Assembly (NCBI RefSeq): GCF_021568795.1
Contig: NZ_JAKGUE010000004.1
Span: 1 to 64,000 of the forward strand
Source: Dethiosulfovibrio faecalis
GTDB taxonomy: Bacteria > Synergistota > Synergistia > Synergistales > Dethiosulfovibrionaceae
DNA: 64,000 nt
Reading direction: 5' to 3'
In this document: positions 1-64,000 of the stretch, in pieces
Numbering within the stretch: position 1 is the stretch's first letter
How the letters are laid out: each line of letters begins with the position of its first letter
Position numbers and translations under genes: made by a program
The notes under the pieces: model-generated
Databases searched by the model: none
Told to the model about the DNA's origin: nothing
What the model saw: the letters and a program-made list of their open reading frames with translations, nothing else

Positions 1-3
1 CAT
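1..3 (-). CDS. start codon of a gene leaving the window on the left
   Basis: The first three bases read ATG on the minus strand. A purine-rich GAGGGGG lies 5 bases upstream (about positions 9-15), at ribosome-binding spacing. Only the start codon is inside the window, so nothing can be said of the product. It would be read in the same direction as the MarR gene. Confidence 0.45.
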
Positions 4-57
4 TATGTCCCCCTCTTTCTGAGACCTATGATACAGCAGCCTGTTCTTGACCTTAAC

Positions 58-201
58 CTAGCAACTTACTCGGTGGTCCATTTTTCCGGGTCCACTATAA
101 ACCGATGAAGGATCATCTGGACCTATCATGTCAAGGGCTCGTCTCAAATCCGAGGGGAGAACAGCAATGGATGCCGCCCCCCCTCTAGATCGATAAAACA
201 T
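58..201 (-). CDS. possible 47-residue AbrB-like protein or remnant
   Basis: A short minus-strand frame opens with ATG at 201-199 and stops at TAG 60-58. Its middle reads AVLPSDLRRALDMIGPDD, which resembles the swapped-hairpin AbrB/SpoVT DNA-binding core (Leu-Pro, Leu-Arg, then a Gly-x-Asp-like turn). The rest does not extend into a second domain. No convincing ribosome-binding site precedes the ATG, and a weak inverted repeat AAAACA...TGTTTT spans the start. It fills the gap between the MarR gene and the gene at the left edge. It may be a real small antitoxin-like or regulator protein, a decayed fragment, or chance. Confidence 0.28.
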   Translation of the reverse strand: MFYRSRGGAASIAVLPSDLRRALDMIGPDDPSSVYSGPGKMDHRVSC

Positions 202-219
202 ATTCTGTTTTGGCGAATA

Positions 220-651
220 TTACAGAGCTTCTAAAAATCTACCTAAAAAGCCTATCAGGTTATCCTGCTCGTCGTCGTTCAGCTTTAAAGCCAGTCTCTT
301 TACCAGCTCACGCTGTTTTTGACTGTGCTGCTGGAAGTAATCCTCTCCCTTGGAGGAGAGAACGATTCTGTAGGAACGACGATCCATCTCGTTCCTACAC
401 CTCTCGACCAACCCCATTTCCTGTAATCTATCGACCATGACCGTGACCGTACCGGTCGTAAGTTCCATCTTTTCCGCGATATCCTTCATTCGCAGGTTTC
501 GATTGCGACCGATAACACCGATGGTCCTCATCTGAGCAGGAGAAAGCCTTCCCAACTTGGCGACAGCTCCCTCCCATCCGCTAAATTTTTCACAAAATTC
601 CACAAGCAGATCGGTCATATCCTCTATTTTTTCGTCCTTAACCTCTATCAT
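220..651 (-). CDS. MarR-family transcriptional regulator
   Basis: A 143-residue winged-helix regulator of the MarR family, which usually acts as a dimeric repressor released by small ligands. Residues about 38-105 hold the fold: LSPAQMRTIGVI leads into the recognition helix LTTGTVTVMVDRL and then the wing ERCRNEMDRRSYRI, whose DRR is the typical wing signature. Flanking helices (1-30 and 115-143) would form the dimer interface. The start is ATG at 651 with only a weak Shine-Dalgarno. It stands alone under its own promoter, with an inverted repeat over the -35 that suggests autoregulation. The target pathway cannot be told from the context. Confidence 0.88.
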   Translation of the reverse strand: MIEVKDEKIEDMTDLLVEFCEKFSGWEGAVAKLGRLSPAQMRTIGVIGRNRNLRMKDIAEKMELTTGTVTVMVDRLQEMGLVERCRNEMDRRSYRIVLSSKGEDYFQQHSQKQRELVKRLALKLNDDEQDNLIGFLGRFLEAL

Positions 652-692
652 TCTTTAACACACCCCGCCTTCAAATAACTCGGACTCGAGAT

Positions 693-731
693 TTTATACC
701 ACATCTAGACAACAAAATCAAATGGCTTGAT
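693..731 (-). promoter_or_regulatory. promoter and likely operator of the MarR gene
   Basis: Minus strand: -35 TTGATT (721-716), a 17-base spacer and -10 TATAAA (698-693). The dyad ATCAA-atggc-TTGAT at 717-731 overlaps the -35. An inverted repeat placed there is the usual arrangement for MarR autorepression. Seen directly; the regulatory role is inferred. Confidence 0.5.
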
Positions 732-775
732 AGTCATTTTAACGGTTTTAGCTATAACTAAAGACACTAGAGACT

Positions 776-807
776 TAAAAAAGAGAGCTCCCTGAAGGAA
801 CTCTCTT
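776..807 (-). terminator. rho-independent terminator after the CheX-like gene
   Basis: On the minus strand, AAGAGAGTTCC-TTCA-GGGAGCTCTCTT forms a hairpin with one imperfection and is followed by a run of T. It begins a few bases past the CheX-like stop codon. Confidence 0.75.
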
Positions 808-812
808 TACCT

Positions 813-1343
813 CTACAGATTAGGGCTATTGATTACAAGATGGGCCACCCCATCTTCACTGTCTCGCTCGCTCAGGAGATAAGGCAATATTATGTGAGCC
901 GTTCTTTCCGACTCGACCTGTCTTATTCTCTCGCCACAAAAGGTCTGAGGAGGTGTAATATCCACCGAGAAGCCCTCCTTGCTCATCTCGAGAGCCATTC
1001 TGCCTGCCACCATATTCAACATCTCCCCGATGGAACTGAGGGCGATGGCATCCTCCACATCGGGACGGATAATGCCGCCCGTCAAAGCTCCTACGTAACG
1101 ACTAAAACCTGCCTGGTCCAGTATCACGGAGAGACCGCCTCTGCAGTCGCCCACTATCCCTATCATGGCGATTATAACGCCGTAAGGGATTGAATAGGAA
1201 AGCGAGGTCTCCCGCCTCAGGAAATGAACGTCTATGCCCATGGATTCGTTAAAGCGATAGAACCCTCTTTGAAAAGACTGCACCAAAGCCGTCAAAGTCT
1301 CTATCGGGAGTTTTCTAAACTCCCTTCCAGGATCAGCCATCAT
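813..1343 (-). CDS. CheX/CheC-like chemotaxis phosphatase-fold protein
   Basis: A 176-residue soluble protein. Residues about 45-165 match the CheX fold, in which a conserved Glu and Asn dephosphorylate CheY-P. The signature helix SSIGEMLNMVAGRMA supplies the E-x-x-N-x-x-x-G pattern. Only one such helix is clear, as in CheX. No other chemotaxis or flagellar genes are nearby, so it may act in trans or have another phosphatase target. Start ATG at 1343 follows AAGGGGGATT. A terminator follows the stop, so it looks monocistronic or the last gene after the oxidoreductase upstream (57-base gap). Confidence 0.75.
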   Translation of the reverse strand: MMADPGREFRKLPIETLTALVQSFQRGFYRFNESMGIDVHFLRRETSLSYSIPYGVIIAMIGIVGDCRGGLSVILDQAGFSRYVGALTGGIIRPDVEDAIALSSIGEMLNMVAGRMALEMSKEGFSVDITPPQTFCGERIRQVESERTAHIILPYLLSERDSEDGVAHLVINSPNL

Positions 1344-1400
1344 AATCCCCCTTCAAGATCCCTCCTACGACGATCAGGTCGGAATTTGGATCTTATCGGA

Positions 1401-2804
1401 TCATCTCAAGAAAAAGCGGGCAAGTTTCCCAAGGACAGGAGATCTCATCTTCGACATCATCCACTCCTCCGCGACCATCTTGTTAATGGTCCCCACAGAC
1501 GGGAAAGGATGTTGGGTCATCATTATGTGAGTCATCCTCCGTCTATCCTGAATAGCCATGGTCCACTCCTGAATAAGCTCACTCGCTCCTTCGCCTACAA
1601 CGGTCGCTCCAAGAATTTTACCAGACTTTCCGACTATAATCTTCACGAACCCATCCGGATGACCGTCAGCTACGGTCCTGCCATACGAGCTGTACTTCTT
1701 CTCGCACACATCGTAGCTCAGTCCTCTTTTTAAGGCTTCTTTCTCGGTAAGCCCTACTTGAGCTATCTCCGGCTCCGTAAACACCGCCCAGGGAACTACA
1801 TATCGATCTCTGCGAGTCCAAGGTAGGCTTAAAGGGGACAAGGCATCCATGAAAGCCAGCATACCCTGGTGCATAGCCGCATGGGACAAAAGATATTGCC
1901 CGTTACAGTCCCCTACGGCGTATATATTTTTAACGCTTGTCCTCATACGTTGATCCACGAAGATCCCCTTTTTATCGTAGGTTACGCCAACCTCGCCCAG
2001 CCTCAAATCGGATATGCTAGGGACCCTTCCAGCCGCCACAAGGAGTTTTTCGGACTCGAAGACCTCTCCTCCGGAATAGAGAAAAATCCTGCCTTCCTTC
2101 TTTTCTACTCTGTCTATCGAAGCGGAATTCCGTACAGTAATGCCCTCTTCCAACATAACCTTTTCTAACAAACGTCCTGCAGCTTCGTCCCCTGTCGGCA
2201 CCAGATGGGGATCCATATGTACGATGGCCACCTTCGCTCCCAATCTGGCAAAAGCCTGCCCCATCTCGCTGCCTATAGCACCTCCGCCTATGATAGTCAT
2301 CGATTCGGGTATCTCCTCGAGTTGAAAGAGGTTTTCGTTCGTCAACATCTCGGGGATATCTTTCAATCCAGGAATAGGAGGGATAGATGGACTTGTCCCT
2401 GTAGCTATGAATATCCGCTTCCCTCTGTAGGTACGGTCATTCACCCTGACGGCGCCTGGTCCATCCAGAACGGCCTCTCCTGATATAAGGGAAACCTTCT
2501 CGAACATCTTCATCGTCTTTTTGCTGTTTATAGAGTCTATCTTGCCCCTAACCACCGACATAGGAGAGATTTTCAGGATATCGGCGTCGATCTCGATTCC
2601 GTAGGAGGATAGCCTCTTAAGGCCATGAAAAGCCTCGGCTCCTTTCAACAACGCCTTGCTGGGGATACACCCGCAGTTAAGACACTCTCCGCCAATTTTA
2701 CGTCTCTCCACCGAGAGGACGCTTAAGCCCATCGAGACCCCCATAGCGGATACCGCCATACCGGCCGGCCCCATCCCGATCACTATCAAGTCATAGTTTT
2801 TCAT
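1401..2804 (-). CDS. FAD-dependent pyridine nucleotide-disulfide oxidoreductase
   Basis: 467 residues, the size of dihydrolipoamide dehydrogenase and mercuric reductase. The FAD-binding Gly motif IGMGPAGMA is at about 9-17. The redox-active disulfide is GGECLNCGCIPSK at about 38-50, with an additional Cys between the pair. The NAD(P) motif TIIGGGAIGSEMG lies near 170-182, the second FAD motif NIYAVGD near 290, and a dimerisation domain fills the C-terminus. The C-terminal active-site segment is TQHPFPSVGTINK. The His is kept, but the Glu that follows it in true dihydrolipoamide dehydrogenase is not evident, so the substrate is probably not lipoamide. No 2-oxoacid dehydrogenase genes are adjacent, so the substrate is left open. 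Confidence 0.88.
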   Translation of the reverse strand: MKNYDLIVIGMGPAGMAVSAMGVSMGLSVLSVERRKIGGECLNCGCIPSKALLKGAEAFHGLKRLSSYGIEIDADILKISPMSVVRGKIDSINSKKTMKMFEKVSLISGEAVLDGPGAVRVNDRTYRGKRIFIATGTSPSIPPIPGLKDIPEMLTNENLFQLEEIPESMTIIGGGAIGSEMGQAFARLGAKVAIVHMDPHLVPTGDEAAGRLLEKVMLEEGITVRNSASIDRVEKKEGRIFLYSGGEVFESEKLLVAAGRVPSISDLRLGEVGVTYDKKGIFVDQRMRTSVKNIYAVGDCNGQYLLSHAAMHQGMLAFMDALSPLSLPWTRRDRYVVPWAVFTEPEIAQVGLTEKEALKRGLSYDVCEKKYSSYGRTVADGHPDGFVKIIVGKSGKILGATVVGEGASELIQEWTMAIQDRRRMTHIMMTQHPFPSVGTINKMVAEEWMMSKMRSPVLGKLARFFLR

Positions 2805-2931
2805 ATCTACCCCTCCCTAAAGACACGAGTTTAGATATGTCTTATACTATACCACTTAAAAAGATCCCATAAAGAATAAAGCAATCAGAGCTACGACACA
2901 ATAACCCACAAGAACGAGGACTCAAAACCAC

Positions 2932-2960
2932 AAAAAAAGGCCCACTCCAAAGAGTGGACC
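2932..2960 (-). terminator. terminator after tRNA-Ala
   Basis: On the minus strand, GGTCCACTC-TTTG-GAGTGGGCC (9-pair stem, one G-U) runs into seven T. It starts 12 bases past the tRNA 3' end. Confidence 0.88.
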
Positions 2961-2971
2961 CTAAAAGACAA

Positions 2972-3047
<76 letters not shown>

Positions 3048-3124
3048 GATCAACTTATGTCGACGCCCCGCGACGACAGGGAGAATTATATGTTAGGAGG
3101 ACGATCCTGTCAACACCTTTTGCA

Positions 3125-3868
3125 TCAGTCTATAGGGAGAATCCTCCCCCTCAGTCTACGCAGCTCTTCTTCCAAATAGGCCCCTTTAAGATCCTCTTTA
3201 ACCCTGTCCTCTACCACGTCAAAAGGCAAGATTCGACTGCCCTGAAATTCCAATACCCTCGCCATCCACAGACCACCATCGGAGGACCGCACGGGAGGGA
3301 CATCTCCCAGTTTTAGATCGACGAAAAAAAACTCCTTAAGGGCATCGGGGACGTCATTCAAGCTGAACCATCGTGGTTCTCCCATCTCGATATCGCAGTC
3401 GTCGAGATCTCCGGAGTACCTGACCTCGGCTAAAACCTTTTCTGGAGCTCTGTATCTTTCGCCGTTGGACGAATAGAATTCTCGAAGGGCCTCTTCGGAG
3501 AGATCCCAAGTCAGACTTATTCTGTCGACATAGGCTTTAGCCAAGGTGTTGATGCCATCCCAACGGATTTTCCTTACCACGTCCCGATTCAGCCCCAACC
3601 CCTTCAATCGGGAGGCCTCGGAGAGAAACAGGACGTCCTCCACATGGGAGACAAAGTTTTTCCTCTGTTTGGAATCCATCCCCATCCAGGCCAGAGCCGC
3701 TACGTCTAGGTCGCTGTCCATACGTCTGGATAAAAGATATACAAGGTCGTCCTCGGTCACCTTCTGGCTTCCGACCTTGGAGATGCAGGGTTCCGCCACT
3801 ACAAGATCGGAAATCAAAAGGACGACCATGAAGGCCAAAAGGCCCCGTAGAAAATCCCTGAAGATCAA
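3125..3868 (-). CDS. exported SurA/PpiC-like peptidyl-prolyl isomerase-family protein
   Basis: 247 residues with an N-terminal signal segment (charged start, hydrophobic LLAFMVVLLISDLVVA, cleavage near residue 25). A SurA-like helical N-domain follows, then a parvulin-like region from about 130 to 230, containing FYSSNGERYRAPEKV and, further on, a weak GDVPPVRSSDGG. The parvulin match is weak: catalytic positions are not all recognisable, so it may be a chaperone without isomerase activity. Start is TTG at 3868 after GGAGGGTGCC. It lies 91 bases downstream of the RelA/SpoT-domain gene and is transcribed with it. A role in envelope protein folding is inferred from the family. Confidence 0.7.
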   Translation of the reverse strand: MIFRDFLRGLLAFMVVLLISDLVVAEPCISKVGSQKVTEDDLVYLLSRRMDSDLDVAALAWMGMDSKQRKNFVSHVEDVLFLSEASRLKGLGLNRDVVRKIRWDGINTLAKAYVDRISLTWDLSEEALREFYSSNGERYRAPEKVLAEVRYSGDLDDCDIEMGEPRWFSLNDVPDALKEFFFVDLKLGDVPPVRSSDGGLWMARVLEFQGSRILPFDVVEDRVKEDLKGAYLEEELRRLRGRILPID

Positions 3869-3959
3869 AAGGCACCCTCCTTACCGCCGGATCTGGAAAT
3901 TTCAAAAAAGGAGGGCTCTCGCCCTTCCGCACAGGTAAAACAAGCCACACATAATAGGA

Positions 3960-5054
3960 TCAAACTCCCTTGATCCTATCCGACCCCATTTTTATGCCCA
4001 ACCCCATGAGATCTTTGTTCTGAAGGACATCCCACTTCATGTTCAAGACCAACAGGAACACCGCAGAGTAGCCGTCCACTTTCCAAGAGGATATATCTTC
4101 CTCGAATGCGGAGTAGACCGTCTTAAGTTGCTCCATGCCGGTGTCGTCCACCTCCATCGACGAGAGAAATTCTCTCACCTCGGATACAGAATCGATCTCG
4201 GCCGCCTTGAATATGCGACACAGATAGTCAAGGCTATCCTCCAAATAAGAACCGTCTGGCACAAACCCGGGGAAGCCCGTCTCTCTAGCCGCCTCGGACC
4301 ACTGGGAGTAGAGCGCTCCGTCGGATTTCTCGAAAAGCTCTCTCAAATCTTCCTTGTCCAGGGGCTTTTTCTCCTCGGGAGGAGAATTATCGATTATGGG
4401 CTTGGCCCGATCGGGCGTCACAGGTATGGCCAATCCCCTAGCGGCTTCTCTCAGATAGTGAAAATCTTCGTCCGCTTCCTCTAGAAGGGCGCTTACCCTG
4501 GAAAGCTTTCTCTTTAGCTTGCCCTTGGTCACTACATCAGTGGCCCCCGCTATCTCGGGACTGATGGTAGCCCAAGCTTCCTGTAACATCGTACGTACCT
4601 GAAGATGAAGCTTTAGGTCTCTATAACGCTCCCACTCTCTCAACCTGCTTCGATCGGACTTCAAAGAAACGTCGTACACTATAGAGCGATAGCCAAATAT
4701 ATCGGGGTCCTCAAGATCCTTGCTGGTAGTGGATCTGGGAAGGTCTATCAGAAACTCCTCCTGTATCGTCTTCTCCACCGCTATAGCATCGCTGGGGAAA
4801 TACAGGAGGACCCTCACCGTAGCCAAGTCGGGCATATCCTTAAACGGATCGGCGGGTAGTACCTTACCGCTTTCCGTAAGGTCACGGATAAAATCCTCCG
4901 GGGATTTAGCCCATCCCTCAAGAGCATATACCTTCACATGCTCCCTTTCGATTAGATCTTGGAGAAGGTTTTTCATTCTTCTCACAAATTCCTGGTACAT
5001 GGAGTAGCGCTGGATGTACTGAAACCCCCACTCCTCGACCTTCTGAGTCTGCAT
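3960..5054 (-). CDS. RelA/SpoT-domain (alarmone synthetase-like) protein
   Basis: 364 residues. Residues about 35-175 match the RelA/SpoT nucleotidyltransferase domain: DLATVRVLLYF near 75-85, FGYRSIVYDV near 118-127, and LHLQVRTMLQEAWATI near 147-162. There is no HD hydrolase, TGS or ACT domain, so it belongs with the small single-domain synthetases or related pyrophosphotransferases. Two usual motif residues differ: the segment after WATI reads SPEI instead of an EH-type pair, and the His after YRS is missing. Activity is therefore uncertain. The last 170 residues are helical and acidic with no family I recognise. Start ATG at 5054 follows AGGTGGTGG. Confidence 0.72.
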   Translation of the reverse strand: MQTQKVEEWGFQYIQRYSMYQEFVRRMKNLLQDLIEREHVKVYALEGWAKSPEDFIRDLTESGKVLPADPFKDMPDLATVRVLLYFPSDAIAVEKTIQEEFLIDLPRSTTSKDLEDPDIFGYRSIVYDVSLKSDRSRLREWERYRDLKLHLQVRTMLQEAWATISPEIAGATDVVTKGKLKRKLSRVSALLEEADEDFHYLREAARGLAIPVTPDRAKPIIDNSPPEEKKPLDKEDLRELFEKSDGALYSQWSEAARETGFPGFVPDGSYLEDSLDYLCRIFKAAEIDSVSEVREFLSSMEVDDTGMEQLKTVYSAFEEDISSWKVDGYSAVFLLVLNMKWDVLQNKDLMGLGIKMGSDRIKGV

Positions 5055-5157
5055 TCTGCGACCACCACCTGTGCTTGATATCGATATGTCCCTAACGTAA
5101 AAAGATAAAACGCCTTAAAAAGTATAGATGAAAAAGGGAAAATTGGAAATGCCGTTT

Positions 5158-7254
5158 TTATATCTTCGTTGAAAAACTGTCCCTCAGCTCTTTCCAAAAA
5201 GCCACAGAAGGAGATAGCTCCTCAACTGTATCGAGCAATACCAATGCCTCGTTCCGTCGTCCGGAGACGAAAAGACCGTGGGCCTCCATGGCCATAGCGG
5301 AGGCTTTCAGAATACTTGAAGAGGCGTTCGGAGCGGTCTTGACAGTAAGAGCCATAAAATCTATGTACAGCTCTTTCCCGTCAGGGTTAAGCTCTATGGC
5401 TTTTTTCAGAGGATCGTACATGTCGAGACCGATTTTAGGCGCAATCAGACCGGGGATTGAGACTCCTTCTTCCTCGGTATAAAGCGTAGCGTTCTTCATC
5501 GTGCTGTCGCCGTCGTTCCAACCGATATCCCAGGTATTCTTCGATCTGTAGACCAAGACAGAAGGAGGATCGCCCTTCAAAGACACGTCGTGCCCTCTGG
5601 TCAATATATGCTGCACCATGGCCATGGCGTCATGATCTCTGCCGATGGAGGCACAGCTATAGGCTGCTTCCAGCAAAAGACGAGAGTTTTTATCGCCTAA
5701 AAGCAGCCCCTTCTCCAAGAAAAGCAAAGCTTCCCTGAAACGACCTGCCGTGTTATAGGCCTTTCCCAACCGAAAGAGAGAGGATACCGCGTTTCTATCG
5801 ACGAGTCGTCTCAGCACATCCGAATCCTGAGCCCCTATACTGCGGGAGGAACTCAACAAGACCATAAAGTGACGCTCCTCAGGGCTAGGCCCTCGGGTCT
5901 CCGTCTCTTTTGTTTCCTCTCGGGTGATCTTCTTTACGTCTCTTCTCTCTTTCTTTTTCTCCGGTTTTTCAGATGAAACGAATTTCGGTTCCGAGGCGAC
6001 CTCGTATCCAGCATCCTCCGTAGTCTTCACCGGTTGAGGTTCTTCCTCCCTATTCTCCCCGTTTTTGTCCTCGACTATCTCTACGGGGACCTCCACCGTA
6101 AAGGTCTCCGAGTCTTCGGAGATCTTATCCATGGACACGACGGAGGAGTCATCGCGGATAGTCGAAAGATCTCCCGACAGATCCTCGGAGAGAAGATCCT
6201 CTACCTCCGCCACCGGCAAAAGGAGGTCCAGCGCATCCGATCTGAGCGAGTTCACCACATCTCCGGACATCTCGGTCGGAGATTCATCGATCAATCGAAG
6301 GACATCCAACGGCTGAGACCTATCCAAAAGCAAACGGGCCAATTCGAGACGTATTTCGTTATCGCCAGGATCTAGCCTCAAGGTCTCCCTGTAGCTCTTC
6401 TCCGCTTGAGCGGATGAACCAAGATGAGATAAAATCGATCCTATTTTTCGATGAATATCAGGGCTTTCAGGGGATAACGCCAAGGCCCCATAGAAGGAAT
6501 CCAGAGCCTCTGCATACCTTTCAGCAATCAAAAGGGCCTCTCCCTTGTTTAACAGAGACCGGATGGGGAGAGCTCTCTCCATCTCGACTTTTTCGTAAAG
6601 GTCTACGGCTTCTTCAAAATCTCCGGAAGAATACATTCGGTCCGCCTCTTCGAGTTTTCTCGTTGGATTTTCCATTGAGGTCCAAACTAAAAGGGCAACC
6701 CCTCCAGCAAGAGCCAAGGACGAAAGGAGAACATATCTCCGACGAAGAGAGATCTTTCTTCCCTTTTTGAGCGAATCGTAGCTCGAGCTGCCAGAAACCT
6801 TCTCCTCATCAGAGATGTCTTCGGAGCTTAATACAGGAGCCTCATCAAAGAGAATTCGGTCCTCCATACCCCTTATAGCCTCTTCGTCCATAGAGGAGAG
6901 AGGTTCCTTCTCTGAAGCGGCGGGGAACTGCGGTTCGTCGGACTCTTCTTCAGGATAGGAGTCCGATTCAGGCTCTTCATAGACGTCATCTATGGACGAA
7001 GGGCCAGGGATTTCTGCCGAGTCGGAGATTTCCGAACCCATGAGATCAAAGTTATCCTCGGGGAGTACCTCCTCGGTAGATCGTCCTGGGGTCTCGTCTT
7101 TTTTTATAAAATCGATGGGAGAGGAGAAGACGTCCTCCAACTGCTCGGGGATACCGTCGTCGACTTTATTGGAGAAGACTACAGGGAAACCCATAACATC
7201 GGGATCCAGTTTTTTACGTGGTTCTCGAATCCAGGTCTCCAGATTCTTCTCCAT
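5158..7254 (-). CDS. single-pass membrane tetratricopeptide-repeat protein
   Basis: 698 residues. About 170 very acidic, Ser/Asp/Glu-rich residues come first. A basic patch KKGRKISLRRR and one membrane span (about 175-193, LLSSLALAGGVALLVW) follow, then TPR repeats near 195-335 (SGDFEEAVDLYEKVE; ERYAEALDSFYGALAL; SSAQAEKSYRETLRL). A charged low-complexity linker occupies 350-470, and more TPR-like helices run from 480 to 560. The topology implies an acidic cytoplasmic tail and an external repeat scaffold. Such proteins organise complexes, but no partner is evident. It is divergent from the exported SLH-SPOR gene, with a dyad between them, and lies upstream of the RelA/SpoT-domain gene. Confidence 0.72.
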   Translation of the reverse strand: MEKNLETWIREPRKKLDPDVMGFPVVFSNKVDDGIPEQLEDVFSSPIDFIKKDETPGRSTEEVLPEDNFDLMGSEISDSAEIPGPSSIDDVYEEPESDSYPEEESDEPQFPAASEKEPLSSMDEEAIRGMEDRILFDEAPVLSSEDISDEEKVSGSSSYDSLKKGRKISLRRRYVLLSSLALAGGVALLVWTSMENPTRKLEEADRMYSSGDFEEAVDLYEKVEMERALPIRSLLNKGEALLIAERYAEALDSFYGALALSPESPDIHRKIGSILSHLGSSAQAEKSYRETLRLDPGDNEIRLELARLLLDRSQPLDVLRLIDESPTEMSGDVVNSLRSDALDLLLPVAEVEDLLSEDLSGDLSTIRDDSSVVSMDKISEDSETFTVEVPVEIVEDKNGENREEEPQPVKTTEDAGYEVASEPKFVSSEKPEKKKERRDVKKITREETKETETRGPSPEERHFMVLLSSSRSIGAQDSDVLRRLVDRNAVSSLFRLGKAYNTAGRFREALLFLEKGLLLGDKNSRLLLEAAYSCASIGRDHDAMAMVQHILTRGHDVSLKGDPPSVLVYRSKNTWDIGWNDGDSTMKNATLYTEEEGVSIPGLIAPKIGLDMYDPLKKAIELNPDGKELYIDFMALTVKTAPNASSSILKASAMAMEAHGLFVSGRRNEALVLLDTVEELSPSVAFWKELRDSFSTKI

Positions 7255-7272
7255 GTCTGCCGATACCTCCCA

Positions 7273-7300
7273 CTCTTGGTGTTTATATTTACACTAAGAG
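7273..7300. promoter_or_regulatory. inverted repeat between divergent genes
   Basis: CTCTTGGTGT and ACACTAAGAG flank TTATATTT (10-base arms, one mismatch). On the minus strand the centre includes TATAAA, a possible -10 for the TPR gene, so a protein bound here could repress it. The dyad is seen; its role is inferred. Confidence 0.35.
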
Positions 7301-7402
7301 TCATTGTAGCACAAGGAAGAGAGGATCTGTCCATATACACCGTATTTATGGTACCATTTTAATCGACTCTAACATAATCGAGCGAATCGGGGAGGTAAAA
7401 TA

Positions 7403-9103
7403 TTGAGACATCTCACCTCAAAGATAACGGTAGGATTTCTAATGGTGTTAGTTATATCCACTTCGGCGGCCGCCATAAACAGAGGGGAAGCCCTGTCCGA
7501 GATAATATCCGCACTCAGCCTTCCTCTTTGGAACGGAAAAAGTTTTTCCGACGTTCCTAAGGATCATCCAAGCTCACGCTATGTGGAATCGGCCTTCTCC
7601 ATGGGAATACTTTTCCCCTCCGACAGGTTCTATCCGGACATAGAGATCAGCAAAGCAGAGGCCATAGCTTTTTCGTTCAGAGCGATGGGCTGGCAACACG
7701 AGGCTCAACTGGTCGCTTCACTTGGTCATATAACGGGAGAGCTGCCTCCCTATCTGGAACCATACGTAAACTTGGCAGGGGAAACAGAACCGAAGATGCC
7801 TTCCAACCTGCTCCGTTCCCCCTCCGAAACTTTGAAAGAGGATGACCTGAAAGAACTGACCGATTGGCTGAAAGATAGGATTGTCTCTGGACTAAGATGG
7901 GACATGACCCTGAACAGCCCGTGCTATACCCTATATCTACATAGAGAAGGGGTGGGCCGTCCACCTAAGGGGTGGGCCATCGCCCTGTCCGAAAGCGCCA
8001 CGGAGGAAAAAGCTAAAGCGATGCTAAAAAAGCTGAATAAGCTTAATTTGCCGTCTTACATAGAGAGGACCGACTGTGCTTTTTCGGTCAGAATAGGTCC
8101 CTACAACAACTACGCTCAGGCATGGTTGTTGGCGAAAGGAGTCCCCAGGGAATTCGGAAAGACCTCCATCTTGCCGATCGGAGGAGGAGGAAGAACTCTT
8201 TTCTGGTGCATGATAAAGGCTCTTCCATCGAAGACCTATATAACTACAGCTCCTTCCATAGGAGCCAGAAAGCTTTCCCTAAGCGAGATAGGAGAGCATT
8301 CCAAGTCTACGGCAGCGGTAAACGCCGGTTTTTTCTGGAAAAACAGGCCGGTCGGAACGATTGTTATAGACGATGTACCTGTGTCACCGACGTATAAGGA
8401 CAGATCCGCCATCGGCTGGGATCAGGATATGGTCTATTTCGGAGACGGATCCTATCGACTGTCGGCAGAATGTGAAAATAATGGCCTTCCGATATCGGCC
8501 ATCAACCAACCGACGTCCGAGGGCAAAATAGGTTTTTACACCCCTCATTTCGGACAGTTCGCCACCTCGATCAAGGGAAACGGAACGGAGTTTCTATTGC
8601 AAGGGTCAAAGACGGTCAAGGTCAGAAAGTCAACTGGATCGAATCACTTCATGAAGCCGGAAGAAAACATCTTATATTTAAGGACATCCGGATTAGGTCC
8701 CCTCTCCGATGCGGCTGAGATCAAGCTTCAGACCATCTGGTCCGATGAAGCTATGGTCGGGACAAAACAGGTAATTCAAGCGGGACCTATGATCCTCGGT
8801 CTGGAAGGACCATTCTCCTCCGAATGGTTTTCCGATTCGATAATAAACAAACGCCACCCCAGAACCTTAGCGGGCTGGGATGGCGATAGGTTATGCTGGA
8901 TCGTCATAGACGGTCGTTCGTCGTGGCATAGCGACGGTGCCACGCTGTCCGAGGCAGCCTTCATAGCCAGACAGGCAGGCCTCTTAAAAGCGATAAACAT
9001 GGACGGTGGCGGATCAAGCCAGATGTGGTGGAAGGGGATCACAGTAAACCGACCTTCGGAGGGGAGAGAACGCCCCCTACCCTACGCTGTGACCTTTCGC
9101 TGA
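7403..9103 (+). CDS. exported SLH-SPOR-phosphodiester glycosidase (NAGPA/DUF2233) protein
   Basis: 566 residues with a signal peptide (about 1-23). One S-layer homology repeat spans about 24-95 (FSDVPKDHPSSRYVESAFSM, then FYPDIEISKAEA). A SPOR-like domain spans about 170-255 (FSVRIGPYNNYAQAWLLAKG). A NAGPA-type domain spans about 285-566 (AVNAGFFWKNRPVGT; NMDGGGSSQMWW; a PSEGRERPLPYAV end). NAGPA-fold enzymes cleave phosphodiester-linked sugars. SLH and SPOR modules attach to secondary polymers or peptidoglycan, so a cell-envelope glycan target is likely. Start TTG at 7403 with GGAGG spaced 8 bases. The 3' end overlaps clpC convergently by 22 bases. Confidence 0.82.
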   Translation: MRHLTSKITVGFLMVLVISTSAAAINRGEALSEIISALSLPLWNGKSFSDVPKDHPSSRYVESAFSMGILFPSDRFYPDIEISKAEAIAFSFRAMGWQHEAQLVASLGHITGELPPYLEPYVNLAGETEPKMPSNLLRSPSETLKEDDLKELTDWLKDRIVSGLRWDMTLNSPCYTLYLHREGVGRPPKGWAIALSESATEEKAKAMLKKLNKLNLPSYIERTDCAFSVRIGPYNNYAQAWLLAKGVPREFGKTSILPIGGGGRTLFWCMIKALPSKTYITTAPSIGARKLSLSEIGEHSKSTAAVNAGFFWKNRPVGTIVIDDVPVSPTYKDRSAIGWDQDMVYFGDGSYRLSAECENNGLPISAINQPTSEGKIGFYTPHFGQFATSIKGNGTEFLLQGSKTVKVRKSTGSNHFMKPEENILYLRTSGLGPLSDAAEIKLQTIWSDEAMVGTKQVIQAGPMILGLEGPFSSEWFSDSIINKRHPRTLAGWDGDRLCWIVIDGRSSWHSDGATLSEAAFIARQAGLLKAINMDGGGSSQMWWKGITVNRPSEGRERPLPYAVTFR

Positions 9104-11556
9104 TCTCCTTTTTTGGGAGGAACGCAACGCAACGATAGTTCCCCACGGGAGACTCCGACCCTAGAGGTATAACCGTCTATTAAACTCCCGTCCAGTATCA
9201 TATCCGCAAGAGGATCTTCAAGCAGCCTCTGTATGGTCCTTCTGAGAGGTCGGGCTCCATACTGAGGCTCATACCCCTTTTCCAAGATTAGCTCCTTCGC
9301 CTTGGCAGAGACGGTAAGTCGAATACCCTTTTCAGAGAGTCTTTCCCTGACTTCCCTCAACATGACGTCCAGAATGCCGAGCATCTGATCTTTGCTAAGA
9401 GGGCTGAAGACCACCTGCTCGTCTATTCTGTTCAAGAACTCCGGCCGGAAAGCCCGTTTCACCTCTTCGTCTATACTCTTGGAGACGTTGGCCCAGTCCG
9501 AAAAGCCCTCTCGGCTACCGGTGGCAAAACCGAATCCCTGACGTTTGACGATATTTCTGGCACCTATATTGCTGGTCATTATTACCACGGTATTTCGAAA
9601 ATCCACCTTTCTACCCTGACCGTCGGTAAGGCGACCTTCCTCTAGGATCTGAAGAAGCAAGTTGAAAACGTCCGGATTGGCCTTCTCTATCTCGTCGAAG
9701 AGTATAACTGAATAAGGCCTTCTTCTTATTGCCTCGGTAAGCTTGCCGCCGCTTTCGTGTCCGACGTATCCAGGAGGCGCTCCTATAAGCTTAGAGACCT
9801 CGTGACGCTCCATAAACTCGCTCATATCCAAGGTCACAAGAGCTTCTTCGGAACCAAAAAGGAAATCGGCCAAAGAACGAGCCATTTCGGTCTTGCCTAC
9901 CCCTGTAGGTCCCAAAAAGAGAAAGCTTCCGATGGGACGCCGCGGATCTTTAAGTCCGCTACGAGCTCTTCTGATAGCCTTGGAGACCGCGGAGACCGCC
10001 AAGTCCTGTCCGACAAGACGACGGTGAATATCATCCTCCATACGGGAAAGTCTTTTAGATTCCTCCTCTGTGAGCTGGCTCACAGGGACGCCGGTCCACT
10101 CGGAGACGACCTGAGCCACGTTCTCATCTGTAAGCACAGGAACTTCCTTGCTCTGTCGAGAGACCCATTCGCGACGTCTCCTCTCCAGCTCGTCGGAAAG
10201 TCGATTTTCGTCGTCTCTAAGCTTAGCGGCCTTCTCGAAAGCCTGAGAATTCACCGCCGATTCTTTTTCCTTCCTTATTCGTTCGAGCTCCCTGTCCATT
10301 TTTCTCAGGGGCTCCGGAAGTTCCATCGTGTCCAACCTGGCACGAGCTGCAGCCTCGTCGATGAGGTCGATTCCCTTATCCGGAAGAAATCGATCGGTTA
10401 TATATCTAGAGGACAGTTTTACCGCCGCATCCAGGGCCTGATCGGTTATGGTCACCCTGTGATGTGACTCGTATCTATCTCTCAATCCCTTCAATATAAG
10501 GAAGGTGTCTTCCAGATTGGGCTCATGCACCTTGACAGGCTGAAAACGTCTCTCCAGTGCCGCATCCTTCTCTATATGACGACGATATTCCTCCAGAGTA
10601 GTGGCTCCTACGACCTGAAATTCCCCTCTAGCTAAGCTGGGCTTCAGGATGTTAGCCGCATCGATGGCACCTTCCGCCCCTCCCGCCCCTACTATGGTGT
10701 GGATCTCGTCGATAAAGAGGATGACGTCCCGACACTCCTTCAACTCGGCGACCAGCTTTCTCATTCTCTCCTCGAACTCGCCTCTGTATTTTGTCCCGGC
10801 TACGAGATTGCCCATATTCAGCTGAACAACTCTCTTTTCCTTAAGATTCTCCGGGATATCTCCCGATAGGACCTTCTGGGCCAACCCCTCCACTATAGCG
10901 GTCTTTCCGACCCCGGGATCTCCGATCAACACAGGGTTATTCTTGGTCCTTCGAGAAAGGACCTGGATGACCCTGCGAATCTCCTTGCTCCTGCCTATGA
11001 CGGGGTCCAGTTCGTTTTTCTCCGCCATTTCGGTGAGATCTATCCCCAACTGATCCAGAATCGGCGTTCTATTCCGGTCCTTTCTTTCCTGTTTGTTCGA
11101 GGATTTGCCATCGCCCTCTCCTCCTGAGAGAAACCGAAGAACCTGTTTCTTGCCCTCAGCCGGTTCCAGTCCCATATTTCTAAGGACCTGTACCGCCATG
11201 CCCTCTCCCTCGGAAAAAATACCGAGCAAAATATGCTCGGTGCCGACGTAGTTGACCCCCATGTTCCTGGCTTCCCTTATGGAGAGATCCAGAACTCTCT
11301 TGGCTCTGGGACTCAAAGGAAGGTCCATCGGTTTTTTTATAGGATCTCCAAGCGGAACGCTGGCCTCAACCGCCACCAACAACTCGTCTGACGGCAACCC
11401 CAAAGAGGAAAGGATCTGTGCGGCAACCCCGCCGTTCTCCAGAGCCAATCCCATGAGTATATGCTCCGTTCCGATCATATCGTGCCCCAATCGAAGGGCC
11501 TCTCTATGGGCCAGCTGTATGACTTTCTTACTTCTCTCTGTAAAAAACTGCCACAT
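9082..11556 (-). CDS. clpC: ATP-dependent Clp protease ATPase subunit ClpC
   Basis: About 824 residues, HSP100 class I with the ClpC layout. The double Clp-N repeat covers 1-145. AAA1 has GDPGVGKTA and LFIDEIHTI. A UVR-type motif (AVNSQAFEKAAKLRDDENRL) sits in the middle domain and distinguishes ClpC from ClpA. AAA2 has GPTGVGKTE and ends in a C-terminal D2-small domain. It unfolds damaged or regulated proteins for ClpP. I chose ATG at 11556 because GGAGG lies 5 bases before it; the earlier ATG at 11571 overlaps the ctsR stop but has no such site. It is directly downstream of ctsR and should share its heat-shock promoter. Confidence 0.97.
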   Translation of the reverse strand: MWQFFTERSKKVIQLAHREALRLGHDMIGTEHILMGLALENGGVAAQILSSLGLPSDELLVAVEASVPLGDPIKKPMDLPLSPRAKRVLDLSIREARNMGVNYVGTEHILLGIFSEGEGMAVQVLRNMGLEPAEGKKQVLRFLSGGEGDGKSSNKQERKDRNRTPILDQLGIDLTEMAEKNELDPVIGRSKEIRRVIQVLSRRTKNNPVLIGDPGVGKTAIVEGLAQKVLSGDIPENLKEKRVVQLNMGNLVAGTKYRGEFEERMRKLVAELKECRDVILFIDEIHTIVGAGGAEGAIDAANILKPSLARGEFQVVGATTLEEYRRHIEKDAALERRFQPVKVHEPNLEDTFLILKGLRDRYESHHRVTITDQALDAAVKLSSRYITDRFLPDKGIDLIDEAAARARLDTMELPEPLRKMDRELERIRKEKESAVNSQAFEKAAKLRDDENRLSDELERRRREWVSRQSKEVPVLTDENVAQVVSEWTGVPVSQLTEEESKRLSRMEDDIHRRLVGQDLAVSAVSKAIRRARSGLKDPRRPIGSFLFLGPTGVGKTEMARSLADFLFGSEEALVTLDMSEFMERHEVSKLIGAPPGYVGHESGGKLTEAIRRRPYSVILFDEIEKANPDVFNLLLQILEEGRLTDGQGRKVDFRNTVVIMTSNIGARNIVKRQGFGFATGSREGFSDWANVSKSIDEEVKRAFRPEFLNRIDEQVVFSPLSKDQMLGILDVMLREVRERLSEKGIRLTVSAKAKELILEKGYEPQYGARPLRRTIQRLLEDPLADMILDGSLIDGYTSRVGVSRGELSLRCVPPKKGDQRKVTA

Positions 11557-11567
11557 ACTACCCTCCA

Positions 11568-12050
11568 TCACGAAAGAACCAGGCTGCGAAGCATTCTCTT
11601 GAGAAGCTCGGCCTGGAGAACGTTTCTCTTATAGGGAGATACATCGAAGACCGATTCTCCCATATCGTCCACATGACGCAATGCTACCTCTATCAATAGC
11701 CTCTCCCTCAGATCAAGAAGGCCCCTGGATTGAAGGGAAACCAACAATCTCTTAGCTTCCTGTTCGGTAATGCTGTCTCCTACCAGGTCGTCCAGATGAC
11801 GGAGTCTGGCCTCCGGAGTCTCGTAGCATATCCGTAGAATCCTTATGTAGCCGTGCCCGCCCCTCTGGCTTTCTACGAGATATCCCCGCTCGGGGGTGAA
11901 CCTGCTCCTCAAGACGTAGTTTATCTGACTGGGGACGCACCCGAACCTCTCGGCAAGCTCTTTTCTACGAAGAGACACAACGTCCTCGTCGTTTCCCTCG
12001 AGAAGCTCTATTATGTGACTCTCTATGACCTCGGTGAGGCTCCGCACCAT
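11568..12050 (-). CDS. ctsR: CtsR stress-response repressor
   Basis: 160 residues. The N-terminal winged HTH (about 5-70) contains RRKELAERFGCVPSQINYVLRSRF. The glycine-rich wing follows (YLVESQRGGHGYIRI), whose Arg-Gly-Gly-x-Gly tip contacts DNA and senses heat in Firmicutes CtsR. The C-terminal four-helix dimer domain covers about 80-155. It represses clp and chaperone genes. It is followed at once by clpC, without the mcsA and mcsB genes that often lie between in Bacilli. A matching operator overlaps its own promoter. Confidence 0.95.
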   Translation of the reverse strand: MVRSLTEVIESHIIELLEGNDEDVVSLRRKELAERFGCVPSQINYVLRSRFTPERGYLVESQRGGHGYIRILRICYETPEARLRHLDDLVGDSITEQEAKRLLVSLQSRGLLDLRERLLIEVALRHVDDMGESVFDVSPYKRNVLQAELLKRMLRSLVLS

Positions 12051-12082
12051 AACTCCCCCTGTCCATATACTATATTATCGAC

Positions 12083-12111
12083 ATTTTATCCGCTTGGTCA
12101 AAAATAGTCAA
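12083..12111 (-). promoter_or_regulatory. ctsR-clpC promoter
   Basis: Minus strand: -35 TTGACT (12111-12106), a 17-base spacer and -10 TAAAAT (12088-12083). A second possible pair (TTGACC with TAATAT, 18 bases) lies slightly downstream. Both are covered by the CtsR-like heptad repeats. Confidence 0.65.
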
Positions 12112-12118
12112 TAGGTCA
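12096..12118 (+). promoter_or_regulatory. CtsR operator (heptad direct repeat)
   Basis: The plus strand reads GGTCAAA-AAT-AGTCAAT at 12096-12112. This matches the established CtsR box (RGTCAAA-NAN-RGTCAAA) at all but the last base. A third partial heptad, AGGTCA, follows at 12113-12118. It overlaps the -35 and spacer of the ctsR promoter, as expected for autorepression. Confidence 0.8.
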
Positions 12119-12132
12119 GAGCTTCGCTGATC

Positions 12133-12744
12133 TTATTTAGATCGGGCCCTTGACTCTCGACCGGATAGAAGCCTTTTTATGTTGGATCTGTGTCTCCATG
12201 TAGATAAAACGGCTAAGCCAAAGGCCGACAAAGCAAAAGGAGCAGGAACTCCACAAAGGAGAAGAATAAACGCCAAGCCGAATAACGAAAGGATCGAGGC
12301 AAGTGAGACGTATCCTCCGATCTTCAAGATAGCCAGCCAGAGAAGTCCGCCGAGAGGAACGGCTATCATCGACCCTGGAGGAGCTACGAAGAAAAGGGTT
12401 CCGTAGGTGGTAGAGACACCCTTTCCCCCCTTAAAATCCAGCCATATGGGATAGTTATGGCCCATGACGGCAGCGAAAGCCGCCATAGCCACAGTGAGCT
12501 CGGATGCTCCCAAAAGCCTGATCAGGAATACCGCGACTCCTCCTTTGAGCATGTCCACTATAGCCACTAAAAAAGCCCATTTTTTCCCCATGAGCCTTCC
12601 CAGATTGGTAGCCCCTACGTTACCGGAACCGTAGGTCCTTATGTCTATGCCCCTGAAACGCAGTGCGACCAGATAAGCGGTAGGGAAAGACCCCGCCAGG
12701 TATCCCAGTACCAACCAGGCGGAAGAGACTAATAAACGCCACAT
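12133..12744 (-). CDS. plsY: glycerol-3-phosphate acyltransferase PlsY
   Basis: 203-residue polytopic membrane enzyme that acylates glycerol-3-phosphate from acyl-phosphate, the first step of phospholipid synthesis. The conserved cytoplasmic loops are present: GSGNVGATNLGR near residue 40, and GHNYPIWLDFKGGKGVST near 94-111 with the GGKG phosphate-binding segment. Family length is about 200, so it is full length. Its ATG overlaps the stop of the upstream acyl-CoA synthetase-like gene (TGATG), implying translational coupling. No plsX is in the window. Confidence 0.95.
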   Translation of the reverse strand: MWRLLVSSAWLVLGYLAGSFPTAYLVALRFRGIDIRTYGSGNVGATNLGRLMGKKWAFLVAIVDMLKGGVAVFLIRLLGASELTVAMAAFAAVMGHNYPIWLDFKGGKGVSTTYGTLFFVAPPGSMIAVPLGGLLWLAILKIGGYVSLASILSLFGLAFILLLCGVPAPFALSAFGLAVLSTWRHRSNIKRLLSGRESRARSK

Positions 12745-14831
12745 CAGACATTATCCTTTCTCGCCCTGAAGGCGTATGCGTCGGCTATTTTAACGCCTTC
12801 GGAGGTCACGAAGGCCGAATCTATATCCAAAAGCTGAAGGTCCGGCTCGGCACAGGACAATCTGGATACCTTCACGACCTCACCGGCAAGAGATTTAAAA
12901 TCCAGGGTTTCCGTTCCCCTCAAGCCGGAAAAAAGAGGATACCCTCTGAGGCTTTCGACCATCTCCAGAGCCGAGGAAAATTCCAGAGGAGCGAGTCTGA
13001 GGGCCAGGTCCTTAGTTACGTCGTAGAGGACCCCTCCCAAACCTACGGCTATGACTGGACCAAAGACGGGATCTCTCTTCATCCCTATCATACATTCGAT
13101 GCCCTCCTCCACCATCTCCTGTACCAGCACCCCGTCTATGACCGCCCCCGGACATGAGCGCCCTGTCCTCTCCAGTATACGGCCGTAGGCGTTCTGCAAT
13201 TCCTCCTCCGTCCTGAGACTCAGGGCTATGCCTCTGGCGGCCTTCTTGCTGAACACATCCGTGGAAACTACCTTAAGGACCACAGGATAGCCGATCTCGT
13301 TACCGGCCGTCAGGGTCTCGTCCAAAGAACGGCAGAAACGCTGTTTGACCAGGGAGAGGCCGTAATGACCGATAAATTCGGTGGCGTCGTGTTCGTTGAG
13401 ATCCTTCGGATACAGATCCAGAACGGAGGCACCGGAGGGAGAACATTCCAACTTGGACGAAACCGGAGTCTGTATCATACCCAAAAGGGAGACCAGAGCA
13501 TCCGCACATCTTCTAGGGCTATCGAAAAGGGGTATCCCGCTCCTACGAAGCCTCTCCAAAGCGTGGTTGCCGTGCGCATCGTCTATCAACCAACAACACA
13601 GTATGGGCTTCGAATCAGGGCGAACCGTGCCTATCAAGGCATCAGCCACCAACTCGGCCCCTCCGGCGGACATGATCGGCACATCCACTATGACTGCATC
13701 GACCTCATTCGCACTTTGAAGTATACAGAGCGCATCGGACAAAACGGAAAATGGATTTTCAATTGAATGAGGGACGACTACAGGGTTTTGGGATATGCTT
13801 CCTAAGGGAAGCACGTTCGACAGCTCTTCTTTGGTCTCATCGGATAAATCCACCACGTTAAGCCCTAGGGAAACGCACTTATCCGCCTGGATAACCCCGA
13901 TACCACCGGAAAGGGAGAGAATCGCCACGTTGCTACCCGATGCCCTTCCGCCTTCCCCTATAATTCTCGACATATCTATCAGCTCTTCAAGATCGTCCAA
14001 CAGGACCAATCCGAACTGCTTCGCCACGGCTCTCCATATACCGTCATCGGTAGACGAACCTAAGCCATATCTGTCCAAGACCCTATCCCTGACACATTCC
14101 GACGTTCCGCCTCTCATTACCGCTACAGATATCCCCCTTGCTCTGGCTTCCTGAGCCAAACAGAGGAAATCCCGCCCATCAGGCATGCCCTCGATATAAA
14201 ATATAATCAGCCTTACCTCGCGGTCCTCCACGATCCAACGTCCGATATCTATCATGTCCAGATCCATGGAGACCCCTGTGGTCACCATGTAACGGAAACG
14301 AACCCCTGAATCGATCCCCATGGCCAAAGCGGAAAAACCCAACGCTCCGCTCTGAGAGATCAAGGCAACATGCCCCTCCTCTCCCTGACTGAGATCCAGA
14401 GCACTGGAACAACTTATCGGTATGGAATCCACGAAATTGACGAACCCCTGAGACTCGGGACCGATAAATCTGGTACCTCTGGAGAGGACCCTCTCCAGAA
14501 TGGATTTATGATCCCGGCCCGAACCTTCCAGGCGGGACAACAGCACAACGTAGGGAACCCCTACACGGGAACAGAGATCCAAGGCCTTCAAAGAGAAAGC
14601 CGAAGAGGAAAGGATCATAGCCAGATCGGGGACAAAAGACAGGTCCTCCATTGACGTAGAGTTCTCTTCCGAGATGGCTACGACTTCGCCGGAGAAACCC
14701 CAACCGTGAAGAAGAGCCCTCAACCGCGAGATCACTCCGCCACCTAGAGAATCCTCGATTATCAGAATGCTCTTGGGGCGAAAAAGGCGTTCCATGGATC
14801 GATACGAAAAGGACTTGTCTTCATATGACAT
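12744..14831 (-). CDS. ADP-forming acyl-CoA synthetase-like fused protein without the usual phosphohistidine
   Basis: About 695 residues, with the alpha-beta fusion order of ADP-forming acetyl-CoA synthetases: a CoA-binding Rossmann domain (10-130), a ligase domain with ALISQSGALGFSAL (near 152), a second ligase-like domain (SLSGGIGVIQADKC, near 305), and a C-terminal ATP-grasp half (470-690). In active enzymes the alpha part carries a phosphorylated His in an SHTG-like segment. Here the aligned stretch reads VLDRYGLGSSTDD near residue 251, with Arg in place of His. It may be a pseudoenzyme, a regulator or a divergent ligase. Start chosen at ATG 14831 (GAGAGG, 8-base spacing) instead of TTG 14852. 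Overlaps plsY. Confidence 0.78.
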   Translation of the reverse strand: MSYEDKSFSYRSMERLFRPKSILIIEDSLGGGVISRLRALLHGWGFSGEVVAISEENSTSMEDLSFVPDLAMILSSSAFSLKALDLCSRVGVPYVVLLSRLEGSGRDHKSILERVLSRGTRFIGPESQGFVNFVDSIPISCSSALDLSQGEEGHVALISQSGALGFSALAMGIDSGVRFRYMVTTGVSMDLDMIDIGRWIVEDREVRLIIFYIEGMPDGRDFLCLAQEARARGISVAVMRGGTSECVRDRVLDRYGLGSSTDDGIWRAVAKQFGLVLLDDLEELIDMSRIIGEGGRASGSNVAILSLSGGIGVIQADKCVSLGLNVVDLSDETKEELSNVLPLGSISQNPVVVPHSIENPFSVLSDALCILQSANEVDAVIVDVPIMSAGGAELVADALIGTVRPDSKPILCCWLIDDAHGNHALERLRRSGIPLFDSPRRCADALVSLLGMIQTPVSSKLECSPSGASVLDLYPKDLNEHDATEFIGHYGLSLVKQRFCRSLDETLTAGNEIGYPVVLKVVSTDVFSKKAARGIALSLRTEEELQNAYGRILERTGRSCPGAVIDGVLVQEMVEEGIECMIGMKRDPVFGPVIAVGLGGVLYDVTKDLALRLAPLEFSSALEMVESLRGYPLFSGLRGTETLDFKSLAGEVVKVSRLSCAEPDLQLLDIDSAFVTSEGVKIADAYAFRARKDNV

Positions 14832-14907
14832 CGGGAAAACCTCTCTTATCAAATTTATTTACAACCCCATCCATGATAAAACCGATAAAAATGCGAGTAT
14901 ACCACGA

Positions 14908-14951
14908 GGATTGAAAAAGGGACCGGTTAAAACCGGTCCCTTTTTCAATCC
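14908..14951. terminator. long bidirectional terminator
   Basis: A perfect inverted repeat with 21-base arms and a 2-base loop. GGGACCGGTT pairs with AACCGGTCCC, flanked by AAAAA and TTTTT, so it can terminate on either strand. It ends the small minus-strand gene at 14957-15133. Confidence 0.85.
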
Positions 14952-14956
14952 TCAAA

Positions 14957-15133
14957 TTACCGCCAATCGACGTCGCTTTCTTCCTGCCCTACCTCGGTGT
15001 TGACCTCGAATCCGAACAGCTTAAGTCTTTCTCGAACCAGAACCTTACGTTTCAGAAACCTCTTACCCCGGAAGGCCTCATACCGTGAGTTTTCCGCCGA
15101 ACGTGCTTGCGCCTTTGTCTCAGCTACGCTCAA
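14957..15133 (-). CDS. small basic protein of unknown function (58 aa)
   Basis: A short minus-strand frame bounded by a good promoter (15184-15211) and a strong terminator (14908-14951). TTG at 15133 has GAGGTG 6 bases upstream; GTG at 15142 is an alternative that overlaps that site. The product begins with a charged helix-like stretch (AETKAQARSAENSRYEAFRG). It continues with a very basic centre (KRFLKRKVLVRERLKLFGF) and an acidic tail (EEVDVDW-like, ending QEESDVDWR). There is no signal peptide or membrane span. I do not recognise the family. It could also be a small RNA gene, since the transcript would be only about 270 bases. Confidence 0.5.
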   Translation of the reverse strand: MSVAETKAQARSAENSRYEAFRGKRFLKRKVLVRERLKLFGFEVNTEVGQEESDVDWR

Positions 15134-15183
15134 TCGATTCACCTCACTGAAAAATGATATGGTTCGGTTACGTATCTGTTTCG

Positions 15184-15211
15184 ATTATACACTTAAAAGA
15201 ATCGAAGGCAA
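15184..15211 (-). promoter_or_regulatory. promoter of the small gene
   Basis: Minus strand: -35 TTGCCT (15211-15206), a 16-base spacer and a perfect -10 TATAAT (15189-15184). Predicted transcription starts about 35-45 bases before the TTG start codon. The 15212-15299 stretch between this and the adhE promoter shows nothing else clear. Confidence 0.6.
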
Positions 15212-15299
15212 ACTTTTCTCTGTATTCAATTCTACAGCAGCAAAAAACGACCTCTCTTTATCGGTAAAATCTGTCTCTTCTGACCCATAAGGATCTCCC

Positions 15300-15327
15300 T
15301 TGACTTATTTGTGAATGTGATTACAAT
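15300..15327 (+). promoter_or_regulatory. adhE promoter
   Basis: Plus strand: -35 TTGACT (15300-15305), a 16-base spacer and -10 TACAAT (15322-15327), 65 bases before the adhE start codon. Confidence 0.65.
15309..15326 (+). promoter_or_regulatory. Rex-like redox operator over the adhE promoter
   Basis: TTGTGAATGTGATTACAA compared with the known Rex consensus TTGTGAA-N4-TTCACAA: exact length of 18, perfect left arm, five of seven in the right arm. It covers the spacer and -10. Rex senses NADH/NAD and represses adhE in many anaerobes. No rex gene lies in the window. Confidence 0.6.
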
Positions 15328-15391
15328 ACCTATCAAGCTATGCGATAGTTATTGTTTTACCTAATAATATTTTTCAAGGAGGTTCTACAAA

Positions 15392-18019
15392 ATGGCCACC
15401 AAAAAAATCCAAGAAGACACAAAGACGACCGAAAAACCCGTCAGAGATGTACCGAGAGAGATCGATGAGCTGGTATCCAGGACCAAAGCGGCCCAGGAAA
15501 AATACGCCACATACTGTCAGGAAAAGGTCGACGAGATCTTCTTCCAGGTGGCCATGGCGGCCAACCAAGCCAGAATTCCCCTAGCCAAAGCGGCCTCGGA
15601 TGAAACCGGCATGGGCATAGTGGAAGACAAGGTTATAAAGAATCATTTCGCCTCCGAATTCATATACAACAAGTACCGTAATCACAAGACCTGCGGCATC
15701 GTCGAAAAGGACGAAACCAACGGTTTCTTCAGAGTAGCTGAACCTCTGGGGGTCCTGGCCGGAATAATCCCGACGACAAATCCGACTTCCACCGCCATAT
15801 TCAAGGCGTTGCTGGCGTTGAAAACCAGAAACGGGATCGTATTTTCCCCTCACCCCAGAGCCAAGAAATGTACCGTCATGACGGCAAAATTGATACACGA
15901 TGCCGCCGTCAAGGCAGGAGCTCCGGAAGGCATTGTTGCCTGCATAGAGGAACCTTCCGTCGAAGGGTCCCAGTACCTCATGTCCCATAGATCCATAAGC
16001 ATGACCCTCGCTACCGGCGGTCCCGGTATGGTTAAGGCCGCCTACTCGTCTGGCAGGCCTGCCATAGGGGTAGGCTCGGGGAACACCCCCGCTGTGATAG
16101 ACGAGACCGCCGACATAAAAATGGCGGTAAACTCCATACTCCTGAGTAAGACCTTCGACAACGGACTGATATGTGCCTCGGAGCAATCGGTGATCGTGTG
16201 TGAAACCGTATACGATAAGGTGTACAGAGAGTTCACCGAGAGAGGTGCCATAATACTTAACGACGACCAGAGGGAAAAGCTGAGAAGGACTATAATCCAG
16301 GACGGAAAGCTGAACGTGGAGATAGTCGGCCAACCGGCCCACAAGATAGCCGAGCTCTCTGGTTTCAAGGTTCCCGAGACCACCAAGGTCCTGATAGGAG
16401 AGGCGGAAAAGATAGGCTCCGACGAACCCCTCAGCTACGAGAAGCTATCCCCTGTCCTGGGACTCTACAGGGCCAAGGACTTCTCCGATGCCGTGGAGAA
16501 GGCCTCCAAACTGGTGGTCTTCGCCGGGATGGGGCACACCTCGGTTCTCTACACCCAGCCCAGCAACAGGGACAGGATAAAGACCTACAGCGAAAAGATG
16601 TCCACCGGCAGGGTCCTGATAAATATGCCCAGTTCCCAAGGAGCAATTGGAGACGTCTACAACTTCCGTCTCGAGCCCTCCTTGACTCTGGGGTGCGGTT
16701 CCTGGGGAGGCAACAGCGTCAGCGAAAACGTCGGAATCCGTCATCTTATCAACCTGAAGACCGTTGCGGAAAGAAGAGAGAATATGCTGTGGTTTCGCGT
16801 CCCCTCCCAGGTCTATTTCAAGCCCGGATGCCTTTCCGAGTCGTTGAACGAGCTGGAGGGCCGTAAAAAGGCGTTTCTCGTGACGGACCGCCCGTTGTAT
16901 GACCTGGGCTACTCGGACAAGGTGACCAAACATCTGGAGGCCATGGGCATGGAGATCGAGATCTTCGCAGACGTCAAACCCGATCCCGACATCTCCACCA
17001 TCCAGAAGGGATTGGAGAGGCTGAAGGATTTCAACCCCGACGTGGTGTTGGCCCTCGGCGGAGGATCTCCCATAGACGCGGCCAAGATCATGTGGCTGCT
17101 CTACGAGCATCCGGAGGTCCGTTTCGACAGACTGTCCATGCGCTTCATGGACATAAGAAAAAGAGTCTGCAAGTTCCCTAAAATGGGGAAGAAGGCCATA
17201 ATGGTCGCAATCCCCACGACTTCCGGTACCGGCTCGGAGGTAACTCCCTTCGCTGTCATAACCGACGATAAGGAAGGGGTTAAATACCCCATAGCGGACT
17301 ACGAACTCACTCCTGACATGGCCATAGTGGACCCGGACCTGGTGCTGTCCATGCCCAGAGGAGTGGCTGCGGCATCGGGGATAGACGCGGTTACCCATGC
17401 CCTGGAGGCACTGGTGGCCACCACCGCCACCGACTACACCAACGGCATAGCCATGGAGGCCCTGAAACTCCTTTTCACCTATCTACCGGCGTCCTACAGG
17501 GACGGAGCTTCCAATCCCGAGGCCAGGGAAAAAGTGCACTACGCTGCGACGATGGCCGGAATGGCCTTCGCCAACGCTTTCTTGGGACTGTGCCACTCGA
17601 TGTCCCATAAACTGGGCTCGGCATTCCACGTGGCTCACGGGGTTGCCAACGGAATACTAATAACAGAGGTCATCAGGTACAACATGACCTCTGCACCGAG
17701 AAAACAGGCGGCGTTCCCCCAGTACAAGTACCCCGAGGCCAAGGAGAGGTACGCAAAGGTGGCCGATTACCTGGGGCTGCCTGGCAAGAGCTACGACGAC
17801 AGGATAGAGGCGCTCATCTCAGCCATAGAGAAGCTACGAAAGGACCTCGACCTCCCCTCGACCATCGAGGAGGCAGGGGTCAACGAAGCGGATTTCATGG
17901 CCAAAGTGGACGAACTGAGCGAGCTGGCCTTCGACGACCAGTGCACCGGCAACAACCCCAGATATCCCTTGATATCGGAGATAAGAGAGCTTTACCTGAA
18001 GGGATTCAAGAAAAGATAG
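15392..18019 (+). CDS. adhE: bifunctional aldehyde/alcohol dehydrogenase AdhE
   Basis: 875 residues, full length for AdhE. The N-terminal CoA-acylating aldehyde dehydrogenase (about 25-445) has its catalytic Cys in NGLICASEQS, near residue 260. The iron-dependent alcohol dehydrogenase (about 455-875) has the NAD motif ALGGGSPIDAAK near 552 and iron-ligand histidines in GLCHSMSHKLG and FHVAHGVANG near 730-755. It reduces acetyl-CoA to ethanol and recycles two NADH. Start ATG follows AAGGAGG at 9 bases. It is monocistronic, with its own promoter, a Rex-like site and a terminator. This fits a fermenting anaerobe regulating by redox state. Confidence 0.97.
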   Translation: MATKKIQEDTKTTEKPVRDVPREIDELVSRTKAAQEKYATYCQEKVDEIFFQVAMAANQARIPLAKAASDETGMGIVEDKVIKNHFASEFIYNKYRNHKTCGIVEKDETNGFFRVAEPLGVLAGIIPTTNPTSTAIFKALLALKTRNGIVFSPHPRAKKCTVMTAKLIHDAAVKAGAPEGIVACIEEPSVEGSQYLMSHRSISMTLATGGPGMVKAAYSSGRPAIGVGSGNTPAVIDETADIKMAVNSILLSKTFDNGLICASEQSVIVCETVYDKVYREFTERGAIILNDDQREKLRRTIIQDGKLNVEIVGQPAHKIAELSGFKVPETTKVLIGEAEKIGSDEPLSYEKLSPVLGLYRAKDFSDAVEKASKLVVFAGMGHTSVLYTQPSNRDRIKTYSEKMSTGRVLINMPSSQGAIGDVYNFRLEPSLTLGCGSWGGNSVSENVGIRHLINLKTVAERRENMLWFRVPSQVYFKPGCLSESLNELEGRKKAFLVTDRPLYDLGYSDKVTKHLEAMGMEIEIFADVKPDPDISTIQKGLERLKDFNPDVVLALGGGSPIDAAKIMWLLYEHPEVRFDRLSMRFMDIRKRVCKFPKMGKKAIMVAIPTTSGTGSEVTPFAVITDDKEGVKYPIADYELTPDMAIVDPDLVLSMPRGVAAASGIDAVTHALEALVATTATDYTNGIAMEALKLLFTYLPASYRDGASNPEAREKVHYAATMAGMAFANAFLGLCHSMSHKLGSAFHVAHGVANGILITEVIRYNMTSAPRKQAAFPQYKYPEAKERYAKVADYLGLPGKSYDDRIEALISAIEKLRKDLDLPSTIEEAGVNEADFMAKVDELSELAFDDQCTGNNPRYPLISEIRELYLKGFKKR

Positions 18020-18024
18020 AACGC

Positions 18025-18058
18025 AAAGAGGAGGAGGGGAAATCCCCTCCTCCTCTTT
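18025..18058. terminator. terminator between adhE and nifU
   Basis: AAAGAGGAGGAGGGG-aaat-CCCCTCCTCCTCTTT forms a perfect 15-pair stem, followed by CTTTTT on the plus strand. The symmetric A and T ends let it serve both convergent genes. Confidence 0.88.
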
Positions 18059-18072
18059 CTTTTTATAGCTCT

Positions 18073-18501
18073 CTATCGGTTGCCGTGATCGTGGGCAAGC
18101 TGATTCTGGTTCCTCTCGGGAAGCAGTGGACGCCCTTTTTTGCCCAGGTAATCGTTGAGAGCCTTTGTTATGGCTTCCTCGGCCAGCACGGAACAATGCA
18201 TCTTGACCGGAGGCAAGCCGTCCAACGCCTGAGCCACTGCTTTGTTGGTGAGCTCGGCGGCCTCCCGGACGGACTTGCCCTTTATCATCTCGGTAGCCAT
18301 GCTGGAGGAAGCTATGGCGGAGGCACATCCAAAGGTCTTAAATCTGACGTCGATTATGACGTCATCCTCTATCCTGAGATATATCTTCATTATGTCGCCA
18401 CACTTGGCGTTGCCTACCTCTCCAACCCCGTCGGGATTCTCAATCTCCCCGACGTTTCTCGGATTTCTGAAATGATCCATCACGATCTCGCTGTATAGCA
18501 T
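18073..18501 (-). CDS. iron-sulfur cluster scaffold protein (NifU/IscU N-domain type)
   Basis: About 142 residues. Three cluster-ligand cysteines sit in GNAKCGD (near 37), TFGCASAIASSS (near 63) and VKMHCSVLAEEA (near 106), as in IscU and NifU. The protein ends in a His/Asn-rich tail with no second NifU domain. It receives sulfur from the adjacent cysteine desulfurase and assembles Fe-S clusters. Start ATG at 18501 (MLYSEIVMDHF) overlaps the desulfurase stop as TGATG; a longer frame upstream is the desulfurase coding region read out of frame. Confidence 0.93.
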   Translation of the reverse strand: MLYSEIVMDHFRNPRNVGEIENPDGVGEVGNAKCGDIMKIYLRIEDDVIIDVRFKTFGCASAIASSSMATEMIKGKSVREAAELTNKAVAQALDGLPPVKMHCSVLAEEAITKALNDYLGKKGRPLLPERNQNQLAHDHGNR

Positions 18502-19694
18502 CACAGGACCTCCCGTCGGGCCATGTAGTCGTCCCAAAGAGGAGACATCGCTCTTCTCCTCTCCACGATGGAGGGCAAAACCTCCAGGACTCGAGACACG
18601 TCGTCGTCGGAGCTGGACCGCCCCAGAGTCAACCTGACAGAACCGTGGGCCATCTCGTGAGACAGCCCTATGGCCATTAGGACGTGAGACGGATCGAGAG
18701 AGGCGGACGCGCAGGCGCTTCCGGTAGAGGCGGCTATCCCGGCATCGTCCAGGTCCAACAGAAGGGTCTCTCCCTCAATTCCGACGAAGCTGAAGTTGGC
18801 GTTGTTGGGCAAACGCCTGTTTCCCACGGGACCGTTGAGCCTGGCATGAGGTATGATGGACATGACTCCATCGATGAGACGATCACGAAGTTTGCAGATC
18901 TCTAGGGAATCGAACTCCATTTCCTCCGAGGCCAAGGAGGCGGCCTTTCCCATACCGACTATAGATGCTACGTTCTCCGTACCTGCCCGTCTAGATCTCT
19001 CCTGACCTCCACCGTGTATGAGATTCTCCAATCTTATCCCCTTTTTCACGTAAAGGGCCCCGACACCTTTGGGGCCGTAGAATTTATGGGCCGCCATGGA
19101 AAGCATATCTATCCCCATAGACTTCACGTCTATAGGCACGTGAGCCGCGGCCTGAACCGCATCGGTATGAAACAGTACACCTCTGTCCCTACAGACCTCT
19201 ACGATCGCCTCTATGTCCTGAATGGTGCCTATTTCGTTGTTGGCGAACGCGACCGAGACCAACAGGGTGTCGTCTCTTATGGCCTCCTTCAACTTATCGA
19301 TGGAGACGAATCCCTCCGAATCTACGGGAAGGTAAGTGACCCGAAAACCCATCCTCTCCAGAAATTCCATGGAATGGAGCACCGCATGGTGTTCGGTCTC
19401 GGTAGTTATCAGGTGTCGTTTATCTTTGCCGGCCCGAGAGAAAGCCAACCCCTTAAGGGCCCAGTTATCCGCCTCCGAACCGCCGCCGGTGAAGAAAATC
19501 TCCTCAGACGACGCTCCTATAAGGTCGGCCACCGCTTCTCTGGCTTCCTCTATAGCTCGTCTGTTACCATCGGAGTAGCTGTAAAGCGACGAAGGGTTTT
19601 CAAAGGAAATCGAGTGGTAGGGTATCATGGCCAACACGACCTCCGGTCTGACGAAGGTAGTGGCGGCATAATCCATATATACCTTGCCGTTCAT
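18501..19694 (-). CDS. cysteine desulfurase (NifS/IscS family)
   Basis: 397-residue class V PLP aminotransferase that removes sulfur from cysteine. The PLP Lys is in MAAHKFYGPKGVG (near 205) and the catalytic Cys loop is ASTGSACASASLDPSH (near 325). The long loop with SACAS marks the IscS/NifS group I type. Start ATG follows AGGAGG at 8 bases. It is coupled to the scaffold gene downstream. The gene lies 68 bases after carB; a weak TTGACG...TAGTCT promoter may sit in that gap, otherwise it is co-transcribed with carAB. Confidence 0.95.
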   Translation of the reverse strand: MNGKVYMDYAATTFVRPEVVLAMIPYHSISFENPSSLYSYSDGNRRAIEEAREAVADLIGASSEEIFFTGGGSEADNWALKGLAFSRAGKDKRHLITTETEHHAVLHSMEFLERMGFRVTYLPVDSEGFVSIDKLKEAIRDDTLLVSVAFANNEIGTIQDIEAIVEVCRDRGVLFHTDAVQAAAHVPIDVKSMGIDMLSMAAHKFYGPKGVGALYVKKGIRLENLIHGGGQERSRRAGTENVASIVGMGKAASLASEEMEFDSLEICKLRDRLIDGVMSIIPHARLNGPVGNRRLPNNANFSFVGIEGETLLLDLDDAGIAASTGSACASASLDPSHVLMAIGLSHEMAHGSVRLTLGRSSSDDDVSRVLEVLPSIVERRRAMSPLWDDYMARREVL

Positions 19695-19762
19695 GGCATC
19701 GCCTCCTGAAGATAGACGTAAAGTCCACTGTATTGCGACGTCAGACTAGCATACCCCACCAA

Positions 19763-22700
19763 CTACGTCAAGTTTAACGCCATCGCCACAGCCGACGCCG
19801 CCTCCAGCGAGAAAAGACAGGGCGTCGACGTTTCCATGGCATTTCTCCTTATCCCCGCTCCCTCTTTAATAGCCCCAAGATCGGGCCCCGGAAGGTTTAC
19901 CACCAGATCCCATCGTCCATCGTTCAAGGAGGCCGACAGTCCATCCTCTTTAACGACAGAACGACAGCACACCCCCCATCTGGAGAGGAAGGATGCGGTC
20001 CCAGGAGTCCCTTCCACCTCCCATCCCTTGGATTCGAAAAGAGCCGCAACGGCACAGGCCTCCGCCTTTTTACCGTCGTCCACGGAGAAGAGGACTCTGC
20101 CTTTACGGGGGACGGACCACCCGGCACCGATCCAGGCCTCTCTCAAGGCCTCGCTTAAAGACTCGCCCAACCCCAGGGACTCCCCGGTAGAGCTCATCCT
20201 CGGGCCGGGTCTCACCTCTGCCCCTGGGATCTTCTCTGTTGAAAAAACCGGAACCTTGACCCCCATCGGTCCTCGATGACGATGAATTCCGGGAACGACG
20301 AAAGACGAAAGGGGCTCTCCCAACCCCACGCCTACCGCTATATCCACCAAGGGCAATCCCGTGAGCTTCGCCGCAATTGGAACGGTTCGGCTTGCCCTGG
20401 GATTGGCCTCTATGACCCACAGTCGACCACCGTGAAGCACCATTTGAACGTTCAAAAGTCCTTTTACGTTCATCGCTTTCCCGATAGATTCACAGATATT
20501 CGCTATCTCCAAACGCATCTCCTCGTTCAAGGATATATCGGGAAACACCGCCATGGAATCCCCCGAGTGGATCCCGGCCGGATCCAGATGCTCGAAAATA
20601 CCCGGTACGAACACGTCCTCGCCGTCACAGATTACGTCCACCTCGAATTCCTTGCCTGTGAGGAATCGATCTATCAGAACCTCCTGATCGGCATCGACGG
20701 AAAAAGCTCTTTCCAGAACCCCTTCCAAGTCCTGAGGACGGGAAACCACTCTCATGGCCGCCCCTCCTATGACGAAGCTGGGACGAACCATGAGAGGATA
20801 GCCGATGCCATCGCCGCAGGTCAGTCCCTCCTTCACGTCTCGTACCGCAATCCCTTTAGGATAGGGAATAGACAGCCTATCGAGCAATGATACGAAAGCC
20901 CCTCTATCCTCGGCCTGAACCACCGTATCGCCTGAGATTCCTACAAGCTCCTTACCTCTGGCCTCCAGATCCAGCCCTACCTTCAGGGAAGTCTGCCCGC
21001 CGAAGGAGGCGAATACAGAGGAGATTCCCTCCCTATCGAGCAACGCTTCGACGTCCTCGGCAGTCAATGGCTCTACGTAGAGCCCGTCGGATATATCGTG
21101 ATCGGTGCTCACCGTCTCGGGGTTATCGTTCACCATAATCGCCCGGATCCCCCGCCGTCTAAGGGCCTCAACAGCCTTCACGCAACAGTAATCGAACTCG
21201 ACCCCCTGCCCTATCCTTATGGAACCGGAACCGAGGACCGCCACAGAACTCCCTGAGGGGGCGGAAAAGATATCTCCTTCGGCAGAGTAGCTGCCGTACC
21301 AGAAACCGGACCCGGCGGGAAACTCCCCGGCGCAACCGTCGACCTCGCGATATCCCGGAACGATCCCCTTCGTCCTCCGAAGATCCCTGACATCTCCCTC
21401 TTCTACTCCGGCCCAGTAGGCGACGGCCCTGTCGGAAAACCCCATAGACTTAGCCTTTCTCAATACGAATTCGTCCAGCCTCCCTCCGGAGGAGATGGCT
21501 CTTTCCATGGATACGATCTCCTCGAGGAAATTCAAAAAGCAAGGAGCGATGGAGGACCTCCGTGCCAAACGATCCGTCGAATAGCCTCTTCTGAAAAGCT
21601 CCATGGAGGAAAGCAGTGCTCTGTCGGTCGGAATCGTCAGATCTTCCTGTAGCTCTTCGTTGGACAGACAGGCCCCGTCGACGGAGAAACGCCAGGGCTC
21701 GGTTCCCAGGGACCTCATGGCCTTCATCCAAGCCTCGGAGAAGCTAAGCCCCATCTCCAGGACCTCTCCGGTGGCCTTCATCTTGGTCCCTAGGGAGCGG
21801 TCCTTCGTGTCGAATGTATCGAAGGGGAAGCGTGGAACCTTTACCACCACGTAGTCCAGTGCCGGCTCTGTCATCGCGCTGCCCGTGCCGGTCACAGGGT
21901 TTGGCATCTCGCCCAAGGATCGCCCCAGGGCGATCTTCGCGGCTATCCTGGCGATGGGATATCCTGTCGCCTTGCTGGCCAGGGCACTGGATCTGCTGGC
22001 CCTCGGGTTGACCTCTATGACGACGTATTCATCCCCATCGGGAGCTAGTCCGAACTGAACGTTACAGGCTCCCCTTACGTCCAGGGCATCCACTATCCTG
22101 AGGGCCGAACAGCGCAGGGTCTGCCAGATCCTGTCGCTCAGGGACAGGACCGGGGATACCACGACCGAATCTCCGGTGTGCACCCCCATGGGATCGACGT
22201 TCTCCATGCCACAGACTGCCAGGGAATTTCCCGATCCGTCCCGGACGACCTCTACCTCTATCTCCCGCCATCCCTTAAGATACCTCTCCACCAGGACCTT
22301 GGATACCGGAGACGCCTTAAGCCCCTCCACGACTATCCTTTTCAACGAAGGCTCATCCCATGCCACTCCTCCGCCGGTTCCTCCCAAGGTAAAATCGGGC
22401 CTTACCACCACGGGAAAGGGTGTCTTTTCCGCGAAGGCCAGGGCCTCTTCCACCGATCCCACGTAGGCGCTGTCCACCACAGGCTCCCCTATGGAGCTAA
22501 CACAGTCTCTAAAGGACTCCCGACCCTCCGCCTTCAGGATGGACGCCACAGAGGTCCCCAGCACTCTCACACCGTAACGGTCCCAGAGGCCCATATCCTG
22601 ACAACTCACGCAGAGATTCAGGCCGGTCTGTCCTCCCAAGGTAGCGACAACACCGTAGATCTTATGAGCCGTGAGAATTTCCTCCACCGACTCCACAGTA

Positions 22701-22897
22701 AGAGGACGTAGATAGACCATGTCGGCCAAAGACGTATCGGTCTGGATGGTGGCGGGGTTGCTGTTCAGCAGGATCGTGCCGTACCCCTCCTCCTTCAGAG
22801 CTCGACAGGCCTGACTCCCGGAATAATCGAACTCGGCGGCCTGTCCTATCCTTATGGGCCCCGAACCTATAACCAGTATTTTCTCGATAAGGTCCAT
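19763..22897 (-). CDS. carB: carbamoyl-phosphate synthase large subunit
   Basis: 1044 residues, slightly short of the usual 1070. There are two homologous ATP-grasp halves. The first has GSGPIRIGQAAEFDYSG at the start and IEVNPRASRSSALASKATG near 300. The second has GSGSIRIGQGVEFDYC near 560 and IEANPRASRTVPIAAKLTG near 845. A C-terminal MGS-like allosteric domain follows (from about 930). It makes carbamoyl phosphate for pyrimidine and arginine synthesis with CarA. It starts 3 bases after the carA stop. Confidence 0.97.
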   Translation of the reverse strand: MDLIEKILVIGSGPIRIGQAAEFDYSGSQACRALKEEGYGTILLNSNPATIQTDTSLADMVYLRPLTVESVEEILTAHKIYGVVATLGGQTGLNLCVSCQDMGLWDRYGVRVLGTSVASILKAEGRESFRDCVSSIGEPVVDSAYVGSVEEALAFAEKTPFPVVVRPDFTLGGTGGGVAWDEPSLKRIVVEGLKASPVSKVLVERYLKGWREIEVEVVRDGSGNSLAVCGMENVDPMGVHTGDSVVVSPVLSLSDRIWQTLRCSALRIVDALDVRGACNVQFGLAPDGDEYVVIEVNPRASRSSALASKATGYPIARIAAKIALGRSLGEMPNPVTGTGSAMTEPALDYVVVKVPRFPFDTFDTKDRSLGTKMKATGEVLEMGLSFSEAWMKAMRSLGTEPWRFSVDGACLSNEELQEDLTIPTDRALLSSMELFRRGYSTDRLARRSSIAPCFLNFLEEIVSMERAISSGGRLDEFVLRKAKSMGFSDRAVAYWAGVEEGDVRDLRRTKGIVPGYREVDGCAGEFPAGSGFWYGSYSAEGDIFSAPSGSSVAVLGSGSIRIGQGVEFDYCCVKAVEALRRRGIRAIMVNDNPETVSTDHDISDGLYVEPLTAEDVEALLDREGISSVFASFGGQTSLKVGLDLEARGKELVGISGDTVVQAEDRGAFVSLLDRLSIPYPKGIAVRDVKEGLTCGDGIGYPLMVRPSFVIGGAAMRVVSRPQDLEGVLERAFSVDADQEVLIDRFLTGKEFEVDVICDGEDVFVPGIFEHLDPAGIHSGDSMAVFPDISLNEEMRLEIANICESIGKAMNVKGLLNVQMVLHGGRLWVIEANPRASRTVPIAAKLTGLPLVDIAVGVGLGEPLSSFVVPGIHRHRGPMGVKVPVFSTEKIPGAEVRPGPRMSSTGESLGLGESLSEALREAWIGAGWSVPRKGRVLFSVDDGKKAEACAVAALFESKGWEVEGTPGTASFLSRWGVCCRSVVKEDGLSASLNDGRWDLVVNLPGPDLGAIKEGAGIRRNAMETSTPCLFSLEAASAVAMALNLT

Positions 22898-22900
22898 CGA

Positions 22901-23932
22901 TCAAATCCTCCTCAGGGTGTCTACGAAATCGTCGAATATCCAGAGTCCGTCCAGAGGCCCGGCCCCCGCCTCCGGATGGAACTGTACCCCGGAAATGCGG
23001 AGAGCGGGATCGAAGATTCCCTCCACGGTTCCATCGGAAAGATGACGGAAGGAAATGTCCAGACCTGTATCTTTCAAACTGGACTCATCTATGGCGTAAC
23101 CATGATTCTGGCTGGTCACCATGGCTCTGCCGGTATGAAGATCCAAAACTGGGTGATTTCCTCCCCTGTGTCCGTAGGGCAGCCTGACGGTCTCGGCACC
23201 GCAGGCCAAAGCCAATATCTGACAACCGAGACAGATACCTAGGATAGGAATTTTTCCCAACAGCTCTCTCACAACGCCTATCTCTTCGGACAAAAGGGAT
23301 GGATTGCCGGGACCGTTGCTGAGCAGGACTCCGTCGAAATCCCCATCAAGTACGAGACGAGGGGCGGCTGAATGAGGCAAAAGGGTCACGGAACACCCTC
23401 TGTCGACCAAACGCCTGACTATATCCATCTTCGTGCCGTAGTCGATCAAGGCCACGGAGAGGGTACCGGCTCCATAATTTCGCACCGCCGAAGAGGAGAC
23501 TTCAGAAACGAGGCCCGCCCCCAAAGTATCGACGACAGGGGGCTCTCCCGTCTTGGATATTCTGGCCATCGGAGTGTCTATTTCCCTCAACTTCAAGACC
23601 AAAGACCTACAGTCTAGCCCGGTTATAATGGGAACACCCCATTCGGCCAACCATTTTTCCAAAGTCCCCTCCGTATCCTGAAGTCTCTGGACGACCACGG
23701 CCTTAACCCAAGGTCTGGAACTCTGAAAATCCACTTGATCCAGTCCGTATATTCCTATACAGGGGAAGGCGAACACCAAAATCTGACCGTGATAGGAAGG
23801 ATCTGTGATGGACTGAGAGTATCCCGGATAGGCGGTGGTGAATACGAGCTCCCCCTCGATATCGACTCCATCGATCGTCGAAAGACAACTCTTCGAAGCT
23901 CCATCTGACAGACTTAAAGCGACCTGATACAT
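22901..23932 (-). CDS. carA: carbamoyl-phosphate synthase small (glutaminase) subunit
   Basis: 343 residues. The N-terminal CPSase small domain is followed by a class I glutamine amidotransferase with nucleophile Cys in ILGICLGCQIL, and SQNHGYAID and FHPEAGAGP near the end. Family members have GICLGHQ; here the residue after Gly is Cys, a tolerated variation outside the catalytic triad. I place the start at ATG 23932, 5 bases after GGAGG, rather than at the in-frame GTG that forms part of that site. It is the first gene of carAB. No PyrR attenuator or T-box is evident upstream. Confidence 0.96.
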   Translation of the reverse strand: MYQVALSLSDGASKSCLSTIDGVDIEGELVFTTAYPGYSQSITDPSYHGQILVFAFPCIGIYGLDQVDFQSSRPWVKAVVVQRLQDTEGTLEKWLAEWGVPIITGLDCRSLVLKLREIDTPMARISKTGEPPVVDTLGAGLVSEVSSSAVRNYGAGTLSVALIDYGTKMDIVRRLVDRGCSVTLLPHSAAPRLVLDGDFDGVLLSNGPGNPSLLSEEIGVVRELLGKIPILGICLGCQILALACGAETVRLPYGHRGGNHPVLDLHTGRAMVTSQNHGYAIDESSLKDTGLDISFRHLSDGTVEGIFDPALRISGVQFHPEAGAGPLDGLWIFDDFVDTLRRI

Positions 23933-24009
23933 AGGCACCTCCACAAAACTAAGGTTTCTTAAAAAACCAAGCTATGATTTTAAGTTCAGAACATCCTACA
24001 ACAGGACGC

Positions 24010-24046
24010 AAAAAAAAGCAAGTGCGCCATCGATGGCACACCTGCT
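24010..24046 (-). terminator. hairpin with T-run between the 5'-nucleotidase and carA genes
   Basis: Minus strand: AGCAGGTGTGCCAT-CG-ATGGCGCACTTGCT (14 pairs, two G-U) followed by T7-8. It lies 48 bases past the stop of the 5'-nucleotidase gene and separates it from carA. Confidence 0.85.
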
Positions 24047-24094
24047 TAAAGACCAAAGCTACTTCAGAAAACCCTTAAACCTAAAACCTTAACT

Positions 24095-25735
24095 TCATTT
24101 TTTCACCACAATGCGCCCGTCCTTGGATTTTTCCACTATCCCCGCGGTGTGTCTTATGGTCTCAGCCAAAACGTCCGAGTCGGTAACGTAGGATTCGGCG
24201 GCTTTTTTACGGGCGAAAGGATAATATTTGTCCCCTCCTCCTCCGGTCCAGGAATAAGTGGCAACTGTGTATATTTCATCGTCCTTCAAAGGAATCCTTT
24301 TACCGTCCCTCTCTATCTCCATGGAGACTACCCGGGCTCCCGAGCGGATCAAATTGGAATCGTTGTCTATCAGTGCAGGGGCCTTGGTGATATCAAGGAC
24401 CACTCTAAAACCGGAGATCTGTAAAAAAGCTCCGCTAGGAGCCCTCACGGCCGGATCATATTCATCGTCCGTCCCCTTGAGAGCCGAGGCGGATATCTCC
24501 ATCACTTCCCGCAGCTCCGCTCCGGAGAAAGAGAAGGTCTGCATAGTGTTGCCCCAAGGGAAGATTTCCATTATCGTGTTGTAGGAAATTTCTCCGGCGG
24601 GGAATACTCTGTCTCCTCTGATACCTCCACCGTTCACGAAGGCCACGTCGGTTCCGGCTTTCCAACGAAGTCCGTCGGCCAGGTAGTCTCCTAATGCGGA
24701 TTCACGGGCCCTCACCACGAGCTTGGTGGCGTCCATATCGGCAGCGAAGATTCCGACTTTTTTGCTCAGGTTTTTCTTAAGCTCCTCTCCGTAAGGCTCT
24801 ATTGCAGACTCGACGTCCTGAGCCTTGGGAATAGATTGACGCATCTCGATCAGCTTCCAGCTCGATCTTTCGACGTCGAGTTTTCCGTCCTTGACCGTTA
24901 CCGCCATGGAACCGACGTACCTCGCCATGGCACCGGCCTGTCCTATCATGGTCCTCCATCCATCTGGGCCCTCCACTATCTCCGGAGACTCCATCACTGT
25001 ATGACTGTGCCCTCCCAAGATGGCATGTATTCCCGATACGGATCCGGCCAGTGTTCTATCTGAGTCGATTCCCACGTGGGTTAACGCTACTATGACATCG
25101 CATCCCCGTTCTCGGAGGTCCTCGACGCATTTTTCGGAAACGGCGATCAGATCCTGGCCTGCCGCGATATCAGGGCCGGGACTGGAGAGAGATGCCAGTT
25201 CAGTACAGAGCAGACCGAAAAATCCTACCTTAAGACCGTTTTTCAGAGTGGTCGTCCAGGTAGGCGGCAGCTCGCAGTCATCTCTGGAGGTATCCAGGTT
25301 GGCGCATATCAAGGGGAAGGAGGCGGTCCTTACGAACTGGCCGAACACGTCGGCTCCCAGATCGAATTCGTGGTTGCCAGGAATTCCAACGTCCACCGGT
25401 ATCGCGTCTATTCCGGCCAACTCTGCTTTTCCATGAAAGAAAAAGAAAAGCGGACCTTCAACCGTATCACCCATCTGAGCCACGACGACGTTACCGAGAG
25501 ATTGAGATTTTATCTCCCTTATAACCGAGGCCATTCTGGCTATTCCTCCGACGTCTTCCTTGACCTTTTCGCCGTCAACCTTTACCGTGGCTTCGTAGGA
25601 AAATATCTTCCCGTGCATATCGTTGAAACCCACTATATTGGCGGTTCCATCCTTGCCCCAAGATGGCGTGGAAAAGGCCAGTATCGCCATCAGGACAAAA
25701 AATAGCTTCCCAACTCGGACGGTGCATCTTTTCAT
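24095..25735 (-). CDS. exported 5'-nucleotidase / 2',3'-cyclic phosphodiesterase family protein
   Basis: 546 residues with a signal peptide (about 1-27, ending STPSWG). The N-terminal metallophosphatase has FNDMHGKIF (near 37), GNHEFDLG (near 120) and GGHSHTVMESP (near 240), the metal ligands. The C-terminal 5'-nucleotidase domain carries FVNGGGIRGDR (near 365) and EIFPWGNTM. It hydrolyses extracellular nucleotides to nucleosides for uptake. No anchor is visible at the C-terminus. Start ATG follows GGGAGG at 8 bases. Divergent from the UPF0316 gene and ended by the terminator at 24010. Confidence 0.93.
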   Translation of the reverse strand: MKRCTVRVGKLFFVLMAILAFSTPSWGKDGTANIVGFNDMHGKIFSYEATVKVDGEKVKEDVGGIARMASVIREIKSQSLGNVVVAQMGDTVEGPLFFFFHGKAELAGIDAIPVDVGIPGNHEFDLGADVFGQFVRTASFPLICANLDTSRDDCELPPTWTTTLKNGLKVGFFGLLCTELASLSSPGPDIAAGQDLIAVSEKCVEDLRERGCDVIVALTHVGIDSDRTLAGSVSGIHAILGGHSHTVMESPEIVEGPDGWRTMIGQAGAMARYVGSMAVTVKDGKLDVERSSWKLIEMRQSIPKAQDVESAIEPYGEELKKNLSKKVGIFAADMDATKLVVRARESALGDYLADGLRWKAGTDVAFVNGGGIRGDRVFPAGEISYNTIMEIFPWGNTMQTFSFSGAELREVMEISASALKGTDDEYDPAVRAPSGAFLQISGFRVVLDITKAPALIDNDSNLIRSGARVVSMEIERDGKRIPLKDDEIYTVATYSWTGGGGDKYYPFARKKAAESYVTDSDVLAETIRHTAGIVEKSKDGRIVVKK

Positions 25736-25848
25736 ATGAAAGACCTCCCGAAAATATATTTACGCAGGCTGAAATGCCTCCGTATCGAAGCTTTATCTCA
25801 CGACTAAGCATAGCACAGGAAAACGAAAAAAAGACACTAGAAAGGACC

Positions 25849-26388
25849 GTGATTTCATTGATCGACACCGCTCTTCTGCTCAGCATGGCAATGATATTCT
25901 TAGCCAGAGTAACCGACGTTAGCCTCGGCACGTTCAGGATTCTCCAGTTGGTTAGAGGACATAGGATAGCCGCCACCGTCATAGGCTTCTTCGAGATCAT
26001 GATATATATGGCAGTACTGAGTCACATACTTGGAGGCGGTCGCACCCTCAAGACCATGGAACTACTGGCCTACTGCACAGGATACGCCTTCGGGAACTAT
26101 GTAGGGGCCTTTATGGAGGACAAGTTCATGAAAGGCTACACGATGCTGGAGGCGATGGCGCCATGTAGCGACGAGACATTGAAAGTCGTAGACGACCTCA
26201 GAGACAGAGGTTTCGGCACTACGATGATAAGAGGTGAGGGTAAAAACGGCCCCAGATATATAATCAAGATAATATGCAATAGAAAGGACATCCCGGAGAT
26301 AACCAGGATGATCAAACACCTGGCCTTCGTGACCGTTTTCGACGTAAAAAGCTGTTTAGGCGGATATTTCAGGATGAAAAGAAAATGA
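25849..26388 (+). CDS. UPF0316/DUF2179 membrane protein
   Basis: About 179 residues. Three membrane helices in the first 90 (LIDTALLLSMAMIFLARVTD; AATVIGFFEIMIYMAVLSHIL; ELLAYCTGYAFGNYVGAF) precede a soluble C-terminal DUF2179-like domain with the glycine-containing RDRGFGTTMIRGEGKNGPR. The family's function is not established. The start is uncertain: GTG 25849 or TTG 25858, both after AAAGGA; the family begins just before the first helix. The frame extends upstream, but that part would overlap the divergent 5'-nucleotidase and is not family-like. Confidence 0.82.
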   Translation: MISLIDTALLLSMAMIFLARVTDVSLGTFRILQLVRGHRIAATVIGFFEIMIYMAVLSHILGGGRTLKTMELLAYCTGYAFGNYVGAFMEDKFMKGYTMLEAMAPCSDETLKVVDDLRDRGFGTTMIRGEGKNGPRYIIKIICNRKDIPEITRMIKHLAFVTVFDVKSCLGGYFRMKRK

Positions 26389-26389
26389 T

Positions 26390-26425
26390 GACGGGAGGAG
26401 GGGCTCTTCAGCCCCTCCTCCCGTC
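26390..26425. terminator. hairpin between convergent UPF0316 and dipeptidase genes
   Basis: GACGGGAGGAGGGGCT-CTTC-AGCCCCTCCTCCCGTC forms a perfect 16-pair stem. T content after it is modest on both strands (CATCATTTTCTTTTC on the minus strand). It probably serves both genes. Confidence 0.7.
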
Positions 26426-26449
26426 ATCGATAGCTCAGCAGAACGATTT

Positions 26450-28108
26450 TTATTTAGGATCGGAGGGATTGGACGTGGCTCCGAATCCAACGTCCTTCAA
26501 CCACCAGGTAGGATAGCCTGCTCCTTCCTGGGAACCTTCGTCGGTCATTACGTAACCGTCGCTGTATTTACCGACCAACTCATCTCCGAGCGCCCACCAT
26601 CTGGCCTCCACTTCCTCCATGGCTTCTTCGGTATAGTCGGTCACCATGGAGACGGCCTTGGAGGGATCCTTGCCGTAGACTTTGGCCGCCTCGTCCCTGA
26701 GCTTGGGCACTTCGGCGAGGAAACGACTCTCGAACTTCTCCTGTTCGTCCGCGATATCCACGATCATGTGGTTCCACTTGATCGTGGCCCAGTTGGACAC
26801 GAAATTGAAGGCCCACCAGGCGCTGTTGCGATCCATCTTGTGGCGCATACCGGTCGCCCAGCTCTCGGGGACCTCGGTCACGCCGCAGAACACAGGTACG
26901 TAGACCGTGGTGAGAGGCTGATCCAAACCGAACCATAGCACCCCTCCCACCGGATCGGGAAGATCGCTCCAGGATTGGGCTACGTGACTGTAGGAGCAAC
27001 GGAAAATGCTGATGTTCCTCTCCCAGTAGGTGTGCTCGGTTCCCTCAGGCTTCTGATCCCTGTTTGGCCTGTAGAGCACGGGACACTCGAAGGGGCCTCC
27101 GGCCTTGGTCTTGGCAAGATCATAGGGGGTTCCTTGATAATGATCTCTGTTTATGGTCATAAGATCCTCGGCAGAGACCTTTCTGTCCGGCTTGACCGAA
27201 AGGGGATACTGGGCCTCGGTGGACTTGAGCTCCAGTGAAGGCGCCATCAGATCAAGCGCCCGCCACTCCCTGCGGCTACACACCGGAGAATAGGCATAGT
27301 CCTCAGCTGGCATGTAGGCCTTGTTGAAGAGGAACTCCTCCCCTTCCTTCCACCATCCCATCTCCTTGGCAAAGATCTTGACGTTGGAGGAGTACATGTA
27401 GTTCTCGTCGTCGTCGAAGTCGACTCTGCCTATTCTGGAACGGTTGGCGATTACACTGACCTCATCGTCGGGAATCCTGGCTGCGACCCACACGGCACCG
27501 GGTTTACCGCTGTCGGAGGTCCAGAGAGGTCCCGGCCCGGCAATCTCAAAAAGCCAGACCTCGTCTCCGTCGGCTATACAGAGTCCCTCTCCAGCGTCTC
27601 CGTAACCGTATTTCTCGGCGAGAGAGCCCATGACAGTTATGGCTTCCCTGGCGGTCTTGGCTCTCTGGAGCGCAAAGACCTCCAGCATCTCGATCATCAT
27701 CCAGCCGTTGTCGCAGTAGAGCTCCTCGCGACCACCCCAGGTGGCCTCGCCTATCATGAGTTTATGCTCGTTCATGAAGGGATATCCCACGTTGAAGTAG
27801 GTGTAGGTCTCCTCGACCTGAGGTATCTCGCCTACTTTGTTCAGAGGTTTGATAGGTATCGTCTGATAACATAGGTTTTTGTAAACCGGAGCGGTGGCTC
27901 CATTATCCCATTTACGACCGGGGATTATCTGAAGCCTATGATCGTACCATCCATCGGCCGTGTGACTGACCATGGTGGATCCATCCACGGTGGCCTTCTT
28001 TCCCGCCATCATAGCGGTACATCCGAAGGCGGATCCTACGAGAACTGCCGAAACAGCCAAAGCCCCTGCGGCAACTCCCGCCCTCTTGAAAACGTTTCTC
28101 ACGGACAT
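26450..28108 (-). CDS. secreted C69-family dipeptidase
   Basis: About 552 residues. A signal peptide (basic RNVFKRAG, then alanine-rich core) ends just before Cys30 in SAFGCTAMMAGKKATVDGSTM. In C69 Ntn-hydrolases the exposed N-terminal Cys is the nucleophile, and TVDGSTM is a family signature. The rest matches the PepD-like fold (YGYGDAGEGLCIADGDEVWLFE; PGAVWVAARIPDDEV; NRSRIGRVDF). It would cleave dipeptides outside the cell, consistent with a peptide-fermenting life and the peptide importer next door. Start chosen at ATG 28108 with GGGAGGGTG in front; the longer frame lacks a site and would bury the signal peptide. Confidence 0.93.
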   Translation of the reverse strand: MSVRNVFKRAGVAAGALAVSAVLVGSAFGCTAMMAGKKATVDGSTMVSHTADGWYDHRLQIIPGRKWDNGATAPVYKNLCYQTIPIKPLNKVGEIPQVEETYTYFNVGYPFMNEHKLMIGEATWGGREELYCDNGWMMIEMLEVFALQRAKTAREAITVMGSLAEKYGYGDAGEGLCIADGDEVWLFEIAGPGPLWTSDSGKPGAVWVAARIPDDEVSVIANRSRIGRVDFDDDENYMYSSNVKIFAKEMGWWKEGEEFLFNKAYMPAEDYAYSPVCSRREWRALDLMAPSLELKSTEAQYPLSVKPDRKVSAEDLMTINRDHYQGTPYDLAKTKAGGPFECPVLYRPNRDQKPEGTEHTYWERNISIFRCSYSHVAQSWSDLPDPVGGVLWFGLDQPLTTVYVPVFCGVTEVPESWATGMRHKMDRNSAWWAFNFVSNWATIKWNHMIVDIADEQEKFESRFLAEVPKLRDEAAKVYGKDPSKAVSMVTDYTEEAMEEVEARWWALGDELVGKYSDGYVMTDEGSQEGAGYPTWWLKDVGFGATSNPSDPK

Positions 28109-28188
28109 AAAAACACCCTCCCGAACAAAAATACCCGCCAAGAACGCGACGGGGTCGATACTTGGATACCACGCATTCACTGTGAAAA

Positions 28189-28217
28189 ATTTTAACGAGC
28201 AGGACCGTTTAGGTCAA
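28189..28217 (-). promoter_or_regulatory. promoter of the C69 dipeptidase gene
   Basis: Minus strand: -35 TTGACC (28217-28212), a 17-base spacer and -10 TAAAAT (28194-28189), about 80 bases before the start. The remainder up to the divergent transporter gene (28218-28378) holds AT-rich DNA but no riboswitch fold I can recognise. Confidence 0.65.
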
Positions 28218-28378
28218 TTATTTGTATAGAACTGTTCCTATATGTAGGGATTTTGTAACATAACGTTCGTTTTTATGTTTCTAAGCAATATCAAGGACAT
28301 ACCGAGAAGAGACCGTATCGTCTTTATGGGTTAAAATGAGCGACATAATTCGAATCGACGACAGGGAGGAATCTTTAC

Positions 28379-29056
28379 GTGTCAAACGAAATTTTATGGT
28401 TCGCCATGATGCTTCTGAACTTCGGATGCATAATGGCCATCTACAGACTTTGGGGAAAACAGGGCTTGCTGTGCTGGATTCCGGTATCGGTCATATTGGC
28501 CAACATTCAGGTAGTCAAGATGGTATCCCTTTTCGGTATAACATCGACCCTTGGCAACATAGTCTATGCATCGGCCTTTTTGGTCACCGACATCTTGTCG
28601 GAAAACCACGGCAAGGAGGACGCCAAACAGGCGGTCTACATCGGATTCTTCTCCTTGATAGCGATGACGGTAATAATGAACCTGGCCCTGTGGTTCAACC
28701 CTCATCCGGACGATTTCGCCCAAGGGGCACTGGAGACGATATTCAAGCTGATGCCCAGACTCGCTCTGGCCTCGTTTATGGCCTACGGAGCCTCCCAGCT
28801 CCACGACGTATGGGCTTTCCACTGGTGGAAAGAACGCACTGGAGGCCGTCTACTGTGGCTCAGGAACAACCTTTCCACCATGGTCTCCCAGGCGCTGGAC
28901 AGCGTCATATTTACACTGGTGGCATTCTATGGGACGGTCCCGACAGGGGTTCTGGGAGAGATCGTCCTATCCACCTATGTGTTGAAATTCATAGTCGCAG
29001 CCTGCGATACTCCCTTCGTCTACTGGGCCAGAAAAATCGGAGGGGAAAGAAAGTAG
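28379..29056 (+). CDS. queuosine precursor transporter (VUT/YhhQ family)
   Basis: 225-residue membrane protein with six or so helices. It matches the vitamin-uptake-like ECF-independent YhhQ/QPTR family that imports queuosine precursors such as preQ0 or preQ1. The family hallmarks are ASAFLVTDILSENHGKEDAKQAV (near 65-87) and the late TMVSQALDSVIFTLVAFYG and AACDTPFVYW segments. Start GTG at 28379 has GGAGG 8 bases before. It stands 19 bases upstream of the peptide importer and appears to be the first gene of that operon. No preQ1 riboswitch was recognised upstream. Confidence 0.85.
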   Translation: MSNEILWFAMMLLNFGCIMAIYRLWGKQGLLCWIPVSVILANIQVVKMVSLFGITSTLGNIVYASAFLVTDILSENHGKEDAKQAVYIGFFSLIAMTVIMNLALWFNPHPDDFAQGALETIFKLMPRLALASFMAYGASQLHDVWAFHWWKERTGGRLLWLRNNLSTMVSQALDSVIFTLVAFYGTVPTGVLGEIVLSTYVLKFIVAACDTPFVYWARKIGGERK

Positions 29057-29075
29057 AGAAAGGAGGACGCAAGTC

Positions 29076-30710
29076 TTGAAAAAAAGATGCCTCTTAGTCC
29101 TTATAATTGCCGCAACGGTGCTGCCCCAAATCGCCAACGCCTCTGTCGATCCGGATAAAATCCAGGGACCATCGATAGACGAACTCTACATGGTTGTGAT
29201 CAAGGACCCCGACGCCAGGGCTCTGGCCTTGGAGAAAGGTGAAGTCGACCTGGTAGGAGACATAGCCAGCCCTGCGATAATCGACAGGCTCTCAAAAGCC
29301 GACGACAGGATCTCGATGTCCATGGCCAAAAGCTTTCACGCTTTGTCTATGGGGATGAACCTCCGAAGAAATCCATGGAACAGGGTCGAGCTTCGACGGG
29401 CTATAAACACGATCATTCCCAGAGGAAGGTTGGTACGAGAGCTCTTCGGAGGTTTTTCCGAGCCACTGTATTCATACCTACCTCCTGTGTCTCCCTATCA
29501 CGACCCCGAGACATCCCAACCGAAATACGATAGGGAGAAAGCCAGAGAGATGCTTAGGGCATCCGGTTGGAGCTGGAACGACGAAGGGGTGTTAATACCC
29601 CCCGAATCCTCAGAGCCTCTGAAGCCAGTATCCATAATATCCCCCACGGCAAACTCGGCTCCCACCACGGCGGAACTGGCATCCCGCATAGCCGACGAGA
29701 TGACCGCTCTGGGTACACCTACGAAGGCGGAACCGATGGACTTCTCCACCATGCTGGCGAGGCTCGACGCCAGAAACTTCGACTGCTACATCATGGCATG
29801 GAGCTTGACTAGGGATCCCGACGTCCTCTACTCTCTGTATCACTCGTCGATGGACGTCCCAGGAGGATACAATCTCCCCGGCGTCCGATCTTCCATTCTG
29901 GACGAAGCTCTCGAAAGGCTGCGCTACGCACCAGATGAGGAATCAGCTATGGCGGCAGCTCACCAATCCCAGAAACTCCTTTCCGACCTGGTACCTGTCG
30001 TTCCCATATACAGTCGTTCGTCCGTAGGAGCCGTAGGCAAGGGGTGGTCCGGAACTGTCGCTACCGCCGCGACCTCGGTGGACTCCATATGGACCCTTCT
30101 GTCGGCCCACAGAGACGGACACGATCGGTTCAAGATGGCCCTGGAGGACGATCCCAGAGCCCTCAACCCCTTCACATCCTCCAGCGCCACGGCGTGGAAG
30201 GTCCTGGGGTTGATATACGACTCCCTCATCGAGATAGATCCTACGACTCTGGGAGACCGACCGGGACTAGCCGAGTCCTGGAAGGTCGAGACCGTAACGA
30301 TCGACGGCGGCGAGGTGACCAGGATAACCTTCAAATTAAAGGAAGGGCTCCTCTGGCAGGACGGCTCGCCTCTGACCTCCTCCGATCCGGCGGAGACTAT
30401 CCGATATATCGCGGAAAACGAGATTCCACGGTTCTTCGACAACGTATCGGATCTTATGGCGGTGGAGACCCCGGACGAATCGACCTTGACTGTTACGATG
30501 GACTCGATCAGCTACTGGCACTTTCACCATATAGCGGGACTTCCGGTTCTCCCTGCTAAAGTTCTGAGAGAGATAGACGACTGGAAAAGCTGGCAGCCAA
30601 TGGAGGACGGGGGGCTCATCGGCTCGGGGCCCTTCATTCTAAAGGACTACAGACCCGGTGAGTTCGTTAGATTCTCTTCGAACAAACATTACAGGAGGTA
30701 CCGCCGTTGA
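29076..30710 (+). CDS. circularly permuted peptide-type ABC substrate-binding protein
   Basis: 544 residues. A signal peptide (MKKRCLLVLIIAATVLPQIANA) is followed at once by what is normally the C-terminal part of SBP_bac_5 proteins: VIKDPDARALALEKGEVDLV, SMGMNLRRNPWNRVELRRAI, YDREKAREMLRASGW, and DCYIMAWSLTRDPDVLYSLY. From about residue 347 it continues with the normal N-terminal lobe: ALEDDPRALNPFTSSSATAW, PGLAESWKVE, FKLKEGLLWQDGSPLTSSDP and GSGPFILKDYRPGEFVRF, and ends NKHYRR, where ordinary proteins read on into the second lobe. All parts are present once, so the fold should close. There is no lipobox. Start TTG follows AAGGAGG at 8 bases. The next gene overlaps its stop. Confidence 0.9.
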   Translation: MKKRCLLVLIIAATVLPQIANASVDPDKIQGPSIDELYMVVIKDPDARALALEKGEVDLVGDIASPAIIDRLSKADDRISMSMAKSFHALSMGMNLRRNPWNRVELRRAINTIIPRGRLVRELFGGFSEPLYSYLPPVSPYHDPETSQPKYDREKAREMLRASGWSWNDEGVLIPPESSEPLKPVSIISPTANSAPTTAELASRIADEMTALGTPTKAEPMDFSTMLARLDARNFDCYIMAWSLTRDPDVLYSLYHSSMDVPGGYNLPGVRSSILDEALERLRYAPDEESAMAAAHQSQKLLSDLVPVVPIYSRSSVGAVGKGWSGTVATAATSVDSIWTLLSAHRDGHDRFKMALEDDPRALNPFTSSSATAWKVLGLIYDSLIEIDPTTLGDRPGLAESWKVETVTIDGGEVTRITFKLKEGLLWQDGSPLTSSDPAETIRYIAENEIPRFFDNVSDLMAVETPDESTLTVTMDSISYWHFHHIAGLPVLPAKVLREIDDWKSWQPMEDGGLIGSGPFILKDYRPGEFVRFSSNKHYRRYRR

Positions 30711-31696
30711 GTCCATCAGTCGGCGAAGGATATTGGATCAGGAGACTTGCGGGGGCCGCAGCGATAATGCTGGCGGTCCTCGCCCTGAACTTTCTCCTGT
30801 TCAGGATTATGCCGGGCGATCCTGTATCGTCCATCGTCGACCCCGGCTTTTCACCCGAGGCCAAGGATAAATTAAAGGAATTGTACGGTCTGGATCGTCC
30901 TCTGTGGAGTCAATTTCTGACCTACGCCAAAAGAACCCTGACGTTGGACTTCGGGATTTCCTTCATATCGAGAAAGCCGGTGTGGGGGGAAATCGCCTCC
31001 AGGCTTCCCAACACGATAGCGCTCATGGGAATCGCCGTTCTAGGTTCCGCCGCATCTGGAATATGGCTGGGGGTAAAGGCCGCGACGAGAAAAGGCGGAT
31101 GGACGGAGAAACTGGTCCTATGGGGGAGCGCACTGTCCTTTTCCTTTCCCTCCTTTTTCGTACAGATGGTGCTCTTGATGGCCCTGGCCTACGGCCTTCC
31201 TCTATTTCCCCTCAGAGGATCGGTGTCGGTTCCACCGCCGACGGAGCCCCTCCAGATTCTGATCGATTACCTCTGGCACCTCGTCCTTCCCGCCGGTTCC
31301 CTCATCCTCCTGGGATTCGGAGGATGGGCTCTGTACGCCAGGAACCTGATGGTTCGGGTTTTAGAGGAGGACTTCATCCTGATGGCCAAAGCGAGAGGGC
31401 TGTCCGAAAAGAGGATAATATGGCGACACGCCTTCCGATCCATACTGCCGCCAATCCTGACGATACTTCTGATGTCCATGCCATCGCTGGTATCAGGGGC
31501 GGTGATAACCGAAGCTGTGTTCTCCCTTCACGGCATAGGAGCCTTCCTGCTGCAATCGGTGATCGGACACGATTACCCCTCCGCCGGTGCCGCTTTCTAC
31601 CTGCTGTCTTTGATTACGGTGGGTTCCAACCTCTTGGCCGACGCCGCATATGAACTGGTGGATCCCAGGGTAAGGCTGGGGAGGACCATTAGATGA
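30707..31696 (+). CDS. peptide ABC transporter permease, DppB type
   Basis: 329 residues with six membrane helices. It has the DppB/OppB N-terminal motif FRIMPGDPV (near 33) and the LYGLDRPLWSQF extracellular segment. The ATPase-coupling EAA loop is GWALYARNLMVRVLEEDFILMAKARGLSEKRI...HAFR (near 205-245). It pairs with DppC to form the inner-membrane channel. Start TTG at 30707 (AGGAGGT, 6 bases) overlaps the binding-protein stop, and its own stop overlaps DppC by 4 bases. The long second extracytoplasmic loop is normal for the type. Confidence 0.95.
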   Translation: MSPSVGEGYWIRRLAGAAAIMLAVLALNFLLFRIMPGDPVSSIVDPGFSPEAKDKLKELYGLDRPLWSQFLTYAKRTLTLDFGISFISRKPVWGEIASRLPNTIALMGIAVLGSAASGIWLGVKAATRKGGWTEKLVLWGSALSFSFPSFFVQMVLLMALAYGLPLFPLRGSVSVPPPTEPLQILIDYLWHLVLPAGSLILLGFGGWALYARNLMVRVLEEDFILMAKARGLSEKRIIWRHAFRSILPPILTILLMSMPSLVSGAVITEAVFSLHGIGAFLLQSVIGHDYPSAGAAFYLLSLITVGSNLLADAAYELVDPRVRLGRTIR

Positions 31697-32850
31697 ACTT
31701 CAAAATAACTAAAAGATGGAGCTTCTGGGCTCTGGTGGGGTTGTCGATCATGGGATTTTCAGGACCTACAGTGATGAACCTATCGGTGGACTCAGTAGCC
31801 CCACCCTTCTCGAAACCTCTATGGATAGACGGAGATCTTCCGCCCAGCGTGACGTTGGATATCGATGGAAAAAGATCGGGACAGATAGAATGGGCTAGTC
31901 AGCCTCCGGGAGGATTCAGATTATCCGGCACGGTTGTCCTGCCAGATAAGTGTTCCGGAGAAATCATATGGGAAACCCCTGAGAGCCCGTTAAAACTGAT
32001 CGACCTGTCAGGAGGAAAAAACGAGATCGACCTGGACGACCGAGACATGTCGTTCAAGTTGAACCTGGGAATGTCCCCCTTCGACGATCCGATGGAGCAT
32101 CTGTTTCCGAGAGAGGGGGCGTATCGAGCCGAGATCACAGGAGCCCCAGTCTCCTCCGATCTGACCCTCCACCTCCCCGGAGAGAGATGGGGACTTTTAG
32201 GCACAGATCAAAGGGGAAGGGACGTCTTTCTGCTGTTCCTTCTCGGCATCAAGGTGTCCCTCGTGGTAGGACTGGCCACCACGGCCATAGCCTCGATCCT
32301 GGGTTTGACGGTTGGGATGATCAGCGGATACAGGGGAGGCTGGATAGACGGGGCTATCATGAGGGTAGTCGACCTATTCATGTCCATACCGACCCTTCCT
32401 ATACTCATGGTACTCGCTTCCCTGTGGGGAAAGGGCTTGATACAGATGATCGTCATACTCTCTCTGTTTTCATGGATGGGCACGGCCCGTACGGTCAGGG
32501 CCCAGGTTCTGTCGTTGAGGGAATCTCCCTTCGTGGAGGGACTGAGAGCTCTAGGAGCTCCGACGGGCTATATACTGAGAAGACACATACTGCCGGAGAC
32601 GATGCCTATAATGGCCGCAAACGTAGCCCTGGGGGTCCCGGGCGCCATATTGGCCGAGGCGGGGTTATCCTTTCTGGGGCTTTCCGATCCCCGTGTGATC
32701 TCATGGGGAAGGATGCTCCACGAGGCCCACAGCTTCGGAGCCTTTTCCGCCGGAGCATGGTGGCTCCTCCTGCCTCCCGGGCTCGGCATAGTCCTGGTCT
32801 GTCTTATATTTCTGGATTTCGGAAAAATATCCGAGGAGGGGTCGCCATGA
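31693..32850 (+). CDS. peptide ABC transporter permease, DppC type, with enlarged extracytoplasmic insert
   Basis: 385 residues, longer than the usual 280-300. After the first membrane helix (about 9-27) comes a roughly 140-residue polar segment rich in beta-like stretches (PLWIDGDLPPSVTLDIDGK; GGFRLSGTVVLPDK; GKNEIDLDDRDMSFKL). The standard junction LGTDQRGRDVFLLFLLG and five membrane helices follow. The coupling loop is RTVRAQVLSLRESPFVEGLRALGAPTG, and HILPETMP comes after it. The insert is outside the cell in the expected topology and may contact the binding protein. It starts by ATGA overlap with DppB and ends by ATGA overlap with DppD. Confidence 0.92.
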   Translation: MNFKITKRWSFWALVGLSIMGFSGPTVMNLSVDSVAPPFSKPLWIDGDLPPSVTLDIDGKRSGQIEWASQPPGGFRLSGTVVLPDKCSGEIIWETPESPLKLIDLSGGKNEIDLDDRDMSFKLNLGMSPFDDPMEHLFPREGAYRAEITGAPVSSDLTLHLPGERWGLLGTDQRGRDVFLLFLLGIKVSLVVGLATTAIASILGLTVGMISGYRGGWIDGAIMRVVDLFMSIPTLPILMVLASLWGKGLIQMIVILSLFSWMGTARTVRAQVLSLRESPFVEGLRALGAPTGYILRRHILPETMPIMAANVALGVPGAILAEAGLSFLGLSDPRVISWGRMLHEAHSFGAFSAGAWWLLLPPGLGIVLVCLIFLDFGKISEEGSP

Positions 32851-33626
32851 TGGTAAACCTGTCCGACCTCAGCGTCAGATACCCCAATTCGCCTTCGTCC
32901 TCCCCTCCCGCCCTGGACGACGTGTCTCTATCCCTCAGGATGGGGGAAATACTGGGGTTGGTCGGAGAATCGGGAAGCGGGAAAAGCACCCTTCTGATGG
33001 CCATATTGAGGCTTCTGCCGAAAGGGACCTTCGTTAAAGGGACCATCACCTCGGAGGGACAGGACCTGCTCTCCCTGGACGAGGAGGAGATGCGTCTTTT
33101 CAGGTGGGACAGGATCTCTTTGGTTCCTCAGGGAGCGATGAACGGTTTCACACCGGTATTGACTGTGGGGTATCAGATCGCAGAGGTCCTGCTGGAGCAC
33201 TCGGATATACCTATCGGCGAATCCTCGAAGGAAGTCAGAAGGCTGCTATCCGAGGTGGGGCTGCCTGAAGACGCCTACGAGAGATACCCTCACGAGCTGT
33301 CGGGAGGGCAAAAACAGAGGGCGGCCATAGCTACGGCCCTGGCCTGTGCTCCTTATTTCCTCCTGGCGGACGAACCGACCACGGCTCTGGACGTTATAAC
33401 CCAGGCAGAGGTGATATCGCTTCTGAGAAGAGCCGTCAAGAAGAGAAACATGGGCATGGTACTGGTGACCCACGATATAGCCCTGGCATCGTCGATATGT
33501 GACTCGATAGCGGTCTTACGTCACGGGAAACTAGTAGACCACGGAACGGTCGAGGAAATCCTGAGCCATCCCACCGACGAACACACGAAATCCCTTTTGA
33601 GAGCTCAGGAGGAGATGGAACGATGA
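32847..33626 (+). CDS. peptide ABC transporter ATP-binding protein, DppD type
   Basis: 259 residues. Walker A GESGSGKST at 40-48, ABC signature LSGGQKQR near 151, Walker B FLLADEPT near 171 and the switch His in VTHD near 208. It ends soon after the DEHTKSLLRA segment, so the cysteine-containing C-terminal extension seen in many DppD proteins is missing. I set the start at ATG 32847, which overlaps the DppC stop; the frame is open far upstream, but that part is antisense-like shadow of dppC. Energises import together with DppF. Confidence 0.95.
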   Translation: MMVNLSDLSVRYPNSPSSSPPALDDVSLSLRMGEILGLVGESGSGKSTLLMAILRLLPKGTFVKGTITSEGQDLLSLDEEEMRLFRWDRISLVPQGAMNGFTPVLTVGYQIAEVLLEHSDIPIGESSKEVRRLLSEVGLPEDAYERYPHELSGGQKQRAAIATALACAPYFLLADEPTTALDVITQAEVISLLRRAVKKRNMGMVLVTHDIALASSICDSIAVLRHGKLVDHGTVEEILSHPTDEHTKSLLRAQEEMER

Positions 33627-34558
33627 AAGACGTTATATTGGAGACCGACGAACTTGAAGTCGTCTACCGAGGCAGGGATAAATCGGTGAGAGCTCTCAGA
33701 CCACTCTCCATAAAATTGGGACGGGGAGAGTCTCTGGCCGTAGTCGGAGAGTCGGGGTGCGGAAAGACCACCTTGGTGAGGGCCATCCTGGGACTCCAGC
33801 CTCCGTCCTCCGGAGCGATCTCTCTATTCGGAGAAGACATCTCCGAACTGGACAAAAAGGGGACGATAGCCGTCAGGAGAAGGTGCGGGTTCATTCCTCA
33901 AGACGTATACGGAGGACTTCCGCCGGGCCTTTCCGCCCTGGATACAGTCAGAGAGCCCTGGGACCTTCTTCACCCTAGAAACGACAAAGAGGCCGGTAAA
34001 AAACACGCCGTCGAACTGATGGAGCAACTGGGGCTGGACTCGAAAAACCTGGGGAACCGAAAGGTTAAAAAAGGGCTGTCAGGAGGACAGAGACAGAGAA
34101 TAGCGGTAGCTAGAGCCCTAATCAACGACCCGGAACTGCTTCTGGCCGACGAACCTACCAGCATGCAGGACATATCCACGAGAGACAAAGTCATAAGGTT
34201 ACTCCGAGAAAGGGTGGACCGCGGTATGTCTCTGATCTTCGTCACCCACGATCTCCTCCTGGCGCGATCCATAGCCCGGAAGACAGCGATTTTTTTCGGA
34301 GGATCGCTATGCGAGACGGGGAATTCCGACGATATCGTATCCGAGCAGATCCATCCCTACACCAAGGCGCTTTACGGAGCCATGCCGAGTTTGAACGAGA
34401 AGATGGTGCTGCGGACGTCGAAGGACAGGACCCCATCCCCCAGCGGCTGTCCGTTTAGAAAAGGCTGCCCGGAAGCCATGTACGTCTGCGAGAAGACCCC
34501 TCCTATGAAGGACATGGGAAATGACAGGATGGTCGCCTGCTGGAGGACGGGAAACTAG
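33623..34558 (+). CDS. peptide ABC transporter ATP-binding protein, DppF type
   Basis: 311 residues. Walker A GESGCGKTT near 40, signature LSGGQRQR near 153, Walker B LLLADEPTSMQD near 173 and switch VTHDL. The C-terminal oligopeptide-transporter extension is present (HPYTKALYGAMPS, then GCPFRKGCPEAMYVCEKTPP and a final Cys-Trp). These four Cys are typical of the extension and could bind an Fe-S cluster or metal. Last gene of the importer operon; it overlaps DppD by 4 bases and the convergent exporter gene by 4 bases. Confidence 0.95.
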   Translation: MKDVILETDELEVVYRGRDKSVRALRPLSIKLGRGESLAVVGESGCGKTTLVRAILGLQPPSSGAISLFGEDISELDKKGTIAVRRRCGFIPQDVYGGLPPGLSALDTVREPWDLLHPRNDKEAGKKHAVELMEQLGLDSKNLGNRKVKKGLSGGQRQRIAVARALINDPELLLADEPTSMQDISTRDKVIRLLRERVDRGMSLIFVTHDLLLARSIARKTAIFFGGSLCETGNSDDIVSEQIHPYTKALYGAMPSLNEKMVLRTSKDRTPSPSGCPFRKGCPEAMYVCEKTPPMKDMGNDRMVACWRTGN

Positions 34559-35463
34559 AGGCTTATGGCCACGGAGCCCGCTATGATCAAAAACACACCG
34601 AGGATCTGAGAGGGAGACAACCTCTCGGAGAAGAGCAACCTGCCCCATATGGTGGCTATCAGAGGGCTGGTGGCCGCTATGGGGCTTACCAAAGAGGCAG
34701 GAGCAAGCATCATCGCCCTGGTGATGAAAAAACCACCTACCGAGAGGGCCAAAGCTCCGGCTATCACCAAAGCTACCCAACTTTTGGAATCTGTCCTGAA
34801 GAGATCGGGGCGATCGGCCTTCTCCATGGAGAGATATCGACACCCCCACCATCCCCAGGCAATGGGGAGAAAGAAGATCGCCCTCCACAGATTGAGGGCC
34901 GCCGGCCCAAGATCGCTTTCCAGAACCGCCCACCTGGTCACGACCAGGCTTCCACCCCAGAGGAATGCGGCTCCTAAAGAGGCTAGAACCCCCTTGAAGA
35001 TGGCCCCCGATCCCTCCTCCTGTTCTACGGAACGGCTTCGAAGAAGGACGAGTCCGACTATGACGGCGACTGTGGCGGAAATGGCCGTCAAGGTAACCGA
35101 CTCCCCCAGTAGAAGCACCGATATGACCGTCACGAAGAGAGGGTAGCTACAGGTCACGGCGGTGGCCTTTCCAACCCCTACCGCATCGATACCTATGAAA
35201 AAGAGCAGATCCCCTGCTACGTTGGCCAGAAGCACCGCCAGCCCCAGCCCCACCAAGACGACCCAGCCAGCGCCTCCCATGGAACTTTCTCCGGCGAGTC
35301 GATATATTATCAGGGAACTGGCTAGAAACCCGAAAGACCTTATGGCGTTCATCTTTTCCATCAGGACCTTGCCCATTCCAAGCTTATATATAACCGGAAC
35401 GGTCCCCCAACACAGGGACGCTCCCAAGGCGAAAAACACCCCGGCACTATCCATCAAATCCAT
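34555..35463 (-). CDS. DMT-superfamily EamA exporter
   Basis: 302 residues with ten membrane helices in two EamA repeats (about 8-145 and 155-300). The paired ends VTAISATVAVIVGLVLLRS and LSPSQILGVFLIIAGSVAI, and the conserved LLGESVTLT and LFSERLSPSQ, mark the repeats. Family members export amino acids or other small metabolites; the substrate cannot be told. Start ATG at 35463. It is convergent with the peptide importer and divergent from the EFR1 gene. No operon partner. Confidence 0.9.
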   Translation of the reverse strand: MDLMDSAGVFFALGASLCWGTVPVIYKLGMGKVLMEKMNAIRSFGFLASSLIIYRLAGESSMGGAGWVVLVGLGLAVLLANVAGDLLFFIGIDAVGVGKATAVTCSYPLFVTVISVLLLGESVTLTAISATVAVIVGLVLLRSRSVEQEEGSGAIFKGVLASLGAAFLWGGSLVVTRWAVLESDLGPAALNLWRAIFFLPIAWGWWGCRYLSMEKADRPDLFRTDSKSWVALVIAGALALSVGGFFITRAMMLAPASLVSPIAATSPLIATIWGRLLFSERLSPSQILGVFLIIAGSVAISL

Positions 35464-35602
35464 CTCCGTTTCGTATCCGAATTCCGATCATTATAACCCA
35501 TGAGGAGAGCTGTTTTTCAGCTATAAAATCCACCGATCATGTACTAATATATCGATAGATCCTGAGACTAAATCACCGTAAATATTCGATGGGAGGAATT
35601 AG

Positions 35603-36406
35603 ATGAATCTCATGTACGTCTACTCAGGCACGGGCAACACGCTTCATCTGGCGGAGAGGCTATCGGAGAGGATCGGCGAACACGAGATACACAATATGGT
35701 GGGACTGATGGACGAAGACGTCCATGCCGACGGAGAGACGGTAGGCATATTCTATCCGGTGCACGCCTTCGGGGCACCTGCCGTAGTTCATCGTTTTCTG
35801 TCCCGCCTATCGGTAAAACCGTCCAGCTGGGTATACCTCGTATTGGACAGCGCCGGAACACCGCTGGGAGCCGCGGCACAGTGCCGCAGGATATTGGAGA
35901 AAAGGGGGATAAGGCTGGACGCCTACTTTTCCGTAAAGATGCCGGGGAACTACCCGCCTCTCTCCAACCCGCCGTCGGGAGAAAAGCTGAGGCGTCTAGT
36001 CCAAAAAGGCGACCTTTCCATGGACGGAGTCATCGAGGCCGTATTGACGAGAAAGGGCTCCCGATCTCCGAATAAACTGCTAGGTATTCTGTCCGAATTC
36101 ATCAATACCGGAGCCCTCAGAGCGGCCCCCAAAGGGGCCTCGAAGTTCTTCTCAACGGACGAATGCACAGGGTGTGGAATCTGCGCTTCTGTATGCCCCG
36201 TAGACAACGTGAAGATAGTCGACGGTCGTCCCACCTGGCTTGGGAACTGCACCGGATGTCTATCCTGTTTTCATTGGTGTCCATCCAAGGCCATACAGTA
36301 CAACCGGGGGTCGTCCTTCCACAGAAACAGATACGGACATCCGTCGATTCCTCTGGAAAGGTACCTGGATTGGTGTTCCCTAGGCAAAGAGGAGGACGAA
36401 AAATAA
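35603..36406 (+). CDS. EFR1-family flavodoxin-ferredoxin fusion
   Basis: 267 residues. The N-terminal flavodoxin-like domain (1-165) has the FMN phosphate loop YSGTGNTLHLAE at 7-18 and SVKMPGNYPP near 112. The C-terminal double [4Fe-4S] ferredoxin has DECTGCGICASVCPVDNV (near 189-206) and GNCTGCLSCFHWCPSKAI (near 215-232), each with a CxxCxxCxxxCP-like set. It is probably a cytoplasmic low-potential electron carrier. Start ATG after GGGAGGAATTAG. It stands alone between the EamA and cyclophilin genes. Confidence 0.93.
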   Translation: MNLMYVYSGTGNTLHLAERLSERIGEHEIHNMVGLMDEDVHADGETVGIFYPVHAFGAPAVVHRFLSRLSVKPSSWVYLVLDSAGTPLGAAAQCRRILEKRGIRLDAYFSVKMPGNYPPLSNPPSGEKLRRLVQKGDLSMDGVIEAVLTRKGSRSPNKLLGILSEFINTGALRAAPKGASKFFSTDECTGCGICASVCPVDNVKIVDGRPTWLGNCTGCLSCFHWCPSKAIQYNRGSSFHRNRYGHPSIPLERYLDWCSLGKEEDEK

Positions 36407-36499
36407 TCGAACCTGTTTCTGGACTGTAGGATAGGCATAGGGCATAATACTTCCGGACCGGATAAACAAGGCCAATCAAGACGACGGAGGAGATAGTTT

Positions 36500-36994
36500 A
36501 TGGTAAAACTGGAGACCAACAAGGGAGATATCGTACTGGAATTAAACGAGGAACTGGCACCTAAGACCACCGAAAATTTCCTCGGCTACGTGAAGAAGGG
36601 ATTCTACGACGGTACAATCTTCCATCGGGTTATAGACGGCTTCATGATCCAGGGAGGCGGCTTCGACGGGACGATGAGCCAGAAGGAAACAGGAGACCCC
36701 GTCGAGAACGAAGCCGATAACGGGCTGAAAAACGAGGCTTACACCATCGCGATGGCCAGGACCCAGGACCCTCACTCGGCTACGGCCCAGTTCTTCATAA
36801 ACGTAAAAGACAACGACTTTCTCAATCACAGCGCTCCTACCGCTCGTGGTTGGGGCTATGCGGTTTTCGGAAAGGTAACGGAGGGCAGGGAGGTCGTGGA
36901 CGCCATAAAAGCGGTAAAGACCGGTGGATTCGGACCGCACCAGGACGTTCCGATCGAACCAGTGGTGATCTTGAAGGCCTATATTCTGGAGTAA
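36500..36994 (+). CDS. cyclophilin-type peptidyl-prolyl isomerase
   Basis: 164 residues, no signal peptide, hence cytoplasmic like PpiB. Core motifs: [19 protein letters not shown] (catalytic Arg-Phe region near 43-61), [17 protein letters not shown] (near 93-109) and [18 protein letters not shown]. Start ATG with GGAGGAG at 7 bases. A possible promoter with CATAAT -10 lies in the 93-base gap before it. It is ended by the strong hairpin at 37020. Confidence 0.95.
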
Positions 36995-37019
36995 AAATCC
37001 GAGAGAGCACACATAAGAA

Positions 37020-37047
37020 AAGGCCGGAAGCTTAAGCTTCCGGCCTT
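37020..37047. terminator. bidirectional terminator between cyclophilin and tRNA-Leu
   Basis: AAGGCCGGAAGCTT and AAGCTTCCGGCCTT form a perfect self-complementary 28-base repeat. T-rich DNA follows on the plus strand (GCTCTTTT), and TTTTCTTATG follows on the minus strand. Confidence 0.85.
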
Positions 37048-37057
37048 GCTCTTTTAG

Positions 37058-37143
37058 TGGTGCGGAGGGGGAGACTCGAACTCCCACAGGCTATGCCCAC
37101 AAGATCCTTAGTCTTGCGCGTCTACCAGTTCCGCCACCCCCGC
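37058..37143 (-). tRNA. tRNA-Leu (anticodon AAG)
   Basis: An 86-base class II tRNA with encoded CCA. Acceptor GCGGGGG/CCTCCGC with one wobble and discriminator A as leucine tRNAs need. The anticodon arm is CAAGA-CTAAGGA-TCTTG, giving anticodon AAG with U33 and G37. A long variable arm (GGGC-ATA-GCCT) and T arm GGGAG-TTCGAGT-CTCCC are present. It reads CUU, and more if A34 becomes inosine. A34 is unusual for bacterial leucine tRNAs. It is downstream of rplS. Confidence 0.95.
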
Positions 37144-37207
37144 ATTAGGACAGTGCGTATTATACAGAGGCCCAAGCGGTCAGTCAAGCCCCTACCGCGA
37201 AAGAAGT

Positions 37208-37555
37208 TTAGATCCTGCGCTCTCTGATTCTCGCGGACTTACCGCTTCTCTCTCTCAGATAGTAAAGCTTGGCCCTGCGAACCCTGCCGAGACGTTTGAC
37301 CTCTATTTTCTCCACGCTGGGACAATGAAGGGGGAAAATCCTCTCGACCCCCACTCCACTGGAGACCTTACGAACCGTGAAAGTCTCGCTGAGGCCACCG
37401 TGTTTCCTGGCGATCACCACTCCCTCGAACATCTGGATACGCTCTCTGCTTCCCTCTCTGACCCGAACGTGAACCTTGACGGTATCGCCGGAACGGAACT
37501 GGGGGACATCCTGTTTCATGAACTTCTGCTCTATCAGGCTAATTCTGGGATCCAT
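37208..37555 (-). CDS. rplS: 50S ribosomal protein L19
   Basis: About 115 residues. Conserved L19 core: [56 protein letters not shown] and [14 protein letters not shown]. It lies at the 30S/50S interface. Three ATGs are in frame; ATG 37555 (MDPRISL) has GGAGG 9 bases before, while ATG 37561 is only 3 bases after it. Last gene of the ylxM-rplS operon, 34 bases after trmD. Confidence 0.97.
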
Positions 37556-37589
37556 ATGCATAACCCTCCCTGTCGTGTACATATAAGAT

Positions 37590-38744
37590 TTATCGCCATC
37601 CGAAGAAGCGATCTAATACAACCGAAATGGCGTTCTGTACCGGAAGAGCGGATCGAGATCGATCATCTCCCGCGACAGGACGCATAGTTACATCGCAATC
37701 CTTCTCGTCTCCACCGGCCATGAATACCACCGGCCTGGAGACCTCGAGGATCTCCCTTTTGATTTCAAGCCAGGAAAGACCACTCGAGTTAAAACCATTG
37801 AACCCTACTACATAGGGAACTGCCTTCTCCTTATCGGAGACCCATCGCAAAGCCCTAGCCACAGATGGGAAAAGTTTTACCAGAGCCCCGAGATCCTCTT
37901 TCAGGATCAAAGATCGCACCGAGTCCCGTACATCCCTGTCCTCTACTGGGAACAGCAATTTGGAGACACCGTAAAAACTGCAGGCACGAGCTATCGAACG
38001 AATTTCCCAAGGAGACGGTACCTCCGATAAAGGACGCATCAGGAACGCGTTCTTATCCATATACCCCAAAAGACCGGAACGGCTCAAAAGGTCCGGACGT
38101 CTCTCGAGAGTTCTACGAACCGCCTCTCTACGACGCCAGTCCTCTATAGCCCCATCGTTACCGGACAGCAGGACGTCTGGGACGTCCTGTCCCCTCCAGC
38201 TCGACGGTCTGGTGAAATGAGGGGTATCTAGCATACCTCTGAAAAAGGAATCCTCCTCTACGGATCGTCCCTTTCCGACCACTCCTGGAACCAAGCGGGA
38301 TACCGCGTCGATTATCACCATGGCAGGCAATTCTCCTCCCGTGAGGACATAATCACCTACCGACAGCTCAAGATCGACCCGGGACGACGCAAACCTCTCG
38401 TCTATCCCCTCGTAATGGCCGCAGACTATCACGACGTTCCCCTTGGAAAACAGTGTCTCCACCGTTTCCTGAGTAAGAGGAACTCCCTGGGGACTGGGAT
38501 AGACCACGTAGGGATCGCCTTTCACCCCTTCCAAAGCCAGGGCTAAGGGCTCGGCCATCAGGACCATTCCTCCATTACCTCCGAAGGAATAATCGTCTAT
38601 CTTGCTGTAGGAGCCCTCTCCGTAGTCGCGAAGATCCACCACGTCAACCTCGAGAAGACCTCTCTCGACGGCCCGACCGACGATGCTGGTCTCGAAAAAG
38701 GCACGAAAGAACTCGGGAAAAGCGGTTATCACCGTTACCTTCAT
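37590..38744 (-). CDS. trmD: tRNA (guanine-37-N1) methyltransferase TrmD fused to a second SPOUT-type methyltransferase domain
   Basis: 384 residues against about 240 for TrmD. The first 240 hold Trm[30 protein letters not shown] and the knot segment [20 protein letters not shown] (near 130). From about 245 an extra domain begins. It resembles the PF09936 type ([12 protein letters not shown], then [20 protein letters not shown]) and ends [17 protein letters not shown], as such knotted methyltransferases do. In Thermotoga and others the second enzyme is a separate gene next to trmD. TrmD makes m1G37 to prevent frameshifts. ATGA overlap with rimM. Confidence 0.93.
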
Positions 38745-39274
38745 AGATCTCTAAGGCCCTCGATGTTCTTTACCTTGAGCACCCCAGAAACGATATCCAC
38801 GGAAGAGACGTACTCTCCTACGGCGGGGATCATCATGTTTCGTCCATCCGGGCGTTTAACCGTATAGACGTCCGATCCCCCGGTGACCATGACGTCGCAC
38901 AGAGTACCGATAGCCTCGCCCGATCCTTCGTCGATCACGGATAGGCCGATGAGATCGTCTATCCAGTACTCGCCTTCTGGCAGATCCCTGCGTTCGCTCT
39001 TGGAGACCTTTACCAACATACCTCTCAGAGCTTCCGCCTCGTCTCTGTCGCGTACTTCCGGGGAGGTTATCATGACCTCGCCCTTATCCGGTCTGAATCT
39101 AACCGAGGAGATAGGGACGGTCTTGATGAACCGCCCGTTGCCGTCGTACAGATCCAACTCGTCCATGGATTCGAAACGATCGGGAAAATCGGTAAGAGGA
39201 AAAACCTTGAACTCACCCTTGACCCCGTGAGGAGCTATTATTTTTCCTACTTCAACGAGGTCGTCGCCCTTCAC
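38741..39274 (-). CDS. rimM: 16S rRNA processing factor RimM
   Basis: 177 residues. N-terminal barrel (VGKIIAPHGVKGEFKVFPLTDFPDRF) and C-terminal PRC-barrel (YWIDDLIGLSVIDEGSGEAIGTL; GRNMMIPAVGEYV). It assists 30S head assembly. Start GTG at 39274 after GGGAGG; 2 bases after khpA and overlapping trmD by 4. Confidence 0.96.
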   Translation of the reverse strand: MKGDDLVEVGKIIAPHGVKGEFKVFPLTDFPDRFESMDELDLYDGNGRFIKTVPISSVRFRPDKGEVMITSPEVRDRDEAEALRGMLVKVSKSERRDLPEGEYWIDDLIGLSVIDEGSGEAIGTLCDVMVTGGSDVYTVKRPDGRNMMIPAVGEYVSSVDIVSGVLKVKNIEGLRDL

Positions 39275-39276
39275 CG

Positions 39277-39522
39277 TTAATCCTCCCTAACGTCCACGTC
39301 GACCCGCTCACTGGACTTGACGGCAGCGGCCCGTACTACCTGACGAATAGCGTTGATGGTTGCCCCCCTACGACCGATCATGCGACCTATATCGTCGGAA
39401 TCGACGTCCACCAGAACCTTCACGGTGCCATCCTCCACCGTCTGAGATGACACCTGAACCATCTCGGGTTTCGTGACCAAGGCCCGAGCTACATACTCGA
39501 CCAGGGCACCGTAATCAGGCAC
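39277..39522 (-). CDS. khpA: KH-domain RNA-binding protein KhpA (YlqC)
   Basis: 81-residue single KH domain. The GxxG loop is in GRMIGRRGATINAIRQVV (near 50-67), and the N-terminal helix YGALVEYVARALVTKPEMV is typical. It binds RNA, often with KhpB, and sits in the conserved rpsP-khpA-rimM order. Start GTG at 39522, 2 bases after the rpsP stop. Confidence 0.95.
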   Translation of the reverse strand: MPDYGALVEYVARALVTKPEMVQVSSQTVEDGTVKVLVDVDSDDIGRMIGRRGATINAIRQVVRAAAVKSSERVDVDVRED

Positions 39523-39524
39523 GA

Positions 39525-39800
39525 CTACTCCGCCTTACCTTTGCTCTCGACGAACTTCTCCCAAACTCCAGTCTTCTTGAGAAGCCCTCTGGCCGTATCG
39601 GAAGGGATAGCTCCCTGCTGAAGCCATTTGACCGCCTTATCGCCGTCGATGGTGATCTCCGAGGGATCGGTCATAGGGTTGTAGGTACCAAGCTGCTCGA
39701 TGAAACGACCGTCTCTGGGACTTCTGGAGTCCGCTACCACCAAACGATAGAAAGGAGCCTTTTTACGCCCGTGACGGGCGAGACGAATACGTACTGCCAT
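39525..39800 (-). CDS. rpsP: 30S ribosomal protein S16
   Basis: About 91 residues: [40 protein letters not shown] and [14 protein letters not shown] are the S16 signatures. The start at ATG 39800 (AGGAGG, 10 bases) replaces a longer frame that adds 11 unrelated residues. Lies 78 bases downstream of ffh. Confidence 0.97.
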
Positions 39801-39878
39801 GTCTAGAAACACCTCCTGATATAGATACGTCATAGAACCGGATAACCGATTTCATGCCTCATGAGTGACTTTATTTAT

Positions 39879-41231
39879 TTAATTGAAGAGACCGCCGAAT
39901 CCCTTGATCTTCGGCATCTGAAACTTCTTTCGTCCCTTCCCCTTGCCCATTTTTTTCCAGAGATCGTTCATCTGACTCTGTTGCTTCAAAAGCTGGTTCA
40001 CCATCTGAACGGTAGTTCCCGATCCCTGGGCTATCCTTCGCCTGCGGCTTCCCTTGATCACCGCAGGACTTCTCCGTTCCTCCGGCGTCATGGACTGAAT
40101 TATGGCCTTCATCCTGGCGATCCTACGAGGATCCATCTCCCCGTCCTTCAGTTCCTTTATCTTGTCGGCTCCCGGGATCATCTCCATAACCTTATCCAGA
40201 GGGCCCATCTTCTCGATCTGCTCGAACTGAGCCAGAAGATCGTCGAAGTCCAGTCTGTTCTTCTTGAGAGACGAGGAAAGTCTCTTGACATCCTCCTCGC
40301 TGGTGGCCTGCTCTATCTTCTCCACCAACCCTACGACGTCTCCCATACCCATTATGCGTTCCGCCATACGTTTGGCATCGAAGACCTCCAGAGCGTCTAT
40401 TCCCTCTCCGACACCGGCAAACTTAATGGGGACACCGGTCGTAGCAAGAACGGCCAAAGCCGCTCCTCCTCTTGCGTCACCGTCGACCTTGCTGAGGACT
40501 ACTCCGGTAAGGTCCATCCTACTGTGGAAAGCCTCCGATACCGAGACGGCCTCCTGCCCGGTCATGGCGTCCACGACCAGAAGAATCTCGTGAGGGGCTA
40601 TCCTGGCCTTCATGGCGTCCAGCTCTGCCATCATCTCATCGTCTACCGTCAGACGACCGGCGGTATCGAAGAGGATAACGTCCATCAATCTGTCTCTGGC
40701 GTAACTCAACGCTCCGTCTATCACGTTGAGGACGTCCGCCTCCCCTTTTTCCGGACCGTAAAAGCCTACTCCGGCAGACTCGGCTAGAACCCTAAGCTGA
40801 TCGACCGCAGCGGGTCGCCTAAGGTCACATGCCACGACAAGTGGTTTATGTCCCTTACTCAACCGTTTGGCCAACTTCACGGTGCTGGTGGTCTTACCTC
40901 CACCTTGAAGCCCTACCATCATCATCAAGGTCGGAGGTTTAGGCGATATGGTCAAAGGCTTGGGCTCGGAGCCCATGAGATCCATCAGTTCCTCGTAGAC
41001 GACCGCCACGACCTGCTGTCCCGGGGTAATGGAATCCAGGACGGATCTCTCCATGGCCCTAAGGCGGATATTCTCGACCAGTCCCTTGACGACCTTGTAG
41101 TTGACGTCCGCCTCCAGAAGAGCTCTACGGACTTCCCGAAGGGCTTCCTGTACGTCTCCCTCGGTCAGCTTACCTTTTCCCTTGAGTTTACCAAAAACGC
41201 CGTCAAGCCTTTCCTTCAGGGCGTCGAACAC
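39879..41231 (-). CDS. ffh: signal recognition particle protein Ffh
   Basis: About 450 residues. Order: N domain, GTPase G domain with GLQGGGKTTSTVKLA (near 108), DTAGRL (near 188), TGVVLSKVDGDARGG (near 240) and AGVGEGIDALEVFD, then a methionine-rich M domain (300-440) with MTPEERRSP and the RNA-binding RRRRIAQGSGTTVQMVNQLL. It targets membrane proteins. GTG 41231 (MFDALKERLDGVF, as in E. coli MFDNL) is better spaced from GGGAGAG than TTG 41237. Confidence 0.97.
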   Translation of the reverse strand: MFDALKERLDGVFGKLKGKGKLTEGDVQEALREVRRALLEADVNYKVVKGLVENIRLRAMERSVLDSITPGQQVVAVVYEELMDLMGSEPKPLTISPKPPTLMMMVGLQGGGKTTSTVKLAKRLSKGHKPLVVACDLRRPAAVDQLRVLAESAGVGFYGPEKGEADVLNVIDGALSYARDRLMDVILFDTAGRLTVDDEMMAELDAMKARIAPHEILLVVDAMTGQEAVSVSEAFHSRMDLTGVVLSKVDGDARGGAALAVLATTGVPIKFAGVGEGIDALEVFDAKRMAERIMGMGDVVGLVEKIEQATSEEDVKRLSSSLKKNRLDFDDLLAQFEQIEKMGPLDKVMEMIPGADKIKELKDGEMDPRRIARMKAIIQSMTPEERRSPAVIKGSRRRRIAQGSGTTVQMVNQLLKQQSQMNDLWKKMGKGKGRKKFQMPKIKGFGGLFN

Positions 41232-41255
41232 GGTCAAATCTCTCCCTTCGCCGCT

Positions 41256-41606
41256 CTAATCAGCTTCGGACAGGATCGCCCGAATCTCGGAGATGAAATC
41301 CGAGGGCAGACGGTCCTTTTCCAAATCGACCAAACTCAGAACATCGGTGTAGACTCTATCCCAAACCACCGATCTTTCGAAAAATCCCAAGATATTCTCC
41401 AGTTCTTCCAGACGGTCTCTAGCCCTCTGTAGCTGATCCGATATACCTTGACGACTTATCCCCAGCTCGTCGGAGATCTCCGAGAGAGACAGATCCTGAA
41501 GATCGTGCATCTCGTATATCCGCCTCTGTTTCTCGGTGAGAACCGGTCCGTAAAGATCGTAAAGACCTGCTATGTAGAATCTCATGTCAAGCTTATCGGC
41601 ACCCAC
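41256..41606 (-). CDS. ylxM: YlxM-type SRP-associated HTH protein
   Basis: 116 residues. A sigma-70 region 4-like helix-turn-helix (LTEKQRRIYEMHDLQDLSLSEISDELGISRQGISDQLQRA, about 22-62) is characteristic of YlxM/UPF0122, which is encoded just before ffh and stimulates the SRP in some Firmicutes. The C-terminal helix region is variable. Start GTG at 41606 with GGGAGGGG at 5 bases. First gene of the operon, under a near-consensus promoter. Confidence 0.92.
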   Translation of the reverse strand: MGADKLDMRFYIAGLYDLYGPVLTEKQRRIYEMHDLQDLSLSEISDELGISRQGISDQLQRARDRLEELENILGFFERSVVWDRVYTDVLSLVDLEKDRLPSDFISEIRAILSEAD

Positions 41607-41632
41607 GGCAACCCCTCCCGACGAGACGACAT

Positions 41633-41661
41633 AGTATAGAACGACCTCGGGAAGGTGTCAA
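41633..41661 (-). promoter_or_regulatory. promoter of the ylxM-ffh-rpsP-khpA-rimM-trmD-rplS operon
   Basis: Minus strand: perfect -35 TTGACA (41661-41656), a 17-base spacer and -10 TATACT (41638-41633). This strength suits a ribosomal and SRP operon. Confidence 0.78.
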
Positions 41662-41682
41662 GCTGTGAACCTTGACACCTTC
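41651..41682. repeat. perfect inverted repeat over the divergent -35 elements
   Basis: GAAGGTGTCAAG and CTTGACACCTTC, 12-base arms with an 8-base loop. Each arm contains TTGACA or its complement. The left arm forms the -35 of the ylxM promoter, and the right arm could be a -35 toward the LUD gene, although no good -10 follows it. It may be a protein site or a hairpin. Confidence 0.7.
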
Positions 41683-41764
41683 TTTCGAGACTGGACTTTT
41701 ACTTGAAACTCTGCCATTATCGTCAGTGATGAAACGAAACCAGATACTTGGGAGGTATGGATTC

Positions 41765-42430
41765 ATGAGCGAAAAACAGGCATCCGCTTTCGACGACATC
41801 CGCACAGAGTGGAAAAATCGTCTGGGCGAGACGATCGTCAAGGCTCTGGAGGGACGCGGCTATGGAGCCGCATACGTAAGCACCAAGGAGGAAGCACTGA
41901 AGGCGGTGCTAAAACTCATCCCCGAGGGCGCATCCGTAGGGGTGCCTGGAACCGTAACCATAAGGGAAATCGGAGCCCTCGAGGCCCTGGAGAAAAAGGG
42001 ACACAAGGTACACCATCATTGGGATCCTTCTCTGACCGCCGAGGATAAAAAACAGAAACTTAAGAACGAACTGTCGAGCGAGGTATTTCTTACCAGCACG
42101 AACGCCATAACCATAGACGGTAAGATGGTGAACATCGACGGCACCGGTAACAGGCTGGCCGGAATGTGCTGGTCCGGAGGAAAGATAATCTACGTCGTGG
42201 GGATAAACAAGGTCTGTAACGACGTGGACTCGGCCATACGAAGGGTAAGGGACGTAGCCACTCCGATGAACGCCATCAGGCTCGGTTTGGAAGTTCCCTG
42301 TGCCAAGCTGGGGTATCACGTAGGTTGCCCCGTTCCCAAGACGGTATGCAGAGCCCTGCTGATAATGGAAAATCCGACCATGGGACGGGAATCCCACGTC
42401 ATCCTGGTAGGCGAAGACCTTGGATATTAG
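41765..42430 (+). CDS. LUD-domain protein
   Basis: About 221 residues, a single LUD domain (formerly DUF162), related to LutC and the C-terminal part of LutB of lactate utilisation. Signatures: GASVGVPGTVTIREIGALEAL (near 60), EVFLTSTNAITIDGKMVNIDGTGNR (near 110) and KIIYVVGINKV. No Fe-S LutA/LutB genes are adjacent, and stand-alone LUD proteins have no settled function. Start at ATG 41765 with GGGAGG 9 bases before. The asparaginase-like gene follows after 17 bases, so the two are probably co-transcribed. Confidence 0.88.
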   Translation: MSEKQASAFDDIRTEWKNRLGETIVKALEGRGYGAAYVSTKEEALKAVLKLIPEGASVGVPGTVTIREIGALEALEKKGHKVHHHWDPSLTAEDKKQKLKNELSSEVFLTSTNAITIDGKMVNIDGTGNRLAGMCWSGGKIIYVVGINKVCNDVDSAIRRVRDVATPMNAIRLGLEVPCAKLGYHVGCPVPKTVCRALLIMENPTMGRESHVILVGEDLGY

Positions 42431-42447
42431 GACAGGAGGCATAGGCA

Positions 42448-43440
42448 TTGTCTAATCGGGGGAAAATAGCGTTGGTGATGGCCGGAGGAGAGATCGGAAT
42501 GCGTTACTCCGAGCGCAAAAACGGCCATACTCCGGAGGTGACGGCGGAGGAGATGCTCCAATGGCTACCTCCGGAAATGGCCGAGGAAATCCACCTGGTA
42601 GACTGGAGTCACCAGGCCAGCAGCCATTATTCCATACGCATGACCTCCGACCTTATGGATATACTGAACAAGCTGGTGATAGACGGAATACAGGGAATCG
42701 TCATAACCTGCGGCACAGATACCATCGAAGAGATGGCATATCTGGCCGATCTAATGTGGGCCTATCCGCAACCGGTTATATTTACCGGTGCGACCTATCC
42801 ATCGGACGTAATAGGGACGGATTCCTCCGTAAACCTATACCAAGCGCTCCTATCCGCCAAATCTCAGGCATGTTGGGGAGCTGGGGTCTTGGTTTGCATA
42901 CAAGACTGCATCTTCGCTGCCTCCGAGATGACGCAGGAAAGCAACTACAGAAGAAGCGGATTCGTCGCTTTGGACAGGGGGCCGGTTGGAGAGATAATAG
43001 GCGAAGACGTAATGCTCCGAAGAGCGCCGAAGAGAGGTAAGATCATCGAAGGCGTGACACCGGCGAAAGGAGTCGAGCTGATTCAGGCATCTCTAGGGGG
43101 CGGAGAACGTCTGTTGGCGGCATTGGCAATGTCTTCCGACGACCTTCCCGACGGGGTCGTTTTGGCCGCTTTCGGAAACGGAAATATATTTCCCGCCTGG
43201 ATTCCCTCCATCAAGGCACTGGTAAGATCATCGGTGCCGGTTCTACTTACCTCGAGATGCTCGGCCGGCAGGGTCGTCGATAGATATTGTTTCGAGGGAT
43301 CCGCCAGTCGACTCTTCGACATGGGGGTATTGAACGGAGGCGACCTGTCTCCCGAAAAGGCTCGTCTGAAACTATCGGTGGCCATAGGGGCAGGTCTTTC
43401 CGGAATGGAGTTACAGGATTACATATTCTGTCAAAGATGA
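42448..43440 (+). CDS. asparaginase-fold protein with altered active site
   Basis: 330 residues with the two-domain type I/II asparaginase or glutaminase fold. The first catalytic motif, normally TGGTI, reads VMAGGEIGMRYSE near 10-22, so Glu replaces the nucleophilic Thr. The second motif, normally HGTDT, reads VITCGTDTIEEMAYLADL near 90: the Thr-Asp pair is kept and the His is Cys. Other fold segments are intact (PVIFTGATYPSDVIGTDSSVNL). It may be inactive on asparagine, act on another amide, or bind ligand only. Start TTG at 42448 with AGGAGG 8 bases upstream. Coupled to the LUD gene; a terminator begins inside its stop codon. Confidence 0.82.
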   Translation: MSNRGKIALVMAGGEIGMRYSERKNGHTPEVTAEEMLQWLPPEMAEEIHLVDWSHQASSHYSIRMTSDLMDILNKLVIDGIQGIVITCGTDTIEEMAYLADLMWAYPQPVIFTGATYPSDVIGTDSSVNLYQALLSAKSQACWGAGVLVCIQDCIFAASEMTQESNYRRSGFVALDRGPVGEIIGEDVMLRRAPKRGKIIEGVTPAKGVELIQASLGGGERLLAALAMSSDDLPDGVVLAAFGNGNIFPAWIPSIKALVRSSVPVLLTSRCSAGRVVDRYCFEGSASRLFDMGVLNGGDLSPEKARLKLSVAIGAGLSGMELQDYIFCQR

Positions 43441-43472
43441 TACGAGGCCGACCTTAAGGTCGGCCTCGTATC
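43439..43472. terminator. terminator between asparaginase-like and TauE genes
   Basis: GATACGAGGCCGACC-TTAA-GGTCGGCCTCGTATC, a 15-pair perfect stem, then TTTTCCTG on the plus strand. It can serve the convergent TauE gene as well. Confidence 0.85.
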
Positions 43473-43482
43473 TTTTCCTGTT

Positions 43483-44238
43483 TCAAGAGTAAAGGGCCTG
43501 AGACATCATCTTGAAGGCGCTTACGATAACGGCACCGGCAACCATCCATCGAACCCACCGACTACCCTTGGACACGGCAAAACGAGCCCCTAAATACCCG
43601 CCGAGCATGGAGCCACAGGCAAGCACCAGACCGACCTTAAGATCCAGCAATCCCTTCGCTGCGAACATAGCCACGCTGATGGACGTATAGGACAGGATAA
43701 CCGCGACCTTGAGGGCGTTTGATCGAACGAGATCGTGTCCGATAAACCCGGAAAGGGCCCAAAGGAAGATAAACCCCACTCCGGCCTGAACGAACCCACC
43801 GTAAACCCCTATCCCAAAAAAGATGAGAAACAAAGCAGGCCTAGGAACATCCCTACTCCTCTCCTTCTCCCACATGGACGGTTTTAACAGAAGAAGAAAA
43901 GCCATCACGGATATCAAAATCGATATGGATATCTGAAGGACTTTAGGGTTTAACTCTATAGCCAAAGATGTGCCGACCACAGATCCTATCGTCGCAGGGA
44001 GGGCTAAAGACAGCGCCTCTCGGACGGAGAGGACCCCCGACCGGTAAAACTTCGTGGTTGCCACGGTGTTCTGGGAAAATATGGAGATACGGTTGGTCGC
44101 GTTGGCCATAGGAAGAGAAAGCCCCGTAAAAACCAGCATAGGCAGGCTCAGCAGGCTCCCCCCTCCCGCCGTGACGTTCAAGAACCCCGCCGCCACTCCC
44201 ACCAAGAACACCGCTACAAGGCTGAGATAAGAAGACAT
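43483..44238 (-). CDS. TauE/SafE-family membrane exporter
   Basis: 251 residues with about eight membrane helices. The family's repeated N-half motif GVAAGFLNVTAGGGSLLSLPML (near 14-35) and C-half GVYGGFVQAGVGFIF (near 140-154) are present. Members move sulfite, sulfoacetate or other organosulfur anions; no sulfur genes are adjacent here to pick one. Start ATG at 44238 after GGAGGGTCTAC. Confidence 0.9.
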   Translation of the reverse strand: MSSYLSLVAVFLVGVAAGFLNVTAGGGSLLSLPMLVFTGLSLPMANATNRISIFSQNTVATTKFYRSGVLSVREALSLALPATIGSVVGTSLAIELNPKVLQISISILISVMAFLLLLKPSMWEKERSRDVPRPALFLIFFGIGVYGGFVQAGVGFIFLWALSGFIGHDLVRSNALKVAVILSYTSISVAMFAAKGLLDLKVGLVLACGSMLGGYLGARFAVSKGSRWVRWMVAGAVIVSAFKMMSQALYS

Positions 44239-44274
44239 GTAGACCCTCCATAGAAAGACATGACTTGGATACTT

Positions 44275-44303
44275 TTGGGAAAACGCCCTCTATATAGTAC
44301 AAT
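44275..44303 (+). promoter_or_regulatory. promoter of the PPC-domain gene
   Basis: Plus strand: TTGGGA (44275-44280), a 17-base spacer and TACAAT (44298-44303), 53 bases before the start. Confidence 0.5.
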
Positions 44304-44355
44304 AAAGGCAAGAGGAACCGGTTAAAAGGCACGATATAAAAAAGGGGGCGAGATC

Positions 44356-44781
44356 ATGCAGTATTGTGGAACAGAGGAACTCCTGGCGCTTCACATAGAG
44401 GACGGAGAAAACCTTCACAGTTGTATCGTCACGGCCTGCCAGGGAAGCAATGTAGACTCCGCCGTAGTTATTTCCGGACTAGGAATGATCTCATCCGTGA
44501 CCTTCGGATGGTTTACCGGAAAAGAATATCTCAAGAAAAATTACGACGGAACGATGGAGCTAATCTCTCTCTCGGGGGACATAAGCTTCAGGAGAGAGGG
44601 GATGTATCCCCACCTCCACGGAGTCTTCAGCTCCCCGGACCATCAGGTGATAGGCGGTCACATCATGGAGGCAATCGCCATGAGAAACATCGAGCTGTTT
44701 CTGAAACCGATATACTCCCAGCATTTCAACAGAAGGGATATAAACGCTTTCGAGGCACTTGTCCCGGAAAGAAGAAGCTGA
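44356..44781 (+). CDS. PPC/DUF296-domain protein
   Basis: 141 residues, a single plants-and-prokaryotes-conserved domain. The metal-binding histidine stretch HLHGVFSSPDHQVIGGHIMEA (near 95-115) and VVISGLGMISSVTFGWF (near 37-53) define it. Bacterial members form trimers; some are called DNA-binding, but no AT-hook is present here. Start ATG after AAAGGGGGCG. Own promoter and terminator, so monocistronic. Confidence 0.9.
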   Translation: MQYCGTEELLALHIEDGENLHSCIVTACQGSNVDSAVVISGLGMISSVTFGWFTGKEYLKKNYDGTMELISLSGDISFRREGMYPHLHGVFSSPDHQVIGGHIMEAIAMRNIELFLKPIYSQHFNRRDINAFEALVPERRS

Positions 44782-44788
44782 CCTCGCA

Positions 44789-44821
44789 GACGAGGGGGAA
44801 AAAGTCCCCCTCGTCTTTTTT
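44789..44821 (+). terminator. terminator after the PPC-domain gene
   Basis: GACGAGGGGGA-AAAAG-TCCCCCTCGTC, an 11-pair stem, then six T. Begins 8 bases after the stop codon. Confidence 0.9.
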
Positions 44822-44835
44822 CTATATGGACGATA

Positions 44836-45318
44836 CTACTTTTTCAAGGACACCATTCGCCCCTCCGTATATTCCAACAGGAGCTCAGGCGAGATGGGAA
44901 AGAAGTCGTGATCAGTGCCGGCAGCGGCCCAGACTACGTCAAATCTACTAAGTTCCTCGTCCACCAGGGCAGGAAGAGACGGCAGATACCCCACGGGAGG
45001 AACGCCCCCCACCTTATAGCCGAAATTGGAATAAACGTAATCCGGTTGAGCCATCTTAACCTTCGAGTTAGCCGTTCCCATGACCGAGGCGATCCTCTTG
45101 GGATCGACCCTGTTATCACCGGACATCAGTACCAAAACAGGATCGCCGCTCACCATGAAGACAAGACTCTTCAATATCTCCTCAGGGGGAGCCCCTACTG
45201 CCCTGGAGGCGTCCTCCACCGTAAATATGGTGTCGTCGGTATGATGAATCGTTCCGTCGTAGCCCTTGGACTCCAGAAAGGATCTTACATTTTTCACCGC
45301 TTCGTTTTCCATCGTCAA
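44836..45318 (-). CDS. YbaK/EbsC-type aminoacyl-tRNA deacylase
   Basis: 160 residues. The YbaK/ProX editing fold: DASRAVGAPPEEILKSLVF (near 34), the catalytic-loop segment VLVLMSGDNRVDPKRIA (near 60) and FGYKVGGVPPVGY (near 98) with its conserved Gly-Gly-x-x-P. It clears mischarged tRNA such as Cys-tRNA-Pro or Ala-tRNA-Pro. Start ATG overlaps the LysR stop by 4 bases, so it is translationally coupled to that regulator. Confidence 0.9.
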   Translation of the reverse strand: MTMENEAVKNVRSFLESKGYDGTIHHTDDTIFTVEDASRAVGAPPEEILKSLVFMVSGDPVLVLMSGDNRVDPKRIASVMGTANSKVKMAQPDYVYSNFGYKVGGVPPVGYLPSLPALVDEELSRFDVVWAAAGTDHDFFPISPELLLEYTEGRMVSLKK

Positions 45319-46196
45319 ACCTCTCTGCTCTCCGCTTTTTCCATCAGGAAGGACACCAAAGACTCCACCGCCTTCGTCTCACACAGGCCGTAGACCATGT
45401 AGAAAGGCCTTCTGACCGGAGGCTCGAAAGCGACCACAGCCACGTCCGGATTGGATTCCGCCGCCACCCGGGATACCACTCCAGCCTCGGCACCGCTGGC
45501 CACTGCGTTGACTACGGCCAAAGCGTGACCAAATTGCAGAGGAATATCCTTCGATCCAGCCTCTACTGATCTGTAGGCCCTCTCCCATATCTGTCTGGTT
45601 CCCGATCCCGAACTCCTGCCGGCCAACTTCAACGAGGTAAGTTCTTCCAGTCCGACGCTCTTTTTCGTAGCAAGAGGATGTCTTCTGCCCACCACCAGCA
45701 CAAGCTCGTCGTTCAGGAAAGGGACGCTGGAAAATCCGGGCAAAGAGCGATCGGTACCGACGATGGCCAGATCGGCCTTGCGTAACGACAGATCCTCTAA
45801 AGCCGTCTGGGAATCTCCAACTCGGACCTTTACGTCCACCCCCGGATGGCGTTCGATAAACTCTACGAGAAAAGTAGGGAGGATGTAGTCTCCGGGAATC
45901 GAGCTGGCGCTTATTGTGACCGAGCCGTAAAGCTCCTCGGAGATCTCGGCTATCTGAAGCTTCGTCTTTTTTCGACAGTCTAACATCCTCAGAGCGGACT
46001 TATAGAAAACCGACCCTTCAGAAGTCAGACTCGAATGTTTGTGCCCCTTGGCAAACAGCGTAGCCCCCATCTCTTTTTCGAGCCTGGCGACCCTCTTGCT
46101 GACCGCAGGCTGGGAGACGCCTAGGGCGGCAGCCGCAGCGGAGATGCTGCCTTTTTCCACTATAGCTATAAAAGTCTCCAATTCTCTAAAATCCAT
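45315..46196 (-). CDS. LysR-family transcriptional regulator
   Basis: 293 residues. N-terminal winged HTH (FRELETFIAIVEKGSISAAAAALGVSQPAVSKRVARLEKEMGA, about 3-46) and a periplasmic-binding-like effector domain (90-290) with VTISASSIPGDYILPTFL and LALVG-type positions. It resembles the CysL/CbbR branch. The effector is unknown. It is divergent from tenA, whose promoter region may be its target, and overlaps the YbaK gene. Confidence 0.93.
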   Translation of the reverse strand: MDFRELETFIAIVEKGSISAAAAALGVSQPAVSKRVARLEKEMGATLFAKGHKHSSLTSEGSVFYKSALRMLDCRKKTKLQIAEISEELYGSVTISASSIPGDYILPTFLVEFIERHPGVDVKVRVGDSQTALEDLSLRKADLAIVGTDRSLPGFSSVPFLNDELVLVVGRRHPLATKKSVGLEELTSLKLAGRSSGSGTRQIWERAYRSVEAGSKDIPLQFGHALAVVNAVASGAEAGVVSRVAAESNPDVAVVAFEPPVRRPFYMVYGLCETKAVESLVSFLMEKAESREV

Positions 46197-46344
46197 AGGA
46201 TACCATCCCTCTCAACGACATCTACAGGTCTTTTCATCTGACGAAGATTATCACACGGGATAAAAGGCTTGGCAAGAACGGAAGGTTCGGTTAGAGTCAT
46301 TCTTAGCACATCAAAACTCTAGAAAAAAGGGGATTTGTCGATTT

Positions 46345-47028
46345 ATGGTCACATTATCAACGGTCCTTTTTGACGAAAACATGGACGTAGCTCTAGCCTG
46401 TTTGGATCATCCTTTTATACAGGGACTTAAAACGGGATCTCTGAAGCTGGAGACCTTCCAAGGTTACCTATCCCAGGACTCCTTCTATCTCAAAGCATAC
46501 GCAAAGGCGTTCGCCTTCGGAATATCCAAAAGCCAAGACGATGAGACCATGGAGATATTCCTCTTCCTCCTCAACGGAGTCTTCGAAGAATTGAAGCTTC
46601 ACGGAGCCTACTCGAAAAAATGGGGCTTTCCCCTAAACTCCCCTCCCTCCAAGGCTACGTCCAACTACGTCGATTTCCTGCTGAGGGTTGCATCTACAGA
46701 AGAGATCGGAGACATCGCAGCGGCTACACTTCCCTGCGATGCTTTGTACCTTTTTCTAGGAACCGAACTTAAGCGAGGGGACCATTCCAAATCACGCTAT
46801 ATGGAATGGATCGACACCTACTCCTCCGAATCGTTCAGGATCCTGACGAATGCCCTGGCGAAACTGGTCGACCGCCACGGAACGGATCCAGAGAGAGCAC
46901 GGCGCCATTACAGAAGGGCCATGGAACTGGAATATGACTTCTTCGACGAGGCGTATCACTCCTACATTCATTGCGGAGAAAAAACAGGAGGGAGAGATTC
47001 AAGATTAGAAGCACCGGCCTCAGGATAA
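46345..47028 (+). CDS. TenA/thiaminase II-family protein
   Basis: 227 residues, all-helical TenA fold. Catalytic-site residues are recognisable: the Cys in AATLPCDALYLFLG (near 130), the Glu/Asp cluster in FFDEAYHS near the end, and FQGYLSQDSFYLKAYAKAF (near 38-56) with the pocket Asp and Tyr. TenA salvages thiamine by hydrolysing aminopyrimidine derivatives; relatives have other substrates. Start ATG at 46345 with GGGG about 13 bases upstream, a poor site. No TPP riboswitch was recognised. The last 58 bases overlap the XRE gene. Confidence 0.88.
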   Translation: MVTLSTVLFDENMDVALACLDHPFIQGLKTGSLKLETFQGYLSQDSFYLKAYAKAFAFGISKSQDDETMEIFLFLLNGVFEELKLHGAYSKKWGFPLNSPPSKATSNYVDFLLRVASTEEIGDIAAATLPCDALYLFLGTELKRGDHSKSRYMEWIDTYSSESFRILTNALAKLVDRHGTDPERARRHYRRAMELEYDFFDEAYHSYIHCGEKTGGRDSRLEAPASG

Positions 47029-47342
47029 AGCTGCTCAGGGAAAGTCTCGGAATGACCCAGTTGGAGCTGGCTGAAAAAGCCGATATAAGCAGAACCTACG
47101 TTCAAGCTCTCGAGGGCAACAGAAAGACCCCCTCGTTAAAATTGCTCGGAAAACTAGGCGACATACTTAAGGTGGATCCCGGTTCGCTGATCCCCTCAGG
47201 AGGTCACCTGGAGGGGGAGAGGATCTACCTGGAGGAGATCTTCGACCTAAGTTCGGGGGGGGAATACTGGTATAAAAACAGACGTATTACCGAAGAAGAG
47301 GTCGAAAAGATAGAGAAAGTGATATCGGCACTGTTGGATTGA
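46971..47342 (+). CDS. XRE-family HTH regulator
   Basis: About 123 residues. A Cro/C1 helix-turn-helix (LRIKLLRESLGMTQLELAEKADISRTYVQALEGNRKTPSLKLL, about 17-59) is followed by a short charged C-terminal segment with a WYKNRRITEEEVEKI helix. The start is uncertain: TTG 46971 lies inside tenA with no ribosome-binding site, while the good AGGAGGGAG site at 46986 points to an ATT codon at 47004, 12 bases on. Either way the HTH is complete. The overlap with tenA suggests coupling and that it regulates this pair. Confidence 0.82.
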   Translation: MRRKNRRERFKIRSTGLRIKLLRESLGMTQLELAEKADISRTYVQALEGNRKTPSLKLLGKLGDILKVDPGSLIPSGGHLEGERIYLEEIFDLSSGGEYWYKNRRITEEEVEKIEKVISALLD

Positions 47343-47401
47343 CTCGACGGGAACGAGAACATTCTGACCAAGCGGTGGTTTCGTTGTTTCGACCGATAGA
47401 A

Positions 47402-47430
47402 TTGACTAAACTATCCTTTCGTCTTAAACT
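47402..47430 (+). promoter_or_regulatory. promoter of the RpiR gene
   Basis: Plus strand: TTGACT (47402-47407), a 17-base spacer and TAAACT (47425-47430). Confidence 0.55.
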
Positions 47431-47468
47431 GTATTAGAGTACAAGTTTCTTCGGATGGAGGTGTTTTT

Positions 47469-48335
47469 TTGGAGGCTCAACAGTTACAGGACCTCTTGAG
47501 GTCCCATCTCGACAACATGCCTACCAAGGCGCGAAGGGTAGTGGAATACCTCTTGACCCACATGAGAGAGGCGGCCTTCATATCTATAGGAGACGTCGCT
47601 GACCGTCTGGAGGTCTCAAAGGCCCAGATGGTTAGGGTGGCCAGGGTTTTGGGGTTCGAGGGGTATGCGGATCTGAAAGAAGCGCTAAAAGAGGCCGTTT
47701 TGGAGCAGGTAAATCCGGCGGCGAGGCTGAATCGGGTGATGAACGACGAGAACGACCTGCCCGATAAAATCCACCAGATGGAACACGCTAATTTAGACGA
47801 TACGTGGAATCAGCTCTCTCAGGACAAGATAACCCTCTTCTGCGACATCGTCAAAAAGGCACAAAATATATATTGCACCGGCTGGGGAATCTCGTCCATG
47901 GTGGCCGAATCCATGTTCTCCAGGTTCAGGGAGATGGCTCTAAACGGGATCCTGATGAAGAGGGGATCCTTAACCCTTATAGAACAGGCTCGGGGAATAA
48001 AACCGGAGGACATGGTGATAGCCTGCGACCTTCCAGGCTATGCCATTCAGGTAACCGAATCGGTAGAGAGGGCGAAGAAAAACGGGGCCGCCATCGTAAC
48101 CATAACCGACAGCCCCGCAGCTCCTATATGTAGATTCGCCGATCTGTCTTTCTACGTCAGCGACAACAGCCCTACATTCGGAAGCAGCCTGATCGGACCG
48201 ATCTTCCTGGTGCACGTGCTGACATCGATCTTATCTATCAGTTTAGGCGAAAAAGCCCAGGAAGCCCTGGAAGACCAGGCTCAGTGCCTACACGACGAGA
48301 GGATATACCATCCGGTATTCGGCCTTCGTTACTGA
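47469..48335 (+). CDS. RpiR/MurR-family transcriptional regulator
   Basis: 288 residues. N-terminal HTH_6 domain (1-80: TKARRVVEYLLTHMREAAFISIGDVADRLEVSKAQMVRVARVLGF) and a C-terminal SIS sugar-phosphate isomerase-like domain (120-270: IYCTGWGISSMVAES; VIACDLPGYAIQVTESVERAKKNGAAIVTITDS). The SIS domain senses a phosphosugar in this family. No sugar genes are nearby, so the target is unknown. Start TTG at 47469 with GGAGG 7 bases before. It is convergent with the MBL hydrolase and overlaps it by 7 bases. Confidence 0.92.
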   Translation: MEAQQLQDLLRSHLDNMPTKARRVVEYLLTHMREAAFISIGDVADRLEVSKAQMVRVARVLGFEGYADLKEALKEAVLEQVNPAARLNRVMNDENDLPDKIHQMEHANLDDTWNQLSQDKITLFCDIVKKAQNIYCTGWGISSMVAESMFSRFREMALNGILMKRGSLTLIEQARGIKPEDMVIACDLPGYAIQVTESVERAKKNGAAIVTITDSPAAPICRFADLSFYVSDNSPTFGSSLIGPIFLVHVLTSILSISLGEKAQEALEDQAQCLHDERIYHPVFGLRY

Positions 48336-49033
48336 TCCAAAACCTCGACCAGGGGAAACTCGACGCTCTCTCCGGGAGTCATAATCACCACGTCCACCGT
48401 CCCGCTGACTGCGGCGGCGAACTCCTCCGGATTGGCCTCTATCGCCTCGAAGGTATCGTAATGCATAGGTATGACATGATTGGGACGGATGAGGTTCGCC
48501 GCCTTTGCGGCGTCCTCTACGTCCATGGTGAAATTGCCTCCTATAGGTAGCATAGCCACCTCGACCTCATCCTCTTTGAGCAACCCCATATCGAGGGTCA
48601 AGCCGGTGTCTCCGGCATGGTACAACTTCCTTCCGTCCACCTCTATGAGAAAACCTCCGGCCACACCTCCCGGTATCACCCCATCAGAAGACTCTATATC
48701 CGAACCGTGCAGGGCCGGAGTCATCTTGACCTTCCCGAATGGGAACTCAAAGGAACCGCCGATATGCATGGCATGGCATTTTGTTCCCGATCGAGAGAGA
48801 TAGACCGATATCTCGTAATTACACACGACGGTGGCTCCGCTTCTTCTCGCGATCTCCTGAGTATCGCCTATGTGATCGCCGTGACCGTGGGTCACGAAGA
48901 TATAGTCGACGTCGTCAAAATCGTCGATTTTTCCTACGGCTTTAGGGTTTCCCGTAAGGAAGGGGTCTATCAAGAAACTGACCGACTCCCCTCTTACGTA
49001 AAAAGCCGAGTGACCTAGATAACGGACCAACAT
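48329..49033 (-). CDS. UPF0173-type metallo-beta-lactamase-fold hydrolase
   Basis: About 234 residues. MBL motif THGHGDHIGD (near 47-56), YHAGDTGLTLDM (near 140) and the final metal His in VIPMHYDTFEA (near 193). The family is annotated metal-dependent hydrolase with an unknown physiological substrate. Start at ATG 49033 (MLVRYLGHSAFYV) after AGAGGGGGCG; the longer frame adds eight unlike residues. Convergent with the RpiR gene. Confidence 0.92.
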   Translation of the reverse strand: MLVRYLGHSAFYVRGESVSFLIDPFLTGNPKAVGKIDDFDDVDYIFVTHGHGDHIGDTQEIARRSGATVVCNYEISVYLSRSGTKCHAMHIGGSFEFPFGKVKMTPALHGSDIESSDGVIPGGVAGGFLIEVDGRKLYHAGDTGLTLDMGLLKEDEVEVAMLPIGGNFTMDVEDAAKAANLIRPNHVIPMHYDTFEAIEANPEEFAAAVSGTVDVVIMTPGESVEFPLVEVLDQ

Positions 49034-49112
49034 AAGAAACGCCCCCTCTCTAAGCACAGTATAACAAAAACGGGACCGCCACCGTTCAGTGACGATCCCT
49101 AAAAAACTCCCT

Positions 49113-50912
49113 CTAGCCTTTGGGCACGAAGGTCGATTTTATGTGTAGTTCCTCCATCTGGGCGATCCCCACCTCGGAAGGGGCACCCGACATGAGGCTC
49201 TGAGCCTTGGCGGTTTTGGGAAAAGCCATGACCTCTCTGATGGAGTTGGATCCGGTGAGAAGCATGACCAATCGATCGAATCCAAGGGCGATACCTCCGT
49301 GAGGAGGAGTCCCGTAACTCAGGGCATCCAGAAGGAAGCCGAACCTCTCTCTGGCCTGATCCTCCGAGAAGGCCAGACAACCGAACACCTTGGACTGTAT
49401 GGCAGGATCGTGGATCCTTATGGATCCGCCTCCGACCTCGTTTCCGTTTAAAACCAGATCGTAAGCTCTAGATCTTACCGATCCAGGATCTCTGTCCATG
49501 GACGGAAGGTCTTCCACCATAGGCATGGTAAAGGGGTGATGTACCGACGTCCATCTCTTTTCCTCTTCATCCCATTCAAACAGAGGGAACTCCGTCACCC
49601 AGAGGAATTCCCAGGGTTCCCTTACGTGGCCGTGTTCTTTTGCGATCTCCAACCGGATCTGCCCCAGCACGGAGCACACCAGGTTCCAGTCTTCATGGCC
49701 CATAACGTACAGGACATCTCCGTCTGAAGCACCGGAGATCCTTCCGAGATCGGCCTGTTTAGCGTCGCTCAAGAACTTGGCAAGAGGTCCTTTGACCCCT
49801 CCGTTCTTGAACTGAAAATAGGCCATCTCCGGAGCTCCGAGCACCTTAGCCCTCTCGCATACCTGCTCTATCAGACGTCTGGAGAGGGAGGTTCCTCCGG
49901 GAAGGACCACCCCTCTGACGTAGCCCCCCTCTTTTAGGAGTTCCTCGAAGGGCTTGAACCCACCGTCTGCAAAAACATCTCCAAGATCGACTATCTCGAA
50001 GGGAATTCGCAGATCGGGCTTATCGCTTCCGAAGCGGTCCATGGCCTCCCTGTAGGGCATCCTCAAAAAGGGAGTAGGGAGCTCGACTCCCAGTCTGTCC
50101 CTGAAGAGACCTACCATGTAGGCCTCCATCATCTCGTATATATCTTCCTCCGTTAGAAAGCTCAACTCGATGTCCACCTGGGTGAACTCCGGCTGTCTGT
50201 CGGCCCGAAGGTCTTCGTCCCTGAAACATTTGGCGATCTGAAAATATCGGTCCATACCGCTTATCATCAGTATCTGCTTGAAGATCTGGGGCGATTGAGG
50301 CAGAGCGAAGAAGGAACCGGGATTGACCCTGCTGGGAACGAGGTAGTCCCTGGCTCCCTCAGGGGTGGACTTCGTGAGAATAGGGGTCTCCACCTCGCAA
50401 AATCCCCTGTCGCTGAGGAATTCTCTGGTGTACCGCGCCACGTCGTGGCGCACCCTCAGGTTTCTCTGCATCCTGTTACGCCTCAGGTCGAGGTACCGAT
50501 GGGAGAGTCTGAGGTTTTCGTCCACTCCGTCAGCGCCCTCTCCCACCTCGAATGGCAGAGGTTTAGCCGGAGCTAGTAGGACGAAATCGTCAACCATGAT
50601 CTCCCAACGCCCCGTCGCCATATCGTCGTTACAGGTCCCGTCGGGACGAACCCTTACTGATCCCTTAACAGACACTACGAACTCGCTCCGAAGAGCTTTA
50701 GCCCTATCGTGAGGTTCGGGACACAGTTCAGGATTGAAGACGACCTGAACCGTCCCTGTGTGATCCCATAGCTCGATGAAGATAATGCCACCCAGGTCAC
50801 GACGTTTTCGGACCCATCCGTTTACCGTTACGACCTGGCCTTCATGACTTCCGTTTACGGATCCGCAGAAGACGGACCTTTTCCAGGAAGCCGAAAAAAC
50901 ACCTGTTTCCAT
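49113..50912 (-). CDS. aspS: aspartyl-tRNA synthetase
   Basis: 599 residues, bacterial-type class IIb synthetase. OB-fold anticodon domain (1-110: HEGQVVTVNGWVRKRRDLGGIIFI), catalytic core with motif 2 KCFRDEDLRADRQPEFTQVD (near 220), a GAD insertion (290-420), and motif 3 GIALGFDRLVMLLTG (near 555). The bacterial type may be discriminating or may also charge tRNA-Asn; this cannot be decided here. ATG at 50912 starts 8 bases after the hisS stop. No T-box found. Confidence 0.97.
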   Translation of the reverse strand: METGVFSASWKRSVFCGSVNGSHEGQVVTVNGWVRKRRDLGGIIFIELWDHTGTVQVVFNPELCPEPHDRAKALRSEFVVSVKGSVRVRPDGTCNDDMATGRWEIMVDDFVLLAPAKPLPFEVGEGADGVDENLRLSHRYLDLRRNRMQRNLRVRHDVARYTREFLSDRGFCEVETPILTKSTPEGARDYLVPSRVNPGSFFALPQSPQIFKQILMISGMDRYFQIAKCFRDEDLRADRQPEFTQVDIELSFLTEEDIYEMMEAYMVGLFRDRLGVELPTPFLRMPYREAMDRFGSDKPDLRIPFEIVDLGDVFADGGFKPFEELLKEGGYVRGVVLPGGTSLSRRLIEQVCERAKVLGAPEMAYFQFKNGGVKGPLAKFLSDAKQADLGRISGASDGDVLYVMGHEDWNLVCSVLGQIRLEIAKEHGHVREPWEFLWVTEFPLFEWDEEEKRWTSVHHPFTMPMVEDLPSMDRDPGSVRSRAYDLVLNGNEVGGGSIRIHDPAIQSKVFGCLAFSEDQARERFGFLLDALSYGTPPHGGIALGFDRLVMLLTGSNSIREVMAFPKTAKAQSLMSGAPSEVGIAQMEELHIKSTFVPKG

Positions 50913-50920
50913 AGTCTAAA

Positions 50921-52213
50921 TCATCCCCGCTTTATCAAAGTACTCTGATCCAACAGTCGGAACACGCTGGAGGTCAAACTCTTCAGTTCCACCTGGGTCT
51001 GCTCCGACCTGGAGAGATCCTTTACCGTAACGACCCCTTTGTTCAACTCGTCTCCGCCTACTATACAGGCCACGGAGGACCCTCCATTGACGGCGGACTT
51101 CATCTGGGCTTTCATGCTTCGGCCAAGATAATCCATATCCGCGGAGATCCCCTCCCTTCTGAGACGGTAGAGAACATCTACCGCCAGAGAACGAGCTATC
51201 TCGTCCGCACAGACCACGAAGACATCCGGGGTCGGTTCTCTCCCGAAATCGCACCCCTGCTGCTCCATTGTCAGGACTATTCGATCGAGCCCGGCGGCGA
51301 AACCGACGCCTGGCACGTGAGGTCCTCCGATAGCCTCCGATAGGTTGTCATAACGACCTCCGCCACAGACGGCGTTCTGGGCACCGAGATCTCCGGACTG
51401 CACCTCAAAAGCCGTCTTTGTGTAGTAGTCCAAACCTCTGACCAGTCTCTTGTCTACGTGATAGACGATACCGAGGGCATCGAGACCTGATGTCACAGCT
51501 TTGAAGTGCTCGGAACACTCGTCACAGAGGGTCTCGAAGATGGCCGGAGCTCCGTCGGTGATCTCTTTGCACCTGTCGTTCTTGCAGTCCAGTATTCGAA
51601 GGGGGTTTCTGTCGAACCTGTTCTGGCAGGTACCGCATAGCTCGCCCAGGTAAGGACGAAGGTAGTCCATCAGAGCCTCCCTGTAGGCGGGGCGACATTC
51701 AGGACATCCTACCGAGTTTATGATCACCTCCAGGTTGGACATGCCGAGATTTCTAAAAAGCTCGACGGCGGTCATTATGACCTCCAGGTCCACTAGAGGA
51801 CTATCAGAACCTAGAGCTTCGAAATCGAGCTGCCAAAACTGGCGGTATCTCCCCTTCTGAGGTCTCTCGTAGCGAAACATCGGACCGTATCCCCATAGTT
51901 TAACGGGCTGAGGTCCGCCGTTCATGGAATGTTCCAGATAACATCTGACCATAGATGCGGTCAGCTCCGGCCTTAAGGTTATGCTTCGCCCACCCTTGTC
52001 CTCGAAGGTGTACATTTCCTTTTCCACGACGTCGGTGGTGTCGCCGATGCCTCTGGCGAAAAGCTCCGTATGCTCGAATATGGGGAGATGGACCTCTTTA
52101 TACGAAAAAAGATCGGCGATCTTTCGGGACATATTCAACGTATGGCCCCATTTCCATGAATCGTCGGGAAGAATATCCCGAACTCCTCTAGGGGCTTTAA
52201 TACTCTCGGCCAT
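50921..52213 (-). CDS. hisS: histidyl-tRNA synthetase
   Basis: 430 residues, class IIa. Motif 1 TLRPELTASMVRCYLEH (near 77), motif 2 GPMFRYERPQKGRYRQFWQLD (near 109, read in two parts), histidine-specific RGLDYYTKTAFE (near 262), motif 3 GFAAGLDRIVLTME (near 308) and a C-terminal anticodon domain. A four-Cys set (near 178-240) resembles a metal-binding insertion found in some bacterial HisRS. Start ATG 52213 with GGAGG 7 bases before. Confidence 0.97.
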   Translation of the reverse strand: MAESIKAPRGVRDILPDDSWKWGHTLNMSRKIADLFSYKEVHLPIFEHTELFARGIGDTTDVVEKEMYTFEDKGGRSITLRPELTASMVRCYLEHSMNGGPQPVKLWGYGPMFRYERPQKGRYRQFWQLDFEALGSDSPLVDLEVIMTAVELFRNLGMSNLEVIINSVGCPECRPAYREALMDYLRPYLGELCGTCQNRFDRNPLRILDCKNDRCKEITDGAPAIFETLCDECSEHFKAVTSGLDALGIVYHVDKRLVRGLDYYTKTAFEVQSGDLGAQNAVCGGGRYDNLSEAIGGPHVPGVGFAAGLDRIVLTMEQQGCDFGREPTPDVFVVCADEIARSLAVDVLYRLRREGISADMDYLGRSMKAQMKSAVNGGSSVACIVGGDELNKGVVTVKDLSRSEQTQVELKSLTSSVFRLLDQSTLIKRG

Positions 52214-52293
52214 AGCGTTACCTCCTGTGTCGTGAGTTTAAGGATAAAACGTTATCGAGAAATTATACATCGTCTACCTCGACAACGCCAATT

Positions 52294-52320
52294 AAAAAAG
52301 CGGCCCTAGGGCCGCTTTTT
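52294..52320. terminator. symmetric terminator between spoVS and hisS
   Basis: AAAAAAGCGGCCC-T-A-GGGCCGCTTTTT: near-perfect self-complementary repeat with A and T tracts at its ends. It is downstream of spoVS and separates it from hisS-aspS. Confidence 0.85.
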
Positions 52321-52336
52321 CCATCGTTCAGAATAA

Positions 52337-52597
52337 CTAACGGGATTCAAGTTGAAAACGGATAGCGGTTCTCTCCTCGCCCTCTATCAGTATCTTGGCG
52401 AAAGCCGGCACACAGACCAAATCGATTCCGTTAGGGGCCACGTAGCCTCGGGCGATGGCGATCGATTTTACCGCTTGATTGACCGCGCCAGCTCCTACGG
52501 CCTGACATTCCACCATACCGGAATCTCTCATAACCGCAGCGATAGCTCCGGCCACCGATTTAGGTTGCGAGTTTGCGGAAATTTTAAGAACTTCCAT
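52337..52597 (-). CDS. spoVS: SpoVS-family small Alba-fold protein
   Basis: 86 residues, full length and highly like Bacillus SpoVS: VLKISANSQPKSVAGAIAAV, GAGAVNQAVKSIAIARGYVAP and LVCVPAFAKILIEGEERTAI. The Alba-like fold suggests nucleic-acid binding. It affects septation and sporulation in Bacillus but also occurs in non-spore-formers, so its role here is open. It has its own promoter and terminator. Confidence 0.96.
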   Translation of the reverse strand: MEVLKISANSQPKSVAGAIAAVMRDSGMVECQAVGAGAVNQAVKSIAIARGYVAPNGIDLVCVPAFAKILIEGEERTAIRFQLESR

Positions 52598-52678
52598 GAC
52601 TTTTGCCGACCTCCCTCTGCTTGGACGTTATCGTGCGACTCACATCATAATGACGTTAACCAGCTGTAAAGCATATTC

Positions 52679-52708
52679 AGTATAGACGAAAGCCTACTTC
52701 CTTGGCAA
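52679..52708 (-). promoter_or_regulatory. promoter of spoVS
   Basis: Minus strand: TTGCCA (52708-52703), an 18-base spacer and TATACT (52684-52679). Located in the gap after the deaminase gene stop. Confidence 0.5.
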
Positions 52709-52730
52709 GAGAAAGCGATATCCTCCGTTT

Positions 52731-53306
52731 TCACTTTAAAGGGATCGAGTTCGCATCCTTTCTCGACTGGTACACCGAAGACATAGAATCGTACTCGCGC
52801 TGGATCCTGGAGATACGCTCTTTAGCGTCGTCGGGATCGTCCAGCTCAGGGACCATCTCCATCAAGGGGTGGGCCCGATAGAAGGAATTTTCCCTCGTAG
52901 GGGCATCGCATTCAAAGACCTCTTTTAGCATTTTTATATCGTGAGGAATGGAGAAGGAGTCTTTCGTGTCATCGTAACTGAAGAGAAAATAAAACTCCGG
53001 AAATCCGGCCCAGGCGATGGCGGACAGGCACATCGAGCAGGGCTCGTGGGTGGACAGGAACACACAGTCTTGCGGATCCGGCCTGTTCGACATCTCGTAA
53101 AATTTCTTTATGGTGTAGACTTCTCCGTGCCATAGGGGACATTCAAGCTCGTGGTTCGTCCCTGCTACCACCAACGAGAGATCGTCCTTTTTAAGGATCG
53201 CCGCACCGAAGACCTTGTGCCCTTCTTCCACCCCTTTACGGGTTAGGGGCACTACGTCCTTCTCTATAACATCCAACATCCTGTTGAAGATAACGTCGGC
53301 TTCCAC
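52731..53306 (-). CDS. nucleoside/nucleobase deaminase (CDA fold)
   Basis: 191 residues. Zinc-site motifs of the cytidine deaminase superfamily: CPLWHGEVYTI (His-x-Glu near 60) and STHEPCSMCLSAIAW (Pro-Cys-x-x-Cys near 90). The family includes guanine deaminase, cytosine deaminase and TadA. The C-terminal 60 residues add helices. Being last in a Mo-hydroxylase cluster, a purine such as guanine is a likely substrate (inference). Start GTG 53306 with GAGGAGGG 6 bases before, 12 bases after the preceding stop. Confidence 0.85.
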   Translation of the reverse strand: MEADVIFNRMLDVIEKDVVPLTRKGVEEGHKVFGAAILKKDDLSLVVAGTNHELECPLWHGEVYTIKKFYEMSNRPDPQDCVFLSTHEPCSMCLSAIAWAGFPEFYFLFSYDDTKDSFSIPHDIKMLKEVFECDAPTRENSFYRAHPLMEMVPELDDPDDAKERISRIQREYDSMSSVYQSRKDANSIPLK

Positions 53307-53318
53307 TGTCGTCCCTCC

Positions 53319-54686
53319 TCAAAATCCCTGACCAAGCTCGCTCAGAAAACGAGCTACCATATTTCCGGTGATGTTTTTTCTGTACCCCTCCGAGGTTCTC
53401 GGATGAACTCCGTCTCTGGCAGCTTCTCGAACGGCTTCCACCAGGGATGCCGTTATCGGCTTCCCCTCGACCATCTCGGAAACCTGTACCAAAGGACTAG
53501 GGAGGATCGACATCGTCCCAGCGACTACCTTCATATCCCTCACCACTCCGTCCTCCAGTCGAGCGGAGCAGGCCACGTTTACCCTCGATATGGTCAGAGA
53601 TTTTCTCGAACCTCTCTTGAAAAACGCCTGAGATGTTCCCGTTTTGGGGATCGGTATCATGACCGACTCCAGAAGTTCGTCGGGGCGACGTACCGTCTCT
53701 CTATAGCCCTTGAAAAGGGAATCCATCGGAACCTCTCTTCGACCGGAGGAACTTCGAAGGACCGCCTTCGCCCCCAGCATCAGGAGAACCGGAGGCATAT
53801 CGGCCGCAGGGGACGCCGTCATCAGGTTTCCACCCAAGGTAGCCCTGTTTTTTATGGCGATCGCCGCGGAGCTATCGGCGGCTTCCCTGAGGGCCGGAAA
53901 AAACTTCGCTATAGCCGGATCTTCCGCTATCCTTTGGGTGGTAACTCCGCTACCGACAATCACATTGGCTTCCGATACGTCTATTTTCTTCAGCTCGCAT
54001 ATATGGGTAAGATCCATCAATCGCCCCGGAACGGGTTTCCCTTTCTTAAGGTCCGGGTAGAAATCGGTCGTACCGGCGAGCATGTAAACATCGTCGAAGC
54101 GGCTTAAGGCCTGGCAGGCTTCATCGAGATCGTAGGGAAGAAACACCTTCTCCATTTCGTCCTCGCTAAGACCGGCGGGCTCGGAGGGTTTTTCCATTTC
54201 CTGAAAATCCAGATCGGCCTTAGCTATCTTGCCGTATCCCTCATCGGCCGCCCTGGACACGGCCTTTATTATCTTCTCGTAACCGGTGCAACGACATAGA
54301 TTGCCAGCGAGTCCCTCTTTGATCTCCTCCCTGGTCGGATTGGGACGTCTGGCTAGCAGGGCTCTGGAGGCCATGACCATCCCAGGAGTACAGAAGCCGC
54401 ACTGTACCGCCCCTTCCTCCACGAATGCCCTTTGCAGGAGATCGCCCTCCCCTTCAAGTCCCTCGACCGTCAGCACCTTGCTGCCGTGGAGCTCCATGGC
54501 AGGGATCATACAGGAGTTGACCAGTCGGCCGTCCAAAATGACAGCACAGGCACCGCACTCCCCCTCTCCGCACCCCTCCTTGGTTCCGGTCAGCCCCCTG
54601 TAGGTCCTAAGTATATCCAGGAGACGATCGAGAGGGCTTACATCGAAGTTTAGTTTCTCTCCGTTTACAGACAAAGCGATTCTCAT
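53319..54686 (-). CDS. molybdenum hydroxylase small subunit: [2Fe-2S] and FAD domains fused
   Basis: 455 residues. The first 155 hold two [2Fe-2S] clusters (GCGEGECGACAVILDG near 38; CGFCTPG near 100; GNLCRCTGYEKI near 128). A linker follows, and from about 190 to 450 an FAD domain (YMLAGTTDFYPDLKKGK; NRATLGGNLMTASPAADMPP; SRVNVACSARL). In the second complex of this window these two parts are separate genes. It passes electrons from the Mo subunit, encoded directly upstream with ATGA overlap, to an acceptor. Confidence 0.95.
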   Translation of the reverse strand: MRIALSVNGEKLNFDVSPLDRLLDILRTYRGLTGTKEGCGEGECGACAVILDGRLVNSCMIPAMELHGSKVLTVEGLEGEGDLLQRAFVEEGAVQCGFCTPGMVMASRALLARRPNPTREEIKEGLAGNLCRCTGYEKIIKAVSRAADEGYGKIAKADLDFQEMEKPSEPAGLSEDEMEKVFLPYDLDEACQALSRFDDVYMLAGTTDFYPDLKKGKPVPGRLMDLTHICELKKIDVSEANVIVGSGVTTQRIAEDPAIAKFFPALREAADSSAAIAIKNRATLGGNLMTASPAADMPPVLLMLGAKAVLRSSSGRREVPMDSLFKGYRETVRRPDELLESVMIPIPKTGTSQAFFKRGSRKSLTISRVNVACSARLEDGVVRDMKVVAGTMSILPSPLVQVSEMVEGKPITASLVEAVREAARDGVHPRTSEGYRKNITGNMVARFLSELGQGF

Positions 54687-56995
54687 CGCCGTTCCTCCTT
54701 TGAGGTCAACATAGCGGTGATCCTCTCCGGGGTCACCGGGATGTCCTTGGGGAATATCCCTAACGCATGCCCTATCGCCTGGGCCAAGGCAGGAGCGGCT
54801 CCGTCGTGAGGGAGTTCGCCCAACCCCTTGGCTCCATAGGGCCCGTATTCGTATGGCACCTCTAAGAACTCGACTTGGAAGGACGGCGTGTCCATCGTGG
54901 TCGGTATAAGATATTTACTCAGAGACCCCGCATCTATGCGGTCTCTTTTAACCTTCATATCCTCCAGCCAGCCGTAACCGAGAGCCTGCAGGGTCCCCCC
55001 TTCGTACTGTCCCTCCGCCAGGACCGGGTTGATAACCGTCCCTATCTCGACGGCGGCGTAAGACCTGGTGGGGACTACCTCGAGGGTGTCTCTGTCCACC
55101 TCCACCTCTACCACGTCGCAAGCCCAGGAGTAGGAGGGATAGGCGTCGCCGCTATTCGTATCGTCGTCCCAGTGGCTTCCGGTAGAACGATATCTGCCCC
55201 ATCCTACGAGCTCGCCCTTGACCTCGGAATAGCTATGGGCCGCCTCCATAAAGGACATCGCTCCTCCGTCGAAACGGAATAAGCCGTCCTCGTAGGATAC
55301 GATCGAGTTTTCTCTCTCCCCTATGAAATCCCTCAGCTTATCTATCATATCCTGGGCCGATCTGGTCAATATGGCCCCTACGACGACGGTGGTACGAGAG
55401 GCTACCGTCGGCCCGCTGTTCGAAACGGCGGAGGTATCGGGAGCCATGTAATCCACCTTCTCAAGATCCAGCATAAGGCCTTCAGCGACTATCTGGGGCA
55501 ACACCGTGGCAGCTCCCTGGCCCATCTCGGTGCTGCCTATCCTTATCTCGACCCGCCCGTCTTCCGGGACCTTTCCGGGGACGAAGACGACCTTGGTGAC
55601 GCCGTCTATGTGGTCCTCTCCCGACCCGGTGAAGGCACCTCCGTGAAGGAAGACCGCCGCCCCTATCCCCTTAAGAACCTTCGATCCGGAACGATTTTCC
55701 TCCGAATATCTCTTAGCCTTTTCAAAGTAGTCCGAGCTCTTCAGAGCTCTGTCCATGACCTCTCTAGCTGCGACCTGATCCAACACCTGCCCGCAGGGCA
55801 GTATGTCTCCCACGTCGAGCATGTTCACTCTACGGATGTCGACGGGAGAGATTCCCAGTCTGGAGGCGACAAGATCCATGTGACGCTCCACGGCGAAGAC
55901 CGACTGGGGAACACCGAAACCCCTGTAGGCTCCGCTGGGGGGCAGATTGGTGGCTACCGCCCTTCCCAGTACCCTGACGTTCGGGACCCGATAACACCCC
56001 GTCGCGTGGAGGACCCCCCTCTGGAGCACTACCACGCTCAAGGTGGTGGTGGCCCCTCCGTTCAGGATAAAGTCCACGTCCATGGCGGTTAAGGTACCGT
56101 CTTTCTTATGGCCGGAGTGAATTCTGGTAACCGACGGGTGCCTTTTGGAGGTAGATGCCAGATCTTCCTCCCGATCGAATACCAGCTTGACCGTTTTACC
56201 CGAGGCCAATGCCAGAACTGCCACATGGAGGGCAACCAGAGACGGATAAAACTCCTTTCCTCCGAAGGCTCCTCCCGTAGTGGACTGCTTCACAACTATG
56301 TTCTCCGGATCTAGGGGCAACCCCTTGGACAAAGAGTTATGCACGTAAAAAGGGCACTGACAGGATATGGTGACCTCTACTCCCCTTCCATCGGAAGTGG
56401 GTATGGCGAAAGCCCCTTGTGGCTCCAGATAGGCCTGTTCCTGATGCTGGGTGCTGTAGTTTTCCTCGAAGATAAAGTCCGCTTCGTCGAAACCGGTGGA
56501 CAGGTCTCCTCGACGGATATCGAACTGCTGTATGACGTTGTCCTCTCCCCATACGATACGTTCGGCCTTCAATGCCTCCATCACGTCGATCACGGGATCT
56601 CCATCCGGCTCTATGATCGGTCTCAGGCAGGACAGAGCCCTCTCGAGCAATACTATATCCGGAGCGGCCACCAAGGCTATGGGCTCAGTAACGTAGGAAA
56701 CCCGACTCTCCGCCAATATGGGACAGTCGTCTCGCACCGAAGCCACCATATTAGCCCCGGGCAGATCCGCGGCGGTGACGACCGTAACCTTGGACCAGTC
56801 GAAGGAGGGATCTCTATCGACCCCCTTGAGAATCCCTCTGGCAACGGTCGATCTAAGAACTCCGCCGTACCAACATCCATCCAAAGGTATATCGTCCACG
56901 AAAAGAGCCCTGCCGGTTACCTTATCCCAACCGTCCTTCCTCGGCTCGGGCTTACCCACCACCCTGCGTCCATCCATATCTAGACCCTCGATCAT
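54683..56995 (-). CDS. molybdenum hydroxylase large (molybdopterin) subunit
   Basis: About 770 residues, xanthine dehydrogenase family. Ala-rich N-domain (VTGRALFVDDIP, near 26) and Mo-binding domain with TTGGAFGGKEFYPSL (near 245), GAYRGFGVPQSVFAVE (near 360), GSTEMGQGAATVLPQI (near 500) and catalytic Glu in GAKGLGELPHDGAAP (near 720). It would hydroxylate purines or other N-heterocycles; the exact substrate is not readable. Start chosen at ATG 56995, overlapping the PreA-like stop by 4 bases, in place of a frame extending 47 unlike residues. No in-frame UGA is present. Confidence 0.94.
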   Translation of the reverse strand: MIEGLDMDGRRVVGKPEPRKDGWDKVTGRALFVDDIPLDGCWYGGVLRSTVARGILKGVDRDPSFDWSKVTVVTAADLPGANMVASVRDDCPILAESRVSYVTEPIALVAAPDIVLLERALSCLRPIIEPDGDPVIDVMEALKAERIVWGEDNVIQQFDIRRGDLSTGFDEADFIFEENYSTQHQEQAYLEPQGAFAIPTSDGRGVEVTISCQCPFYVHNSLSKGLPLDPENIVVKQSTTGGAFGGKEFYPSLVALHVAVLALASGKTVKLVFDREEDLASTSKRHPSVTRIHSGHKKDGTLTAMDVDFILNGGATTTLSVVVLQRGVLHATGCYRVPNVRVLGRAVATNLPPSGAYRGFGVPQSVFAVERHMDLVASRLGISPVDIRRVNMLDVGDILPCGQVLDQVAAREVMDRALKSSDYFEKAKRYSEENRSGSKVLKGIGAAVFLHGGAFTGSGEDHIDGVTKVVFVPGKVPEDGRVEIRIGSTEMGQGAATVLPQIVAEGLMLDLEKVDYMAPDTSAVSNSGPTVASRTTVVVGAILTRSAQDMIDKLRDFIGERENSIVSYEDGLFRFDGGAMSFMEAAHSYSEVKGELVGWGRYRSTGSHWDDDTNSGDAYPSYSWACDVVEVEVDRDTLEVVPTRSYAAVEIGTVINPVLAEGQYEGGTLQALGYGWLEDMKVKRDRIDAGSLSKYLIPTTMDTPSFQVEFLEVPYEYGPYGAKGLGELPHDGAAPALAQAIGHALGIFPKDIPVTPERITAMLTSKEERR

Positions 56996-57900
56996 CTCGA
57001 ATCGCCCGCCTCGACCGGAGCATACAGACCCCGAATATCGTCCAACGAACCGTATCCCTTTCGATCCATCCAATCGGATATCTCGGAGGCTATCTTTCCG
57101 TATATGCCGGTTCCTCTGCGTATCGCTTCGGAACATATTCCGACCAAAGAAGCTCCGGCCATGATGAACTTGACCGCATCCTCTCCGGTCCTGATGCCTC
57201 CCACCCCCACGACCGGTTTATCCTGAGAATGGGATATCTGATAGACCGCATAAAGTGCGACGCCGGTGATGGCCGGGCCGGAAAGCCAACCGTGGCCGTC
57301 CTCCGTTCCCAACCGAGGCCTGGGGTTATCGATATCGAAATCCAGAGCGGGACCTACCGAGTTGACCGCGACGAATCCGTCGACATAATCGGACATGACC
57401 TTGGCCATCTCAGGGATATCCGGGGTACTGGGAGATACCTTCATCCATACCGGACAGGATACAGACCCTCTAAGGGCCTCGGCCACTCGTTTCAGTGGAT
57501 CGAGGGTCTTGCCGACGTAATGGGTTGAGAACTCCACCACGTCGGGACCGACCTCCGCCGCCAGCGCCTTTCCAAGTTCGGCAACGTCCTCGGGGCTGTA
57601 GCCGATGGAGCATATCAGGGGAACACCGGTCTCCTTGACCTTGACATAGTCATCTATATAGCTCCGCCAGGGTCGATCGGACCACGTCTCGCAGTTCAAA
57701 AGACCATCGCAGGGTCCTTTGGAGATGCAGGGTTTAGGGTAGACGGCCGGTTCTCTGGACACCGTCTTTGTCACTATGCCTCCGGCCCCTCTCTCCACTG
57801 CCTCCAACATCTGCTCCAGCCTCATGACGTTGGGACCCGCTGCGGGAAGCACCGGATTTGTGAACTTTAAATTCCCTAATTTAACGGTCAAATCTGCCAT
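56992..57900 (-). CDS. PreA-like dihydropyrimidine/dihydroorotate dehydrogenase family protein
   Basis: 302 residues, FMN-binding TIM barrel. ADLTVKLGNLKFTNPVLPAAG at the start, PVWMKVSPSTPDIPEMAKV (near 175), and the phosphate-binding VVGVGGIRTGEDAVKFIMAGASLVGICS (near 235-262). The resemblance is strongest to PreA/dihydropyrimidine dehydrogenase barrels. The C-terminal ferredoxin domain usual in PreA is missing, and no PreT partner is adjacent. A pyrimidine or heterocycle reduction step next to the hydroxylases is inferred. Start ATG 57900 after GGGAGGG. Confidence 0.85.
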   Translation of the reverse strand: MADLTVKLGNLKFTNPVLPAAGPNVMRLEQMLEAVERGAGGIVTKTVSREPAVYPKPCISKGPCDGLLNCETWSDRPWRSYIDDYVKVKETGVPLICSIGYSPEDVAELGKALAAEVGPDVVEFSTHYVGKTLDPLKRVAEALRGSVSCPVWMKVSPSTPDIPEMAKVMSDYVDGFVAVNSVGPALDFDIDNPRPRLGTEDGHGWLSGPAITGVALYAVYQISHSQDKPVVGVGGIRTGEDAVKFIMAGASLVGICSEAIRRGTGIYGKIASEISDWMDRKGYGSLDDIRGLYAPVEAGDSR

Positions 57901-57931
57901 ATTTACCCTCCCTTTCGATAAGCCTATCGAA

Positions 57932-59257
57932 TCACCTGAGATGTCCGTTCCAGTCCAGGGCATCGAATCTGCCGTGAAGGCTGAAAGCTGCCTTTCGGGC
58001 CTCCGATATCAAAGAGACATCGTTCAAATCGCTGTCGGTGAAATTTCCGTCATGCCAGAGGATCTTTCCGTCAACCACCGTCATAAAAGAGTTTCCGCCC
58101 CTGGCTCCGAATATGAGATGTCCCAAGAGGTTATCCTCTGATACAGGGGTAAGGGGAACATAGTCCAAAACGGCGATATCCGCGGCTGACCCTATCTCGA
58201 AGCCTCTGAGATCCGGGAAAAAACGACGAACATAGTCGTACCTTCCGTCGAAGAAGGCGTCTTTTAAGCCTTCCCAAAGCCTCGGGGCCTGACGATCGAG
58301 CAGAAAAGCCGAGCGCAGAGACGCCACCATATCTCCCGACATACCGTCGGTTCCAAGGAGAAAACGCCCTATACGACCTCTATCCATCCGTCCCACCCTG
58401 TTGTTAGCGTTCGACTCAGGGTTGGTCACCACAGCGGGAGAGATATCCTCCAATATGCGGTAATCCCTTTCCGAGAGATGAATACAGTGGACCAGCAGAG
58501 ACCCGGGGGAGATCAGTCCAAACGAGTCCAGTCGATGGACCGGTCCGTGATATCCCTTCTCGACGCAGAAATCGTAGTCGGGACGTCCCTCTCCACAGTG
58601 GACGTGGATGGACATCTCCTCGGGCTTTTGCCGTCCGAGAAAAGCCATAGACTCGTCCGACAACGTCATGTTGGCATGAATACCAAGCATTCCCTTTCTG
58701 GCGGTATCGTTTCGGTGGGCGCTCCAGAAGCGGACGTTCTCCTCGAACTGTTCCTTTACCCGCTCCCTGCCGAGACGATCGGACATCTCCAGACATAGGA
58801 CCGCCCTCGATCCGACCTTTTCGACGGCACGGTCTATCACGTCAAGCGCTCCCTCCGACAGGTTCATCGAAGCGTGATGATCGAAAAAGGTGGTCACTCC
58901 ATGGCGAACAGAGTCCATGGCTCCACATAGGGAGGACCAATAGATCGAGCTCTCGTCCAAGGAGGCGTCAAGAGGCCACCATAGGTCCTCCAAAACCTCG
59001 ACGAACCCCTCCGAGGGACCGTGAGGAGCCAGACCGGGGGCAAAATGGGAGTAGAGATGATGGTGCATGTTCACCAGACCGGGCAGGACCAACCTACCGC
59101 CCACGTCAAAGATCGGAAGATCCTCGACCTCCAGATCGTCGAGAGGACCTATGGAGGCGATCCTGCCTCTATCGACTAAAACGGATCCGTTGTAACAGAA
59201 GACGCCTCTGCCGTCGGCCACGACGCCGTTAGAGATGATATAGCGATTTTGATCCAC
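57932..59257 (-). CDS. ssnA: SsnA-type amidohydrolase
   Basis: 441 residues, metal-dependent amidohydrolase barrel. Metal ligands in VNMHHHLYSHFAPG (near 63), SIHVHCGEGRPDYDF (near 218), LLVHCIHLSE (near 252) and LGTDGMSGDM (near 305). It resembles SsnA of E. coli and clostridia, encoded with selenium-dependent Mo hydroxylases and YgfK. It probably deaminates or opens a heterocycle, but the substrate is not established. No YgfK gene is found in the window. Start GTG 59257 after AAAGGGGGA. Confidence 0.87.
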   Translation of the reverse strand: MDQNRYIISNGVVADGRGVFCYNGSVLVDRGRIASIGPLDDLEVEDLPIFDVGGRLVLPGLVNMHHHLYSHFAPGLAPHGPSEGFVEVLEDLWWPLDASLDESSIYWSSLCGAMDSVRHGVTTFFDHHASMNLSEGALDVIDRAVEKVGSRAVLCLEMSDRLGRERVKEQFEENVRFWSAHRNDTARKGMLGIHANMTLSDESMAFLGRQKPEEMSIHVHCGEGRPDYDFCVEKGYHGPVHRLDSFGLISPGSLLVHCIHLSERDYRILEDISPAVVTNPESNANNRVGRMDRGRIGRFLLGTDGMSGDMVASLRSAFLLDRQAPRLWEGLKDAFFDGRYDYVRRFFPDLRGFEIGSAADIAVLDYVPLTPVSEDNLLGHLIFGARGGNSFMTVVDGKILWHDGNFTDSDLNDVSLISEARKAAFSLHGRFDALDWNGHLR

Positions 59258-59292
59258 TGCGACATTCCCCCTTTCGAGGAAAACACCTCAAC

Positions 59293-59325
59293 TCGACGGG
59301 GGCGGTCGAAGACCGCCCCCGTCGA
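59293..59325. terminator. strong hairpin between the two Mo-hydroxylase blocks
   Basis: TCGACGGGGGCGGTC-GAA-GACCGCCCCCGTCGA: 15 perfect GC-rich pairs, 13 bases after the stop of the upstream large subunit. No T-run follows on the minus strand (GTTGAGG), so it may attenuate transcription or protect the 3' end. Confidence 0.6.
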
Positions 59326-59338
59326 AGGAACCTCGCCC

Positions 59339-61687
59339 TCAGCGATCCACGTCTTTCAAGGCGGCCAGGACCTTCTCGGAAGTAAGAGGAAGGTCGAATA
59401 TCCTCACGCCTACGGCGTCGTATATCGCGTTAGCGATGGCCGGAGCCGGTCCGTTTATACAGACCTCCGAGACGGACTTAGCTCCGAAAGGACCGGTTTC
59501 CTCGTAGGAATCCACCAGAATGGTCTCTATTTTCGGGACATCCAGGGATCCGAAGACCTTGTAGTTTCCGAAATCCGGGTTGGTCATTCTTCCCTTGTCG
59601 TCGAAGAGATACTGTTCGGTCAAAGCGTAACCTATACCGTTGAGGACTCCTCCCTCGACCTGTCCCTCGGTCATCTTGGGATTGAGAGCCTTACCGCAAT
59701 CCACAGCGCTTACGAAACGCAGCACCTCTACCCTTCCGGTGAAGGTATCCACCTCCACCTCGGCAAACTGGGCGATGAATGGAGGGGGTGACACCGGAGA
59801 CGTGTAGGATCCGTACCCCTGAATCTGTTGCATATTTTCACCGGCACCGTAGAGGGAAAAACAGCACAGAGATCCGAAGTCGGTGGAGACGTCGGGATTG
59901 TCGCTATCCCATATCCTACCCCCGGAGGTATCCAGTCTTTCGACCGGAACCTCCAACATGACGGAAGCGACCTTCATTATGTTCTTAAGAAAATCCTCTG
60001 CGCAGGCCCTTACGGCTCCTCCGGATACGTAGGTACCGGAGGACGCATATGCCCCTACGTCGAAGGGAGTGACGTCCGTATCGGAGGACAACGGGACAAT
60101 CATATCTGTAGATATATCCAGCACCTCCGCGGCGATCTGACACATCACGGTATCGGAGCCGGTTCCGGTATCGGACGCCCCCATTAGGAGGTTGCAGGAG
60201 CCGTCCTCGTTCAACTTCATGTAGGCGCTTCCCATGTCTATGAGCGGAATTCCCGATCCCTGCATGGAGACCGCCATACCTACCCCACGGACCTTTCCGG
60301 GGCTATTGGATATATGCCTGCCTCTTTTATCGGACCACCCTATGGCCTCGGCACCTCGGTCGATACACTCGCTGAGTTTACAGCACGTTATGACCTGAGG
60401 CACTCCTGCCTTGCCCTCTCCGATGGCCTCGAAAACGGGAGAGCCCTCCCCTTCTTTGATATGCCATTTTTTGACGTACTCCAGGATATCCACGTCGAGC
60501 CTTCTCGTCAGGTCGTCGATGAACTGCATAAAACCGAAGGTCGCCTGGGTAACACCGTAGCCTCTGTAGGCCCCGCCTACCGGCTGGTTGGTGTATACGG
60601 TACGACCGATGAACTCGACGTTCTCCACCTTGTTGAAAAGGGGAAGTACCTTGGAAGCCGCGTTACAAAGCACTGTAAGGCCGTGGGGACCGTAGGCTCC
60701 AGCCGTCATCAGGTCGTCCATCCTGAGAGCGGTGATGGTCCCGTCCTTCATCACCCCGGCCGTGACGTGGACCCTCATGGGGTGTCTCGTCCTGGACGAG
60801 GTAAAGACCTCTTCCCTCGACAGTATCGCCTTCACCGGACGACCGGTACGAAGGGCGAACTTGGCCGCTAAGGGCTCTATGAAGGCCTCCTGTTTGCCGC
60901 CGTAAGCTCCTCCCACTCGGGGCTTTATGACGTGAACCTTTCTAAGCGGGTAATCCAGCACCTGGGCGACTATTCGACGAACGTGAAACGGCACGCTGGT
61001 GGACGAGTAGACGATCATCCTTCCGGTCTCGTCGAAAAGGGCGAAGGCCGAATGGGGCTCCATCATGCAGTGATGGGCGTAATGGGTGTGATAGACCTGA
61101 TCCAGGACGATGTCGGCCTCCGCTAGACCCTTCTCCACGTCTCCGATGGAGAAGATCTTCTCCGCCATCAGGTTCTTGGAGGGATCGTACGGGACGGGGA
61201 TCGGCATATATTCGTCCCTGTCGTGAACCACCGGGACACCTGGATCCATGGCTCTCTCCGGATCGAAGAGGGGCTTCTGCAGCTCGTATTCCACCTTTAT
61301 TTTCGATACCGCCTCCCGGGCTATGTCCAGGGTCTCCGCCGCAACCGCGGCGACCCTGTCGCCGGCAAATCTGACCTTGTCGTCGAAAAGCCACGAATCG
61401 TAGGGAGAGGGTTCGGGAAACCCCTGACCGGCAGTGGTATGGACTACCTTAGGCATGTCGTCGTAGGCGTTTTTATAGGACATGACGTCCACCACTCCCG
61501 GCACCTTCCAAGCCTCCGAGTCGTCTATATCCTTTATGATCCCGTGAGCATGGGGAGAGTACAGCACCGCCACGTGAAGGGTTCCGGGAGCGTCAAAATC
61601 GTCGGTATAGCGTCCCGTCCCCGTCGCCAGGGACAGACCGTCGATCTTCTCTACGTCGTGACCTACGGAGGAAAAATCTCTATCCAT
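59339..61687 (-). CDS. molybdenum hydroxylase large (molybdopterin) subunit, second complex
   Basis: 782 residues, xanthine dehydrogenase/aldehyde oxidase family. Landmarks: ATGTGRYTDDFD at the N-terminus, YAHHCMMEPHSAFALFDE (near 205), RVGGAYGGKQEAF (near 255), GGAYRGYGVTQATFGF (near 370), GASDTGTGSDTVMCQIAAEV (near 495) and the catalytic Glu region GPFGAKSVSEVCINGPAP (near 740). The usual Lys-Gly-x-Gly-Glu reads Lys-Ser-Val-Ser-Glu, so the Glu is kept. It overlaps the [2Fe-2S] gene by 8 bases. It differs in sequence from the other large subunit, so a different substrate is likely. Confidence 0.94.
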   Translation of the reverse strand: MDRDFSSVGHDVEKIDGLSLATGTGRYTDDFDAPGTLHVAVLYSPHAHGIIKDIDDSEAWKVPGVVDVMSYKNAYDDMPKVVHTTAGQGFPEPSPYDSWLFDDKVRFAGDRVAAVAAETLDIAREAVSKIKVEYELQKPLFDPERAMDPGVPVVHDRDEYMPIPVPYDPSKNLMAEKIFSIGDVEKGLAEADIVLDQVYHTHYAHHCMMEPHSAFALFDETGRMIVYSSTSVPFHVRRIVAQVLDYPLRKVHVIKPRVGGAYGGKQEAFIEPLAAKFALRTGRPVKAILSREEVFTSSRTRHPMRVHVTAGVMKDGTITALRMDDLMTAGAYGPHGLTVLCNAASKVLPLFNKVENVEFIGRTVYTNQPVGGAYRGYGVTQATFGFMQFIDDLTRRLDVDILEYVKKWHIKEGEGSPVFEAIGEGKAGVPQVITCCKLSECIDRGAEAIGWSDKRGRHISNSPGKVRGVGMAVSMQGSGIPLIDMGSAYMKLNEDGSCNLLMGASDTGTGSDTVMCQIAAEVLDISTDMIVPLSSDTDVTPFDVGAYASSGTYVSGGAVRACAEDFLKNIMKVASVMLEVPVERLDTSGGRIWDSDNPDVSTDFGSLCCFSLYGAGENMQQIQGYGSYTSPVSPPPFIAQFAEVEVDTFTGRVEVLRFVSAVDCGKALNPKMTEGQVEGGVLNGIGYALTEQYLFDDKGRMTNPDFGNYKVFGSLDVPKIETILVDSYEETGPFGAKSVSEVCINGPAPAIANAIYDAVGVRIFDLPLTSEKVLAALKDVDR

Positions 61688-62156
61688 GATCTCTCATCCT
61701 TTCAGCCGCCAATCGGACCGCGTCGAATATCTTCACGTAGCCGGTGCAACGGCACTTGTTGCCGTCCAAGGCCCTTCTGATCTCCTCGTCGGTGGGATCG
61801 GGGTTCTTCGACAACAACGCATAGGTAGCCATAACCATGCCAGGAGTACAGAAACCGCACTGAATCGCCCCGGCGTCAACGAAAGCCTGTTGTATAGGAT
61901 GGGGGTTCTGTACCGTACCCAACCCCTTCGCCGTAAGTATTTCAGAACCGACCACCGAGGCGGCGTAAACCTTGCAGGATGTCACGAGGTCTCCGTTAAG
62001 GACGACGGCGCAAGCGCCGCATTCACCGGTATCGCAACCTCTCTTAACCTCGGAAAAACCGCCGTCTCTAAGGGCCTGGAGTAAAGTAGCGTCGGGCTCG
62101 AACGACAGGACCTTCTCTATCCCGTTTATCACGAAACGTCCTTCCAAGACAGCCAC
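61680..62156 (-). CDS. molybdenum hydroxylase [2Fe-2S] subunit, second complex
   Basis: 158 residues carrying both clusters: GCDTGECGACAVVLNG (near 40-55), IQCGFCTPGMVMAT (near 96) and GNKCRCTGYVKIFDAV (near 130). Typical CoxS/XdhC-type subunit. Start GTG 62156 directly after the FAD-subunit stop, with GGAAAGGTAG at the junction. Couples the Mo and FAD subunits. Confidence 0.95.
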   Translation of the reverse strand: MAVLEGRFVINGIEKVLSFEPDATLLQALRDGGFSEVKRGCDTGECGACAVVLNGDLVTSCKVYAASVVGSEILTAKGLGTVQNPHPIQQAFVDAGAIQCGFCTPGMVMATYALLSKNPDPTDEEIRRALDGNKCRCTGYVKIFDAVRLAAERMRDHG

Positions 62157-62963
62157 CTACCTTTCCAAGAGCTCCGCCAGGCCTCTCTCGAACCAGACCT
62201 TGGCGACCTGACCGAAATACTCGCCGCTTCCGGATTTTTTATCCGGAAAATCCAGATCGAGCTTTTCGGCCACGGCGTTGACGTCCACATCGCCGTAACG
62301 GATCCCTTTGAGACTCTCGGAGACATCGTTAAAGACCTTGAAACGCTCCTTGGTCCCCACGCAAGCACCTCGAAAATCGGCCAGGACCTCTCCATCCCTT
62401 TGGGCCAACAGGGTCATCGTGAAACCTGGGTAATCGAAACCGACGCGGACCTCTCTGTAATACCAGCCGTCCATAGGGACATCGGGAACAACGATGGATC
62501 TAATCACCGATCCCCTGAAAAGCCCCCTGTTGGACACGAAATGATCTATCGGATAACGTCCCGATACCGTTCCGACCAGATCCACCGATGCTCCTAGAGC
62601 CAAGAGAGGCCCCATGAGATCGGACCACAGGGGGAAGAAAGCCACGCTGCCACCGAGGGTAATCCTGTTTCTCAAAGGCGTAGAGGCCGCCTGACTAAGG
62701 GCGGACACCAGGATATGTCCGGGACGAATTCTCGACAGCTCCTCCACCGTCCGAGAAAACGAACAGGTCGCCCCCAAAAGGATATCTTTCCCATCCTCGT
62801 AGCAACGGTCCCATCCCATCCGGCCCAGATCGACCACGACCTCGGAGGATCTGACACGACCCCGAGGAATTCCAGTCCCCCCTCCGTGAACCAGGGGATT
62901 ATCTCTCTCCAATAAACCGACGAGCTCATCGATCTCGGAAGGAAAAAGCCATTTTGAACTCAA
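62157..62963 (-). CDS. molybdenum hydroxylase FAD subunit, second complex
   Basis: 268 residues, CoxM-type FAD domain. The FAD pyrophosphate segment LVHGGGTGIPRGRVRS (near 25-40) and second loop RNRITLGGSVAFFPLWSDLMGP (near 98-119) are clear. I set the start at TTG 62963, 4 bases after GGAGGGGG; upstream in-frame codons give no family-like sequence. It is the first gene of the block, under the promoter with the dyad at 62983. Confidence 0.88.
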   Translation of the reverse strand: MSSKWLFPSEIDELVGLLERDNPLVHGGGTGIPRGRVRSSEVVVDLGRMGWDRCYEDGKDILLGATCSFSRTVEELSRIRPGHILVSALSQAASTPLRNRITLGGSVAFFPLWSDLMGPLLALGASVDLVGTVSGRYPIDHFVSNRGLFRGSVIRSIVVPDVPMDGWYYREVRVGFDYPGFTMTLLAQRDGEVLADFRGACVGTKERFKVFNDVSESLKGIRYGDVDVNAVAEKLDLDFPDKKSGSGEYFGQVAKVWFERGLAELLER

Positions 62964-62982
62964 GTTGCCCCCTCCTCTGACT

Positions 62983-63041
62983 AAGACATGACATTGTCTT
63001 TTTAATGTCAATATCGTATATTTCGGCGACCTCGGTGTCAA
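62983..63041 (-). promoter_or_regulatory. promoter and dyad symmetry before the Mo-hydroxylase operon
   Basis: Minus strand: perfect -35 TTGACA (63041-63036), a 17-base spacer and TACGAT -10 (63018-63013). Just downstream are two overlapping inverted repeats: AAGACA-tgacat-TGTCTT (62983-63000) and TGACATT-8-AATGTCA (62989-63010). They lie in the 5' leader, suiting an operator or an RNA switch. Confidence 0.55.
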
Positions 63042-63109
63042 GAAAACCGACAGCGCCTACCATAGGGAAAGTCAATGGATTGGATCGAATATTTCCGATA
63101 TACAACGGT

Positions 63110-64000
63110 TCAATTACCGCAATCCCCACTCCGTCCTCTTAAAGTCTCCAACCCATGACCGATCACGGACTCCACCGCTTGAAAACATTGGGTCGCTCCT
63201 CTTACGCTTCCTGGCATGGCCAATATCAGAGATCTACCTCTGGTGACGGCCAACCCTCTGGATAAAACCGCCCTATCGGTGAAGTTGAGAGAATAGGACC
63301 TCATCCTCTCTCCCAGCCCCGGTACCTCCCTGTCCGCTATGGACATGACCGCTTCCGGCGTCACGTCCCTGGAGGAGAGGCCGGTTCCACCTGTTATCAA
63401 GACCATATGGACGTCTTCCTCGTCCACCCATTTCACGATCCTGTCCGCTATAACAATCTTCTCATCCGGCACTATAGCCCTATCTTTTACATGGTATCCG
63501 AGCTCCTCTACAACCCTGCATAGAGCCGGACCGGATCGATCCTCTCTCTCCCCGCGGCTGCCCTTATCGCTCACGGTCAGGACTGCCACGGTTATCTCCG
63601 ATAGATCGCATGTCCTATCTAAACCGTCCCTGATCCACCTACCGCTTTTACCGCCTGATTTTTCCAGAAGTCTGATCCCCTGTATCTCCATGCCCTTATC
63701 GACCGCTTTACACATATCGTAGACCGTAAGCGCGGCTACTGAGACGCCGGTCAAAGCCTCCATCTCCACTCCAGTCACGTCTCCGGCCTTGACCTTGCAG
63801 GTTATATGGACCCCTTTGTCTGGATCCAGGCGACAGATGACGGCACCGTGGTCCAGTCTGAGAGGATGGCAAAGCGGGATCAGGTCGGAGGTCTTTTTGA
63901 TCGCAGAGATCCCCGCAAGCTCGGCGATGCGCAGGACATCTCCCTTTCTGTTCCCTCCCTCCGCCACGGCATCGCGGACCTTATCTGACATCAGGACCCA
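63110..64000 (-). CDS. molybdenum cofactor biosynthesis fusion MoaC-MogA (N-terminus outside the window)
   Basis: At least 296 residues; the frame is open through the right edge, and the first MoaC strand is missing, so the true start lies beyond 64000. The MoaC part (to about 130) has [47 protein letters not shown] and [12 protein letters not shown], as needed for cyclic pyranopterin monophosphate synthesis. The second part is a MogA/MoaB domain (from about 135): [40 protein letters not shown] and [13 protein letters not shown]. It adenylates molybdopterin. It supplies the cofactor used by the downstream Mo hydroxylases. Confidence 0.93.

Follow-up and report, generated by a model that had tools for sequence, protein, structure and literature searches.

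Family 5 solute-binding proteins (SBPs) rank among the largest and most intensively studied classes of bacterial importer components, and those of known structure share a single topology as far as was found. SapA illustrates this cluster C fold, with lobe 1 made of residues 35-312 and 532-561, lobe 2 of residues 313-531, and lobe-lobe crossovers at 312/313 and 531/532 (PMC8519434). DppA binds the termini of a dipeptide through Arg383 and Asp436 (PMC12136057, PMC8519434) while SapA lacks both of these residues (PMC8519434). In oligopeptide-binding proteins the usual termini lie close together (PMC10924461), which supplies the structural precondition for a circular permutation. TpMglB-2 (Tp0684) of Treponema pallidum is a natural and conserved circularly permuted SBP that is still a functional binder (PMC4990184), and a "domain dislocation" is described as having changed the strand order between Type I and Type II SBPs far back in evolution (Fukami-Kobayashi 1999, as cited in PMC4990184). 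No permuted cluster C or family 5 SBP was found in the literature searched.

The gene considered here lies in a stretch of 64,000 nucleotides of Dethiosulfovibrio faecalis DNA (the window). A sequence-only reading of the window proposed that the gene encodes a circularly permuted peptide-binding protein of an ABC importer and added that no permuted member of the family was known to have been described. For cluster C this agrees with the literature, but TpMglB-2 is already known from cluster B and further permuted family 5 proteins are present in sequence records. The swapped chain order of the protein encoded at 29076-30710 is genuine and conserved, and it adds a new variant to a known family. 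The protein is very probably a functional, ancient permutant of a cluster C SBP that the Synergistota have retained to serve a five-gene ABC importer as its dedicated binding subunit.

Chain order and predicted fold

The features of the gene and its operon, together with the loci of other permuted proteins, are listed in Table 1. The AlphaFold2 model has a low-confidence helix at residues 2-20 of the putative signal peptide, and a signal-like N terminus is also present in the orthologues. Residues 25-322 comprise the middle lobe 1 segment, the whole of lobe 2 and the final lobe 1 segment.

Table 1. Positions in the window of the permuted SBP gene, its parts and the operon genes, followed by the loci of other permuted classes (handle and position in the respective record)
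Feature	Position	Strand	Remarks
Shine-Dalgarno sequence AGGAGG of the permuted SBP gene	29061-29066	+	9 nt upstream of TTG; read directly
Permuted cluster C/SBP_bac_5 solute-binding protein gene	29076-30710	+	TTG start, 544 aa
Putative signal peptide, residues 1-22, MKKRCLLVLIIAATVLPQIANA	29076-29141	+	type-I-like, without lipobox; judged by eye
Usual C-terminal part, residues 25-322 (DppA mature ~205-480)	29148-30041	+	Pfam, phmmer, doubled DppA
Closing segment, residues 323-352, linking the usual C and N termini	30042-30131	+	orthologue alignment; pLDDT 89-94
Usual N-terminal part, residues 353-540 (DppA mature ~1-205)	30132-30695	+	ends in GSGPFILKDYRPGEFVRFSSNKHYR
C-terminal tail RYRR after NKHYR	30696-30707	+	codons overlap AGGAGG of the DppB-like gene
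DppB-like permease	30707-31696	+	PF00528, PF19300
DppC-like permease	31693-32850	+	extra N-terminal/periplasmic region
DppC insert, residues 28-165	31774-32187	+	~135 extra residues
DppD-like ATPase	32850-33626	+	PF00005; conserved in operon
DppF-like ATPase with oligo_HPY C terminus	33623-34558	+	PF00005, PF08352; conserved in operon
Class B loci	L050:5887-7536; L051:5932-7530; L055:5986-7662; also L052, L138, L139, L087 (G176)
Class B' loci	L086, L131, L134, L135 (G307, G395, G393, G394)
Class C locus	L053 ORF 5578-7380		single record, without annotated gene

The family profile PF00496 matches the protein with 197 bits (curated cut-off 32.4) in two stretches, the better of which aligns residues 31-256 with profile positions 145-362, so that the second part of the profile is N-terminal in the protein and its first part comes afterwards; a single collinear match is absent. 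In a phmmer search of the PDB, residues 32-313 align with positions 209-477 of Escherichia coli DppA and residues ~354-540 with the N-terminal portions of further SBPs from family 5. The canonical segment order, which is usual in SBP_bac_5 members though not a formal criterion of membership, is thus not the order of this protein. Pfam returns SBP_bac_5 and a sub-threshold SBP_bac_3 match and nothing else, and the NCBIfam equivalog scores (NikA 93.9, Opp4A 87.3 and DppA 51.5 bits) do not reach their curated cut-offs of 393, 650 and 1005 bits.

Two doubled rulers gave the same picture. In the first, the core of the protein (q25-540) was joined head to tail to a second copy of itself. Ordinary SBPs encoded in the same genome aligned with this ruler as a single piece running from q~340-362 across the wrap to ~317-322 (two of them along a shorter stretch), and the orthologues from the Synergistota, here called class A, ran from q25 or q29 to 539 with no wrap. 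The second, independent ruler was a doubled E. coli DppA, on which the class A proteins show a wrap of 209 to 205 in mature numbering (L013 and L024; L082 and L089 are at most 3 residues off) and collinear SBPs show none. E-values of 1e-18 to 1e-34 exclude chance. By these alignments the cut maps to approximately DppA mature 205/209. Pfam, phmmer and the doubled rulers therefore bear out the swapped order of the halves that had been proposed, and each block is indeed present once and in frame. The proposal that the chain stops at NKHY was right in that the usual N-terminal part closes the chain, but five residues (RRYRR) still follow. A collinear family 5 SBP gene of the same genome (L006, G000:C24:9418-10782) contains an in-frame TAG and is a possible pseudogene.

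The AlphaFold2 model of the permuted SBP, built on a 37-member alignment, is bilobed with an ordered linker (pLDDT 92, pTM 0.87), and by this model the protein should fold into the normal two lobes with an extra subdomain. The top Foldseek matches in the PDB are cluster C SBPs (AppA, DppA, NikZ and NikA), but each covers just ~290-340 columns, about half a structure, with a TM-score of ~0.45. Foldseek aligns in sequence order only, and half-length matches are therefore as expected for rotated parts; they also indicate that none of the structures listed has the permuted topology. Homology to cluster B (TpMglB-2-like, cluster Bc) was not found, as the structure matches listed are of cluster C. 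The sequence-only reading had placed the cut at the lobe junction and suggested that it could alter the order of the hinge. Neither point is supported. DppA mature 205-209 falls within lobe 1 and, by an approximate mapping on SapA, the cut would leave both lobe-lobe crossovers intact, which argues that the hinge order is probably unchanged.

The importer operon, its ligand and the DppC insert

In the class A neighbourhoods examined, the permuted SBP gene is the first gene of a five-gene importer operon whose order (SBP-DppB-DppC-DppD-DppF) is kept as far as the contigs reach. An export signal, two permeases and ATPases are the context expected of an SBP_bac_5 protein, and all are present here, the signal as judged by eye. 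The TTG start of the DppB-like gene overlaps the stop of the permuted SBP gene (TTGA), and its AGGAGG at 30693-30698 lies inside the codons of the RRYRR tail. A Peptidase C69 gene (26450-28180, minus strand) and a PF02592 vitamin-uptake-like gene (28379-29056, plus strand) adjoin the operon only in Dethiosulfovibrio and are not conserved at other class A loci.

The make-up of the operon and the best family models, which are DppA-, NikA- and Opp-like, would suit a dipeptide or oligopeptide transporter strictly of the DppA or OppA type. However, the class A members compared have no Arg at the position of R383 and have Ser, Gly or Thr at that of D436, and the family models score far under their curated cut-offs. 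Besides the operon genes and out-of-frame shadow ORFs, no gene that might give a clue to the ligand occurs in more than 4 of the 23 class A neighbourhoods. A strict peptide transporter is therefore possible but rather doubtful. With both salt-bridge residues missing, DppA-type specificity was rejected and the term "peptide-binding" of the sequence-only reading is unproven; the class A ligand is probably no standard dipeptide. Neither residue is present in SapA, and by analogy the ligand may be a small peptide of a non-standard kind or an amino-acid-like compound. The OppA-type permuted proteins of classes B' and C (see below) retain the Asp.

The operon had been described as an otherwise normal dppBCDF operon. 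Its five genes are intact, but it is not fully ordinary because the DppC-like permease carries the insert. In this permease PF00528 starts at residue 204 and the NCBIfam DppC/NikC models at about residue 152-168; the insert itself has no Pfam match and, folded alone without an alignment, gave a pLDDT of 35. Among the 382 genomes searched it is present in 105, all of them Synergistota, with no match outside the phylum. Insert and permuted SBP occur together in 104 genomes, the permuted SBP alone in 4 and the insert alone in 1 (Fisher p = 7e-47, a statistic that ignores phylogeny). Given the linkage of the two genes and the relatedness of the genomes, the association reflects co-inheritance and is no proof of contact. 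It would also be compatible with an adaptive permutation, in which the moved termini and the C-terminal extra subdomain alter docking and evolved jointly with the additional periplasmic domain of DppC; a modified DppC could mean altered docking. This is unlikely, as the link concerns one operon in one phylum, for which shared inheritance suffices, and as the DppC homologues encoded next to the permuted SBPs in classes B, B' and C have no clearly homologous insert. The shift of the termini was probably near-neutral and has since been frozen, and it probably brought no new transport mechanism.

Conservation and probable origin of the permutation

Same-order orthologues (E <= 1e-35) are found in 108 of 188 Synergistota genomes, representing 46 of 63 genera, with 40-98% identity. 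Class A proteins are nearly always present in one copy per genome and align along the entire permuted length, as does L013 of a Synergistales MAG (contig JAHDOX010000132.1), though a few are split across contigs or frames. The 37 aligned members have a mean column identity of 61% and the same cut: behind the signal-like N terminus comes (G)P-I-x-x-LY or a close variant of it, and all stop a few residues past the motif N-x-x-[FY]. The linker between the former termini (approximately TADNxWSLLxMEPxxGxMRPL) is also conserved among them. A junction-spanning query against ~200 genomes outside the Synergistota returned half-junction matches only, except for class B' in G307, and the sole match of an exact-pattern scan of contigs was a Synergistales MAG. 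The phylum-wide conservation, the fixed cut and linker, the confident predicted fold and the intact operon all support the proposal of a working permutation rather than a wreck. Two class A members have broken frames: in L088 (G011:C1:1107433-1107436) a one-base difference from the 99% identical G010 shifts the frame, and L020 (G008) contains an in-frame TAG. These changes are due to sequencing error or recent decay.

The most likely origin is a tandem duplication of an SBP gene, by which the neighbouring usual termini would have been fused. Translation would then have come to start, with a signal peptide, and to stop at new points at DppA mature ~205/209, where the final strand of the usual N-terminal part gives way to the lobe 1 strand that follows it. 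The mature chain would run from the middle lobe 1 segment through lobe 2 and the last lobe 1 segment to the linker, and from there into the first lobe 1 segment and the extra subdomain. Its two lobes would close on the ligand in the periplasm in the flytrap manner of other SBPs, and the ligand would be handed to the DppB/DppC-type channel. Tandem arrays are the intermediates expected of such a duplication, and one that lends support to this origin exists on a Phyllobacterium plasmid, where four peptide SBP genes directly follow one another (L147:279-6647); within the Synergistota no intermediate was seen.

A fusion of two once-separate half genes in reverse order would yield a protein that works alike, and it is compatible with the sequence although nothing specific speaks for it. 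Such a fusion is highly improbable, as separate half genes were not seen, the short conserved linker joins the usual termini, and tandem SBP arrays exist. That the gene is an assembly rearrangement, a chimera or a decaying gene that merely looks permuted has next to no likelihood: the isolated frameshift and in-frame TAG would fit decay, but the order shared by close relatives in 108 independently assembled genomes, the cut common to the aligned members and their mean column identity of 61%, the intact ribosome-binding sites and the stop/start coupling refute it.

Other permuted SBPs and comparison with known systems

Searches for class A relatives brought up further permuted family 5 SBPs, a sample that is accordingly picked by similarity to class A. 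Class B, from haloarchaea and Alphaproteobacteria (Halalkalicoccus, Nitratireductor, Microvirga, Ketogulonicigenium, Neorhizobium and Maritalea), has its cut within lobe 2, at DppA mature ~343/357 by doubled-ruler alignment. The Synergistota genome G176 has a class B gene (L087) as a second gene besides class A, and it was the only one of the genomes searched in which the class B junction query found this class; L140 of Halostagnicola resembles class B but is divergent. Class B' is an OppA-type lipoprotein that is conserved in one small phylum (6 of 7 genomes); its wrap, at 353/354, takes in the full 517 residues of mature OppA (E down to 1e-105). Class C, an OppA-type lipoprotein encoded on a plasmid of Subdoligranulum variabile, is cut at OppA mature ~129/134 (E 3e-83).

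In a tree for which the sequences were first rotated into canonical order, classes B' and C are placed next to E. coli OppA and apart from A and B, and a single clade or common origin of all permuted family 5 SBPs was rejected (AU p = 8.7e-7). Judged from these alignments and the tree, family 5 turns out to have been permuted several separate times. A more far-reaching combination, in which recurrent permutation of cluster C (at least 3 events, 4 cut points) is coupled with a Synergistota permease domain that recognises the re-ordered lobe 1 and gives a distinct docking, has a low probability.

A permutant found throughout a phylum, together with other permuted lineages that have other cuts, means that the chain order of the cluster C fold is not fixed. 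Permuted SBPs are natural experiments in folding, hinge coupling and SBP-permease docking, and they provide natural split or permutation sites for the design of biosensors. Profile-based annotation reports them as ordinary binding proteins, and the permutation can therefore go unnoticed.

Classes B, B' and C resemble class A in that the usual termini are fused, the new termini lie elsewhere and an ABC importer operon is adjacent where checked, and they differ from it in the position of the cut (~205/209 in class A). E. coli DppA, Bacillus subtilis AppA, Campylobacter jejuni NikZ and CcNikZ-II are whole-length homologues of the permuted SBP from the same operon type, and each half of the permuted SBP is predicted to have a cluster C fold. 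It differs from these cluster C proteins in the reversed order of its parts, in the absence of the DppA ligand residues and in having a DppC partner with an insert. Class A and TpMglB-2 are alike in being ABC solute-binding proteins with a natural circular permutation that has been conserved. However, TpMglB-2 is a cluster B sugar-binding protein whose permutation adds a fourth lobe crossover (PMC4990184), whereas the class A cut, being inside lobe 1, adds none. Domain dislocation, as the citing paper presents it, is a change of core topology between classes of the superfamily, whereas in class A whole blocks are rotated inside one family.
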